Assembly (NCBI GenBank): GCA_947627975.1
Contig: CANQYB010000007.1
Coordinates: 1 to 44,310 of the forward strand
Length of the DNA stretch: 44,310 nt
Source of the DNA: an uncultured Bacilli bacterium
GTDB taxonomy: Bacteria; Bacillota_I; Bacilli_A; RF39; UBA660
Direction of reading: 5' to 3'
The notes under the pieces were generated by a model that was not told the origin of the DNA, did not search any database, and was given only the letters and a program-made list of their open reading frames with translations. The position numbers and the translations under genes were made by a program. Below, one piece after another: positions 1 through 44,310 of this stretch (the first letter of the stretch is position 1; each line of letters starts with the position of its first letter).

Positions 1-145
1 AGAGCATAAAAAATTAACTCAATTATCTTGAATTAATTTTTATATAATTTTTGTTTCACATCATTTACAAATATACACTTTTAAATATTTTATTTTTATA
101 ATAAACACTAAAATTTAGTCTTTCCTTTTGTCATTAAATGAAAAT

Positions 146-170
146 AAACTCCTTTTACAAAAGAGTTTTT
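146..170. terminator. Rho-independent terminator after the S1-domain gene
   Basis: An inverted repeat (AAACTC at 146-151, GAGTTT at 163-168) lies just past the stop codon of the minus-strand S1-domain gene. T-rich sequence flanks it on both sides, so it could act in either direction. The preceding 140 bases hold no gene I can support and are simply AT-rich. Confidence 0.6.
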
Positions 171-188
171 ATTTATATATTTAAATTG

Positions 189-527
189 TTACTTTTTATA
201 TTCTTTTAATTTTTGATCTACCCATTTTGGTAACGCTTCTTCTAGTAATCTAAAACCATTTTTAGATTCAACTAATTTTTTATTTTTATTTATAGTTTCT
301 TTAATTGAAAGTTTTAAATGTTTAGAACTTTCAATAACATCTATAATTTTAGCATTAATTTTTTCATTTAATTTTACATAATCATTTATATTTCTAACAA
401 AATCATCAGATATTTCCGAAATATGTATTAAACCAGTATATTCATTATCAATATTTACAAATATTCCATAATCTTCAATACCTGTTACAACACCCTCAAC
501 TATTTGTTCCTTTCTATATTTATTCAT
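189..527 (-). CDS. yugI: S1-domain RNA-binding protein (YugI/CvfD type)
   Basis: A 112-residue protein with a single S1 RNA-binding domain at about residues 6-75 (VEGVVTGIEDYGIFVNI, then GLIHISEIS, ending LKLSIKE). Its size and layout, one S1 domain plus a short basic tail, match the YugI/CvfD/general stress protein 13 family of Firmicutes, which associates with ribosomes and modulates translation. The start is fixed by an AGGTGAT Shine-Dalgarno sequence before the ATG. It is transcribed away from the NifU-like gene, and the two promoters overlap in the 87-base gap. The family is clear; the exact cellular role is inferred. Confidence 0.8.
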   Translation of the reverse strand: MNKYRKEQIVEGVVTGIEDYGIFVNIDNEYTGLIHISEISDDFVRNINDYVKLNEKINAKIIDVIESSKHLKLSIKETINKNKKLVESKNGFRLLEEALPKWVDQKLKEYKK

Positions 528-569
528 TAATAATCACCTAAATAAATTATATCATGAATATTAATATTA

Positions 570-598
570 TTGCAGATAAATTTTATACATGTTATAAT
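570..598 (+). promoter_or_regulatory. Sigma-A promoter of the NifU-domain gene
   Basis: TTGCAG at 570-575 and TATAAT at 593-598 are separated by exactly 17 bases. The start codon of the NifU-domain gene follows 22 bases later. A second TATAAT on the other strand (546-551) could serve the divergent S1-domain gene. Confidence 0.7.
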
Positions 599-620
599 AA
601 CCAAGTGAAAGGATATGTAT

Positions 621-845
621 ATGACAGAAAAAATAAAAGAAATAATAAATAATATTCGTCCTTATTTAAATAGTGATGGTGGAGATATAGAATTTATAAA
701 ATATGAAGATAATTATGTTTATGTTAAACTATTAGGAGCATGTATGTTTTGTAATTATAAAGATGATACAATAAAAGATAATATCCTCATAAAAATACAA
801 GAAGAAATTCCTGAAGTTAAAGGTATTATAACTGTTGATCTTTAA
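621..845 (+). CDS. yutI: NifU C-terminal domain protein (YutI type), Fe-S scaffold
   Basis: A 74-residue stand-alone NifU C-terminal domain, the scaffold or carrier type that holds a [4Fe-4S] cluster for transfer to target enzymes. It shows the family pattern: a helical start, DGGDIEF at residues 19-25, and the cluster-binding CxxC at Cys41 and Cys44 (GACMFC). An in-frame ATG at 615 is only one base from the AAAGGA ribosome site, so the ATG at 621, seven bases away, is preferred. It lies tail to tail with yutH, overlapping its end by 20 bases. In Bacillus subtilis, yutI and yutH also lie in one gene neighbourhood. Likely clients here include the ferredoxin and nifJ. Confidence 0.88.
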   Translation: MTEKIKEIINNIRPYLNSDGGDIEFIKYEDNYVYVKLLGACMFCNYKDDTIKDNILIKIQEEIPEVKGIITVDL

Positions 846-1752
846 AAAGCCACTCTACTTTTATTAGTAGATTTTTTTTATGTAAAATATTATAAATATT
901 ATTTAAAAATTTTTCGTAATCTGTTGATTTTTCTATAATATTTAATAATTTTGTTTCATCAAAATTATTATTCATTATTTTTTCATAAATATCAAAATAA
1001 TATGATGGATATAATAATCTTGCTATTAACAAATTAGCTTCAAAATTTGTGAAATTTTTTTTATTTAAATATATTTCTACTTCATTTAAAGATAAATCAT
1101 TATTGAAAAAAGAAGCCTTAATATATCCTGCAATATCTCTAGGAATATAATCAAAGACAAATGATAGGGGATTATAATAATTTAAAGCATAATTTGGTGA
1201 AAATATTCTTTTATGTGATAATGTTAATTTTTCTTCACTAAAAAATTTTTCATAAGTTTCATTAACATATTCTATAGCATTTTCAGCTAATCCTAAATAA
1301 TAGCTAAAACTATTTAATATAATTTTTTTATCTTTGCTTAATTTAGTCATTTGATATTCAAAATAATCAATTTTTTCTTCCCAAAGTTTTGCCCAATTAT
1401 TTCTATATAATTTATTATCTTGATTTTTTATAGTTAATAAATTTATATTTTTTTCTATTTCAAATAAATCTATTTCTTTATCATAATTACAATTTATTTT
1501 AAGTAAAATATATTCTTTATCATTATATGGCGTTATTAAGGTATTATCTTTATTCATAATCATTAAATGACAAGGAATTTTTTTTTCTAAAAGTTCTAAA
1601 GATATATCATAAAGAACATCTAAGTCTTCTTTTGGTCTAAAAAGAGGAACAAAAAAATAATCATTATAATTATATTTAAAAGTTATAATTTCCTTGTCCT
1701 CTTTAATATTAGAAATAGACATATTATAATAATATTCAAATAAATTTTTCAT
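826..1752 (-). CDS. yutH: YutH/CotS-like spore coat kinase-fold protein
   Basis: A 308-residue protein resembling YutH, a spore-coat-associated member of the CotS family with a degenerate aminoglycoside phosphotransferase-like fold. Supporting features are an aromatic segment WAKLW (120-124), YYLGLAENAI (151-160), NPLSFVFDYIPRDIAGYIK (194-212) and LLIARLLYPSYYFDIYE (241-257). The last two correspond to the YutH pattern of an RD(I/L) motif followed by a YARLL-P-HYF motif. I see no intact kinase catalytic loop or DFG-type motif, so enzymatic activity is doubtful. The ATG follows an AGAGGAAA ribosome site. The neighbourhood (NifU protein, yutD, yunB) matches the Bacillus yut/yun cluster and supports the call. 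Sequence divergence is high. Confidence 0.72.
   Translation of the reverse strand: MKNLFEYYYNMSISNIKEDKEIITFKYNYNDYFFVPLFRPKEDLDVLYDISLELLEKKIPCHLMIMNKDNTLITPYNDKEYILLKINCNYDKEIDLFEIEKNINLLTIKNQDNKLYRNNWAKLWEEKIDYFEYQMTKLSKDKKIILNSFSYYLGLAENAIEYVNETYEKFFSEEKLTLSHKRIFSPNYALNYYNPLSFVFDYIPRDIAGYIKASFFNNDLSLNEVEIYLNKKNFTNFEANLLIARLLYPSYYFDIYEKIMNNNFDETKLLNIIEKSTDYEKFLNNIYNILHKKNLLIKVEWLFKDQQL
854..879 (+). terminator. Rho-independent terminator of the NifU-domain gene, inside antisense yutH
   Basis: The hairpin TCTACT (854-859) / AGTAGA (866-871) is followed by eight T residues on the plus strand. It ends the NifU-domain transcript but lies wholly within the last codons of yutH on the other strand. 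Confidence 0.75.
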
Positions 1753-1766
1753 AATTTCCTCTTTAA

Positions 1767-1793
1767 AATATATGAAAAAAGCTTAAGTATTAT
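1767..1793 (-). promoter_or_regulatory. Candidate sporulation-type (sigma-E-like) promoter of yutH
   Basis: On the minus strand an ATA is followed, after 16 bases, by CATATATT. This fits the Bacillus sigma-E form (ATA, 16-18 bases, CATACAnT). It overlaps the upstream terminator and would leave a leader of only about ten bases. In AT-rich DNA such short boxes can arise by chance. Confidence 0.3.
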
Positions 1794-1802
1794 AACTTAA
1801 GC
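1775..1802 (-). terminator. Terminator of the 1797-2544 gene pair
   Basis: A perfect 8-bp stem GCTTAAGT/ACTTAAGC (1781-1802) is followed on the minus strand by six T residues. The stem begins inside the last codons of the acidic protein gene at 1797-2288. Confidence 0.85.
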
Positions 1803-2288
1803 AACTTTATTTAAAATATTTTGATTAGAATCCTGATTTTTTATTTTATTTATAGTATCTAAAGCCATTTGAATTGCCGTAAGACTATTTTCAAGAACTT
1901 CTTCACATTTACTTAACTCAGCTAAATCAATATTATTATTAGGCTTATTTGATGCTGAAACATCAATGATTGGTTCATTTAACGTTTGTGTACTTGTATC
2001 AGAATTTACTGGTATATCTGGAATTTTAGGAGTACTTAAAACACTTTCGTTATTAATATTTTGACTTTGATTATTAACAGTTTCATCAATAAAATTGCTA
2101 GTAAAGGAGTTATTATCATTTAAAATACTTAATGATGCTGGAGCATTAGTATCTAAAGTTCCAAGTTCACTAATTCCTGAAAGATCCTCTTTTTGAGAAT
2201 CTAAAGTATTTAAATTATTATCAACAATTAAATTTTTCTGTTCTAATGTAACAGCAATTACTCTACTTCCAACTAATGAAATTACCAT
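1797..2288 (-). CDS. Acidic low-complexity protein of unknown function
   Basis: I do not recognise this 163-residue protein. It has a short ordered start (residues 1-22, including ISLVGSRVIAVT), a long Asn/Ser/Asp-rich middle without predicted structure, and a C-terminal helix (about 120-155, AELSKCEEVLENSLTAIQMALDTINKIK) that could form a coiled coil. There is no convincing signal peptide or membrane segment. The ATG follows AAGGT and lies two bases past the TGA of the upstream DUF1292-like gene, so the two are probably translationally coupled. A comparable pairing (DUF1292-like plus acidic helical protein) occurs at 8556-9665. Confidence 0.6.
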   Translation of the reverse strand: MVISLVGSRVIAVTLEQKNLIVDNNLNTLDSQKEDLSGISELGTLDTNAPASLSILNDNNSFTSNFIDETVNNQSQNINNESVLSTPKIPDIPVNSDTSTQTLNEPIIDVSASNKPNNNIDLAELSKCEEVLENSLTAIQMALDTINKIKNQDSNQNILNKVA

Positions 2289-2289
2289 G

Positions 2290-2544
2290 TCAATTTACCT
2301 TCTCTCCACTAATTATTTTTCTCATAACTTCTTTTATTTGATTCCATTCTTCATCTGTTACATTTTGATATGTTATTTCATTATTATTTTTTATTATCTC
2401 AGAAGAATATATTTTTATTAAACCAGTACTTGTTGTTTCATTAAAGGTATATATTGCATATTCTTTATTATTTAATGTAACAGTTCTTAATAATTCAGCT
2501 TGTTTTTGACTACCATCCATTAATTTAATATTTATATTTGCCAT
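2290..2544 (-). CDS. DUF1292-like small beta protein
   Basis: An 84-residue protein. The core pattern is a short strand, then LNNKEYAIYTF (about 24-34), a middle strand with SSEI, and an ending ITYQNVTDEEWNQIKEVM. This resembles the DUF1292 (YrzB) family of small acidic Firmicutes proteins, whose members show a 'DGKEYAVL ... D EEEF..V' layout; the match is by eye. Of two in-frame ATGs, the second (2542-2544) is six bases from the GAGGA ribosome site and is chosen; the first touches it. It is the first gene of a two-gene unit with the acidic protein at 1797-2288. The function of the family is not known. Confidence 0.55.
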   Translation of the reverse strand: MANINIKLMDGSQKQAELLRTVTLNNKEYAIYTFNETTSTGLIKIYSSEIIKNNNEITYQNVTDEEWNQIKEVMRKIISGEKVN

Positions 2545-2574
2545 ATACATTCCTCTACTTTCTAAATTATTATA

Positions 2575-2874
2575 TCATATTTTATCATTTTTACAATCAT
2601 TTATTTTTTTTAAAATAAAATATTTACATCCATAAGCACAATTATCTTTTATATAATTATCAATATTTTTAAAATCATTTATTTTTTTAAAATTTTTATT
2701 TGATGGATTATTAAAACCTTTTAAACGAAGTTTTCCATATGCCCAGTCTCCTAAAATATAATCAAAATCTTCAAAATATGATGTAAATCTATTTTTTATT
2801 TCCTCTAAAACAAAACCATCGCGTTCATTTTTTATTACTTCATATAAATTATCACCTAAATTTATTTTTATCAT
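2575..2874 (-). CDS. yutD: YutD family protein (DUF1027)
   Basis: A 99-residue protein with the two diagnostic blocks of the YutD family: YILGDWAYGKLRLKGF (39-54) and CAYGCKYFILKK (79-90), which correspond to the GDWGYGQLRLKGF and C-x-GC-x-YF-LKK blocks of Bacillus YutD. The length is typical. The ATG follows AGGAG. The molecular role of the family is unsettled. It is eight bases downstream of the 2883-3662 gene and probably in its operon. In Bacillus subtilis, yutD lies near yunB, as here. Confidence 0.88.
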   Translation of the reverse strand: MIKINLGDNLYEVIKNERDGFVLEEIKNRFTSYFEDFDYILGDWAYGKLRLKGFNNPSNKNFKKINDFKNIDNYIKDNCAYGCKYFILKKINDCKNDKI

Positions 2875-2882
2875 TTTATCTC

Positions 2883-3662
2883 CTATCTAAACAATAAATA
2901 AACTACAAAAATAATTAAAATTATTGTAGCAATTATAGATGAAAGTAACAAAGCATCTACAAATCCACTACCACTTCTTACTGCTGGAGGCAACTTAGAA
3001 AGCACTCTACCAATTCCTCCCTCATTTTCGCTTGCCATTTTTTGTTCTTCCTCTTTTATTTGCCTATTAAATTTTGTCAATTGGTCATCATCTAAATTTC
3101 GCACACTTAAAGGATTAAATCCATATTTTTCATAAACAGCATCTGGAAGATATGAATCCCTATCTGATGATAAAGTTATTTTTACATTTTTTTCATTTAT
3201 TGTTTTTTCATAATCATCATCAATTAAATTATAAAAATATAATAAAGCAAAACTATAGTAATTGATATCTTTATTTTTTTTTATATATAAAGAATTTGTA
3301 ATATTGGTAATTTGTTCATCACTTAAAGGACTATTATTAATTTTCTTTGCAAGCATTTTTAATAATAATTTTTGAATTTTTTCATAATTTACATTTTTTT
3401 CTTTACAATTAGGAATAGAATTAAACGATTCTATAAATTCATTAAAATCTTCAACTGACAAACCAAATTTTAAAATGTTATTTTTAAATGATTCAAAATT
3501 TTTAATATAATAAGGATTTAATATATCAGCATCTCCATAAATTAATATAAGCGTATTTATTACATTTTCACTAAAGCAAAAGGCATTTAATTTTTTATTA
3601 TTTTTTACATAATTTAAATAAGATGTTATAGCATTTTCAAACTTTTCACTAATAAAGGTCAT
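2883..3662 (-). CDS. Unknown protein with C-terminal membrane anchor
   Basis: I do not recognise this 259-residue protein. Residues 1-180 look alpha-helical and soluble. There is a charged stretch at about 185-215 (QIKEEEQKMASE), then a Gly/Pro/Arg linker, and a single transmembrane helix at about 233-258 (ALLLSSIIATIILIIFVVYL). This is a tail-anchored layout, with the bulk facing the cytoplasm if the tail inserts in the usual way. The start is fixed by a strong AGGAGGG site. It sits between yunB and yutD, so it is an inserted member of the yut/yun neighbourhood. No catalytic motif is visible. Confidence 0.65.
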   Translation of the reverse strand: MTFISEKFENAITSYLNYVKNNKKLNAFCFSENVINTLILIYGDADILNPYYIKNFESFKNNILKFGLSVEDFNEFIESFNSIPNCKEKNVNYEKIQKLLLKMLAKKINNSPLSDEQITNITNSLYIKKNKDINYYSFALLYFYNLIDDDYEKTINEKNVKITLSSDRDSYLPDAVYEKYGFNPLSVRNLDDDQLTKFNRQIKEEEQKMASENEGGIGRVLSKLPPAVRSGSGFVDALLLSSIIATIILIIFVVYLLFR

Positions 3663-3709
3663 AAATACCCTCCTATTATTCTTATTATAATTAATTATAT
3701 CATAAAAAA

Positions 3710-4438
3710 TTAAGTTTCACTACTTAAAATTGAGGTGTCTTTTGAAAGCGTTCCTCCATAAATATCTGGTATTTTACCTTCGATAACTTTACTTCCAACT
3801 AAAACTTTAACTTTTTTTACTATTTGTTTATCTTTAGCTGGAATATATATATCTTCATATATATCAAAATTTAAATAGAGTTTTATTATACAATTATTAA
3901 TTCCATAATTTTTAATATCAACGTTTAAACTACTAGCTAAACTACTAGCTAAATTAATAACTATAGGAATTTTAGGACCTAAAGAAGATGTAAAATAATT
4001 TGAAAATATACTTCCTATTGGTAAATCTAAATAAATCATATTTCCAATACTTTTTAAATTTTTATCTTTTACTTTTAAAAAAGACAAATCTTTTTTACTT
4101 AATTTAATTTCAAACTCATTGGTTATTTTTCTTAACATTTTATAACTATTTTTTAAATTAAAATCTACATATAAAATTTCATCATTTTTATTTTTATTAA
4201 TTATTATTAAATCATTTATATCTATGTATTCTAAACTTTTTATACCAATAATATTATTTACTAAATTATTATTAATGTTAGTCATTTTTTTATTTAATAT
4301 TATTTCTATTTTATCAGTCATAGAATTTATATAATATAAATATATCATAAAAGAAATAAAAAAAATTATAAATATTATAAATATATATTTATTTAATTTT
4401 TTTATTTTTATTGTTTTGTGCTTACGAAACCTTTTCAT
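3710..4438 (-). CDS. yunB: Sporulation protein YunB homologue
   Basis: A 242-residue protein with a basic N-terminus, one transmembrane helix at residues 18-37 and an extracytoplasmic domain. The C-terminal half carries the YunB signature: a LPIGSIF block (139-145), LGPKIPI (153-159), YGINN (178-182), and IEGKIPDIYGG (219-229). In Bacillus subtilis YunB is a sigma-E-controlled, mother-cell sporulation protein needed for normal spores; its biochemical action is unknown. There is no ribosome-binding site ahead of the ATG, which lies only five bases after a sigma-E-like -10 box, so the mRNA may be leaderless. Family membership is well supported; whether this organism sporulates is not shown. Confidence 0.85.
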   Translation of the reverse strand: MKRFRKHKTIKIKKLNKYIFIIFIIFFISFMIYLYYINSMTDKIEIILNKKMTNINNNLVNNIIGIKSLEYIDINDLIIINKNKNDEILYVDFNLKNSYKMLRKITNEFEIKLSKKDLSFLKVKDKNLKSIGNMIYLDLPIGSIFSNYFTSSLGPKIPIVINLASSLASSLNVDIKNYGINNCIIKLYLNFDIYEDIYIPAKDKQIVKKVKVLVGSKVIEGKIPDIYGGTLSKDTSILSSET

Positions 4439-4443
4439 ATTAA

Positions 4444-4470
4444 TATTTATGCAAAAAAAAAGATAATTAT
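4444..4470 (-). promoter_or_regulatory. Candidate sporulation-type (sigma-E-like) promoter of yunB
   Basis: On the minus strand an ATA is followed, after 16 bases, by CATAAATA, the same spacing as at yutH. The box ends five bases before the yunB start codon. It overlaps the terminator of the upstream gene, so yunB needs some promoter of its own; this is the best candidate I see. Confidence 0.35.
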
Positions 4471-4482
4471 TTTTTAACTATC
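4453..4482 (-). terminator. Terminator of the 4467-5348 gene
   Basis: An 8-bp stem with one G-U pair (GATAGTTA/TAATTATC, 4462-4482) is followed on the minus strand by nine T residues. The stem overlaps the stop codon of the tail-anchored protein gene. Confidence 0.75.
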
Positions 4483-5348
4483 CTTATTATTTTTTCAAAT
4501 ATTCCTAAATTAAAAATTTTATTAACTATTAAAAAAGCTCCAATTAATAATATTAAAATTAAAATTATTATTAAAAAAATTTTTAATCCATTTTTGCCAT
4601 CAACATTTTTTTCAAAGTCTTCAAAATCTTCAAAATCTCTCTTACTTATTTTAATTGAATTTGTAAAAAATGAATTTTCTAAATCTTTCGGATTATTATT
4701 TTTTTCTTGCTGTGTAACATTATTTTCTTTTTCTATTTTTTTAATATCATTTTTATCTTTTACTTCTAAAGTTTTAGTAATTTCATTACTTGGTAAAACT
4801 TTAGTATCATCATTACCTTTTAAATCTTTTAAAAGATCAAGTGGATCATTAGCATTTTTTTCATTAATCAATTCATTAGTTGTTATAGTGTTAATTAAAT
4901 TCATTAAATTTTCTTCATCGTTATTAGGCATTTTTTCTTCATCATTATTTAAATTTAAACCATTTAATATATCAAATTGCGTATCTCTAACTTTTTTTAA
5001 TCTTTCTTCAGTATAATCAGTAGTTTTTTCATTACGAGCTTTTTCTAATATAACATTTATATCATAATCTTTATCTTCATCCTTAATTTCTTCACTTTGA
5101 AATACTTGATTTTTTATATCTTTAGCAATAGAACTACGTCTTGGAGTTTCACGATATTTTTTATCTAAAATTTGTCTTAGATTATCAACATCAATATTCT
5201 TTGAATTTTCTCCTAAAATAGATTCATTTGAATTTACACTAAAATCACTTATTTCACTATCATGAACTTTTTTATATAAGTTTTCATTTTTTTGACTTCT
5301 AGTACCTATATCATCATTTTGATAATATCTTTCCATTCTTGATTTCAT
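4467..5348 (-). CDS. Highly charged cytoplasmic protein with C-terminal membrane anchor
   Basis: I do not recognise this 293-residue protein. About 250 residues are rich in Asp, Glu, Lys and Asn with low complexity, including a DFEDFEDFE run near residue 240. One transmembrane helix follows (about 255-276, GLKIFLIIILILILLIGAFL), then a short basic tail. The layout suggests a membrane-tethered scaffold with a disordered cytoplasmic arm. The AGGAG site is 11 bases from the ATG, with a two-codon reading frame (ATG TTA TGA) placed at the ideal distance and overlapping the true start. It lies directly upstream of yunB but is separated from it by a terminator. Confidence 0.6.
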   Translation of the reverse strand: MKSRMERYYQNDDIGTRSQKNENLYKKVHDSEISDFSVNSNESILGENSKNIDVDNLRQILDKKYRETPRRSSIAKDIKNQVFQSEEIKDEDKDYDINVILEKARNEKTTDYTEERLKKVRDTQFDILNGLNLNNDEEKMPNNDEENLMNLINTITTNELINEKNANDPLDLLKDLKGNDDTKVLPSNEITKTLEVKDKNDIKKIEKENNVTQQEKNNNPKDLENSFFTNSIKISKRDFEDFEDFEKNVDGKNGLKIFLIIILILILLIGAFLIVNKIFNLGIFEKIIRIVKK

Positions 5349-5451
5349 AACATAGTCAACTCCTACATATATATTAACATATTTTTTTTAATTTTTAAAG
5401 ATAACTTGTATTTTTAAAATTATTCCTGTATAATTTATTTAGGTGATAAAT

Positions 5452-5682
5452 TTGAAAAAAATTATGGTTAATGAAAGCTTGTGTATCGGATGTGGAGCGT
5501 GTGTTGCAATAGATCCAAATCATTTTGATTTTAATAGTCAGGGTTTATCTACTGCTAAAATTGAAGATGTTGAAAATATCGATCAAAATTTAGCAAGTGC
5601 AGTTGAAAGTTGTCCAACAAATGCTATTAAAATTGCTGAAACAGAAAACGATACAATTCAAGAAATGCCAGAAGCTGCTTAA
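5452..5682 (+). CDS. [4Fe-4S] ferredoxin
   Basis: A 76-residue single-cluster ferredoxin. The cluster ligands are Cys11, Cys14 and Cys17 (CIGCGAC) and Cys54 (ESCPTNAI). The acidic surface and length suit the low-potential electron carriers of Firmicutes (Fer type). It is the likely acceptor for the pyruvate:ferredoxin oxidoreductase encoded at 32732. AGGTG at 5441-5445 is six bases from a TTG codon, so the TTG at 5452 is the preferred start. The GTG at 5443 lies inside the ribosome site, and ATG at 5464 would leave only six residues before the first Cys. It is a single-gene unit ended by its own terminator. Confidence 0.9.
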   Translation: MKKIMVNESLCIGCGACVAIDPNHFDFNSQGLSTAKIEDVENIDQNLASAVESCPTNAIKIAETENDTIQEMPEAA

Positions 5683-5696
5683 TGTAGCTTTTTTTA
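5673..5696 (+). terminator. Terminator of the ferredoxin gene
   Basis: The stem AGCTGC (5673-5678) / GTAGCT (5684-5689) contains the stop codon in its loop and is followed by a run of T residues. Confidence 0.75.
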
Positions 5697-6197
5697 TTTT
5701 AAATAATCTTTTCCTTTGAAATTATCATACAAGAATAAATCATTAAAATTTTGCTGTCTTAAAACTTCATAAATTGCAATAGCAACACTATTAGAAAGGT
5801 TTAATGCTCTTACATTTTCGCTCATAGGAATTCGCATACATTTTGATTTATTATTTTTTAAAAGCTCCTTGGGAAGTCCAGTAGATTCCTTTCCAAAAAT
5901 TAAATAAATATTTTTATTACTATTTTTAAAATCAAAATCAGTATATTTATTAGTTGCATATCTTGTAAAAAAATAATATTCACCCTTATTTTTATTAAAA
6001 AAATCTTCTAAATCTTCATAAATTGTAGTTTCACAAAAATCTAAATAATTAACTCCGCTTCTTTTAAGATATTTTTCATTTAAAGAAAAGCCTAAAGGTT
6101 CTATTAAATGTAAATGGGATTTTGTCGCTGCACAAGTACGCATAATATTACCAGTATTACCAGGAATTTCTGGTTCAAATAAAACTATATTTATCAT
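5694..6197 (-). CDS. trmL: tRNA (cytidine(34)-2'-O)-methyltransferase TrmL
   Basis: A 167-residue SPOUT methyltransferase that adds a 2'-O-methyl group at wobble position 34 of tRNA-Leu isoacceptors, using S-adenosylmethionine. Family motifs are EPEIPGNTGNIMRTC (8-22), the knot motif IFGKESTGLP (100-109) and IPMSENVRALNLSNSVAIAIYE (123-144), which together form the SAM site. The length is that of the minimal TrmL/CspR form, with no extra domain. The ATG follows AAAGGAG. It is convergent with the ferredoxin gene. Confidence 0.94.
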   Translation of the reverse strand: MINIVLFEPEIPGNTGNIMRTCAATKSHLHLIEPLGFSLNEKYLKRSGVNYLDFCETTIYEDLEDFFNKNKGEYYFFTRYATNKYTDFDFKNSNKNIYLIFGKESTGLPKELLKNNKSKCMRIPMSENVRALNLSNSVAIAIYEVLRQQNFNDLFLYDNFKGKDYLK

Positions 6198-6207
6198 TTT
6201 TACTCCT

Positions 6208-6235
6208 TTAAAAAAACTATTATTAAAATAGTTTT
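6208..6235 (-). terminator. Terminator of the thioredoxin-like gene
   Basis: A stem AAAACTATT/AATAGTTTT (6213-6235) followed on the minus strand by T residues lies between the thioredoxin-like gene and trmL, just ahead of the trmL ribosome site. Confidence 0.6.
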
Positions 6236-6758
6236 ATTTTTCAATTTTAGATTCACTTATTAATTTTTTAAAATCTTCTTTTGTAAATAATTTATTAAAC
6301 TTACTATTTAAAATATTTTTTGCACTTTCATCACTATAATATACAATAGCAGGAAGATATTTAATTTTTAAATCCTTTAAATTTAATTTATTATTTAAAT
6401 TATTGATAAAATTATCCTCATTTTTTTCATTCGAAACATTTAAATAATATACTTTACTTTGCAATTCATTATCGACGATTACTCTTTTTATTTGTTTTTC
6501 TAATCTATATGCATCATCATCATTAGTATAACTTACATAAACAAAATAGCTATTAGGTGTTTCTACTAATGAATTTTCAAGTTCATTATATTGAATTTCG
6601 TTACAAAAACCAGTTAAAGGACTAACCATGTCTTTTTTTTCATAAAAATTAAACCACTTAAAAATATAAAATGTTAAAAAAACAACTATAAATACAATAA
6701 ATAAAGCTATAATATAATTCTTAGCAGATTTTTGAGTTTTTTTACCTTTAGTGCTCAT
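6234..6758 (-). CDS. Membrane-anchored degenerate thioredoxin-like protein
   Basis: A 174-residue protein with a basic N-terminus and a single signal-anchor helix (residues 14-36). The extracytoplasmic part resembles a thioredoxin fold: a strand YFVYVSYT at about 71-78, a following helix, and IKYLPAIVYY (about 132-141), which has the position of the thioredoxin cis-Pro loop. The redox CxxC that should follow the first strand is replaced by TNDDDAYR, so disulfide chemistry is not expected. It could be a chaperone-like or accessory protein, as in some bacteriocin-export thioredoxin-like families. The fold assignment is tentative. It is divergent from the cotJ operon. Confidence 0.5.
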   Translation of the reverse strand: MSTKGKKTQKSAKNYIIALFIVFIVVFLTFYIFKWFNFYEKKDMVSPLTGFCNEIQYNELENSLVETPNSYFVYVSYTNDDDAYRLEKQIKRVIVDNELQSKVYYLNVSNEKNEDNFINNLNNKLNLKDLKIKYLPAIVYYSDESAKNILNSKFNKLFTKEDFKKLISESKIEK

Positions 6759-6841
6759 ATAATCTATCCTTTCATAATAATTTTATCATAATTTCATATT
6801 AAATAGAATTAAAATTTTAATTTTATAGGCAAAAATTTTAA

Positions 6842-6869
6842 ACAATTAATTTTTTTAGCCCATATAATA
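6842..6869 (+). promoter_or_regulatory. Candidate promoter of the cotJ operon
   Basis: CATATAATA at 6861-6869 is preceded, after 17 bases, by AC at 6842-6843. This agrees with the sigma-K form (AC, 17 bases, CATAnnnTA) and in part with sigma-E. The same bases include TATAAT, but no good TTGACA-like box lies 17 bases upstream. The transcription start would fall close to the AGGAGG site. Confidence 0.35.
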
Positions 6870-6886
6870 ACTTGAGGAGGGAAAAA

Positions 6887-7333
6887 ATGTTATTCGAAAA
6901 TAATAATTTTATTGATTATGATAATTTTGATGATTATAATTTAAATTTATTTGGATTAATCAAAGAAAATGATGAAAAGTTATATGATTTAAAAAATGGT
7001 TTTTTAAGAGGAAATATGTTTAAAGATATTTATGATCATTATAAAGAAAATATGATTTTAAATTTTATACCTCAAAATAATAAAGAGGAATTACTTTTAA
7101 AAATTTATGAATTAGATTTTGCTATTACAGATATTTCATTATATTTAGATATTCATAATGATCATAAAATATATGAGATTTTTAAAAATTATGTCAAAGA
7201 ATATAATAAAAAAGTTGAAGAATATGAAAAAAATTATGGTCCGCTTAATTTAAATTATAGTAATTATACAAATTATAAATGGCTAGAAAATCCATGGCCA
7301 TGGGATAGATCAGGAGGTAAATTCAATGTATAA
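6887..7333 (+). CDS. CotJA-CotJB fusion, spore coat type protein
   Basis: A 148-residue protein. Residues about 33-53 (YDLKNGFLRGNMFKDIYDHYK) recall the short conserved block of CotJA (a-L-x-NGT-L-F-P-x-LY). Residues about 66-148 are a clear CotJB domain: LKIYELDFAITDISLYLDIH (71-90), YGPLNLNY, and a terminal WLENPWPWDR motif. In Bacillus, CotJA, CotJB and CotJC are three separate proteins of the inner spore coat. Here the first two appear in one chain and CotJC follows, overlapping by eight bases. The start is the ATG at 6887, six bases after AGGAGG; the upstream TTG lies in the ribosome site. CotJB is confident; the CotJA part is inferred from one motif. Confidence 0.75.
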   Translation: MLFENNNFIDYDNFDDYNLNLFGLIKENDEKLYDLKNGFLRGNMFKDIYDHYKENMILNFIPQNNKEELLLKIYELDFAITDISLYLDIHNDHKIYEIFKNYVKEYNKKVEEYEKNYGPLNLNYSNYTNYKWLENPWPWDRSGGKFNV

Positions 7334-7889
7334 ATATATGAAAAAACTTAACTATCCAATAAATATTACCAAAAAAGATTTAAAAATGGCTAAATACATA
7401 ATAACTCAACTTGGAGGTTACGCAGGAGAATTAGGAGCTGCTTTAAGATATTTTTTACAAAAATTTACAATGCCAGATGAAAAAGGAAAAGCTCTTCTTA
7501 ATGATATAGCTTGTGAAGAGTTAGGTCACTGTGAAATGATTGCTACTATGTTCCATCAATTAACCCAAGGAGCTACAATAAAAGAATTAGAAGAAGCAGG
7601 TTTAGGATCATACTATGCTGATCATAAAAATGCTGTTTATCCTGTTGATGCATCTGGAAATTCATTTACTGTAGATTATTTTGCTTCTACAGGTGATGTT
7701 ATTACCGATTTATCTGAAGATATGGCTGCAGAACAAAAAGCTAGAACAGTTTATGAAAATTTAATAAATTTAGCCGAAGATGAAGCTGTAATTGGACCAT
7801 TATTATTTTTAAGACAAAGAGAAATTTCACATTTTAATAGATTCAGCGAATTATATGACTACTATATTGAAAAAATGACCAAAATATAA
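7326..7889 (+). CDS. cotJC: CotJC / manganese-catalase family protein
   Basis: A 187-residue four-helix-bundle protein of the CotJC-type manganese catalase family. The dimanganese ligands can be read off: Glu35, Glu65 and His68 (ExxH) in the first half, and Glu136, Glu166 and His169 (REISH) in the second, so the metal site is intact and hydrogen peroxide disproportionation is plausible. In Bacillus it is a spore coat component. In other Firmicutes similar proteins serve in oxidative defence, which would suit an anaerobe. The ATG at 7326 is seven bases from GGAGGT and overlaps the CotJAB stop. A terminator closes the operon. Confidence 0.88.
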   Translation: MYKYMKKLNYPINITKKDLKMAKYIITQLGGYAGELGAALRYFLQKFTMPDEKGKALLNDIACEELGHCEMIATMFHQLTQGATIKELEEAGLGSYYADHKNAVYPVDASGNSFTVDYFASTGDVITDLSEDMAAEQKARTVYENLINLAEDEAVIGPLLFLRQREISHFNRFSELYDYYIEKMTKI

Positions 7890-7921
7890 ATTAAAATGTG
7901 TATAATAAAAATTTATTATTT

Positions 7922-7956
7922 AAACTCTAATTGTGTTTTTCAATTAGAGTTTTTAT
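7922..7956 (+). terminator. Terminator of the cotJ operon
   Basis: A perfect 12-bp stem AAACTCTAATTG/CAATTAGAGTTT (7922-7952) followed by TTTTATTTT closes the cotJ operon. Confidence 0.9.
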
Positions 7957-8037
7957 TTTATATATAAATAATGATATAAATTGTTAATCTTTATTTTATT
8001 TTAAAAAAATTAATCCATAATAATTAATGGTGATATT

Positions 8038-8535
8038 ATGACCTTTTTTATATTATGTGTAAAAATATTTTTAGCAAGAATTGTCGATGTTACTATGGGA
8101 ACATTTAGAATGATTTTTATTGTTAGAAATAAAAAAATATTAGCAACTTTAATTGCTTTTGTAGAAGTATTAATATGGTTTGCTGCAGCTAAATTATCTT
8201 TAACCTCTAATTCATCAATTTTAGTTGCTATTGTATACGCATTAGGATATTCTATAGGAACTTTAATTGGAACACATTTTTCAAATAAATTTAATAATAT
8301 AACATGTTCAGTTTGGGCCGTAGTAAAAAAAATTAATAAAAAACAAATACAAAATCTTAAAAATTATATTATCGATTTATCAATAATAAATTTAAATGAC
8401 AAAAAAAAATTATTATATATTGAAATAAATAATAAAAAATTAAAAGAATTAACAAAAATTTTAAAACAAATTGATGCAAATGTTTTTATTACTCAAAATG
8501 AAAATAAAATTATTCAAAATGGTTTTATAAAATAA
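8038..8535 (+). CDS. UPF0316 membrane protein (YebE type, DUF2179)
   Basis: A 165-residue protein. The N-terminal half holds about three transmembrane helices (residues 1-25, 35-55, 60-80) with the family block RIVDVTMGTFRMIFIVR (14-30) and the GYSIGTLIGTHF segment. The C-terminal half is a small soluble alpha/beta domain of the DUF2179 type. This matches the UPF0316 family of Firmicutes, whose function is unknown. DUF2179 is also the C-terminal domain of YitT-like membrane proteins, so sensing of a small ligand is possible. It stands alone on the plus strand, convergent with the 8556 gene. Confidence 0.85.
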   Translation: MTFFILCVKIFLARIVDVTMGTFRMIFIVRNKKILATLIAFVEVLIWFAAAKLSLTSNSSILVAIVYALGYSIGTLIGTHFSNKFNNITCSVWAVVKKINKKQIQNLKNYIIDLSIINLNDKKKLLYIEINNKKLKELTKILKQIDANVFITQNENKIIQNGFIK

Positions 8536-8555
8536 AAAAGAATAAAATAAATATT

Positions 8556-8795
8556 TTACTCTTTTAATAGTGGAACTAAAATCTTTATTAATTCGGGATC
8601 TGATACTTTATTAACATATATATCATCACCAGAAATTGTTTGATCTAAAATAGCAATTTCATTTGTAATTGTAGTTTCTTCAGAATCAACACCCATTACT
8701 AAAAAATAGTCTTTACCATTGTAATTAGTTTGATTTGTAACTACATATTTTGAATTATCTTCCAATAATATTATCTTATCTTTTTCCAATTTCAT
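8556..8795 (-). CDS. DUF1292-like small beta protein
   Basis: A 79-residue protein with a strand layout like the one at 2290-2544: YNGKDYFLVMGV (about 25-36), NEIAILDQ (about 46-53), then DIYVNKVSDPELIKILVP toward the end. This resembles the DUF1292 family, but the match is weak and by eye. The ATG follows AGGAGG, and the gene follows the coiled-coil protein gene by 12 bases, so they form a unit. Function is unknown. Its plus-strand neighbour ends 20 bases away, and an AT-rich inverted repeat at 8537-8567 may be a weak shared terminator. Confidence 0.5.
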   Translation of the reverse strand: MKLEKDKIILLEDNSKYVVTNQTNYNGKDYFLVMGVDSEETTITNEIAILDQTISGDDIYVNKVSDPELIKILVPLLKE

Positions 8796-8807
8796 AAAAA
8801 GTCCTCC

Positions 8808-9665
8808 TTAATTATTTGGAAATGGATTAACTATGTTATTGTCCATTGGTGGAATTACTGGTCCATTATTATTTGAAAAAATTTCAACGTTGTCTTCTAC
8901 AAAAGGTTTACTTTCAGGATGTAATATTTTGCTAATAGTAGGGTTAATATTTGATATACTTAATATTTTTTTACCCCCAATTTGTTGCTTTTTTTCTTCT
9001 TCAGTATTTATTTCATCCTTATTAACTTTTTTATCTTCCTTTTTGTCTTCTTTTACTTGCATCATTTCTCCTTCTGATACAATATCATTTAAAGAAGTAA
9101 AATCATCATTTTCAGAATTATCTTCAGATTGTGTTTCTTCTTGAACATCTTCTTTAACTGTTTTTTGATCTTTTATAGCTTTTTCAACTACTGATTTTAA
9201 ATCTAAAGCATCTACAAACATATCTAAAGATTTTAAAATATTATCAATAGATGAAAAATCTTTATCAGCTAAATTTTCTTTTACATGATCTTTTAATTCT
9301 AAAAGTAAATTTATTTGATTATCAAGTTCTTTAGATTTATTAATAACTTGCATTTGAGCTAAATTCATTTTTTCTAAATATATATTTTTGTCTTTTTCAT
9401 ACTGTTTAGCATCAGCATCATCCATATTAGAATTTTTAAATAATATATCTAAATTAGAAATAGTTTTCTCACTAAATTCAATTTCTTTAACAGAAAAACC
9501 TAATGTACCAGCTAAAATTTTAATTTTCATATATACATCTTGCATTTTTGTTAATGCATCAATATAGTCATTTAAATGGTTTCTTTTTTCAATTGCAGAT
9601 TTTAAATCATTAACAACTTTCTCTAAATCAGAATCTAATCCTTTAATTGGTATTACTCTAGCCAT
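8808..9665 (-). CDS. Coiled-coil protein with acidic disordered tail, unknown
   Basis: I do not recognise this 285-residue protein. Residues about 1-160 are strongly helical with heptad-like Leu/Ile spacing and probably form a helical bundle or coiled coil. Residues about 165-235 are an acidic and lysine-rich linker (EDKKEDKKVNKDE). The end is Asn/Pro-rich (NNIVNPFPNN). No membrane segment or catalytic motif is seen. It lies just beyond the terminator of the ribosomal operon and heads a two-gene unit with the DUF1292-like gene at 8556. Its acidic-helical plus DUF1292-like pairing parallels 1797-2544. Confidence 0.6.
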   Translation of the reverse strand: MARVIPIKGLDSDLEKVVNDLKSAIEKRNHLNDYIDALTKMQDVYMKIKILAGTLGFSVKEIEFSEKTISNLDILFKNSNMDDADAKQYEKDKNIYLEKMNLAQMQVINKSKELDNQINLLLELKDHVKENLADKDFSSIDNILKSLDMFVDALDLKSVVEKAIKDQKTVKEDVQEETQSEDNSENDDFTSLNDIVSEGEMMQVKEDKKEDKKVNKDEINTEEEKKQQIGGKKILSISNINPTISKILHPESKPFVEDNVEIFSNNNGPVIPPMDNNIVNPFPNN

Positions 9666-9720
9666 TTTTTACATCCCCTATTCTATATAATAAATAATAA
9701 CATAATATAAGTTTTTTAGC

Positions 9721-9757
9721 AAGAAAAAACAAATGAAATTCATTTGTTTTTTTTAAA
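9721..9757 (-). terminator. Terminator of the ribosomal protein supercluster
   Basis: A perfect stem AACAAATGAA/TTCATTTGTT (9728-9748) follows rplQ and is followed on the minus strand by TTTTTTC. It marks the 3' end of the S10-spc-alpha transcription unit. Confidence 0.85.
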
Positions 9758-10094
9758 CTAATTCTATCTTAACAGTTAAAGAATCGTCTCCAATTCTTTC
9801 TTTAATTTTTAAAATTCTAGTATATCCACCATTTCTATTTTTATAACGATTTGCAAGATCATTAAATAATTTATCAACAACTTTTTTATCGTTATTTAAA
9901 AATGCTAAGGCTTTTCTTCTGGAAACTAATGTTCCTTTTTTTGCATAAGTTATCATTTTATCAACAAATTTTCGAGCTTCCTTTGCTCTTGCTTCTGTTG
10001 TAATTAATTGTTCTTTCATAATAACATCTTTTGTAATACCTGATAAGATGCTTTTTCTAATTTTGTTATTTCTTCCTAATTTACGATATTGCAT
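9753..10094 (-). CDS. rplQ: 50S ribosomal protein L17
   Basis: The 113-residue L17 of the large subunit, near the exit-tunnel rim. The start MQYRKLGRNN and the block LITTEARAKEARKFVDKMITYAK (30-52) are typical, as is the end GDDSLTVKIELV. It is the last gene of the cluster, ten bases after rpoA, with a strong AGGAGGT ribosome site. In many Bacilli the ECF transporter ATPase genes follow rplQ; here a terminator and an unrelated coiled-coil gene do. Confidence 0.98.
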   Translation of the reverse strand: MQYRKLGRNNKIRKSILSGITKDVIMKEQLITTEARAKEARKFVDKMITYAKKGTLVSRRKALAFLNNDKKVVDKLFNDLANRYKNRNGGYTRILKIKERIGDDSLTVKIELV

Positions 10095-10103
10095 ATTTAC
10101 CTC

Positions 10104-11048
10104 CTAATCACGGAACTTAAGTCCTAGTTCCTTAACTTTATCAATAACCTCTTTTAATGATTTTTTTCCTAAATTACGAATTTTTGTAACCTCAATTTCT
10201 TTTTTAGAAATTAAATCTTGAATTGTATGAATTCCAGCTCTTTTTAAACAATTGTATGCACGTACAGAAAATTCTATTTCTTCAATTGGAGTTTCTAAAG
10301 TTTTAGCAGTATTGTCTACTTTTTTTTCAGCAATCAATCCAGAAATATCGCTAATAGAATTTAAATCAGCTAATATATTTAAATGTTCAATCATTATTTT
10401 AGAAGATAAAGCAATAGCTTCTTCTGGAGTAAGACTACCATTAGTCCATACATTTAAAATAAGTTTATCAAAATTTTCATTTTGACCAACACGTGCAGGC
10501 TCAACTTCATAACTAACTCTTTCAATTGGTGAATATAAAGAATCAATTGCAATTACACCAACTTTATTATCAGTAAATTTTTCTTGATTAGTTTTTGCAT
10601 CAACATAGCCACGATCATTACTTACTGTCATTTCCATGTCAATTTTTCCATCTTTAACTAAATTACAAATAACTAAATCAGGATTTATAATTTCTATATC
10701 TGGATCATGTTCTATCATAGCTGCTGTTACTGGTCCTTCAGTGTTTGCAGATAATCTAATTATTTTATCATCATTAGAATAATTTTTTAATACAACGCTT
10801 TTTAAATTTAAAACTATAGAAGTTACATCTTCAACTACTCCATCTATTTTTTGAAATTCATGCATAACACCATCTATTTTAACAGATGTAATTGCACTTC
10901 CTGGTAAACTAGATAACATAATACGTCTTAAAGCATTTCCAATAGTTGTACCAAAACCTCTTTCCAAAGGCTCTATTTCAAATTTTCCATAATGACTACT
11001 TTCAATAGCTTCTTTAATTTTATATTCAGGTTTTTCAAATCTTAACAT
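10104..11048 (-). CDS. rpoA: RNA polymerase alpha subunit
   Basis: The 314-residue alpha subunit. The N-terminal assembly domain (about 1-230) holds EPLERGFGTTIGNALRRIMLSSL (27-49), which starts beta/beta' assembly. The C-terminal domain (about 250-314) holds the helix-hairpin-helix type segments SVRAYNCLKRAGI and IRNLGKKSLKEVIDKVKELGL, which contact UP elements and regulators. The linker is short. The length is normal for Firmicutes. Placement between rpsK and rplQ is canonical. Confidence 0.99.
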   Translation of the reverse strand: MLRFEKPEYKIKEAIESSHYGKFEIEPLERGFGTTIGNALRRIMLSSLPGSAITSVKIDGVMHEFQKIDGVVEDVTSIVLNLKSVVLKNYSNDDKIIRLSANTEGPVTAAMIEHDPDIEIINPDLVICNLVKDGKIDMEMTVSNDRGYVDAKTNQEKFTDNKVGVIAIDSLYSPIERVSYEVEPARVGQNENFDKLILNVWTNGSLTPEEAIALSSKIMIEHLNILADLNSISDISGLIAEKKVDNTAKTLETPIEEIEFSVRAYNCLKRAGIHTIQDLISKKEIEVTKIRNLGKKSLKEVIDKVKELGLKFRD

Positions 11049-11060
11049 AATAATTTCTCC

Positions 11061-11444
11061 TTAATTTCTAGGTCTTTTTGGTGGTCTACATCCATTATGT
11101 GGCACTGGTGTTACATCAGTTATTGATAATATTTCAAGCCCAGCGGCTTGTAATGAACGTATAGCAGTTTCTCTTCCTGAACCTAAACCTTTAACAAATA
11201 CTTCTACTTTTTTTACACCATTTTCAATTGCTTTATTTGCTGCTGCCTCAGAAGCAAGACCAGCAGCAAATGGAGTTTTTTTCTTACTTCCTTTATAACC
11301 AATCGTTCCACTTGAAGCCCAACTAATTACATTCCCATCTTTGTCAGTAATTGAAACTACAGTATTATTAAATGTACAATGTATATGTGCTTGAGCTTCA
11401 GGAATATTTTTTTTAACTTTTCTTTTTCTACTATTATATGCCAT
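11061..11444 (-). CDS. rpsK: 30S ribosomal protein S11
   Basis: The 127-residue S11 of the platform of the small subunit, near the E-site mRNA. Family blocks include [16 protein letters not shown] (19-34) and the C-terminal [17 protein letters not shown]. It lies between rpsM and rpoA with a strong AAGGAGG ribosome site. Confidence 0.99.
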
Positions 11445-11455
11445 TATTAACCTCC

Positions 11456-11830
11456 TTATTTACCTGCTTTTTTCTTGTTAGCAACTACTTGACCTCTACC
11501 CTTACGAGTATGAGCATTTCGATTAGTTCTTTGTCCACGAACAGGCAAACCTTTTCTATGTCTATTACCTTCATAACAATTAATTTCTATTTTATTTTTT
11601 ATATTCATTTGAATATCACGACGAAGATCACCTTCAACACTATATTTATCAACTTCTTTTCTTAGTGCATTAACTTCCTCATCAGTTAAATCTTTGACCC
11701 TAGTCATTTTATTTACGTTAGCATCATCACATATTTTTTTTGCTAAGCTTTGTCCAATACCAAAAATACTTGTTAATCCAATAAAAGTTACTTTATCTTT
11801 TGGTAATTCAATATTTTTAATTCTTGCCAT
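11456..11830 (-). CDS. rpsM: 30S ribosomal protein S13
   Basis: The 124-residue S13 of the small-subunit head, which bridges to L5 and touches the P-site tRNA with its basic tail. The start [16 protein letters not shown], the IFGIG block near residue 23 and [13 protein letters not shown] (91-103) are diagnostic. The Lys-rich tail is intact. It sits between rpmJ and rpsK. Confidence 0.99.
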
Positions 11831-11840
11831 TTAATCCTCC

Positions 11841-11954
11841 CTAACCTTGAACTTGTTTGTGTTTTGGATTTTCACAAATTACCATTACACGGCCTTTTCT
11901 TTTAATTATTTTGCATTTTGCACAAATTTTTTTTACTGATGCTCTTACTTTCAT
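11841..11954 (-). CDS. rpmJ: 50S ribosomal protein L36
   Basis: The 37-residue L36. The start is [11 protein letters not shown], and the zinc ligands Cys11, Cys14, Cys27 and His32 are present (CAKC ... CENPKHK), so this is the zinc-binding form. The start follows GGAGGT, and the stop is TAG. It sits between infA and rpsM, the canonical place. Confidence 0.97.
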
Positions 11955-11970
11955 AATTACATACCTCCAT

Positions 11971-12189
11971 TTATTTTCTATATATTATACGCCCTTGTGT
12001 TAAATCGTATGGTGATAATTCCACCACTACTGTATCACCTGCAAGAATACGTATCATATTCATACGTATTTTTCCAGAAACATGGGCAATTACAGTAAAT
12101 TTATTTTGAAGTTCCACTTTGTATTTGCCACCTGGAATTACTTCTAATACTTTTCCTTCAACTTCAATTTTATCATCATTCTTTGCCAA
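11971..12189 (-). CDS. infA: Translation initiation factor IF-1 (TTG start)
   Basis: The 72-residue IF-1, an OB-fold protein that occupies the ribosomal A site during initiation. Blocks such as [21 protein letters not shown] (7-27) and [14 protein letters not shown] (58-71) are typical. The start codon is TTG at 12187-12189, preceded by AGGAG within the last codons of map. No in-frame ATG exists nearby, and the ATG overlapping the map stop is out of frame. IF-1 itself is therefore read from a weak start codon and coupled to map. Confidence 0.97.
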
Positions 12190-12193
12190 ATTA

Positions 12194-12940
12194 TCATTCT
12201 CCTGTCAATATTTTATATCCATCATCCGTAACTAATACAGTATGCTCAAAATGGGCAGATGGTTTACCATCTTGAGTAATAATAGTCCAATCATCATCTT
12301 CTAACCAAATTTTTCTAGTTCCTAAATTTAACATAGGCTCAATAGCTAATGTCATACCACTTTTAAGTATTATACCAGTTCCCTTTTTACCATAATTTGG
12401 AATATCTGGTTCTTCATGAAGATGTTTTCCAACGCCATGACCTACAAGTTCTCTTACAACACCTAAATTAAATTTTTTAGCATGTTTTTCTATAGCTGAT
12501 GATACATCACCAAGATGCACTCCGTTTTTTATTTGCTTAAGTCCAGCATATAAAGCATTTTTTGTTTCTTCAAGTAATACTTTTTTCTCATGACTAATCT
12601 CACCAACTGGATATGTCCAAGCAGAGTCAGAATGATATCCTTGATATATAACACCAATATCAATAGAGATTATATCACCTTTTTTTAGTTTTTTCAAAGA
12701 AGGAATCCCATGTACCACTTCTTCATTAACAGATGTACAAATTGTTTTGGGAAATCCGTTATATCCTAAAAATGAAGGAATTCCACCTTTGCTTTTAATA
12801 AACTCTTCGGCTATATCATTTAATTCTAAAGTTGTTATACCAGGTTTTATCTTACTTTCTAATAATTTATGAGTTTGATAATTAATTAATCCAGCTCTTT
12901 CCATTTTTTTTATTTCAAAATTATTTTTAATATCAATCAT
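12194..12940 (-). CDS. map: Methionine aminopeptidase, type I
   Basis: A 248-residue type Ia enzyme that removes the initiator methionine from new proteins. The metal ligands can be placed in [23 protein letters not shown] (two Asp), [18 protein letters not shown] (His), LAIEPML (Glu) and FEHTVLV (Glu). The ATG at 12938-12940 is preferred to an upstream in-frame ATG because GAGGA lies just ahead of it and the protein then begins [10 protein letters not shown] as usual. It overlaps the TGA of adk and ends with TGA immediately followed by TAA. Confidence 0.97.
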
Positions 12941-13586
12941 TTTTATCCTCATTAATTAATTTTTCAATCATATTAAATGTTATATTTGATGTTTGACTTG
13001 AAACTTCCTTTAACATGTTTTTAGATTTATAAAAATCTAAAATTGGTTTTACATTATTTATATATGTTTCAAAACGTACTTTAAATGATTCTTCATTATC
13101 ATCATCTCTAGTTTTAAGTTCAATACCACAATTATCACATATATTTTCTTTCTTAGGCTTAGCCTCATCATTAAATTTATTATATATTTTTTTACATTTA
13201 GGACAAATTAATCTACTTAATGCTCGTTTCATTGCTTCTTCTTTAGAAATATTAATATAAATTGCCATAATGTTATTTATATTTAATTCATCTAAAATTT
13301 CATCTAAAATATTAGCTTGAGTAATATTTCTTGGATATCCATCAAGAATAAAATTACCATCAATTTCTTTTAATTTTTCCTTTAAAAGTTCTGTAACCAG
13401 TTCATCACTTACTAATTGACCTTGTTCCATAATTTCTTGAACTCTTTTACCTAAATCAGTATTTTTATTAACATTTCTTAATAAATCGCCAGTAGAAATA
13501 TGATTATATTTATATTTTTCTTTTAATAAATTACTAACTGTTCCTTTTCCCGCAGCAGGAGGAGCAATAAATATAATATTTTTCAT
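12933..13586 (-). CDS. adk: Adenylate kinase with zinc-type lid
   Basis: A 217-residue adenylate kinase (ATP + AMP to 2 ADP). The lid has four cysteines (CPKC ... CDNC, about residues 127-153), the structural zinc-binding type of Gram-positive bacteria. AMP-site blocks STGDLLR and LDGYPRN are intact. The P-loop reads APPAAGKGT rather than the usual GPPGAGKGT: its first glycine is alanine, though Gly-Lys-Gly-Thr is kept. The gene ends in TGA and overlaps map by eight bases. Its ATG overlaps the secY stop. Confidence 0.97.
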   Translation of the reverse strand: MKNIIFIAPPAAGKGTVSNLLKEKYKYNHISTGDLLRNVNKNTDLGKRVQEIMEQGQLVSDELVTELLKEKLKEIDGNFILDGYPRNITQANILDEILDELNINNIMAIYINISKEEAMKRALSRLICPKCKKIYNKFNDEAKPKKENICDNCGIELKTRDDDNEESFKVRFETYINNVKPILDFYKSKNMLKEVSSQTSNITFNMIEKLINEDKND

Positions 13587-14842
13587 TATTTCTTAATTCT
13601 CCTTTTATAATTTCTAGCAACTAAAGCACTTTCTAGTTGTTTAAATGTTTCAAGTGCAACTCCAACAACAATTAATAATCCAGTTCCACTAATAGTTATA
13701 GCTGAACCTAAAGATGAAAATTTACTAAATATTATTGGAATTAAAGCAATTATTGTTAAAAAAGCTAATCCAGAAATACTAAGTCTTGATAATACTTTTT
13801 TTATTAGTGATTCTGTATCTTTACCTGGTCTAACACTTGGAAGATATGCTCCACTCTCATTTAAATTTTTACTCATTTCTTTTGGATTCATTTGCAAAAA
13901 TATCCAAAAATATCCAAATACAAAAATTAAAATAACATAAAGTATAGCACCAGTCAAAGTAGAATAATTAATATAGCTGTCTACAAAATTTTTAAATCCT
14001 TTATTACCTATAAATTCAGCAATTGTAGTTGGAATAGTAAGAATTGTTGATGCAAGTATTACTGGCATAACACCACTAGGATTTAACTTTATTGGTAAAA
14101 ATAATGTTTTTTTACTATATGCACTATTTGTTCTATTAGAATATTGAATAGGAATTCTTTCCTCAGCTTCTTGCATGAAGACAATTCCTAAAATAATAAT
14201 TATATAAATTAAAACAAATAAAGCAAATAAAATAATTCCTAAAACAGTATTATTACCATCGATTATTAAAGAATTAAATACTTGATAAAAAGTTGATGGA
14301 ATAGTTTGAATAATACCAGCCATAATTATTAAAGAATTTCCATTTCCTATACCATGTTCTGTAATTTTATCACCAAGCCATAGTAAGAACGCCGTACCTG
14401 CTGTTAAAATTAAAGAAGTTTTTAAAATATAAATAGTTGATGTTGAATTTAAAAATCCTATAGAAAATATATAACTTTGTATAAATGCAATTATTATTCC
14501 CAAATATCTTGTAATTCTATTTATTTTTTGACGACCAGTATATCCTTCTTCTTTTAATTCTTTAAAATAAGGTATTATATCAAATTGAAGAAATTGCATT
14601 ATAATAGTTGCTGTAATATATGGTGTAACACCCATTGCAAATATTGAAAAATTTTTAAGACCTCCACCAGTCATTAAATTCAAAATTTGTAAAAATCCTA
14701 ATTCTTTTGTAATTGGTGGAGCATCTGGAACAGTAATGTTTGTTCCAATTGAAAATAATGCAAGAGCTCCTAATGTAAATATAATCCTATTTCTAATATC
14801 TTTATTGTTACGAGCAAATATTTGCTTAAAAATAGCAAACAT
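13586..14842 (-). CDS. secY: Protein translocase subunit SecY
   Basis: The 418-residue channel subunit of the Sec translocon, with ten transmembrane helices recognisable by eye. The plug region after the first helix (IGTNITVPDAPP) and cytoplasmic loops such as EEAEERIPIQYSNR and NLNESGAYLPSVRPGKDTE are typical; the latter loops bind SecA and ribosomes. Its partner SecG is encoded at 24052; SecE is not in the window. It overlaps rplO upstream and adk downstream by single-base start/stop overlaps. Confidence 0.98.
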   Translation of the reverse strand: MFAIFKQIFARNNKDIRNRIIFTLGALALFSIGTNITVPDAPPITKELGFLQILNLMTGGGLKNFSIFAMGVTPYITATIIMQFLQFDIIPYFKELKEEGYTGRQKINRITRYLGIIIAFIQSYIFSIGFLNSTSTIYILKTSLILTAGTAFLLWLGDKITEHGIGNGNSLIIMAGIIQTIPSTFYQVFNSLIIDGNNTVLGIILFALFVLIYIIIILGIVFMQEAEERIPIQYSNRTNSAYSKKTLFLPIKLNPSGVMPVILASTILTIPTTIAEFIGNKGFKNFVDSYINYSTLTGAILYVILIFVFGYFWIFLQMNPKEMSKNLNESGAYLPSVRPGKDTESLIKKVLSRLSISGLAFLTIIALIPIIFSKFSSLGSAITISGTGLLIVVGVALETFKQLESALVARNYKRRIKK

Positions 14843-15282
14843 TAAATCACCTCTGCTTTTCCACCAAGTTCTTCAATTTTAATGATTGCACTATTTGTAA
14901 ATCTATGTGCTTTAACAGTTAATTTTTTTTCTAAATTTCCATTCCCTAAAATTTTAATTCCAGATAATTCTTTTTTTATTATACCTGTTTCTTTTAATAA
15001 TTCAGGAGTTATTACATCTCCATTATTAAAACGGTTTAAATCTGAAACATTTATAGTCGCATATCTAGTTGTAAATCTAGCATTATTAAAACCTCTTTTT
15101 GGCAATCTTCTATATAATGGAGTTTGCCCACCTTGAAACCATGGTTTAATGCTAGCTCCACTTCTTGCTTTTTGTCCTTTTTCTCCTCTACCAGAAGTTT
15201 TACCTAAACCACTACCAGGTCCACGACCTACTCTTTTACGAGCTTTAATTTCAGGATTCTTAGAAAGTTCATGTAATTTCAT
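14842..15282 (-). CDS. rplO: 50S ribosomal protein L15
   Basis: The 146-residue L15. The basic, glycine-rich N-terminal extension ([20 protein letters not shown], 17-36) threads into 23S rRNA, and the C-terminal globular part carries [22 protein letters not shown]. It starts one base after the rpsE stop, so there is no room for rpmD (L30), which normally separates these two genes. Confidence 0.98.
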
Positions 15283-15283
15283 A

Positions 15284-15787
15284 TTATAATTCCTCCTTAC
15301 TTATTCCACGTAATTCAGCAATATGTTCTGGAGTTCTTTGAGATTTTAAAGCTTCTATAGTTGCTTTTGCCATGTTAACTTTAGTATTAGAACCTAGTGA
15401 TTTAGAAACTATATCATGAATACCAGCAAGTTCAACAACTGCTCTTACAGCACCTCCAGCAATTATACCAGTACCTTTTTTAGCAGGTTTAATTAAAACT
15501 TGAGCACGTCCTACTTTACCAATTGCTTCATGAGGAATTGTACGATTATCAATTAATGCAATTTTACATACATTTTTATTTGCAGCTTGAATAGCTTTAT
15601 TTATAGCTTCTGGAACTTCATTTGATTTTCCAGTACCAAGACCAACTAATCCTTTACGATTTCCAACAACAACAGTTGCTAAAAATCTAAAATGTCTACC
15701 ACCTTTAGTTACTTTTGTAACACGAGAAATAGATATAACATTTTCTTCTAATAATTTTTTCTTTTTGTTATTTTCAAATCTTGCCAT
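15284..15787 (-). CDS. rpsE: 30S ribosomal protein S5
   Basis: The 167-residue S5, with the N-terminal double-stranded RNA-binding domain ([23 protein letters not shown] spans about 20-42) and the C-terminal domain with [22 protein letters not shown]5 takes part in decoding fidelity and mRNA unwinding at the entry channel. It follows rplR and directly precedes rplO. Confidence 0.98.
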
Positions 15788-15796
15788 TATATCCTC

Positions 15797-16153
15797 CTAA
15801 AATTCTAATCCAGCTTCTCTTGCTGCGTCTGCAAGAGCCTTTACACGTCCATGATAAAGATTTCCGCCACGATCAAATACTACTCTTTTAATTTTAGCTG
15901 ATTTAGCTTTTTTTGCAATATCCTTACCAACTTCTTTTGCTCCTTCTTGATTACCGCCATTTTTAAGTTTTAAAGCAACTGATGAAGAAGAAACTAGAGT
16001 AATTTGCTTTTCATCATCAATAATTTGTGCAAAAATATGACTATTAGATCTATATACACTTAATCTTGGAACTTCAGATGTGCCAAAAATACTTTTTCTA
16101 ACACGTTCATGTCTTTTTTGTCTCATTTTATTTTTTGATTCTTTTTTTATCAT
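15797..16153 (-). CDS. rplR: 50S ribosomal protein L18
   Basis: The 118-residue L18, which binds 5S rRNA with L5 in the central protuberance. Typical blocks are [15 protein letters not shown] (12-26), [19 protein letters not shown] and the C-terminal [26 protein letters not shown]. The start MIKKESKNK is the usual one for Firmicutes. Confidence 0.98.
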
Positions 16154-16169
16154 TTCTAATCACTCCCAC

Positions 16170-16706
16170 CTATGCCGCTTTCTTTCCTTCTTTACGACGA
16201 ATATGTTCATCTTTATAACGTATTCCTTTACCTTTGTAAGGTTCTGGTTCACGAATTTTTCTTATATTAGCTGCAAATTCAGAAACTTTTTTCTTATCAA
16301 TACCTTTAATTACAAGCTCAGTATTACTAATAGCTTCTGCAGATAACTCATCAGGAATTATAACTTCAACTGGATGAGAGTATCCAGCATTTACAATAAT
16401 CTTTTTTCCATTTACAGCAAATTTATAACCTACTCCAACAGCTTCCAAATTTTTTTCAAAACCTTCAGTAACACCATCAATCATATTTTTAATAAGAGAA
16501 TTAGTAGTACCATGTAAAGCTATTGCTAATTTAGAATTATTATTTTTATCAACTACTACTTTACCATCAGATACACTTACACTAACTAATTTATCAAAAT
16601 TTAATTCTAATGTTCCTTTAGGTCCTTTAACAGTAATTTTATTGTCTACTATATCTACATTTACTCCATCGGGAATTATAAGTTCTCTTTTTCCAATTCT
16701 ACTCAT
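16170..16706 (-). CDS. rplF: 50S ribosomal protein L6
   Basis: The 178-residue L6 with its two repeated domains, the start MSRIGKREL and the conserved C-terminal block REPEPYKGKGIRYKDEHIRRKEGK. It lies at the GTPase-associated side of the large subunit near the sarcin-ricin loop. The ribosome site (AAGGAAA) is somewhat far from the ATG. Confidence 0.98.
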   Translation of the reverse strand: MSRIGKRELIIPDGVNVDIVDNKITVKGPKGTLELNFDKLVSVSVSDGKVVVDKNNNSKLAIALHGTTNSLIKNMIDGVTEGFEKNLEAVGVGYKFAVNGKKIIVNAGYSHPVEVIIPDELSAEAISNTELVIKGIDKKKVSEFAANIRKIREPEPYKGKGIRYKDEHIRRKEGKKAA

Positions 16707-16720
16707 ATATTTTTATTTCC

Positions 16721-17116
16721 TTACCATATATAGGCAAGTACTTCTCCTCCCAGATTTTTTTCACGTGCTTCCTTATCAGTCATTAATCCTTCAGAAGTTG
16801 AGATAATTGCAATTCCTAAACCATTTAATACTCTTGGAAGTTCATCAGCTTTTGCATAAACTCTAAGTCCAGGTTTACTAATTCTTTTAAGTCCAACAAT
16901 AACTCTTTCCTTTTTTTCACCATATTTTAAACTTAGATTAATTTTATTTCCCTTTGGATCATTAATAAATTCATAATCATTAATGTATCCTTTAGTTTTT
17001 AAAATTTCAGCAATAGATTTTGTAATATTAGAACCAAGAACAACAACATTATCATATTTCATTTGATTTGCATTTCTAATTCTTGTTAACATATCTGCAA
17101 TAATATCATTTACCAT
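16721..17116 (-). CDS. rpsH: 30S ribosomal protein S8
   Basis: The 131-residue S8, a primary 16S rRNA binder and in many bacteria the repressor of the spc operon. The start [16 protein letters not shown] is the family standard and follows GGAAG, so the ATG at 17114-17116 is used rather than upstream in-frame codons that run into the S14 stop. The C-terminal block [18 protein letters not shown] is intact. Confidence 0.98.
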
Positions 17117-17130
17117 AATTATCTTCCTTC

Positions 17131-17316
17131 CTACCAACTTGATTTTTTTACACCAGGAATTTCTCCACGTGATGCAAGTTCTCTAAAACAAATACGACAT
17201 AATTTAAATTTTCTAAGTACACCATGTGGACGTCCACATCTTTGACATCTTGTATAATTACGAACTTTAAATTTAGAGCCTTTATTATTTTTTGCTATCA
17301 TACTTTTTTTTGCCAT
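17131..17316 (-). CDS. rpsZ: 30S ribosomal protein S14, zinc-binding type Z
   Basis: A 61-residue short-form S14 with two CxxC pairs, CQRCGRPH (24-31) and CRIC (40-43), which bind zinc. This is the main housekeeping form of Gram-positive bacteria, in its normal place between rplE and rpsH. The end is [13 protein letters not shown]. Confidence 0.98.
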
Positions 17317-17328
17317 AAAACGTCCTCC

Positions 17329-17877
17329 TTACTTTTTAAATGGTAAGCCTAAGCCTTTAAGTAGACTCAAAGCTTCTTCATTTGTTTTTGCAGTTGTAAC
17401 AAAAACAATATCCATTCCTCTTATTTTTAAAACTTTGTCATATTCTATTTCTGGGAAAATTAATTGTTCTTTAATTCCTAAAGTATAATTACCAAAGCCA
17501 TCAAAAGATTTTGGTGAAAGTCCTCTAAAATCTCTTACACGTGGAAGTGCTAAATTAATTAATTTTTCCATAAAAACATACATTTTTTCATCTCTTAATG
17601 TAGTTTTTGTACCAATAATAGCTCCTTCTCTAAGCTTAAAACCAGCAATTGACTTTTTAGCTTTTGTTTTAACTGCTTTTTGTCCTGTAATAGTTTCAAG
17701 ATCATTAACTGCTGCTTCAATAAATTTTGAATCATGAGCAGCCTCTCCAACACCCATATTAATAACTATTTTTTCAAGACGAGGAACTTGCATAACTGAT
17801 TTATAATTAAATTCTTTTTTTAAAGAAGGTACAACTTCTTCTTTATATAATTTCTTTAAACTATTCAACTTTCTCAT
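17329..17877 (-). CDS. rplE: 50S ribosomal protein L5
   Basis: The 182-residue L5, a 5S rRNA-binding protein of the central protuberance that contacts P-site tRNA. Diagnostic blocks are [15 protein letters not shown] (32-46) and [22 protein letters not shown]. It lies three bases after rplX. Confidence 0.98.
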
Positions 17878-17880
17878 CTC

Positions 17881-18183
17881 CTATTCTTTATCTTTCTTTG
17901 TTGTTTTTTTAGTTACATTTGTTTTTTTGGGTTTATCTTCAGTTTTAGTTTTAGCTGTCTTTTTATTATCAACAACTTTAACATTAGATACATGAATTGG
18001 AGCTTCACGATCAATTATACCGCCCATTTCATTTCCACCATTAGGCTTCATATGTTTTTTTATAATATTAATTCCTTCAATAATCACACGATTATCTTTT
18101 TTTAATGTTTTAATTACTCTGCCTTCTTTTCCTTTAGAAGCACCTGCAATAACTTTTACATTATCTCCTACTTTTACTTTCAT
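17881..18183 (-). CDS. rplX: 50S ribosomal protein L24 with lysine-rich tail
   Basis: A 100-residue L24, the assembly initiator protein at the tunnel exit. The KOW motif lies at the start ([21 protein letters not shown], from residue 2), followed by [12 protein letters not shown]. Past about residue 77 there is a Lys/Thr tail ([10 protein letters not shown], then TTKKDKE) that looks unstructured and longer than in a minimal L24. Confidence 0.97.
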
Positions 18184-18194
18184 ATTTTAGCCTC

Positions 18195-18563
18195 CTATAA
18201 AACTTCAGGTGCAAGTGAAACTATTTTCATGAAATCTTTATCACGAAGTTCACGAGCAACAGGTCCTAAAACTCTTGTTCCTACAGGTGTCTTATCATCT
18301 TTAATAATAACGCAAGCATTATCTTCAAATTTTATATAAGAGCCATCCTTACGTTTAACACCTTGAACAGTTCTAACTATTACTGCTTTTACAACTTTAC
18401 CTTTAGGCAAATTACTGTTTGGAATAGCTTTTTTTACTGTACCTACAACAATATCACCAATATTAGCAAATTTTCTTTTGCTACCACCTAAACATCTAAT
18501 AACAAGTAATTCACGAGCTCCAGAATTATCAACAACTTTTAATCTACTTTCTTGTGCAACCAT
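18195..18563 (-). CDS. rplN: 50S ribosomal protein L14
   Basis: The 122-residue L14 at the subunit interface. The start is [21 protein letters not shown], and the conserved C-terminal block [23 protein letters not shown] is complete. A strong AGGAGGT site precedes the ATG. Confidence 0.98.
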
Positions 18564-18574
18564 TGTGATACCTC

Positions 18575-18838
18575 CTATAAAACTACAGCTTCGATTAGAA
18601 CTTCAACTAGTTCATATCTTTTACTTTTAGATAATGGTCTAGTACTTCTAATTCTTACTGTATCTCCAACTTTTGCAATATTTTTTTCATCATGAGCAGT
18701 ATATTTTTTAGAATATTTAACTCTTTTACCATATAGTGGATGCTTACGATGAGTTTCAACTAAAACAGTTATAGTTTTATCATTTTTATCACTTACTACT
18801 TTACCTGTAAGGTATGTTTGTTTATTTTTCTCCATCAT
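18575..18838 (-). CDS. rpsQ: 30S ribosomal protein S17
   Basis: An S17 of up to 87 residues with an OB fold; it binds 16S rRNA early in assembly. Blocks [19 protein letters not shown] and [19 protein letters not shown] are typical. The gene begins inside the 3' end of rpmC, and two tandem ATGs are possible starts. The ribosome site is weak, so translational coupling with rpmC is likely. Confidence 0.97.
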
Positions 18839-19043
18839 TTACACCACTTTCTACAAGTTTTCTTTCATTTAAAATAGTTTTCATTCTAGCAATATCTTTT
18901 CTTAAATGATTAATTTTTTTAGGTTTTTCTAAAGATCCAGTTGATTGTTTTAAACGAAGTTCAAATAATTCAACTTTAGTATCTTTAATTTTTTTCAAAA
19001 TTTCTTCATTGCTTAATTTTCTAATTTCATCAATTTTCATCAT
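18822..19043 (-). CDS. rpmC: 50S ribosomal protein L29
   Basis: A 73-residue helical L29 located at the exit of the peptide tunnel, near the docking site for trigger factor and SRP. The blocks [13 protein letters not shown] and [15 protein letters not shown] are typical. It starts with tandem ATGs in the TAATGATG overlap with rplP, and its last codons overlap rpsQ. Confidence 0.97.
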
Positions 19044-19465
19044 TAAGCACCTACCTTTTCATCTTTTTTTACAAATTTACATTTAACTGGTAATTTATGA
19101 GATGCAAGTCTTAATGCTTCTCTAGCAATTTCTTCTGAAACTTCACCAATTTCAAACATAATTTTTCCTTCTTTAACAACTGCTACCCAATCTTCTACAT
19201 TACCTTTACCTTTACCCATACGAGTTTCTAAAGGTTTTCTAGTTCTAGCTAAGTGAGGAAAAATGTTAATCCAAACTTTTCCTCCACGTTTCATATAACG
19301 TGTCATAGCTATACGAGCTGCTTCTATTTGTCTAGCAGTTACATAAGCACCATTACATGCCTTAAGTCCAAAATCTCCAAAATGAAGTTCTGTATTACCA
19401 CGAGCATGTCCTTCAAAAGTTAAACGATGTGGTTTTCTATATTTAGTTCTTTTTGGTATTAACAT
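19043..19465 (-). CDS. rplP: 50S ribosomal protein L16
   Basis: A 140-residue L16 that helps to position A-site tRNA. The start [14 protein letters not shown] is the family standard and is set by AGGAGGG, so the ATG at 19463-19465 is used. Upstream in-frame codons are really the end of rpsC in another frame. rplP and rpsC overlap by 23 bases, so the L16 ribosome site lies within the S3 coding sequence. Confidence 0.98.
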
Positions 19466-20120
19466 TATTGTTTCCCTCCTTTGATTTCTTTGAAGGAAGT
19501 ATTTCACCTTTATATATCCAAACTTTTACACCTATTTTACCATAAGTTGTTAAAGCTTCACTAACTGCGTAATCAATGTCAGCACGAATAGTATGTAGGG
19601 GAACAGTACCTTCAGTATAACCTTCGCTTCTTGCCATTTCAGCTCCACCTAGTCTTCCTGAAACTAATGTTTTTATTCCCTTTGCTCCAGCTTTCATAGT
19701 ATTTCTAATTGCTCTTTTTTGAGCACTTCTAAATGGAGCTCTATTTTCAATTTGACTAGCAATGTTATCTGCAACTAATTGAGCAGATAAATCAGGTTTT
19801 TTTACTTCAATAATTGAAATATAAATATCTTCTTTTACAATTTTTTTAATATCGTTTCTCAAGCGTTCAATATCTTCTCCGCCTTTACCAATTACTACAC
19901 CTGGTTTTGCAGTGTAAATAGTAATATCAGTTCTTTTAGAATTTCTTTCAATAAGAACAGAAGCAATAGCAGCATCCTTTAATTTATTTGCTAAATATTT
20001 ACGAATTTTAATATCCTTATTTAAAGTATCACCAAATTTACTACTAGGTGCGTACCATTTTGCTTGCCAATCTTTATTAACGCCAATTCTATAGCTTATT
20101 GGATTAACTTTTTGACCCAT
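19443..20120 (-). CDS. rpsC: 30S ribosomal protein S3
   Basis: A 225-residue S3. It contains the KH domain with [20 protein letters not shown] (74-93) and the C-terminal domain with [22 protein letters not shown]; together with S4 and S5 it lines the mRNA entry tunnel and has unwinding activity. The start MGQKVNP is usual. The C-terminus past the conserved WIYKGEILP is short and Asn/Lys-rich, and its coding part overlaps rplP. Confidence 0.98.
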
Positions 20121-20122
20121 TT

Positions 20123-20467
20123 TTAAGCCTCCTTCTTGTCACTTTTTACTTTAATAGTAATGTGACTAGTTCTTTTATCTCTTCTATCAACACCTGCACG
20201 AGATGCAATTTTCATTCTTTTAAGTATTTGTCCAGGATTTACATAGCATTCAGAAATATATAAATCTTCTTCCTTCATATTAAAATTATTTGTAGCATTA
20301 GCAACAGCAGATGCTAAAACTTTTTGGATTAAACGACTAGCTTTAGTGTTAGTATTTAAAAGAATAGCAGTAGCAGTTTTAATATCTTTACCACGAATTA
20401 AATCAAGTGTCATTCTTGCTTTTCTTGGAGCAATCATTGCACCTTTTAAAATAGCATATGTTTCCAT
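20123..20467 (-). CDS. rplV: 50S ribosomal protein L22
   Basis: A 114-residue L22 whose beta-hairpin lines the peptide tunnel constriction. The start region [23 protein letters not shown] (5-27) and the hairpin region with [22 protein letters not shown] are typical. It begins ten bases after rpsS. Confidence 0.98.
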
Positions 20468-20476
20468 TTAAACCTC

Positions 20477-20740
20477 CTACTTTTGTCCAGCGTGACCACC
20501 AAATTTACGTGTTAGAGAAAATTCTCCTAATTTGTGGCCAACCATTTCTTCAGTAATAAAAACAGGTATATATTCTTTTCCATTATGAACTGCTATTGTA
20601 TGTCCAATAAAATCTGGAAAAATAGTTGATCTTCTTGATTTTGTTTTTATAACATCTTTTTTATTTTCTTCATTTAATTTATTTATTTTTTTTAATAAAG
20701 ACTTTTCAACATATGGTCCTTTTTTCAAACTTCTTGCCAT
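20477..20740 (-). CDS. rpsS: 30S ribosomal protein S19
   Basis: An 87-residue S19 of the small-subunit head. [19 protein letters not shown] and the blocks [19 protein letters not shown] and [18 protein letters not shown] are diagnostic. The length is slightly below the common 92 residues. Confidence 0.98.
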
Positions 20741-20749
20741 AATACCCTC

Positions 20750-21580
20750 CTATTTCTTTCTACGACTAACAATTAATTTGCTAGAAGCTTTCTTTTTATT
20801 TCGAGTTTTATATCCAAGAGCAGGTTTACCCCAAGGTGTCATTGGACTCTTACGTCCTACTGGAGCTTTACCTTCTCCACCACCATGTGGATGGTCATTA
20901 GGATTCATAACAGATCCTCGGTTAGTTGGTCTAATACCCATATGTCTTTTTCGTCCTGCTTTTCCAATTTTTACAAGTTCAAAATCTTCATTTCCAACTT
21001 CTCCAATAGTAGCCATACATGTTCCTAGAATCTTTCTTGTTTCACCACTTTGTAATCTAATCATTACATATTTACCTTCTCTTCCTAGAATTTGAGCAGA
21101 AGATCCAGCACTTCTACATAAAGCAGCTCCAGCTTTTGGTCTTATTTCAATATTGTGAATTGTTGATCCAACTGGAATATTTGCAAGTGGTAAGGCATTA
21201 CCTATTTGAATATCAGCATTTTCTCCGCTTTGTACTATCATATTAACTTTAAGATCTTTAGGAGCAATAATATATCTTTTTTCTCCATCTTTATAATTAA
21301 TTAAAGCAATATTTGCATTTCGATTAGGATCATATTCAATAGTAACTACTCTACCAGGAATATCAAATTTATTTCTTTTAAAATCTATTATACGATATTT
21401 TCTTTTAGCTCCACCACCAATATGTCTTACCGTAATTTTACCTTGATTATTTCTTCCACCAGTTTTAACTTTTTTAATAAGCAATGACTTTTCAGGAAGT
21501 TTATGAGTAATTTCAGAATTAATTAAAGTACTCATATTTCTGCGACCGTTAGTGGTTGGCTTATACTTCTTTATTGGCAT
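20750..21580 (-). CDS. rplB: 50S ribosomal protein L2
   Basis: A 276-residue L2, a primary 23S rRNA binder near the peptidyl-transferase centre. The conserved [19 protein letters not shown] block, [21 protein letters not shown] near the C-terminus, and the essential His in NPNDHPHGG are present. Confidence 0.99.
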
Positions 21581-21595
21581 ATATTATCGTCCTTT

Positions 21596-21874
21596 CTATA
21601 TTTCTATTGATTCGCCATCTTTTAAAGTTATGATAGCTTTTTTATATGTTTTTGTTTTTCCAGTGTATCTTCCAACTCTTCTATCCTTTGGCTTTGTATT
21701 AAGAGTATTTAATTTAACTACATGTACACCAAAAGCTTCTTCAAAAGCTTTTTTTATTTGAAATTTTGTTGCTTTTTTATTTACTTTAAAAACATAAGTT
21801 TTACCATTTTCAGCAATATTACCAGCTTTTTCTGTAATAACTGGTGTATAAATAATATCAGTATAATCTTTCAT
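21596..21874 (-). CDS. rplW: 50S ribosomal protein L23
   Basis: A 92-residue L23, the docking site for trigger factor and SRP at the tunnel exit. Blocks TPVITEKAGNIAENGKTYVF and FGVHVVKLNTLNTKPKDRRVG are typical. Its ATG overlaps the rplD stop. Confidence 0.98.
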   Translation of the reverse strand: MKDYTDIIYTPVITEKAGNIAENGKTYVFKVNKKATKFQIKKAFEEAFGVHVVKLNTLNTKPKDRRVGRYTGKTKTYKKAIITLKDGESIEI

Positions 21875-22497
21875 TATTTTAATACCTCCTCAATTTGTTT
21901 TAGAGAAGATTCTTCAAATACAATAGTATCTGCATAAGATAAATCTAAAACATTTATTTCAGAAGCTAAGCAAACATATGCATTATTAATATTTCTAGTT
22001 GCCATAAATAAATTTTCATTATCACCAGAAGTAATAAATAATGTTTTTTCATTTAGTTTTAATTTTTTCATAATATCAATAGCTTCTTTAGTTTTTAAAC
22101 TAGCAAGTTCAATCTTATCAATAACAAGCATTTTTTTATTTTGAAATTTATAAGATAGTGCACTTTTTAATGCTAACAATCTTTCTTTTTTATTTACTTT
22201 AAACGAATAATCTCTTGGTGTTGGACCATTTACTACTCCTCCACCTCTATAATGTGGTGCACGTATTGTTCCTTGACGAGCATTACCGGTTCCTTTTTGT
22301 TTATAAGGTTTTTTCCCACCACCAGATACTTCAGAACGAGTTTTAGTTTTATGTGTTCCTTGTCTTAATGATGCTAATGCATGGTCAATTTCTTTTTTTA
22401 AAACAATATTATTAACTGTTATATTAAAAATATCATTACTTACTTCTATATCTTTAATTTTTTCACCAGCAAGGTTTATTAATTTTATTTTTGCCAT
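21874..22497 (-). CDS. rplD: 50S ribosomal protein L4
   Basis: A 207-residue L4 whose extended loop (GGGKKPYKQKGTGNARQGT, about 61-79) lines the peptide tunnel. In some bacteria L4 also represses its own operon by binding the S10 leader; the structured leader at 23567-23694 makes that question relevant here. It overlaps its neighbours by TAATG-type junctions. Confidence 0.98.
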   Translation of the reverse strand: MAKIKLINLAGEKIKDIEVSNDIFNITVNNIVLKKEIDHALASLRQGTHKTKTRSEVSGGGKKPYKQKGTGNARQGTIRAPHYRGGGVVNGPTPRDYSFKVNKKERLLALKSALSYKFQNKKMLVIDKIELASLKTKEAIDIMKKLKLNEKTLFITSGDNENLFMATRNINNAYVCLASEINVLDLSYADTIVFEESSLKQIEEVLK

Positions 22498-23240
22498 TAT
22501 TTTTCACCTTCTTTATTAGAAGTAGAAACCTCATCTGATTTTGTTTTTTCAACTTCTTCAACAGAATCAACAACAGTTTCTTCTACATATTTAATTAATT
22601 CTTTAGGATTACTTTTTCTATTATTTTTAACAGCACTTTTAATTAATACCATAGAATTTTTAGCACCAGGAACATTTCCACTAACTAGTATATAATTATC
22701 TTCTAAGTTAACATCAATAATTTCAAGATTTTGAATAGTAACAGTTTCATGTCCCATATGTCCTGGTAAATTTTTCCCCTTTAAAACTCTTTTTGGTAAC
22801 ATTGTTCCCATAGATCCTGGACCTCTATGATAATGTGATCCATGTGCCATAGGTCCTCTAGATTGATTATGTCTTTTTATAACACCTTGAAATCCTTTTC
22901 CTTTACTTGTACCAGTAACGTCAACGATTTCTCCTATAGAAAAAATTGACCCATCAATAATTTCTCCAACATTTAATGCGCCTTCAAAATCTCTTATTTC
23001 TTTTAAGAAGCGCTTAGGAGTAGTATTTGCTTTTTTAGAATGTCCTAACTTAGCTTTGTTTGATTTATTTTCCTTTACATCAACTGTACCAATTTGTATA
23101 GCATTATAACCATCAGTTTCTTTAGTTTTAACTTGCATTACAACATTTGGTTTAATTTCAATTACAGTAACAGGAATTATATTTCCATCTTTAGTAAAAA
23201 TTGAAGTCATTCCAATTTTACGTCCTAAGATTCCTTTCAT
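22497..23240 (-). CDS. rplC: 50S ribosomal protein L3 with acidic C-terminal extension
   Basis: A 247-residue L3. The start [15 protein letters not shown] and the block [17 protein letters not shown] (about 131-147), whose loop reaches the peptidyl-transferase centre, are typical. After about residue 210, where the conserved fold normally ends, there is an extension of some 35 residues rich in Glu, Val and Ser ([19 protein letters not shown]). It looks disordered; its role is unknown. Confidence 0.97.
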
Positions 23241-23257
23241 TTTTTTATCCTTCTTTC

Positions 23258-23566
23258 TTATAATTTTATTTCTATATCAACACCACTTGGTAAATCAAGA
23301 TGTGTTAGAGCATCGATTGTTTCTTTGCTTGGCTTTTTAATATCAATTAATCTTTTATGTGTTCTCATTTCAAATTGTTCACGAGAGTCTTTATATTTAT
23401 GTACTGCTCGTAAAATTGTAATTTTATCAACATGAGTTGGAAGTGGAATTGGTCCAGAAACTTCCCCACCAGTTCTTTTAACTGTTTCAACTATTTTTCC
23501 AGCAGCAAGATCTAAAGCTCTATGATCATATGATTTTAGTCTAATTCTAACTTTTTCATTTGCCAT
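23258..23566 (-). CDS. rpsJ: 30S ribosomal protein S10
   Basis: The 102-residue S10, also known as NusE for its part in antitermination complexes. Blocks [26 protein letters not shown] and [29 protein letters not shown] are diagnostic. It is the first gene of the supercluster, preceded by an AGGAG site within the conserved leader. Confidence 0.99.
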
Positions 23567-23694
23567 ATTTGTAATTTTTCTCCTTTCGTCTATATCTAGT
23601 ATAGACTCGCTCCATGCAAATTACCTGATGCTAGTTTTTATTATTCAACTTTACCTAGCGTATCAGCAACCTCGCACTTCAAAGCAGTCATACA
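23567..23694 (-). promoter_or_regulatory. Structured 5' leader of the S10 operon
   Basis: About 128 bases, visibly richer in GC than surrounding intergenic DNA, separate the promoter from rpsJ. One helix pairs 23655-23665 with 23626-23634 (TGAT-AC-GCTAG with CTAGCATCA). A second hairpin, GTCTATA/TATAGAC with a five-base loop, lies at 23588-23606 just ahead of the AGGAG site. The downstream half closely resembles the leader sequence I associate with rpsJ in other Firmicutes. A role in ribosomal-protein feedback is inferred. Confidence 0.65.
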
Positions 23695-23700
23695 AAATTC

Positions 23701-23729
23701 ATTATACAAAAATATTTTATGAAATGCAA
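23701..23729 (-). promoter_or_regulatory. Sigma-A promoter of the S10 operon
   Basis: TTGCAT (23724-23729) and TATAAT (23701-23706) on the minus strand are 17 bases apart. The predicted transcript start is near 23694. No other promoter this strong is evident within the 14-kb cluster. Confidence 0.85.
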
Positions 23730-23797
23730 GTAAAAATTAATACATTTTTGATGCAAAATTAATACTATTTCAAAAATTAAATGATTAAGTTATATAA

Positions 23798-23843
23798 TAG
23801 AAAAAAATAAAGACGATTATGTTATTAACATTTAATCGTCTTT
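23798..23843. terminator. Terminator downstream of the frameshifted small gene
   Basis: A stem AAAGACGATTA/TAATCGTCTTT (23809-23843) is followed on the minus strand by ATTTTTTTCT. It separates the small gene at 23847 from the S10 promoter and would block read-through into the S10 operon. Confidence 0.8.
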
Positions 23844-23846
23844 CAA

Positions 23847-23995
23847 CTATTTCTTTAAATTAAATATTTTGTCTACTTCACTATCTAAATATGGCGAAAC
23901 ACTTCCATCATTTCTCTTTTTTAACATTTGATAGTATTCTTGTTTTTGTTTCTTCTTAATGTCATTACATATTTTTTTCTTTCTTTTTTAAACAT
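23847..23995 (-). pseudogene. Small gene interrupted by a -1 frameshift in a poly-A tract
   Basis: An ATG at 23993-23995 follows AGGGAG at a proper distance and opens MFKKERKK. After an A7 tract this frame goes on to an unnatural-looking Arg/Asn-rich end. In the -1 frame the reading continues as a natural-looking protein: a Lys/Gln-rich helix, then EYYQMLKKRNDGSVSPYLD and VDKIFNLKK, ending TAG at 23847 just before a terminator. The 149 bases are one short of 50 codons. I do not know the family. It may be a sequencing error, a decayed gene, or slippage-dependent expression. Confidence 0.55.
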
Positions 23996-24015
23996 CCTAA
24001 ATTATCTCCCTCATT

Positions 24016-24043
24016 AAAAAAAAACTAATACTTATTGTATTAG
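24016..24043 (-). terminator. Terminator of secG
   Basis: A stem CTAATAC/GTATTAG (24025-24043) lies just past the secG stop and is followed by nine T residues on the minus strand. Confidence 0.85.
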
Positions 24044-24051
24044 ATTTTTTA

Positions 24052-24267
24052 TTATTTTACATACAAAATAAATGAAACTATAATAAATGTAATACCAAGT
24101 ATTGCAGTAATTCTTGTAATTAGTAGTTCAGAGCCTCTTTCTTTTCTATTTTGAAATAAGTTTTCATTTCCTCCACTAATGATTTGACTAGAATCACTTG
24201 CTTTATTACTTTGAAGAAGTACAATTACAATTATTAATATTGATATAATTAATAAAAATAGTTCCAT
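24052..24267 (-). CDS. secG: Preprotein translocase subunit SecG
   Basis: A 71-residue SecG with two transmembrane helices (about 2-20 and 47-68) joined by a cytoplasmic loop carrying the family block VLLQSNKASDSSQIISGGNENLF. It assists SecA-driven export together with SecY (13586-14842). The ATG at 24265-24267 is set by AGGTG; the GTG three codons upstream is part of that site. In many Firmicutes secG precedes rnr and smpB; here it follows eno and has its own promoter and terminator. Confidence 0.93.
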   Translation of the reverse strand: MELFLLIISILIIVIVLLQSNKASDSSQIISGGNENLFQNRKERGSELLITRITAILGITFIIVSFILYVK

Positions 24268-24295
24268 GTTTTTCACCTGTTTCTCTCACTAAACT

Positions 24296-24324
24296 AATTT
24301 AACATAAAAATTTATTTAAATCAA
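24296..24324 (-). promoter_or_regulatory. Promoter of secG
   Basis: TTGATT (24319-24324) and TAAATT (24296-24301) on the minus strand are 17 bases apart, immediately after the eno stop codon. Confidence 0.5.
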
Positions 24325-25557
24325 CTATTTTGTTAATTCTTCTTCAATTCTTAATAGTTGATTATATTTAGCAATTCTTTCTCCTCTACACAATGAACCA
24401 GTTTTTATAAAAGGAATATTTAATCCAACAGCTAAATCAGCAATAAAAGTATCTTCCGTTTCCCCACTTCTATGAGAAATAATCATACTATAATTATTTT
24501 TTCTTGCTAAATTTATTGTTTCAATCATTTCACTTATAGTACCAATCTGATTAGCTTTTAAAAGAATTGAATTAGCACATTTTTCTTTTATTCCTTTTTG
24601 TAATAAATTTTTATTTGTAACAAAATAATCATCACCAACAATCATTATTTTATCACCAATATCTGAGGTAATTTTTTTTAAACTTTCAAAATCATTTTCT
24701 TCAAAAGGATCCTCTATTGATATAATTGGATATTTACTAACCAAATATTTATAATATTCTAATAGTTTATTTGGCGAAATTATTTTGTTATCAATTAAAT
24801 AACTATTCTGATCTTTTAAGTAAAAAGAAGTGGCTGCAGCATCAATTGCAATATAAACATCTTTCCCAGGCACATATCCAGCTGTCATTATCGCTTTATT
24901 AATTAATGATAAAGGCATTTCATTATTTTTAAATTTAGGAGCAAATCCTCCTTCATCGCCAACATTTGTAGAAATATTATTAGTTTCTAATATTTTTTTC
25001 AATATTTGAAATATTTCAGCACCAACTCTAAGTCTTTCTTTAAAAGTCTTAACTACAGGCACTATCATATATTCTTGAAAAGCAACTCCATTATTGGAAT
25101 GCTTTCCACCATTAATAATATTCATCATAGGTATAGGTATGCCATATTTACCTGTATTTACATATTGATAAAGTTTCTTATTTTTTGATAATGCACAAGC
25201 TTTTAGTGTAGCTAAAGAAACAGCAAGTATTGTATTACCACCTAATTTCGTTTTTTGTGAAGTATTATCTAAAGAATTTAATAATTTATCTATCTTTAAT
25301 TGATCTATTTCTACTCCTATTAATTTTGGTTTAATTATATCATTAATATTTTTAATAGCTTTTTTAACTCCTAATCCTTGATATCTTTTTACATCTTTAT
25401 CTCTTAATTCTAAAGCTTCTTTAGAGCCAGTAGATGCCCCACTTGGAACACTAGCTCTAACAAACTTCATATTATCTAAAAAAAGCTCGACTTCAACTGT
25501 CGGGTTTCCTCTAGAATCAAGAATTTCACGAGCAACAAGATCATGAATTTTTGCCAT
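24325..25557 (-). CDS. eno: Enolase
   Basis: A 410-residue enolase (2-phosphoglycerate to phosphoenolpyruvate). Magnesium and catalytic blocks are intact: SGASTGSKEALELRD near residue 40, FQEYMIVPV (about 164), VGDEGGFAPK (about 203), SIEDPFEE (about 286), the catalytic Lys in ILLKANQIG, and ISHRSGETEDTFIADLAVG. It is a little shorter than the usual 430 residues. The ribosome site contains AAAGGGGT, which is complementary over eight bases to the unpaired segment of the small RNA at 36113-36217. Confidence 0.98.
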   Translation of the reverse strand: MAKIHDLVAREILDSRGNPTVEVELFLDNMKFVRASVPSGASTGSKEALELRDKDVKRYQGLGVKKAIKNINDIIKPKLIGVEIDQLKIDKLLNSLDNTSQKTKLGGNTILAVSLATLKACALSKNKKLYQYVNTGKYGIPIPMMNIINGGKHSNNGVAFQEYMIVPVVKTFKERLRVGAEIFQILKKILETNNISTNVGDEGGFAPKFKNNEMPLSLINKAIMTAGYVPGKDVYIAIDAAATSFYLKDQNSYLIDNKIISPNKLLEYYKYLVSKYPIISIEDPFEENDFESLKKITSDIGDKIMIVGDDYFVTNKNLLQKGIKEKCANSILLKANQIGTISEMIETINLARKNNYSMIISHRSGETEDTFIADLAVGLNIPFIKTGSLCRGERIAKYNQLLRIEEELTK

Positions 25558-25561
25558 AATA

Positions 25562-26128
25562 TTACCCCTTTATCTTAATTGTACTAATACTCTTATAATT
25601 TTTTCTTAAAATTTGAATATATAAAACATCTAGTAAAATATTTATTATTGTAAATACCCCAACAGTTTGAGTTTTAAAAAATAAATAATCAAATGGATAT
25701 ATAAATATTGAAATTGAAAGTGCTATTGATAAAATCATATTAATAATCGTTATTAATTTAAGTTGTTTAGTTGCTTTATTATCGTATAAAGGTATTGATA
25801 ACTTATATAATGCAGTAACAATAAAGTAAACTCCAACAAGAATTATTAAATCTATTTTTGTAGTATTTACATTTACAATTGTAAAAATACCTAAAATAGC
25901 AATTAAAATAGTTAAAAATAAATCTAACTTAAAAATTGAAAATATTTTCTTCCTTTGTATAGTATATGCGTATAAAGTAACAACACTTAAAATAATTAAC
26001 GAAAATCCATATAAATATGATAATAGAGCTTCAGAAATTCCCTTAATAAATATGGCAAAAATAGCAATAATTAGTAAAGGTAACATTGCTCCTAATTTTA
26101 AATTTAAAATCCTTTTGTATTCTTTCAT
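25562..26128 (-). CDS. Integral membrane protein, HdeD/DUF308-like
   Basis: A 188-residue protein with about six transmembrane helices in three pairs and very short loops. The pairing and lengths recall HdeD/DUF308 membrane proteins, but there is no decisive motif. The ATG at 26126-26128 is set by AGGTG; the longer frame upstream lacks a ribosome site. It ends four bases before the eno start, so eno may be cotranscribed with it. Function is unknown. Confidence 0.55.
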   Translation of the reverse strand: MKEYKRILNLKLGAMLPLLIIAIFAIFIKGISEALLSYLYGFSLIILSVVTLYAYTIQRKKIFSIFKLDLFLTILIAILGIFTIVNVNTTKIDLIILVGVYFIVTALYKLSIPLYDNKATKQLKLITIINMILSIALSISIFIYPFDYLFFKTQTVGVFTIINILLDVLYIQILRKNYKSISTIKIKG

Positions 26129-26197
26129 AGTATCACCTACTTTTATAGTAACATAACTTGCCAAAAAATACAAATTAATTTTTATAATATAAAATTA

Positions 26198-27283
26198 TTA
26201 ATCTTTTAAATTGATTTTTACTTGTTCATCACTATCTTCAATTTCAACACTAGAAATTGAATTAAATCTTTTTGTAATTTTATCAGTTGTTGTATGAATT
26301 TCTTTAACATCTTTATTAACAGTTTCAATACTTCTTGATAGTTTATCCCATCTTTCCTTATATCTATCAAATTCTAAACCTAATTTTTTAAGTTCATTAT
26401 GAATAACTTTTGCATATTTATCTCTTTCCATATCCATTACAACCATTTGAATAACAGTTAAAGTACTCATTAAAGTAGTTGGAGAGGCAAGCCAAACTCT
26501 TTTTTTAAAAGAATAATCAACTAAATCTTCATGATGAGCATTAATTTCAGCAAATATAGCTTCCGCAGGTAAAAACATTATTGCTTCATTAGCTGTTTCA
26601 CCTAAAATTATATATTTAGAAGCAATTGCATCAATATGATTTTTAACATCATTTTTAAATTTTTTATACGATGTTTCTCTTTCCATTTTGCTTAACGTGC
26701 TATCCATCATTTTCTGATAATTTTCAAGAGGAAATTTTGAATCTATACATATTGATCCTAGAGGATTTGGAGCATAAACAATTGCATCGACAACTTTTCC
26801 ATTGGATAGTAAATGCTGAATATCATAAATTTTTCCTTTTTTTTCACCAAAAACAGAAGTTAAAATATTGTTTAAATTAATTTCACCAAAAATTCCACGT
26901 GTCTTTTTGTCTGTCAAAACACTTTGAAGGGAAACTATATCATTAGAAAGACCATCAATTTTTTTCTGAGCTTCATCTATTTTAGAAAGTCTTTCCAAAA
27001 CAGAAGTAAAAGTTTTATTAGTTTTTTCAAAATTTTGATCTAATCTTTCATTAACTTTATTATCTATTTTTAAAAGTCTTTCTTCTATTTTATCCTTAAG
27101 TTTTTCAAAATCATCTAAAATAGTTCTACTAAAATCATTCTTAAAATCGCCTATTTCTTTTACAATTGAAATTTCTTGTTTATTTAATTTATCAATTATA
27201 TCAGAATTATTATTTTTTTTAAAAATTAGTAATAAAATTAATATTAAATTAATTGTTAAAAAACTTAATATTATATATTGCAT
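26198..27283 (-). CDS. rmuC: RmuC family protein
   Basis: A 361-residue RmuC-type protein. An N-terminal membrane helix (about 2-20) is followed by a long coiled coil (about 25-120) and the PD-(D/E)XK nuclease-like RmuC domain with RGIFGEINLNNIL, VDAIVYAPN, CIDSKFPLENY and FLPAEAIFAEI. RmuC limits recombination at inverted repeats in E. coli. AGGTG is placed for the ATG at 27281-27283. An in-frame GTG at 27292 overlaps the upstream stop. The domain assignment is firm; the role in this organism is inferred. Confidence 0.88.
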   Translation of the reverse strand: MQYIILSFLTINLILILLLIFKKNNNSDIIDKLNKQEISIVKEIGDFKNDFSRTILDDFEKLKDKIEERLLKIDNKVNERLDQNFEKTNKTFTSVLERLSKIDEAQKKIDGLSNDIVSLQSVLTDKKTRGIFGEINLNNILTSVFGEKKGKIYDIQHLLSNGKVVDAIVYAPNPLGSICIDSKFPLENYQKMMDSTLSKMERETSYKKFKNDVKNHIDAIASKYIILGETANEAIMFLPAEAIFAEINAHHEDLVDYSFKKRVWLASPTTLMSTLTVIQMVVMDMERDKYAKVIHNELKKLGLEFDRYKERWDKLSRSIETVNKDVKEIHTTTDKITKRFNSISSVEIEDSDEQVKINLKD

Positions 27284-27288
27284 AAAAT

Positions 27289-27849
27289 TCACCTCAAAAA
27301 TTTATATTTTCTTTTTATAATATAGGTTAGTAAATACATTATAACAAATCCTATTATAACTTTAACTAGACAATTAAAATTTGTCAAGGATTCTAAAAAT
27401 GAGCAACCAATAAATCCCCAAAAGTAAATACAAAATGCTTTGCCAATTATTAAAGCTAAAATAAATTTTTTAATATTTATTTTACTAAAACTACAAATTA
27501 AAGTTATTAAAGAAGTGGGATTAAAAGGAATTGCATACAAAACAATTAAATTAAAAAAATTAATATCTGAAAATTTATCTAAATATTTTCTCATTTTTTT
27601 TAATTTTAAATTAAAATTTGATATTAAAGTAAATAATGTTAAGGCTCCTAAAATACTAAATAACCAAGCAACTAAAAAACCAATTATTTTTCCATATATT
27701 AAAAAAACTATAGTAATAAATAATGAAAGAGGAAGAATGGGTATTAAAGCTTCTAAAAAAATTAAAAAACAACAAATAATAAGTCCTAAAACTTTATAAT
27801 TCATTATAAAATTAGTTAAAATATTATTTATATTATTTAAAATTTCCAT
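27289..27849 (-). CDS. VTT-domain (TVP38/DedA-like) membrane protein
   Basis: A 186-residue membrane protein with about five hydrophobic segments. The VTT/SNARE-associated block is seen in FLEALIPILPLSLFITIVFLIYG and in VLYAIPFNPTSLITLICSFSKI. Proteins of this family act in lipid scrambling or undecaprenyl-phosphate recycling and membrane homeostasis; which applies here cannot be told. The stop codon is TGA, and reading would continue past it if TGA coded Trp. This supports the standard code. Confidence 0.8.
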   Translation of the reverse strand: MEILNNINNILTNFIMNYKVLGLIICCFLIFLEALIPILPLSLFITIVFLIYGKIIGFLVAWLFSILGALTLFTLISNFNLKLKKMRKYLDKFSDINFFNLIVLYAIPFNPTSLITLICSFSKINIKKFILALIIGKAFCIYFWGFIGCSFLESLTNFNCLVKVIIGFVIMYLLTYIIKRKYKFLR

Positions 27850-27874
27850 ATAACATTATATGTTTTTTTTATTT

Positions 27875-28312
27875 TTATTTGCACTTATTTACATCTACTT
27901 CTTTTCCATTCTCACAACATTTAGTAATGTTTAATTTACATTTTGTAAATGGTGATTGAATACAAGTATTTATTCTATCGTAGCTGCTTTTTATACTAGT
28001 AAAACCAGTTATAGTACTTGTAATAAAACCCAAAATACTAGGAATAAAAAAGATTATTATTCCTGCAACTACTCTTCGAATAATAGCTGAAGTAGCGTCT
28101 TTAACAGCTTTATCATCACCACCAATTATTGCTTTTCCTAAATCAACAGTTGCTAATATTATAATAATAAGAGGAATAATAATTTTTAAAAAAAATAAAA
28201 TATAACCAAAAAAACGAACTGTAAGCAATACATTATAATCTAAAGAAAAATCACTAACCCCACAATTTTTTGATACATTAATAGTGCCAAATAATAACAT
28301 ATAAATCACCAA
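27875..28312 (-). CDS. VirB2/TrbC-like pilin family protein with Cys-rich tail
   Basis: A 145-residue protein with two long hydrophobic helices (about 33-57 and 79-103) separated by a short polar loop GKAIIGGDDKAVKDATSAI. This is the layout of VirB2/TrbC and T4SS-pilin families. The start has a Cys in KNCGVSDF, and the last 40 residues carry five more Cys (TC, KC, CC and KC), perhaps disulfide-bonded outside the cell or binding metal. No other type IV secretion gene is in the window, so it is an orphan here. Function is unknown. Confidence 0.6.
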   Translation of the reverse strand: MVIYMLLFGTINVSKNCGVSDFSLDYNVLLTVRFFGYILFFLKIIIPLIIIILATVDLGKAIIGGDDKAVKDATSAIIRRVVAGIIIFFIPSILGFITSTITGFTSIKSSYDRINTCIQSPFTKCKLNITKCCENGKEVDVNKCK

Positions 28313-28325
28313 AAAAATTATAACA

Positions 28326-28350
28326 TAAAAAAATCTAATTTACATTAGAT
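28326..28350 (-). terminator. Terminator of the rhodanese-like gene
   Basis: A stem AATCTAAT/ATTAGATT (28331-28350) is followed on the minus strand by TTTTT. It overlaps the stop codon region of the rhodanese-like gene and could act in both directions. Confidence 0.75.
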
Positions 28351-28587
28351 TTTTTTTAGGAAAGTCACGTCATAGCCAATAAACTCTAAAATTGAACAAG
28401 CTTTTTTGGCATTGTAACCTTTTTTACAAGTAATATAGTATTTTTTATTTTTATCTAATAAGATATTTCTATTTGTTATTAAATTATCCATAGAAATGTT
28501 TATAGCATTATTTATTTTTTTTTCTGTATCTAAATTAATCAAAATACCCATATTACTTTTATATTCTGATTCATAAATTACTTTCAT
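28345..28587 (-). CDS. Single-domain rhodanese-like protein
   Basis: An 80-residue, shortened rhodanese fold. The segment INISMDNLITNRNILLDKNKKYYITC leads into the active-site loop CKKGYN at Cys54, followed by AKKACSILEFIGYDVTFLKK. The catalytic Cys is kept, but the usual Arg at the end of the CxxGxR loop is Asn, which may lower thiosulfate activity. Small proteins of this type carry sulfane sulfur. It lies 47 bases after leuS and may be read from the same transcript. Confidence 0.8.
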   Translation of the reverse strand: MKVIYESEYKSNMGILINLDTEKKINNAINISMDNLITNRNILLDKNKKYYITCKKGYNAKKACSILEFIGYDVTFLKKI

Positions 28588-28634
28588 TTTTATCCCCTAA
28601 TATATTTTATGGAATAAAAAATTTATGAATTATT

Positions 28635-31031
28635 TTATTTAACTATTATATTAACAATTTTATTTTTTACTACAATTGTTTTAATAATTTCTTTACCATC
28701 AATATGTTTTTTAACATTTTCATTTTGACATGCTATTTTTATTACTTCTTCATCTAAAAGATTCAAACCTATTTTAATTTCCCCTCGTAATTTTCCATTA
28801 ACTTGTACGCCAATAGTAATTTCATCTTCTATTATTTTAGATTCATCGTAAGTTGGCCAATTTTCATATGCAATAGTCTTATTATGTCCTAATTTTTCCC
28901 AAATTTCTTCAGTCATAAAGGGTACAATTGGATTAAGAAGTTTTACTAAACTTTCTGCCATATATCTTGGAAATTTTTCTTCTTTATAAATAGCATTTAC
29001 AAAAATCATAATTTGACTAATAGCTGTATTAATATTTAAACTTTCAAAATCTTCTGTTACTTTTTTTACAGTTTGATGATAAATTTTTTCTAAATTTTTA
29101 TTATCCTCATCACAAATTTTATTTTCTTCTGTATATAATCGCCAAACGCGATCTAAAAATTTTTTAGAACCAATAACACCATTATCATTCCATGGTTTAT
29201 CAGCTTGTAATGGTCCCATAAACATTTCATAAAATCTTAAAGTATCAGCGCCATATTCATTTACAATATCATTAGGATTAACTGAGTATTGTGGATATCT
29301 TTTGCCCATTTTAATACCATTAGATCCTAAAATCATACCTTGATGTACTAATTTTTTAAATGGTTCTTTTACTGGAACAATTCCCTTATCATAAAGATAA
29401 TTATTCCACATTCTAGAATATAATAAATGCCCAACAGCATGTTCTGGTCCACCAACATATAAATCAACTGGAAGCCAATGTTTTAATAATTTTTCATCAG
29501 CAATTTTTTCATCGTTATTTGGATCAATATATCTTAAAAAATACCAAGAAGATCCAGCTGAACCTGGCATTGTTGAAGTTTCTCTTTTAGCTTTTTTTCC
29601 ATTGATATTAACATTTACCCAATCAGTTGCTTTTTCCAATGGTGAAGCACCTGTTTTAGATGGTGAATAATCATTTAATTTTGGCAATATTAATGGAAGT
29701 TCAGCATCAGATATCGCACAATAATTTCCATCTTCAAAATGAACAATTGGAATTGGTTCTCCCCAATATCTTTGACGAGCAAAAATCCAATCGCGAATTC
29801 GATAATTAATTTGCTTTTTACCAGCTTTATTATCTTCAAGCCATTTAATCATTGTATTAATTGCTTCTTCTTTACCCATTCCATCCAAAAATGATGAATT
29901 AATATGAATACCATCTTTTGTATAAGCTTCCTTACTAATATCTCCACCTTCTAAAACTTGAATTATAGGAATATTAAATTTTTTAGCAAATTCATAGTCT
30001 CTTTCATCATGAGCAGGTACAGCCATGATTGCTCCTGTTCCATAACTTGCAAGAACATAATCAGATATCCAAATGGGAATTTTTTCATTATTTACCGGAT
30101 TAATTGCATAAGCACCTGTAAAAACGCCTGTTTTTTCCTTGTTAAGTTCTGTTCTTTCTAATTCGGACTTAGTAGCACAAATATCTTGATATTTTTTTAC
30201 ATCTTCTGATTGTTCTTTGCTGACTATTTTATTAACTAACTCATGTTCAGGAGATAAAACACAATATGTTGCCCCAAATAATGTATCACAACGAGTAGTA
30301 AAAACAGTAAAATTATAATCTGTATTTGCTACTTTAAAAATAACATGAGCTCCAACACTTTTACCTATCCAATTTCGTTGTATTTCTTTTGTCGATTCAG
30401 GCCAATCAATTTCATTTAACCCATCTAATAATCTTTCAGCATATTTAGGTATATCAATTACCCATTGTTTCATATTTTTACGAACAACAGGATATCCACC
30501 TCTTTCACTTTTTCCATTAATTATTTCATCATTAGATAAAACTGTTCCTAGTTCTTCACACCAATTTACAGGCATATCAACATATTTAGCTAAACCATCT
30601 TCAAATAATTTCTTAAAAATCCACTGTGTCCATTTGTAATAAGATGGATCAGATGTTGATACTTCTCTATCCCAATCAAAGGAAAATCCCAACATTTTAA
30701 GTTGATTTTTAAAAGTTTTAATGTTTTCATTTGTAAATATAGCAGGATGATTCCCAGTTTTTATCGCGTATTGTTCTGCGGGAAGACCAAAAGAATCAAA
30801 GCCCATTGGATGAAGTACATTATATCCTTGCATTCTTTTCATACGACTAACTATATCTGTTGCAGTATATCCTTCTGGATGTCCAGCATGAAGTCCTACA
30901 CCAGATGGATAAGGAAACATATCTAATGCATAAAATTTAGGCTTGGAAAAATCATAAATATCAGTTTTGAAAGTTTTATTAACATCCCAATATTTTTGCC
31001 ATTTTTTTTCTATTTTTTTAAAATTCATCAT
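28635..31031 (-). CDS. leuS: Leucyl-tRNA synthetase
   Basis: A 798-residue class Ia synthetase charging tRNA-Leu. The HIGH motif is HAGH in [15 protein letters not shown] (about 42-56). The CP1 editing domain includes [20 protein letters not shown] and [19 protein letters not shown]. The KMSKS motif is altered to KMGKR, followed by YPQYSVNP and the family block [21 protein letters not shown]. It starts with tandem ATGs overlapping the TGA of the upstream membrane gene. Transcription is controlled by a T-box at 31410-31596. Confidence 0.97.
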
Positions 31032-31378
31032 TTTTTATCAACCTTTCCTTTTTTTATTATTAAATTTCCAATTAAATAATACATAATAATAATTAATATT
31101 AATAATATAAAAAAGCCAATCAGCATTTGAAATATAAACTTTAAAGGTATTAAAAAACATATTGTTCCCGTAATGGAAATAATAAAAGCATTAGCATTAA
31201 CACAAATCCAAGTTAATTTTTTTTCATTTATTTTTGATTTTTTTACTTTGAATTTATATTCTAAATAATCAAGTTCACCCATTCTTGAAAAATTTTTCTT
31301 TCGATATAAACCAAGATATATAATATAAAATACTAATATTATAACATAAGTGCTTATAAAAAAAATTAAACTGCTCAT
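31028..31378 (-). CDS. Small membrane protein cotranscribed with leuS
   Basis: A 116-residue protein I do not recognise. It has an N-terminal helix (about 3-24), a basic, charged cytoplasmic stretch with [18 protein letters not shown] (33-50), and two further helices (about 60-80 and 84-107) before a basic tail. The ATG follows AAGGAT. It lies between the T-box and leuS and overlaps leuS (ATGATG/TGA), so its expression must follow leucine charging. Confidence 0.65.
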
Positions 31379-31409
31379 ATTTTACCATCCTTTTTAAATT
31401 TAATTAAAA

Positions 31410-31596
31410 CACGGCATATCGCTAAGGACGAAAATGCCGTGGTACCACCTTAATTTGTTCTTTAATGATTTTATAATGGAAATCAGCCAAACACTTAAAA
31501 AAGCAAGTTCATAAATCAAATATTATAGTTTTCACCAACCACTAATTCTCTTTGAATATTTTAATTTATTACTACTCTTTTTCTCTGCTTATTCAT
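31410..31596 (-). promoter_or_regulatory. T-box leader of the leuS operon
   Basis: The minus strand carries a typical T-box leader. It has a closing stem AAGCA/TGCTT, an AGAGA segment, the stem I loop motif GGTTGGTGAAAAC, the antiterminator T-box sequence AAGGTGGTACCACG (ending near 31438) and a terminator hairpin CACGGCAT/ATGCCGTG (31410-31441) followed by TTTTAATT. Uncharged tRNA would stabilise the antiterminator. Leucine specificity is inferred from leuS downstream; a UUA codon just before TGAAC is a candidate specifier. Confidence 0.9.
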
Positions 31597-31625
31597 ATTA
31601 TATTAAATAAAAAATATTTATTCAA
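31597..31625 (-). promoter_or_regulatory. Sigma-A promoter of the T-box-leuS operon
   Basis: TTGAAT (31620-31625) and TATAAT (31597-31602) on the minus strand are 17 bases apart, directly ahead of the T-box leader. Confidence 0.8.
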
Positions 31626-31701
31626 GAATAAATTAAACTTTTATAATATAATTTTTTTCATAATTTTATTTATTTAATACATACTAATTTCTAGGTGATT
31701 T

Positions 31702-32220
31702 ATGGATAAAAAAAAGGTAATAGAAAATATAAAATATTATTTTATATTATTTATAATTATTTCAATATTAAGTTATTTTTATGAAGAAATTTTATTTTTA
31801 TTAATTAAAGATAAATTAGTTAAACGAGGATTTTTGTATGGTCCATGGCTTCCCATATATGGTTTTGGAGCGTTAATAATACTTAAAACATGTAAACGTT
31901 TAAAAAAACATCCTGTTATTATATTTATTATAACTTTTCTTTTAACAGGAACTTTAGAAGGAATATCTGGTTTTATTTTAAATAAATTTTTTAATATGAA
32001 GTTGTGGGATTATTCAAATGATTTTTTAAATATTGGTGGATATGTTTGTTTAAAAAGTGCTACTGGATTTGCTATTGGTGGACTATTATTAATATATTTA
32101 TTAGAACCATTTATAAAATTTTTTTATAATAAATTTTCCAAAAAACAAAGTACAATAATTACAATAATTATTTTTATAATATTTGTAATTGATAATATTA
32201 TTTCCTACATGCTAAAATAA
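31702..32220 (+). CDS. CmpB/DUF1113-type membrane protein
   Basis: A 172-residue protein with about four to five membrane helices. The conserved blocks RGFLYGPWLPIYGFGA (about 42-57) and LTGTLEGISGFILNKFFNMKLWDYS (about 81-105), then NIGGYVCLKSATGFAIGG, are those of the family labelled putative ABC transporter permease CmpB. No transporter ATPase is nearby and the function is unproven. It has an AGGTGAT ribosome site and is divergent from the leuS operon. Confidence 0.82.
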   Translation: MDKKKVIENIKYYFILFIIISILSYFYEEILFLLIKDKLVKRGFLYGPWLPIYGFGALIILKTCKRLKKHPVIIFIITFLLTGTLEGISGFILNKFFNMKLWDYSNDFLNIGGYVCLKSATGFAIGGLLLIYLLEPFIKFFYNKFSKKQSTIITIIIFIIFVIDNIISYMLK

Positions 32221-32229
32221 AATGCTTTA

Positions 32230-32258
32230 TTGAAAAAGATAAAATTATTTGTTAAAAT
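32230..32258 (+). promoter_or_regulatory. Promoter of the HIT-family gene
   Basis: TTGAAA (32230-32235) and TAAAAT (32253-32258) are 17 bases apart, and an AGAGGAA ribosome site follows before the ATG at 32280. Confidence 0.65.
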
Positions 32259-32279
32259 TTTAATAGAAAAGAGGAATTT

Positions 32280-32669
32280 ATGGATAATTGTATATTTTGT
32301 AAAATTATTGAGGGAAAAATACCAAGTTTTACAATTTATGAAGATGATATAGTTAAAGTTTTTTTGGATATTGATCCATCAACCAATGGGGATATGCTTA
32401 TCATACCTAAAAAGCATTATACTAATATTTTAGATATTGATAAAGATACACTTTGTCATATACATTTACTTATAAAAGATTTATATCCTAAAATAAAAGA
32501 AAAATTACATTGTGATGGTTTGACCATTTCTCAAAATAATGAATATTCTCAAGAAGTTCTACACTATCATTTACATGTCACTCCTAGATATAAAGATGAT
32601 AACTGCAAAATAACTTACAATAAAAATAATTTAAAAAAATTAGAAGAAATTTATGACATTTTAAAATAA
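32280..32669 (+). CDS. HIT family nucleotide-binding hydrolase
   Basis: A 129-residue histidine-triad protein, Hint-like. The N-terminus is DNCIFCKIIEGKIPS (2-16) with two Cys, and the catalytic triad is HYHLH (95-99) in VLHYHLHVTPRYKDD. Such proteins hydrolyse adenosine phosphoramidates or related nucleotides. It is a single-gene unit with its own promoter and terminator, just upstream of nifJ. Confidence 0.93.
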   Translation: MDNCIFCKIIEGKIPSFTIYEDDIVKVFLDIDPSTNGDMLIIPKKHYTNILDIDKDTLCHIHLLIKDLYPKIKEKLHCDGLTISQNNEYSQEVLHYHLHVTPRYKDDNCKITYNKNNLKKLEEIYDILK

Positions 32670-32698
32670 ACACATTTAGTTATGTGTTTTATTTTTTT
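32670..32698 (+). terminator. Terminator of the HIT-family gene
   Basis: The stem ACACAT/ATGTGT right after the stop codon is followed by TTTATTTTTTT. Confidence 0.8.
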
Positions 32699-32731
32699 CG
32701 TGTTATAATCTTATTGTAAGGAAGATGGTAT

Positions 32732-35700
32732 ATGAAAAAAATAATGGATGGTAATGAATTTTGTTCTAAAATAGCATATAAATTTTCAAATATTTGCTCA
32801 ATTTATCCTATAACTCCTGCTTCACCAATGGCATCATGGACAGATAAATTAGCAAATTTAAAGACTCAAAATTATTTTAATTCCAGCACTAAAATTATTG
32901 AAATGCAAAGTGAGGCAGGTGCAGCAGCAGCCATGCATGGTGCTTTATTAACTGGATCTTTAACATCAACTTTTACATCAAGTCAAGGACTTCTTTTAAT
33001 GATTCCAGAAATGTATAAGATGGCTGGAGAAATGTTACCTGGTGTAATCCATGTTGCAGCTCGTAGTCTATCAACACATGCTTTGTCAATATTTGGAGAT
33101 CATCAAGACATTTATGCCACTAGACAAACTGGATTTTGTATGATTGCCTCTTCTAATGTTTTTCAAACTGGAATAATGTCTGCTGTTTGTCATTTATCAG
33201 CAATTTCTACATCACTGCCATTTTTGCATTTTTTTGATGGATTTAGAACCTCACATGAATTAAATACCATCGAATATGACGAAGACGATTATTATTCATA
33301 CTTAAAAAAATTAATTGATTATAAAAGCTTAAATGCTTATAAAAAAAGATGTCTAAATACTTCTAAAATGATTCAAAGTGGAGTATGTGAAAATGAAGAT
33401 ATTTATTTTCAAGTCGCTGAATCCAAAAATAAAGACTATGAAAAAGCAGCAGATATTGTTGCTAATTATATGAAAAAAGTTAGTAACTATTTTAATGAAG
33501 ATTTTAAACCTTTTAATTATTATGGAAAAAGCGATGCAACTAACGTAATAGTAGCAATGGGAAGTGTTTGCGATACTATTAAACAAGTAATTAAAGATTT
33601 AAATAATGAAGGAAAAAAAGTAGGTTTAGTTGAAGTTCACTTATATCGCCCATTTAGTAAAAAATATTTAAATGATATAATTCCCAAAACTGTAAAAAAT
33701 ATTGCTGTTCTTGACAGAACTAAAGAGCAAGGTAGTGTTGGTGAACCACTTTATTTAGATGTTCTTGCCTCTGTTTCTAAAGAAATAAATGTTGTTGGGG
33801 GAAGATATGGTTTATCATCTAAAAATACAACACCAGCTGATATCAAAAGTATTTTTAGTATGCTTGAAAAAAAATTACAAAATAATTTTACTATATCTAT
33901 TTATGATGATGTTACTAACTTATCATTACCTACTGAAAAATATTTTCCAAATTTAAGAACTACAGAATTAAAAATATATGGATATGGTTCAGATGGTATG
34001 GTTAGTGCATCAAAAGATTTACTTAAAATAGAAAGTGAAATAAATGATTACTATGTTCAAGGATATTTTCAATATGATTCTAAAAAATCAGGTGGAGTAA
34101 CTTTAAGTCATCTAAGAATTTCGGATAAAAAAATTGATGCTCCTTATTACGTTACAGATCCAAGTATAATTTCTGTTTCTAGAGCGTCCTATTTAAATAA
34201 ATATAATATTGTTGAAGAATTGTGTTTCAATGGTAATTTATTAATCAATACCCAAATGAATGAAACTGAATTAGATAAATATTTAAATAATGATGTAAAA
34301 AAAATTATTAAAGAAAGAGATATAAATTTATATTTAATTGACGCCTCAAAAATTGCATATGAAAATAATTTAAATAATAAAATAAGTATTATTATGGAAG
34401 CTTGTATTTTAAAAATATTAAAAGTAATGAATTTTAATAATATTTTAATTAAAAATATAGAAGAAAAATTTAAAAATAAAGGGAATGATATTATTAATTT
34501 TAATATTAATGCTTTTAAAAAAGGTCTTAATGTGTTAAAAAAAATTAATAATAATTTTAATATTAAAGAGGAAGATAAAAAATATCAAAGAAAAAATATT
34601 TTTGATATGATTGAAAATAGATGTGGAGATTTATTAAAAGTTAGCGATGTTTTATGCTTAAAAAAAGGCCAAGTTATTGGTGGCCTTTCAAAATTAGAAA
34701 AAAGAGACTTATATGATAATTTTCCTGTTTGGAATAAAGAAAAATGTATACAATGTATGCAATGTTCTTTAGTTTGTCCTCATGCTGTCATTAGACCATT
34801 TGTCGTAGATAATAAAAACAAATATGCTCCAAATGGCAAAGATTTGCTTACTGACAAAAATCAAAAATTTATAATTGGAATTTCTAAAAAAGATTGTACT
34901 AATTGTGGTTTATGTATTAAAACTTGCCCAACACATGCATTAAGCATGGGAAATGTTTATGATGATGAAATGATTAATTATTTATTTAACAATTACGAAA
35001 ATAAAAAAATATATGATAAATATACAATTAAAGGTAGTCAAATGCTAAAACCTAAATTTGAATTTGCTCCTTCATGCGCTGGTTGTGGAGAGACAGCTTA
35101 CATAAAACTTTTAACTCAATTACTTCAAGATAGATTAATCATTGCTAATGCAACAGGATGTTCATCAATTTATGGTGGTTCCATTCCTTGTACTCCTTAC
35201 TCAGTTTCTTGGGCTACTTCCTTATTTGAAGATAATGCTGAATTTGGTTTAGGTATGAAAATTTCGCGAAATAATATTCGAAAAAGAATTGAAAATATCA
35301 TGAAAAAAAATATGGATAAAGTTGATGAAACAACTCAAAAACTATTTAAATTATGGATTGAAAATCAAAATGATTTTGAAATAACTAAAAAAATTAAAAG
35401 CGAAATTAGTAATTACAATATTCCCAAAGAACTAGAAGATTTAAAAGATTTTTTAGAAGCAGAAAGTATATGGTGCATAGGTGGAGATGGTTGGGCCTAT
35501 GATATTGGATTTAGTGGTATTGACCATGTTTTATCTAGTAATGAAAATATTAATATTCTAATACTTGATACAGAAGTTTATTCAAATACAGGTGGACAAG
35601 CAAGTAAGTCTAGTCATCAAGGTCAAGTTTGTGAATTTACCAATTTAGGAAAAACAACTCCTAAAAAAGACTTGTTTAAAATTTCCATGTGTTATGATAA

Positions 35701-36100
35701 TGTTTATGTTGCTTTAGTAAGTTTAAAAGCTAATTTCAACCAAACGTTAAATGCTTTTAAAGAAGCTATTAACCATAATGGACCTTCCATAATTATTGCT
35801 TATAGTCCTTGTATAGAAATGGGAATTAAAGGAGGTCTTTCCAATTCTATTGATGAAGAAAAACTGGCTGTTGAATGTGGATATATTCAACTTAAACGAT
35901 ATGATCCTAAAACTAACCAATTAACAATAGATTCCAAAGAACCAAATTACGATTTATACGACCAATTTTTAGATAATGAAATTCGTTATTCATCTTTAAA
36001 ATTAAAAGATGAAAATTACGCCAAAAATATATTAAATATAAATAAATTAAATGCTAAAAAAAGAAATGATTATTATATTAATCTTTCTAAGAAAAATTAA
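32732..36100 (+). CDS. nifJ: Pyruvate:ferredoxin oxidoreductase, single-chain
   Basis: A 1122-residue enzyme: pyruvate + CoA + oxidised ferredoxin to acetyl-CoA + CO2. All domains are in order: the N-terminal domain with SIYPITPASPM (about 20-30) and EMQSEAGAAAAMHGA, the gamma domain with IYGYGSDGMV (about 420), an EKR segment, two ferredoxin-type clusters (CIQCMQCSLVCP about 671-682 and CTNCGLCIKTCP about 722-733), CAGCGE near 785 for the proximal cluster, and the thiamine diphosphate site GGDGWAYDIG (about 915-924) with YSNTGGQASKSS. It is the anaerobic pyruvate route, with the ferredoxin at 5452 as a likely acceptor. Confidence 0.97.
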   Translation: MKKIMDGNEFCSKIAYKFSNICSIYPITPASPMASWTDKLANLKTQNYFNSSTKIIEMQSEAGAAAAMHGALLTGSLTSTFTSSQGLLLMIPEMYKMAGEMLPGVIHVAARSLSTHALSIFGDHQDIYATRQTGFCMIASSNVFQTGIMSAVCHLSAISTSLPFLHFFDGFRTSHELNTIEYDEDDYYSYLKKLIDYKSLNAYKKRCLNTSKMIQSGVCENEDIYFQVAESKNKDYEKAADIVANYMKKVSNYFNEDFKPFNYYGKSDATNVIVAMGSVCDTIKQVIKDLNNEGKKVGLVEVHLYRPFSKKYLNDIIPKTVKNIAVLDRTKEQGSVGEPLYLDVLASVSKEINVVGGRYGLSSKNTTPADIKSIFSMLEKKLQNNFTISIYDDVTNLSLPTEKYFPNLRTTELKIYGYGSDGMVSASKDLLKIESEINDYYVQGYFQYDSKKSGGVTLSHLRISDKKIDAPYYVTDPSIISVSRASYLNKYNIVEELCFNGNLLINTQMNETELDKYLNNDVKKIIKERDINLYLIDASKIAYENNLNNKISIIMEACILKILKVMNFNNILIKNIEEKFKNKGNDIINFNINAFKKGLNVLKKINNNFNIKEEDKKYQRKNIFDMIENRCGDLLKVSDVLCLKKGQVIGGLSKLEKRDLYDNFPVWNKEKCIQCMQCSLVCPHAVIRPFVVDNKNKYAPNGKDLLTDKNQKFIIGISKKDCTNCGLCIKTCPTHALSMGNVYDDEMINYLFNNYENKKIYDKYTIKGSQMLKPKFEFAPSCAGCGETAYIKLLTQLLQDRLIIANATGCSSIYGGSIPCTPYSVSWATSLFEDNAEFGLGMKISRNNIRKRIENIMKKNMDKVDETTQKLFKLWIENQNDFEITKKIKSEISNYNIPKELEDLKDFLEAESIWCIGGDGWAYDIGFSGIDHVLSSNENINILILDTEVYSNTGGQASKSSHQGQVCEFTNLGKTTPKKDLFKISMCYDNVYVALVSLKANFNQTLNAFKEAINHNGPSIIIAYSPCIEMGIKGGLSNSIDEEKLAVECGYIQLKRYDPKTNQLTIDSKEPNYDLYDQFLDNEIRYSSLKLKDENYAKNILNINKLNAKKRNDYYINLSKKN

Positions 36101-36112
36101 AAAAAATAAAAT

Positions 36113-36150
36113 AAAAAAACGAGACCGAATCTTTGAAAGATTTCGGTCTC
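36113..36150 (-). terminator. Terminator of the small RNA
   Basis: A 12-bp-class stem with GAGACCGAA and TTCGGTCTC arms (36121-36150) is followed on the minus strand by G and seven T residues, then more T-rich DNA. On the plus strand the bases after the hairpin (TTAAAAGA) are a poor T-run, so the signal is oriented for the minus strand. It may also slow plus-strand read-through from nifJ. Confidence 0.85.
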
Positions 36151-36217
36151 TTAAAAGAATAAAAAGGGGTTGGCTAGTGTGATACTAGCACCAATTCGCC
36201 AATAAGTGAATTGGTAT
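36113..36217 (-). ncRNA. Small RNA gene between nifJ and recG, own promoter and terminator
   Basis: On the strand opposite nifJ and recG a consensus promoter is followed by about 105 bases that end in a strong intrinsic terminator. The predicted RNA has hairpin 1 (ACCAATTC/GAATTGGT, 36190-36215), hairpin 2 directly stacked on it (GCTAGT/ACTAGC, 36173-36189), an unpaired pyrimidine stretch CCAACCCCTTTTTATTC, and terminator hairpin 3. No reading frame with a ribosome site is seen. The C-rich unpaired stretch is typical of trans-acting Firmicutes small RNAs that mask Shine-Dalgarno sequences. The gene is inferred from these signals; I do not recognise the RNA family. Confidence 0.7.
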
Positions 36218-36222
36218 GACAT

Positions 36223-36251
36223 ATACTAATAGAAAAGTTCTTTTTTGTCAA
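36223..36251 (-). promoter_or_regulatory. Promoter of the small RNA
   Basis: TTGACA (36246-36251), a perfect -35 box, and TAGTAT (36223-36228) are 17 bases apart on the minus strand. It faces away from recG, and no protein gene lies downstream of it on that strand, only the hairpin series and the terminator. Confidence 0.8.
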
Positions 36252-36294
36252 CACTTTTTTTAAAAAAATTTAAAAAAAATTTGAGGTGAAATAA

Positions 36295-38283
36295 ATGCTA
36301 TTAAAAGATATTAAAAATATTGGCCCCAAAAATGAAAAATTGCTTAATCAATTAAACATATATAATTTTAATGATTTATTAACTTACTACCCTTACAAAT
36401 ATCAAATATTACAAATCACCCCATTAAGTGAAGATAATATTTGTATTATAAATGCTAAAGTTATGACTACACCGATTATTAGATATATTAAAAAAAATTT
36501 AAATAGCATTAAATTTAAAATAAGTTACAAATCATTAATTATAGATGTCATAATTTTTAATCGAGCATTTTTAAAAAATAATTTAAAAATTTCAAACGAT
36601 ATTTTATTAATTGGTAAATATAATAAACATAAAAATCAATTTGTTGCAAATGATATTAAATTTTATAATTTAAATAAAACAGAATTAATAGCTAAATATC
36701 ATTTAATTAGAGGACTTAAAAACACAACTTTAAAAAAAATTATTGAAAATGCTTTAAAAGAAAATTTTACCTTAACAGACTTTATCCCACAAAATTATAA
36801 TGACAAATATAATTTTATTGATAAAAATGATGCTATCAAATATATACATATTCCAAAAAATTTAGATGAAATAAAAAAAGCTAAACTTAAATTAATATAT
36901 GAAGAATTATTTATATTTTCTTTCAAAATTAATTATTTAAAAATGTTAAAAACTAAAGAAAATAATTCTTTAAAGAGAATAAATGTTGAAGATCAAATAA
37001 ATAAATTTATTAAAAAATTACCTTATGAATTAACAGATGATCAAATAAAATCAGTTAATGATATTTTAAACGATTTTAAAAATCCCAGAAGAATGAACAG
37101 ATTGCTTTTAGGTGATGTCGGTAGTGGAAAAACTATTGTTTCAGTAATTGCTTTATATGCAAATTATTTATCAAATTATCAAGGAGTATTAATGGCTCCA
37201 ACTGAAGTTTTGACTATCCAGCATTATACTAATATAAAAGAAATATTAAAAAAATATGATATTAGTATTGAAATACTTTCAGGAAGTATGACTAAAAAAG
37301 AAAAAGAAAATATTTTACAGAGATTAAAAAATAATGAAATAGATATAATTATCAGTACTCATTCCATTATTAGTGATAATGTTAAATTTAATAATTTAGG
37401 TTTGGTAATAACTGATGAACAACATAGATTTGGAGTAAATCAACGAAAAAATTTACAAAATAAAGGGCTTCATCCTGACGTACTTTATTTATCAGCTACA
37501 CCAATACCTAGAACTTATGCTCTTACTTTATATGGAGACATGGATATTTCAATAATTAAAACTAAACCAAAAAATAGAATTCCTGTTAAAACCTATTTTA
37601 AATCTGAAAAACAAATAAAAGAAGTTTTGTTAAAAATATATGAAAACATAAAAAATCAACATCAAATTTATGTTGTATCTCCCGCAATTGATAGTGAAGA
37701 TAATGATGAATTAAATGATGTTAAAAAATTAAAAGAAAAATTTACTAAAGCCTTTCAAAACAAAATAAGAATTGAAATTCTACATAGCAAAATAAAAGCT
37801 AAAGAAAAAGAAGCAATTATGAATGATTTTAAACAAAATAAAATCCAAATATTAATATCTACAACAGTAATTGAAGTAGGAATTGATAATCCTAATGCTA
37901 CAATGATGATTATATTTAACGCTGAAAGATTTGGATTAGCTACTTTGCATCAACTTAGAGGTCGAGTTGGAAGAGGAAATTTTGAATCTAGTTGTTATTT
38001 AATTTCCAATAAAGAAACGGAAAGATTAAAAATAATGACTGAAAGTAATGATGGATTTTATATTGCGGAAAAAGATTATGAACTTCGTGGAGAAGGAGAT
38101 ATATTTGGGGAAAAACAAAGTGGAGATATGGTATTTAAATTAGCCGACTTAAAAAGGGATTATAAAATATTATTACAAGCCAAAAAAGATAGTCAAGATT
38201 TTATTGAAAAAAATATTGATAATAATTTTAAATATTATTATAATTATCAAAAAATAATAAAAGAAATAAATTTTTTAAATTAA
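36295..38283 (+). CDS. recG: ATP-dependent DNA helicase RecG
   Basis: A 662-residue helicase that remodels stalled replication forks and recombination intermediates. An N-terminal wedge (OB) domain spans about residues 55-150. Helicase motifs follow: GDVGSGKT (about 273-280), TDEQHRFG (about 372-379), SATPIPRT (about 400-407), ISTTVIEVGIDNPNA (about 522-536) and LRGRVGRG. The length is close to the Firmicutes norm of about 680. The ATG follows GAGGTGA. A 9-bp inverted repeat (TTAACATAA at 38280-38288 with 38308-38316) follows the stop but lacks a T-run. Confidence 0.97.
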   Translation: MLLKDIKNIGPKNEKLLNQLNIYNFNDLLTYYPYKYQILQITPLSEDNICIINAKVMTTPIIRYIKKNLNSIKFKISYKSLIIDVIIFNRAFLKNNLKISNDILLIGKYNKHKNQFVANDIKFYNLNKTELIAKYHLIRGLKNTTLKKIIENALKENFTLTDFIPQNYNDKYNFIDKNDAIKYIHIPKNLDEIKKAKLKLIYEELFIFSFKINYLKMLKTKENNSLKRINVEDQINKFIKKLPYELTDDQIKSVNDILNDFKNPRRMNRLLLGDVGSGKTIVSVIALYANYLSNYQGVLMAPTEVLTIQHYTNIKEILKKYDISIEILSGSMTKKEKENILQRLKNNEIDIIISTHSIISDNVKFNNLGLVITDEQHRFGVNQRKNLQNKGLHPDVLYLSATPIPRTYALTLYGDMDISIIKTKPKNRIPVKTYFKSEKQIKEVLLKIYENIKNQHQIYVVSPAIDSEDNDELNDVKKLKEKFTKAFQNKIRIEILHSKIKAKEKEAIMNDFKQNKIQILISTTVIEVGIDNPNATMMIIFNAERFGLATLHQLRGRVGRGNFESSCYLISNKETERLKIMTESNDGFYIAEKDYELRGEGDIFGEKQSGDMVFKLADLKRDYKILLQAKKDSQDFIEKNIDNNFKYYYNYQKIIKEINFLN

Positions 38284-38345
38284 CATAATCTTTATATTTT
38301 TAACTATTTATGTTAATATTATTTATAGAATAAGAAGGTGTGGCT

Positions 38346-40760
38346 ATGTTAGATGAACATTTTAAAATTGACATTAGTAATTCTAAATCATCAGATTCTA
38401 TAATATTTAAAGGTAAAAAATATCGCATAACAATTTTAAGTGAAATGTTAATTAGATTTGAATATAATGAGAATGGTGATTTTGAAGATAGACCAACTGA
38501 ATTTGCACGAAATAGAAATTTTGAAACTCCAAAAATGGAAGTTAAAGAAGATAATAATTATTTACAAATAACTACATCTTTTTTTACTTTACAATATCAT
38601 AAAGAAAAACCATTTACGGGAACTAAAATTGCTCCAGATAGTAATTTACGAGTTTCTTTAAACGGAACTGAAAAAGTTTGGTATTTTAATCATCCTGAAG
38701 TTAGAAATTTTCTAGGCACTAGTATTTCTCTTGATGATGATGCAAAATTAAATTTACAAAAAGGATTATATTCGATGGATGGTTTTGCATCAATAGATGA
38801 TAGTAAGAGTTTTGTTTTTGAAGATGATAGTTTTTTAAATATTAGAAAAAATAATATAGTTGATACTTATTTATTTATATATAGAAGAGATTTTGGATTA
38901 TGTTTGAAAAATTATTTTAAGTTAACTGGAAATCCCAGTTTAATTCCTAGATATGCATTAGGTATATGGTGGTTTAAAAATGAAAAATATAGCGATGAGG
39001 ACATAATTAAGTTAATTAATAAATTTAATAAAGAAGAAATTCCTATATCTATTTTATTATTAGGCGAATACTGGCACGAACAGAAATTAGTAAATAAAAA
39101 ACTAGTTAAAACTGGTTTTACATTTAATAATACTTTAATTTCTAATCCCCAAAATACTATTAAATATTTACATGAAAGAGGCATACGAGTTGGTTTGAAT
39201 ATTAATCCTAAAGAAGGAATTTTACCAACTGAAAAACATTATGATGAATTTAAATCAGATTTAAATTTAGAAAAAAATGTTATTGTTCCATTTAATGCAT
39301 TTGATCGAAATTTTCTTTATGCTTATTTTAAAGATATTATTAAACCATTAGATGATGTAGGAATAGATTTTTATTGGATAGATTATTTTGATAAATCAAA
39401 ACCTTACAATTTAAGATTATTAAATCATTATCATTACATGAATTCTAAAAAAGAAGACAAAAGAGGCATGATACTTTCGCGTAATAGTCTAGTTGCTTCA
39501 CACCGATATCCTATTCACTATTCTGGCCAAACTACAGTAAGCTGGGAAACTTTAAAAAAATTACCATTTTTTAATTCCACTTCTGCAAATATTGGTATAA
39601 CTTGGTGGAGTCATGATATTGGAGGTTACAAATATGGGACTGAAGATGAAGAACTTTATAGAAGATATGTTCAACTAGGTACATTTAGTCCAATTTTTAG
39701 ATTTTCATCATCAGAAGGAAAATATTATAAAAGAGAGCCTTGGAAATGGGAAGTTAAAACTTTAAGTATAGTTGCAGAATATTGTAAATTACGCCATAAA
39801 TTAATTCCCTATTTATATTCTGAAGCTTATAAATATTATAAAAATGGAAATCCTCTTATTTTGCCACTTTATTATACTTATCCCAAAATTTATGATGAAC
39901 CAATATACAAAAATGAATATTTTTTTGGAAGTGAACTATTTGTTTGTCCAATAACTAGTCCTAAAGATGAGGTAATGAAACGAAGTGTAGAACATATTTT
40001 TTTACCAACTGGAACATGGTATGATTTTAAAAGTGGAAAAAAATATCCTGGGGGAAAACGTTATGTTACATTTTTCAAAGATGAAGATTATCCCGTTTTT
40101 GCCAAAAGTGGATCTATAATTCCTCTTGCTATACTTAATAAAAATAGAAACTTAACATCACCTCCTGAAAATATGGAAATTCATATATTTCCAGGTAGTA
40201 GTAATACTTATAATCTTTATGAAGATGATGGAGTATCCTCTCTTTATGAACATGGGTATTATATTACCTCTAAAATCGAATATACTTATGAAGAAAATCA
40301 ATTTTCTTTAATTATTAAACCAACAGATGGTAAAAGTGGGATTATACCTAATGAGAGAAACTATAAAATTATATTTAGAAATACTGGTCATATAAACAAT
40401 GTTCAAGCCTTTATAGGTGAGGAAAAAATAGAAAAAGTTAATTCTTACATAGATGATAATGATTTTATAATAGAAGTAAATAAAGTACCAACAACTAGAC
40501 AGTTAAGTATAAACTGTAAAGGTAATGTAATCGAAATAAATTCTACTAGATTAATAAATGAAGATATAGAATCAATTATAAATGATGCTAAAATTAAAAC
40601 AGAATTAAAAGTATTAATTTCTAATATTATGTTTGGTGATGAAGATATACGTAAAAAAAGAATAAAAATACGAAAGCTCAAAGTTAGAGGACTTAGTAAA
40701 GAATTTATTAAAATGTTTATAAAATTATTAGAATATATCGCTGAAATCGAACAAAATTAA
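38346..40760 (+). CDS. GH31 family glycosidase with altered acid/base position
   Basis: An 804-residue glycoside hydrolase family 31 protein. An N-terminal beta-sandwich is followed by a (beta/alpha)8 barrel starting near GIWWFKNEKYSDEDI (about 205-219). The nucleophile is Asp346 in DFYWIDYFD (341-349), and the WWSHDIGG block lies at about 420-427. The position where GH31 enzymes carry the acid/base Asp (SGD) reads SGQ, with Gln395 in YSGQTTVSWE. The C-terminal beta domains include YNLYEDDGVSSLYEHG. No signal peptide is present, so it acts inside the cell on imported sugars. The ATG at 38346 is five bases after AAGGTG. Substrate unknown. Confidence 0.88.
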   Translation: MLDEHFKIDISNSKSSDSIIFKGKKYRITILSEMLIRFEYNENGDFEDRPTEFARNRNFETPKMEVKEDNNYLQITTSFFTLQYHKEKPFTGTKIAPDSNLRVSLNGTEKVWYFNHPEVRNFLGTSISLDDDAKLNLQKGLYSMDGFASIDDSKSFVFEDDSFLNIRKNNIVDTYLFIYRRDFGLCLKNYFKLTGNPSLIPRYALGIWWFKNEKYSDEDIIKLINKFNKEEIPISILLLGEYWHEQKLVNKKLVKTGFTFNNTLISNPQNTIKYLHERGIRVGLNINPKEGILPTEKHYDEFKSDLNLEKNVIVPFNAFDRNFLYAYFKDIIKPLDDVGIDFYWIDYFDKSKPYNLRLLNHYHYMNSKKEDKRGMILSRNSLVASHRYPIHYSGQTTVSWETLKKLPFFNSTSANIGITWWSHDIGGYKYGTEDEELYRRYVQLGTFSPIFRFSSSEGKYYKREPWKWEVKTLSIVAEYCKLRHKLIPYLYSEAYKYYKNGNPLILPLYYTYPKIYDEPIYKNEYFFGSELFVCPITSPKDEVMKRSVEHIFLPTGTWYDFKSGKKYPGGKRYVTFFKDEDYPVFAKSGSIIPLAILNKNRNLTSPPENMEIHIFPGSSNTYNLYEDDGVSSLYEHGYYITSKIEYTYEENQFSLIIKPTDGKSGIIPNERNYKIIFRNTGHINNVQAFIGEEKIEKVNSYIDDNDFIIEVNKVPTTRQLSINCKGNVIEINSTRLINEDIESIINDAKIKTELKVLISNIMFGDEDIRKKRIKIRKLKVRGLSKEFIKMFIKLLEYIAEIEQN

Positions 40761-40773
40761 ATTGTATAAAATT

Positions 40774-40833
40774 AAAAAAACTTAGATTATGAAGTCTACT
40801 TATAAAATAGTAAATTCATATCTAAGTTTTTTT
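40774..40833. terminator. Bidirectional terminator between the GH31 and Hsp20 genes
   Basis: A long imperfect stem (ACTTAGAT-ATGAA with TTCATATCTAAGT) is flanked by seven A residues on one side and seven T residues on the other, so it can end both the plus-strand GH31 gene and the minus-strand Hsp20 gene. Confidence 0.88.
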
Positions 40834-40840
40834 ATTTATT

Positions 40841-41233
40841 TTATTTTATTTCAATTACATTTTTGTTTTTAGTTTCTTCTTTTTTAGGAATAACAATTTT
40901 TAACATTCCATTTTTAAATTCAGCATCAATATTTTCAGCATCCAAATCACCTAAATAAAATGATCTTTCAAATTTTCCATAACTTCTTTCACGACGAATA
41001 TAATTTTTCTTTTCATCTTTATCAACTTGTTCTTCATTTTTTTGAGCTGAAATTTTTATATAACCATCTTTAGTTTCAACAGTTATATCTTCCTTGTTAA
41101 ATCCTGGAATGTCCATTTCAATATGATAATCTCCATTTTTTTCATAAATATCACATTTCATATTATTGTTTTTCACAGTAAACATATCATCAAAAATGTC
41201 ATCTAAATAAAATTTTCTTGGGATTAAATCCAT
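40841..41233 (-). CDS. Small heat shock protein, Hsp20 family
   Basis: A 130-residue Hsp20 chaperone that holds unfolding proteins. The alpha-crystallin domain spans about 25-118, with MDIPGFNKEDITVETKDG (40-57), RERSYGKFERSFYLGD and the end motif NGMLKIVIPKK. A short C-terminal I-x-I-like tail (VIEIK) may mediate oligomerisation. Transcription runs from a TTGACA/TATAAC promoter placed in and beside a CIRCE operator, so HrcA control is expected. Confidence 0.95.
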   Translation of the reverse strand: MDLIPRKFYLDDIFDDMFTVKNNNMKCDIYEKNGDYHIEMDIPGFNKEDITVETKDGYIKISAQKNEEQVDKDEKKNYIRRERSYGKFERSFYLGDLDAENIDAEFKNGMLKIVIPKKEETKNKNVIEIK

Positions 41234-41257
41234 ATTATATCCTTCCTTTCAATATAT

Positions 41258-41286
41258 GTTATAACACATATATTAGCACTTGTCAA
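41258..41286 (-). promoter_or_regulatory. Sigma-A promoter of hsp20
   Basis: TTGACA (41281-41286) and TATAAC (41258-41263) on the minus strand are 17 bases apart. The -35 box lies in the spacer and inner edge of the CIRCE repeat, so bound repressor would block polymerase. Confidence 0.8.
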
Positions 41287-41299
41287 GCATAAGTGCTAA
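41273..41299 (-). promoter_or_regulatory. CIRCE operator (HrcA site)
   Basis: TTAGCACTT, nine bases, AAGTGCTAA: a perfect 9-9-9 inverted repeat that matches the CIRCE consensus except for the innermost base of each arm (T/A for C/G), changed symmetrically. It overlaps the hsp20 promoter. Confidence 0.93.
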
Positions 41300-41376
41300 T
41301 ATACTATTATTATATACATTAAAGATAAAAATATACATTTAAAATAATTTTTATGCAATTATTTTACTATTATATC

Positions 41377-42795
41377 TTATCTATTTTTTTTTAAATTACT
41401 AAATAACACTATTAAAGGAAATATTTCTAGTCTACCAAATAACATGCCAATTGATAAAACTATTTTTGATAAAGCATTAAAGGCTGAAAAATTAGATATT
41501 TTAAAACAAAGTCCAACATTAGCAAAAGTAGAAAAAACGGCATTTACTGTAGTTTCAAAATCGTATCCATTAAAACTAATTATTAACATTATTAAAAGAA
41601 TTAAAATTATATATAAAAATATAAATGTTGTTGTATTATCTACTATTTTATCATCAACTTTTTTTCCATCATAAGTTATAATATAAACACTATTAGGATG
41701 AATTACTTTTAAAAAATCTTTTTTTAATTTTTTTACACAAATAATTAATCTCGATATTTTAAATCCTCCACAGGTACTTCCCGCACAGGCACTTACGAGC
41801 ATTAAACATAATAATAAAATTCGACATTGTGTTGGATATATATTAATATCGCCTATGCTAAATCCTGTACTACTCATAATTGAACCTACATGAAATATTG
41901 AAGATATTAATGCATCTTTAAAAGAAGTAAAAAATTTTAAAATATTTACCAATATAAATAAAACAGTAAATATATATAATAATATGTATACTTTTAATTC
42001 TTCACTTTTCAACGCATTTTTTATATTTTTCATAACTATAATTAAAAAGAAAACATTAAAATTAACACCAAATAAGAACATGAAAATTGCTACTACATAT
42101 TTATTAAATAAAGAAATAGTCATTAAACTATTATTAAAAATAGTAAATCCTCCAGTTCCCGCAGTTGACATCGAAATTAATAAACTATTAAATAAATCTA
42201 AACCACCGAACAATAAAAGTATTAATTCTAAAAAAGTTAATCCAAAATAAATAGCATAAAGAAAGAAAAGAGTCTTTTTTATACTAGGCACTAATTTAGC
42301 TACATTAGGACCTGGCATTTCAGCTTTTAAAAGATGCATAGATTTATCACTTCTTGATAAAGGTATTACAGCCATAACAAATGTTAATACACCCATTCCC
42401 CCAATGAAGTGCGTAAATGATCGCCAAAATAAAAATCCTTTGCTTAATATTTCAACATTATTAAAAATAGTTGCACCTGTTGTTGTGAAACCAGAAACTG
42501 ATTCAAATATAGCATCATAAAAAGGAATATTAATAAATAAAAATGGTAAAGCCCCTAATATACTCATAAATATCCATGATAATGCAACAATAATAAATCC
42601 ATCTTTAGCATATAATGACGTATTTTTAATTTTTAAAGAATTTAATAAAAGTCCAATCAATAAACTTACTACCAAAGGAGTAAGAAATGGAATTATATTT
42701 TCCTTATATATTAAACATACTAAGAGAGGAAATAATAATAGAATAGAAAAACCTATTAATACTTTTCCTACATATTTAAATATTAATTTATTCAT
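41377..42795 (-). CDS. trkH: Potassium uptake protein TrkH/KtrB family
   Basis: A 472-residue membrane subunit with the four-fold pore repeat. The selectivity-filter segments are SVSGFTTTGATIF, SMSTAGTGGFTIF, SIMSSTGFSIGD and STFANVGLCF, with glycine present in each. There are about ten or more transmembrane helices. The length agrees with TrkH. It follows its regulatory partner trkA by eight bases, so the two form an operon. No clear terminator follows it. Confidence 0.92.
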   Translation of the reverse strand: MNKLIFKYVGKVLIGFSILLLFPLLVCLIYKENIIPFLTPLVVSLLIGLLLNSLKIKNTSLYAKDGFIIVALSWIFMSILGALPFLFINIPFYDAIFESVSGFTTTGATIFNNVEILSKGFLFWRSFTHFIGGMGVLTFVMAVIPLSRSDKSMHLLKAEMPGPNVAKLVPSIKKTLFFLYAIYFGLTFLELILLLFGGLDLFNSLLISMSTAGTGGFTIFNNSLMTISLFNKYVVAIFMFLFGVNFNVFFLIIVMKNIKNALKSEELKVYILLYIFTVLFILVNILKFFTSFKDALISSIFHVGSIMSSTGFSIGDINIYPTQCRILLLCLMLVSACAGSTCGGFKISRLIICVKKLKKDFLKVIHPNSVYIITYDGKKVDDKIVDNTTTFIFLYIILILLIMLIISFNGYDFETTVNAVFSTFANVGLCFKISNFSAFNALSKIVLSIGMLFGRLEIFPLIVLFSNLKKNR

Positions 42796-42803
42796 ATATT
42801 AAT

Positions 42804-44156
42804 TTACTCCAATATATCATTTAATTCTTTTACAGAATCATTTTTATCTATTATAACAATAATATCTTTTTCTTTTATTTCATCTATTCCTTTTGGAAAA
42901 ATTATATTTTTACCTCTAGCTATAGCTATTATAAGTATTCCTTCTTTTAATTTTAAATTTTTAATTTTATGATTTATTCCTTTAAAATCTTTTTCTACAT
43001 TAAATTCAAGCATTTCTAATATATCATCGTCAAATTTATATATTGCTTCACATCTACTTTTTTCACTATGTTTCATGGCTCTAACATATTTTACAATTTG
43101 ATTATTTACAATTCTATGAGGAACAATAATAGTATCAATATTTGCTTTATCAACAATTCCATCTAACTTTATGTGATTTACTTTAGTAATTATTTTAGGA
43201 ACATTAAGAGTGGAGGCAAACATAGAATATACAATATTTTCTTCATCTATGCCAGTTAAAGTAATAAATGCATCACAATCTCGAATTCCTTCTTCATATA
43301 ATATATTTTGATTAGAAACATCAGCGTTAATTATTAAAGCTTTTGGTAATTTTTCACTTAAAAATTTACATCTTTCTTCATTTACTTCAATTATTTTTAC
43401 TGATATATTCATATTAATTAAAAGTTCAGCTAAATACATTGCTGTATTACTTCCACCACATATTATTACATTTTTTGTTTTTTTAGAAATTAGTTTTGCA
43501 TAATCTAAAAATTTATTAATACTTTTAGATGAACCAGTTAAATAAATTTTATCAAATTTATGTAATTTAGTATTTCCTTTAGGTATGATAGTTATATTAT
43601 TTCTTTTAATTGCACAAAAAATAATTCCATTTATTTTTTTAGATAAATTATGTACTGTTTGTCCAGCAAGAATACTATTTTGTTTAATTTTAAGAGAAAC
43701 CATTAGGATTCTGCCTTTTAAAAATGTAGTTTCTTTTAAAGCAGAGGGAATACTTAATGATCTTGATATTTGAATTGCTGTTTCAAGTTCAGGATTTAAT
43801 TTCATAGATAATCCCAGTTGATCTTTTAAAATATTTATAGAACTTGAATATTCTGGATTTCTAATACGAGCTATTGTATGTTTTACTCCTAAAGTTTTTC
43901 CAAGAATAGCACACATTATATTTTGTTCATCACTATTCATTACAGCAATTAACAAATCCGCCTCTTTTATCCTTGCCTCAATTAAAATATTAGCATCCAA
44001 ACCATTTCCACATATATAGTTTACATCTTCACTATTTATTACATTTTCTTTTAAAGAAAAATTTTTGTCAATTAAAGTAACTTCATTATTATCTTTTACT
44101 AAACTTTTAGTTAAATACTCTCCTAATTTTCCAATACCTACTATAATTATTTTCAT
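42804..44156 (-). CDS. trkA: Trk potassium uptake regulatory protein TrkA
   Basis: A 450-residue cytoplasmic regulator with two tandem RCK modules. Each has a nucleotide-binding Rossmann half (GIGKLGEYL at 7-15 and ICGGSNTAMYLAELL at about 232-246) and a TrkA-C half. The two-module, roughly 450-residue form is that of E. coli-type TrkA, unlike the single-module KtrA/KtrC common in Bacilli. It gates TrkH in response to nucleotides. The ATG follows AGGTGAT. Confidence 0.93.
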   Translation of the reverse strand: MKIIIVGIGKLGEYLTKSLVKDNNEVTLIDKNFSLKENVINSEDVNYICGNGLDANILIEARIKEADLLIAVMNSDEQNIMCAILGKTLGVKHTIARIRNPEYSSSINILKDQLGLSMKLNPELETAIQISRSLSIPSALKETTFLKGRILMVSLKIKQNSILAGQTVHNLSKKINGIIFCAIKRNNITIIPKGNTKLHKFDKIYLTGSSKSINKFLDYAKLISKKTKNVIICGGSNTAMYLAELLINMNISVKIIEVNEERCKFLSEKLPKALIINADVSNQNILYEEGIRDCDAFITLTGIDEENIVYSMFASTLNVPKIITKVNHIKLDGIVDKANIDTIIVPHRIVNNQIVKYVRAMKHSEKSRCEAIYKFDDDILEMLEFNVEKDFKGINHKIKNLKLKEGILIIAIARGKNIIFPKGIDEIKEKDIIVIIDKNDSVKELNDILE

Positions 44157-44254
44157 ATAATCACCTATACAACTATTTATTTTAACATATATTTATACGA
44201 TTTTAAATACAATTAATTTAAATTTAACATCATAAGTTAATTTTCATATGAAAT

Positions 44255-44279
44255 TCCGTTTTTAATAAAAAAGCGGAAA
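44255..44279. repeat. Inverted repeat upstream of trkA
   Basis: TTCCG-TTTTT and AAAAA-G-CGGAA form an imperfect hairpin near the end of the window. A TATAAT on the plus strand at 44294-44299 suggests that a plus-strand gene starts beyond the window. The stretch 44157-44310 holds no gene I can support. Confidence 0.4.
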
Positions 44280-44310
44280 TAAGTCTGATTAGAGTATAAT
44301 AAGTTAAATG

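Follow-up and report, generated by a model that had tools for sequence, protein, structure and literature searches.

A minus-strand locus between nifJ and recG in the genome of an uncultured Bacilli bacterium is, on the strength of comparative sequence analysis, a real, undescribed, stand-alone small-RNA gene that is ancient within one bacterial family. This gene, referred to here as RNA1, is confined to that family of uncultured Bacilli as far as genome comparison reaches, and its core sequence, by the same measure, is under near-absolute constraint. RNA1 is probably an important control molecule. An initial annotation of the window, the whole 44,310-nucleotide stretch of DNA analysed here, had proposed an undescribed small-RNA gene of about 105 nt at this place, and its promoter, hairpins and terminator proved to be conserved in relatives and to have no counterpart among Rfam families. 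A lack of such conservation had been named there as a refuting result, and the proposal withstood this check.

Layout and conservation of RNA1

The signals read by the initial annotation are all present on the minus strand. They comprise a -35 box TTGACA (36251-36246) and a -10 box TAGTAT (36228-36223) separated by 17 bases, followed by a pair of adjoining hairpins, the single-stranded stretch CCAACCCCTTTTTATTC and a strong hairpin with a T7 tract, as found in the sequence and its predicted fold. The predicted transcript (36107-36217) would start near 36217-36215 and be about 105 nt long. It opens with hairpin 1 (ACCAATTC...GAATTGGT, 36190-36215) and hairpin 2 (GCTAGTATCACACTAGC, 36173-36189), the latter nearly invariant including its loop, and continues with the unpaired CAACCCCTTTTTATTC segment, where the invariant linker ACCCCTTTTTATTCTTT is located (36154-36170). 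The strong hairpin 3, which forms the stem of an intrinsic terminator (GAGACCGAAATC...GATTCGGTCTC, 36121-36150), comes next and is followed by GTTTTTTT within a T-rich tail (36099-36120). With a folding energy of -33.8 kcal/mol (z = -8.06), RNA1 is matched by none of 200 shuffled sequences, and the linker is 98% unpaired in the predicted ensemble (mean unpaired probability 0.98). Its terminator hairpin is missing from the list of a simple terminator scan. The signals serve neither flanking gene, as had been claimed, since nifJ (pyruvate:ferredoxin oxidoreductase) and recG, both assigned by Pfam, lie on the plus strand.

In DNA as AT-rich as this, promoter matches carry no significance by themselves: 18 were found in the window against 21.7 expected by chance, and conservation is therefore the real test of RNA1. 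Strong blastn matches came from 33 of 37 members of the family, whereas 23 genomes belonging to other families of the class gave none. A covariance model, which matches positions 36153-36220 of the window with 90 bits, gave strong matches in 35 of 38 family genomes of a class-wide sample and none that was convincing in 258 others. The exact 28-base core, consisting of hairpin 2 and part of the linker, is shared by 203 of 243 genomes of the family, representing 135 of 148 genera, and the reversed pattern used as a control has no match. Of 54 family genomes, 47 have the 17-base linker, and none of 341 others in the class does. At least 118 public species-genome stretches hold it, mostly metagenome-assembled genomes (MAGs) labelled Bacilli, Tenericutes or Mollicutes, among them Candidatus Pelethosoma. 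As the genomes are incomplete MAGs, completeness within the family stays below 100% and absences of RNA1 are soft.

Conservation across 128 distinct homologues is 99% in the columns of the core and linker, as compared with about 50% in the flanks. The promoter retains at least 9 of 12 consensus bases in 134 of 135 homologues, with a perfect TTGACA in 120, TAGTAT in 75 and a 17-base spacer in 129, and a terminator is present in 114 of 128 homologues and in none of 128 shuffled sequences. Stem 1, in which compensatory changes occur among relatives, covaries together with the base of stem 2, giving 9 doubly changed cells among 91 distinct sequences, a level reached by none of 500 shuffles; variation in stem 1 takes the form of U-A to A-U exchanges and wobble variants. 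Hairpin 2 is otherwise invariant and hence uninformative for covariation. Each host genome carries one main copy of the linker. RNA1 is usually directed away from recG, with nifJ past its end; synteny is kept on the side of recG in most genomes, and the neighbours differ in many.

None of the 4227 Rfam families matches RNA1 at its gathering score, and no plausible weak match was obtained. The window also contains an S10-Clostridia ribosomal protein leader on the minus strand at 23586-23690 (Rfam RF03136, 38.3 bits). Two loci depart from the single-gene arrangement. RNA1 is tandemly duplicated with two promoters in locus L053 (5042-5324), where the G loop of hairpin 3 is degraded in the second copy, and a second RNA with the same linker and another stem 2 (GCTAGTACTTAATACTAGC) is present at about 6006-6069 of L212 (G009:C25), a candidate paralogue or relic.

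Candidate targets and viral copies of the linker

The initial annotation had named the ribosome site of eno (minus strand, 25564-25571) as a possible target of the linker, on the grounds that unpaired C-rich stretches of small RNAs often cover G-rich ribosome sites in Firmicutes. The 8-base match exists; eno as a conserved target was rejected, as the AAAGGGG site occurs in only 2 of the 19 family genomes examined, namely the window's own and that of a genus-mate (G001). The remaining 17 have an ordinary, non-GGGG site at eno together with an invariant RNA1. On a broader scale, many genes of the family have AAAAAGGGG as their ribosome site, in excess of the reversed control, and extended complements of the linker show only a mild genome-wide excess over the same type of control. 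Within a partial target sampling, the genes with AAAAAGGGG-ATG shared no recurring orthologue and no common family. Within the genome of the window, the strongest match falls on a gene for a 138-aa membrane protein (G000:C8:14556, -18.3 kcal/mol), a value that 16 of 500 shuffles equal.

The rsmH coding sequence contains a stretch complementary to the RNA1 linker, at 20/20 in G006 (L315) and 17/20 in G005 (L296), with close complements in several other genomes (L307, L304) and over-use of the AGG codon at the site (8 of 9, compared with about 14%). The window's own rsmH does not contain the complement, two genomes that have no RNA1 (G017, G024) do, and for this reason rsmH mRNA is regarded as a lead only. 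Hfq (PF17209) was detected in none of 31 genomes including the window's own, with E. coli and B. subtilis detected as controls.

Copies of the linker are also carried by viruses. The 17-mer was found in 46 viral contigs, as compared with 19 for its reversed and 18 for its permuted version. Under strict criteria (AT-rich, intergenic, a hairpin directly before the linker and a -10 box), 17 of the 46 viral loci and none of 36 controls qualified; as the search used exact strings, conservation inside the viral set arises partly by construction, which leaves the comparison with controls unaffected. Several viral loci (L343, L363, L367, L376) retain the GCTAGTATCAC hairpin of RNA1, and the same linker recurs in viral small-RNA-like loci whose hairpins and terminators otherwise differ. 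The exact hairpin 2 plus linker is found in two related viral contigs and in a prophage of family member G005, in all three after a tRNA-like sequence and before the terminase genes. In L376, a ROOL RNA (7168-7759, 170 bits) lies about 390 nt downstream of the RNA1-like hairpin and linker, and other viral linker loci are near tRNA genes. Annotated phage and plasmid records gave no match to the linker. Apart from the G005 prophage, the hosts of these viral contigs are inferred to belong to the same family as RNA1, the linker being exclusive to it.

Small-RNA-like genes with a TATAAT box, a short hairpin, ACCCCTTTTTATTCTTT and a terminator are present in the viral contigs L344, L346, L354, L356, L366, L370, L372, L378 and L382. 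Several of their terminator loops resemble the complement of a ribosome site plus AUG; against phage ribosome sites they give matches of only 10-13 bases, except for two longer ones in L356 and L382. The G005 prophage encodes a phage minor capsid protein 2 with a C-terminal Ntox50 domain (L211, 13117-14670).

The strongest rival to a linker that pairs with mRNAs takes up these viral copies. It is possible, at roughly a third of our confidence, that hairpin 2 and ACCCCUUUUUAUUCUUU form the binding site of one dedicated partner, either an RNA-binding protein or a specific RNA, rather than an mRNA seed, and that phages hijack or titrate this partner; any choice of target would then reside in the variable loop of hairpin 3. 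The invariance of the linker over 135 genera, its single main copy per host genome, its recurrence in viral small-RNA-like loci with different hairpins and terminators, and the lack of a recurring mRNA target all agree with such a partner. However, C-rich unpaired segments in small RNAs of Firmicutes are known contact sites for mRNAs and other small RNAs (PMC8216469), and the sampling of targets was partial.

The hairpin 3 loop and a second small RNA

About three quarters of relatives have UCAGGGGG as the loop of hairpin 3, a sequence complementary to the invariant CCCCCUGA of a second small RNA, referred to as RNA2. CAGGGG is present in this loop in 104 of 136 RNA1 homologues; the window's copy is among the 32 without it, and that of a genus-mate (L002) among those with it. 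Outside RNA1, the rare 8-mer TCAGGGGG was counted 52 times in 964 kb of sequence around such loci, nearly always antisense to RNA2-like CCCCCTGA sites. Like RNA1, RNA2 is an undescribed small-RNA gene, with a promoter, two hairpins, a linker CAACCAAAACCCCCUGAA and a terminator. Its first hairpin shows compensatory change in all seven pairs, its linker ACCCCCUGA is invariant, and the loci scanned have no Rfam match to it. RNA2 was found in 28 of 60 genomes searched, all from the family of the window's genome, and typically lies beyond recG as seen from RNA1, at a distance of 2-4 kb and on the strand of recG. In the window the next gene begins 57 bases after recG, and the RNA2 of this genome is on another contig (G000:C38:17-157; L154, L216). 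Further RNA2 loci include L143, L082, L047 and L054.

The predicted RNA1-RNA2 duplex has an energy of -17 to -27 kcal/mol with the G loop and of -12 kcal/mol or weaker without it. Eleven RNA1 homologues keep the CAGGGGG hairpin in the absence of a T-tract, which argues that hairpin 3 is selected for more than termination. RNA2 also persists in genomes whose RNA1 has no G loop, and the contact between the two small RNAs is therefore dispensable rather than obligatory.

The G-rich loop could instead pair with the CCCCU of RNA1's own linker, forming a pseudoknot that hides the linker, and five pairs (CCCCU/AGGGG) can be read from the alignment in most relatives. We consider this improbable: the conserved UCA before GGGGG matches CCCCCUGA of RNA2, for up to 8-9 pairs, and not the linker, which continues with UUUUU, and a G-rich loop of this kind is missing from the copy in the window.

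RNA2 resembles a place where mobile elements integrate. In L215 (G004:C3, 2693-16042) duplicated CCCCCTGAAG sites flank an element with a tyrosine integrase gene; CCCCCTGAA of RNA2, with a hairpin after it, is duplicated 1-13 kb downstream in L215, L039, L068, L076 and L098, and RNA2 3' ends are exchanged between genomes. The conserved core of RNA1 might likewise be taken for a phage or integrative-element attachment site and no functional RNA at all, given its presence in viral contigs and the resemblance of the RNA2 3' end to such a site, with its duplicated CCCCCTGAAG and tyrosine integrase in G004. This very unlikely explanation is largely refuted and was rejected for RNA1: in the G005 prophage and the two viral contigs the core precedes the terminase genes and is not next to an integrase, the host gene conserves its promoter, both stems and terminator, and its recG side keeps synteny in most genomes. 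Least probable of all is the reading of RNA1 as a small ORF, or as a leader, attenuator or terminator acting in cis on recG or nifJ. In many genomes it does occupy the place right before recG and after nifJ, but its signals run opposite to both genes and many homologues have other neighbours. A small protein was rejected because no reading frame is conserved: an ATG is present in just 49 of 128 homologues, and the length of hairpin 1 changes by single bases.

Proposed mode of action and its meaning

On balance, we regard RNA1 as an Hfq-independent base-pairing small RNA with an invariant contact site, a mechanism that we infer with about even confidence. About one half of our confidence goes to RNA-RNA pairing by the linker and one third to a dedicated partner imitated by phages; both readings rest on the same facts. 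In the base-pairing model, a vegetative promoter of its own, divergent from recG, would produce a structured non-coding RNA of about 105 nt that acts in trans without Hfq. Hairpin 2 would present the invariant linker as the contact surface, and this linker would most likely pair with G-rich mRNA sites. A second contact would be made in most relatives by the hairpin 3 loop, through pairing with the CCCCCUGA seed of RNA2, and RNA1 could then combine the role of a regulator with that of a sponge or partner of RNA2. The window's genome has lost this second site and kept RNA2, so that only the linker function could remain there. Against the base-pairing model stands the fact that no mRNA target recurs across genomes. 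The exactness of the linker is also unusual for a multi-target seed and fits a dedicated protein or RNA partner as well.

Several known small RNAs offer parallels, and by analogy RNA1 may work as they do; membership in any of these groups is not claimed. RsaI (RsaOG) of S. aureus is described as contacting mRNAs through a C-rich region and C-rich small RNAs through G-rich regions, and RosA is a confirmed sponge RNA in B. subtilis (PMC8216469). Like RsaI, most RNA1 homologues combine a C-rich linker with a G-rich loop complementary to a C-rich small RNA. Unlike RsaI and RosA, RNA1 has no sequence family match in Rfam and carries its G-rich site as the loop of its terminator, present in most relatives (104/136) but not in the window's own copy. 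The streptococcal csRNAs consist of a stem-loop, an unpaired region and a terminator stem-loop, with a short conserved stretch after the first stem-loop in virtually all of them (PMC3091779), a layout that RNA1 shares together with the conserved stretch. However, the unpaired regions of csRNAs match the Shine-Dalgarno sequence plus AUG, whereas the RNA1 linker is a GGGG-type complement and RNA1 has one main copy per genome. Direct reading of 36223-36300 also showed that the CiaR repeat TTTAAG-N5-TTTAAG, the mark of csRNA promoters, is absent there. With RoxS/RsaE and FsrA (PMC8216469), RNA1 has in common an unpaired C-rich contact region and an intergenic gene with its own promoter and terminator; it differs from them in its lack of an Rfam covariance match, its other hairpins and its restriction to a single family of uncultured Bacilli. 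ROOL RNA and tRNAs are found in phage RNA islands (PMC12286853), and the RNA1-like module similarly lies near ROOL in L376 and near tRNA genes elsewhere. In contrast to the large, ornate RNAs of such islands, RNA1 is a small host chromosomal gene.

For this large, uncultured family of gut Bacilli with reduced genomes, no description of regulatory RNA was found in Rfam or in the literature searched, and the motif may be present unnamed in large candidate lists (e.g., PMC8040213). The retention of an exact 28-nt sequence in about 135 genera points to a central and probably indispensable partner, and RNA2 and the viral linker copies provide two handles for finding it. Interplay between small RNAs, and between host and phage RNAs, in bacteria without Hfq thereby becomes testable by sequence. 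More speculatively, and in our view rather doubtful, the hairpin 2-linker module may be a family-specific RNA 'socket' for a dedicated partner, which phage copies capture or imitate and which the host couples to the second small RNA through a kissing loop. If true, host and phage would be competing for a conserved RNA module, and this in bacteria without Hfq.
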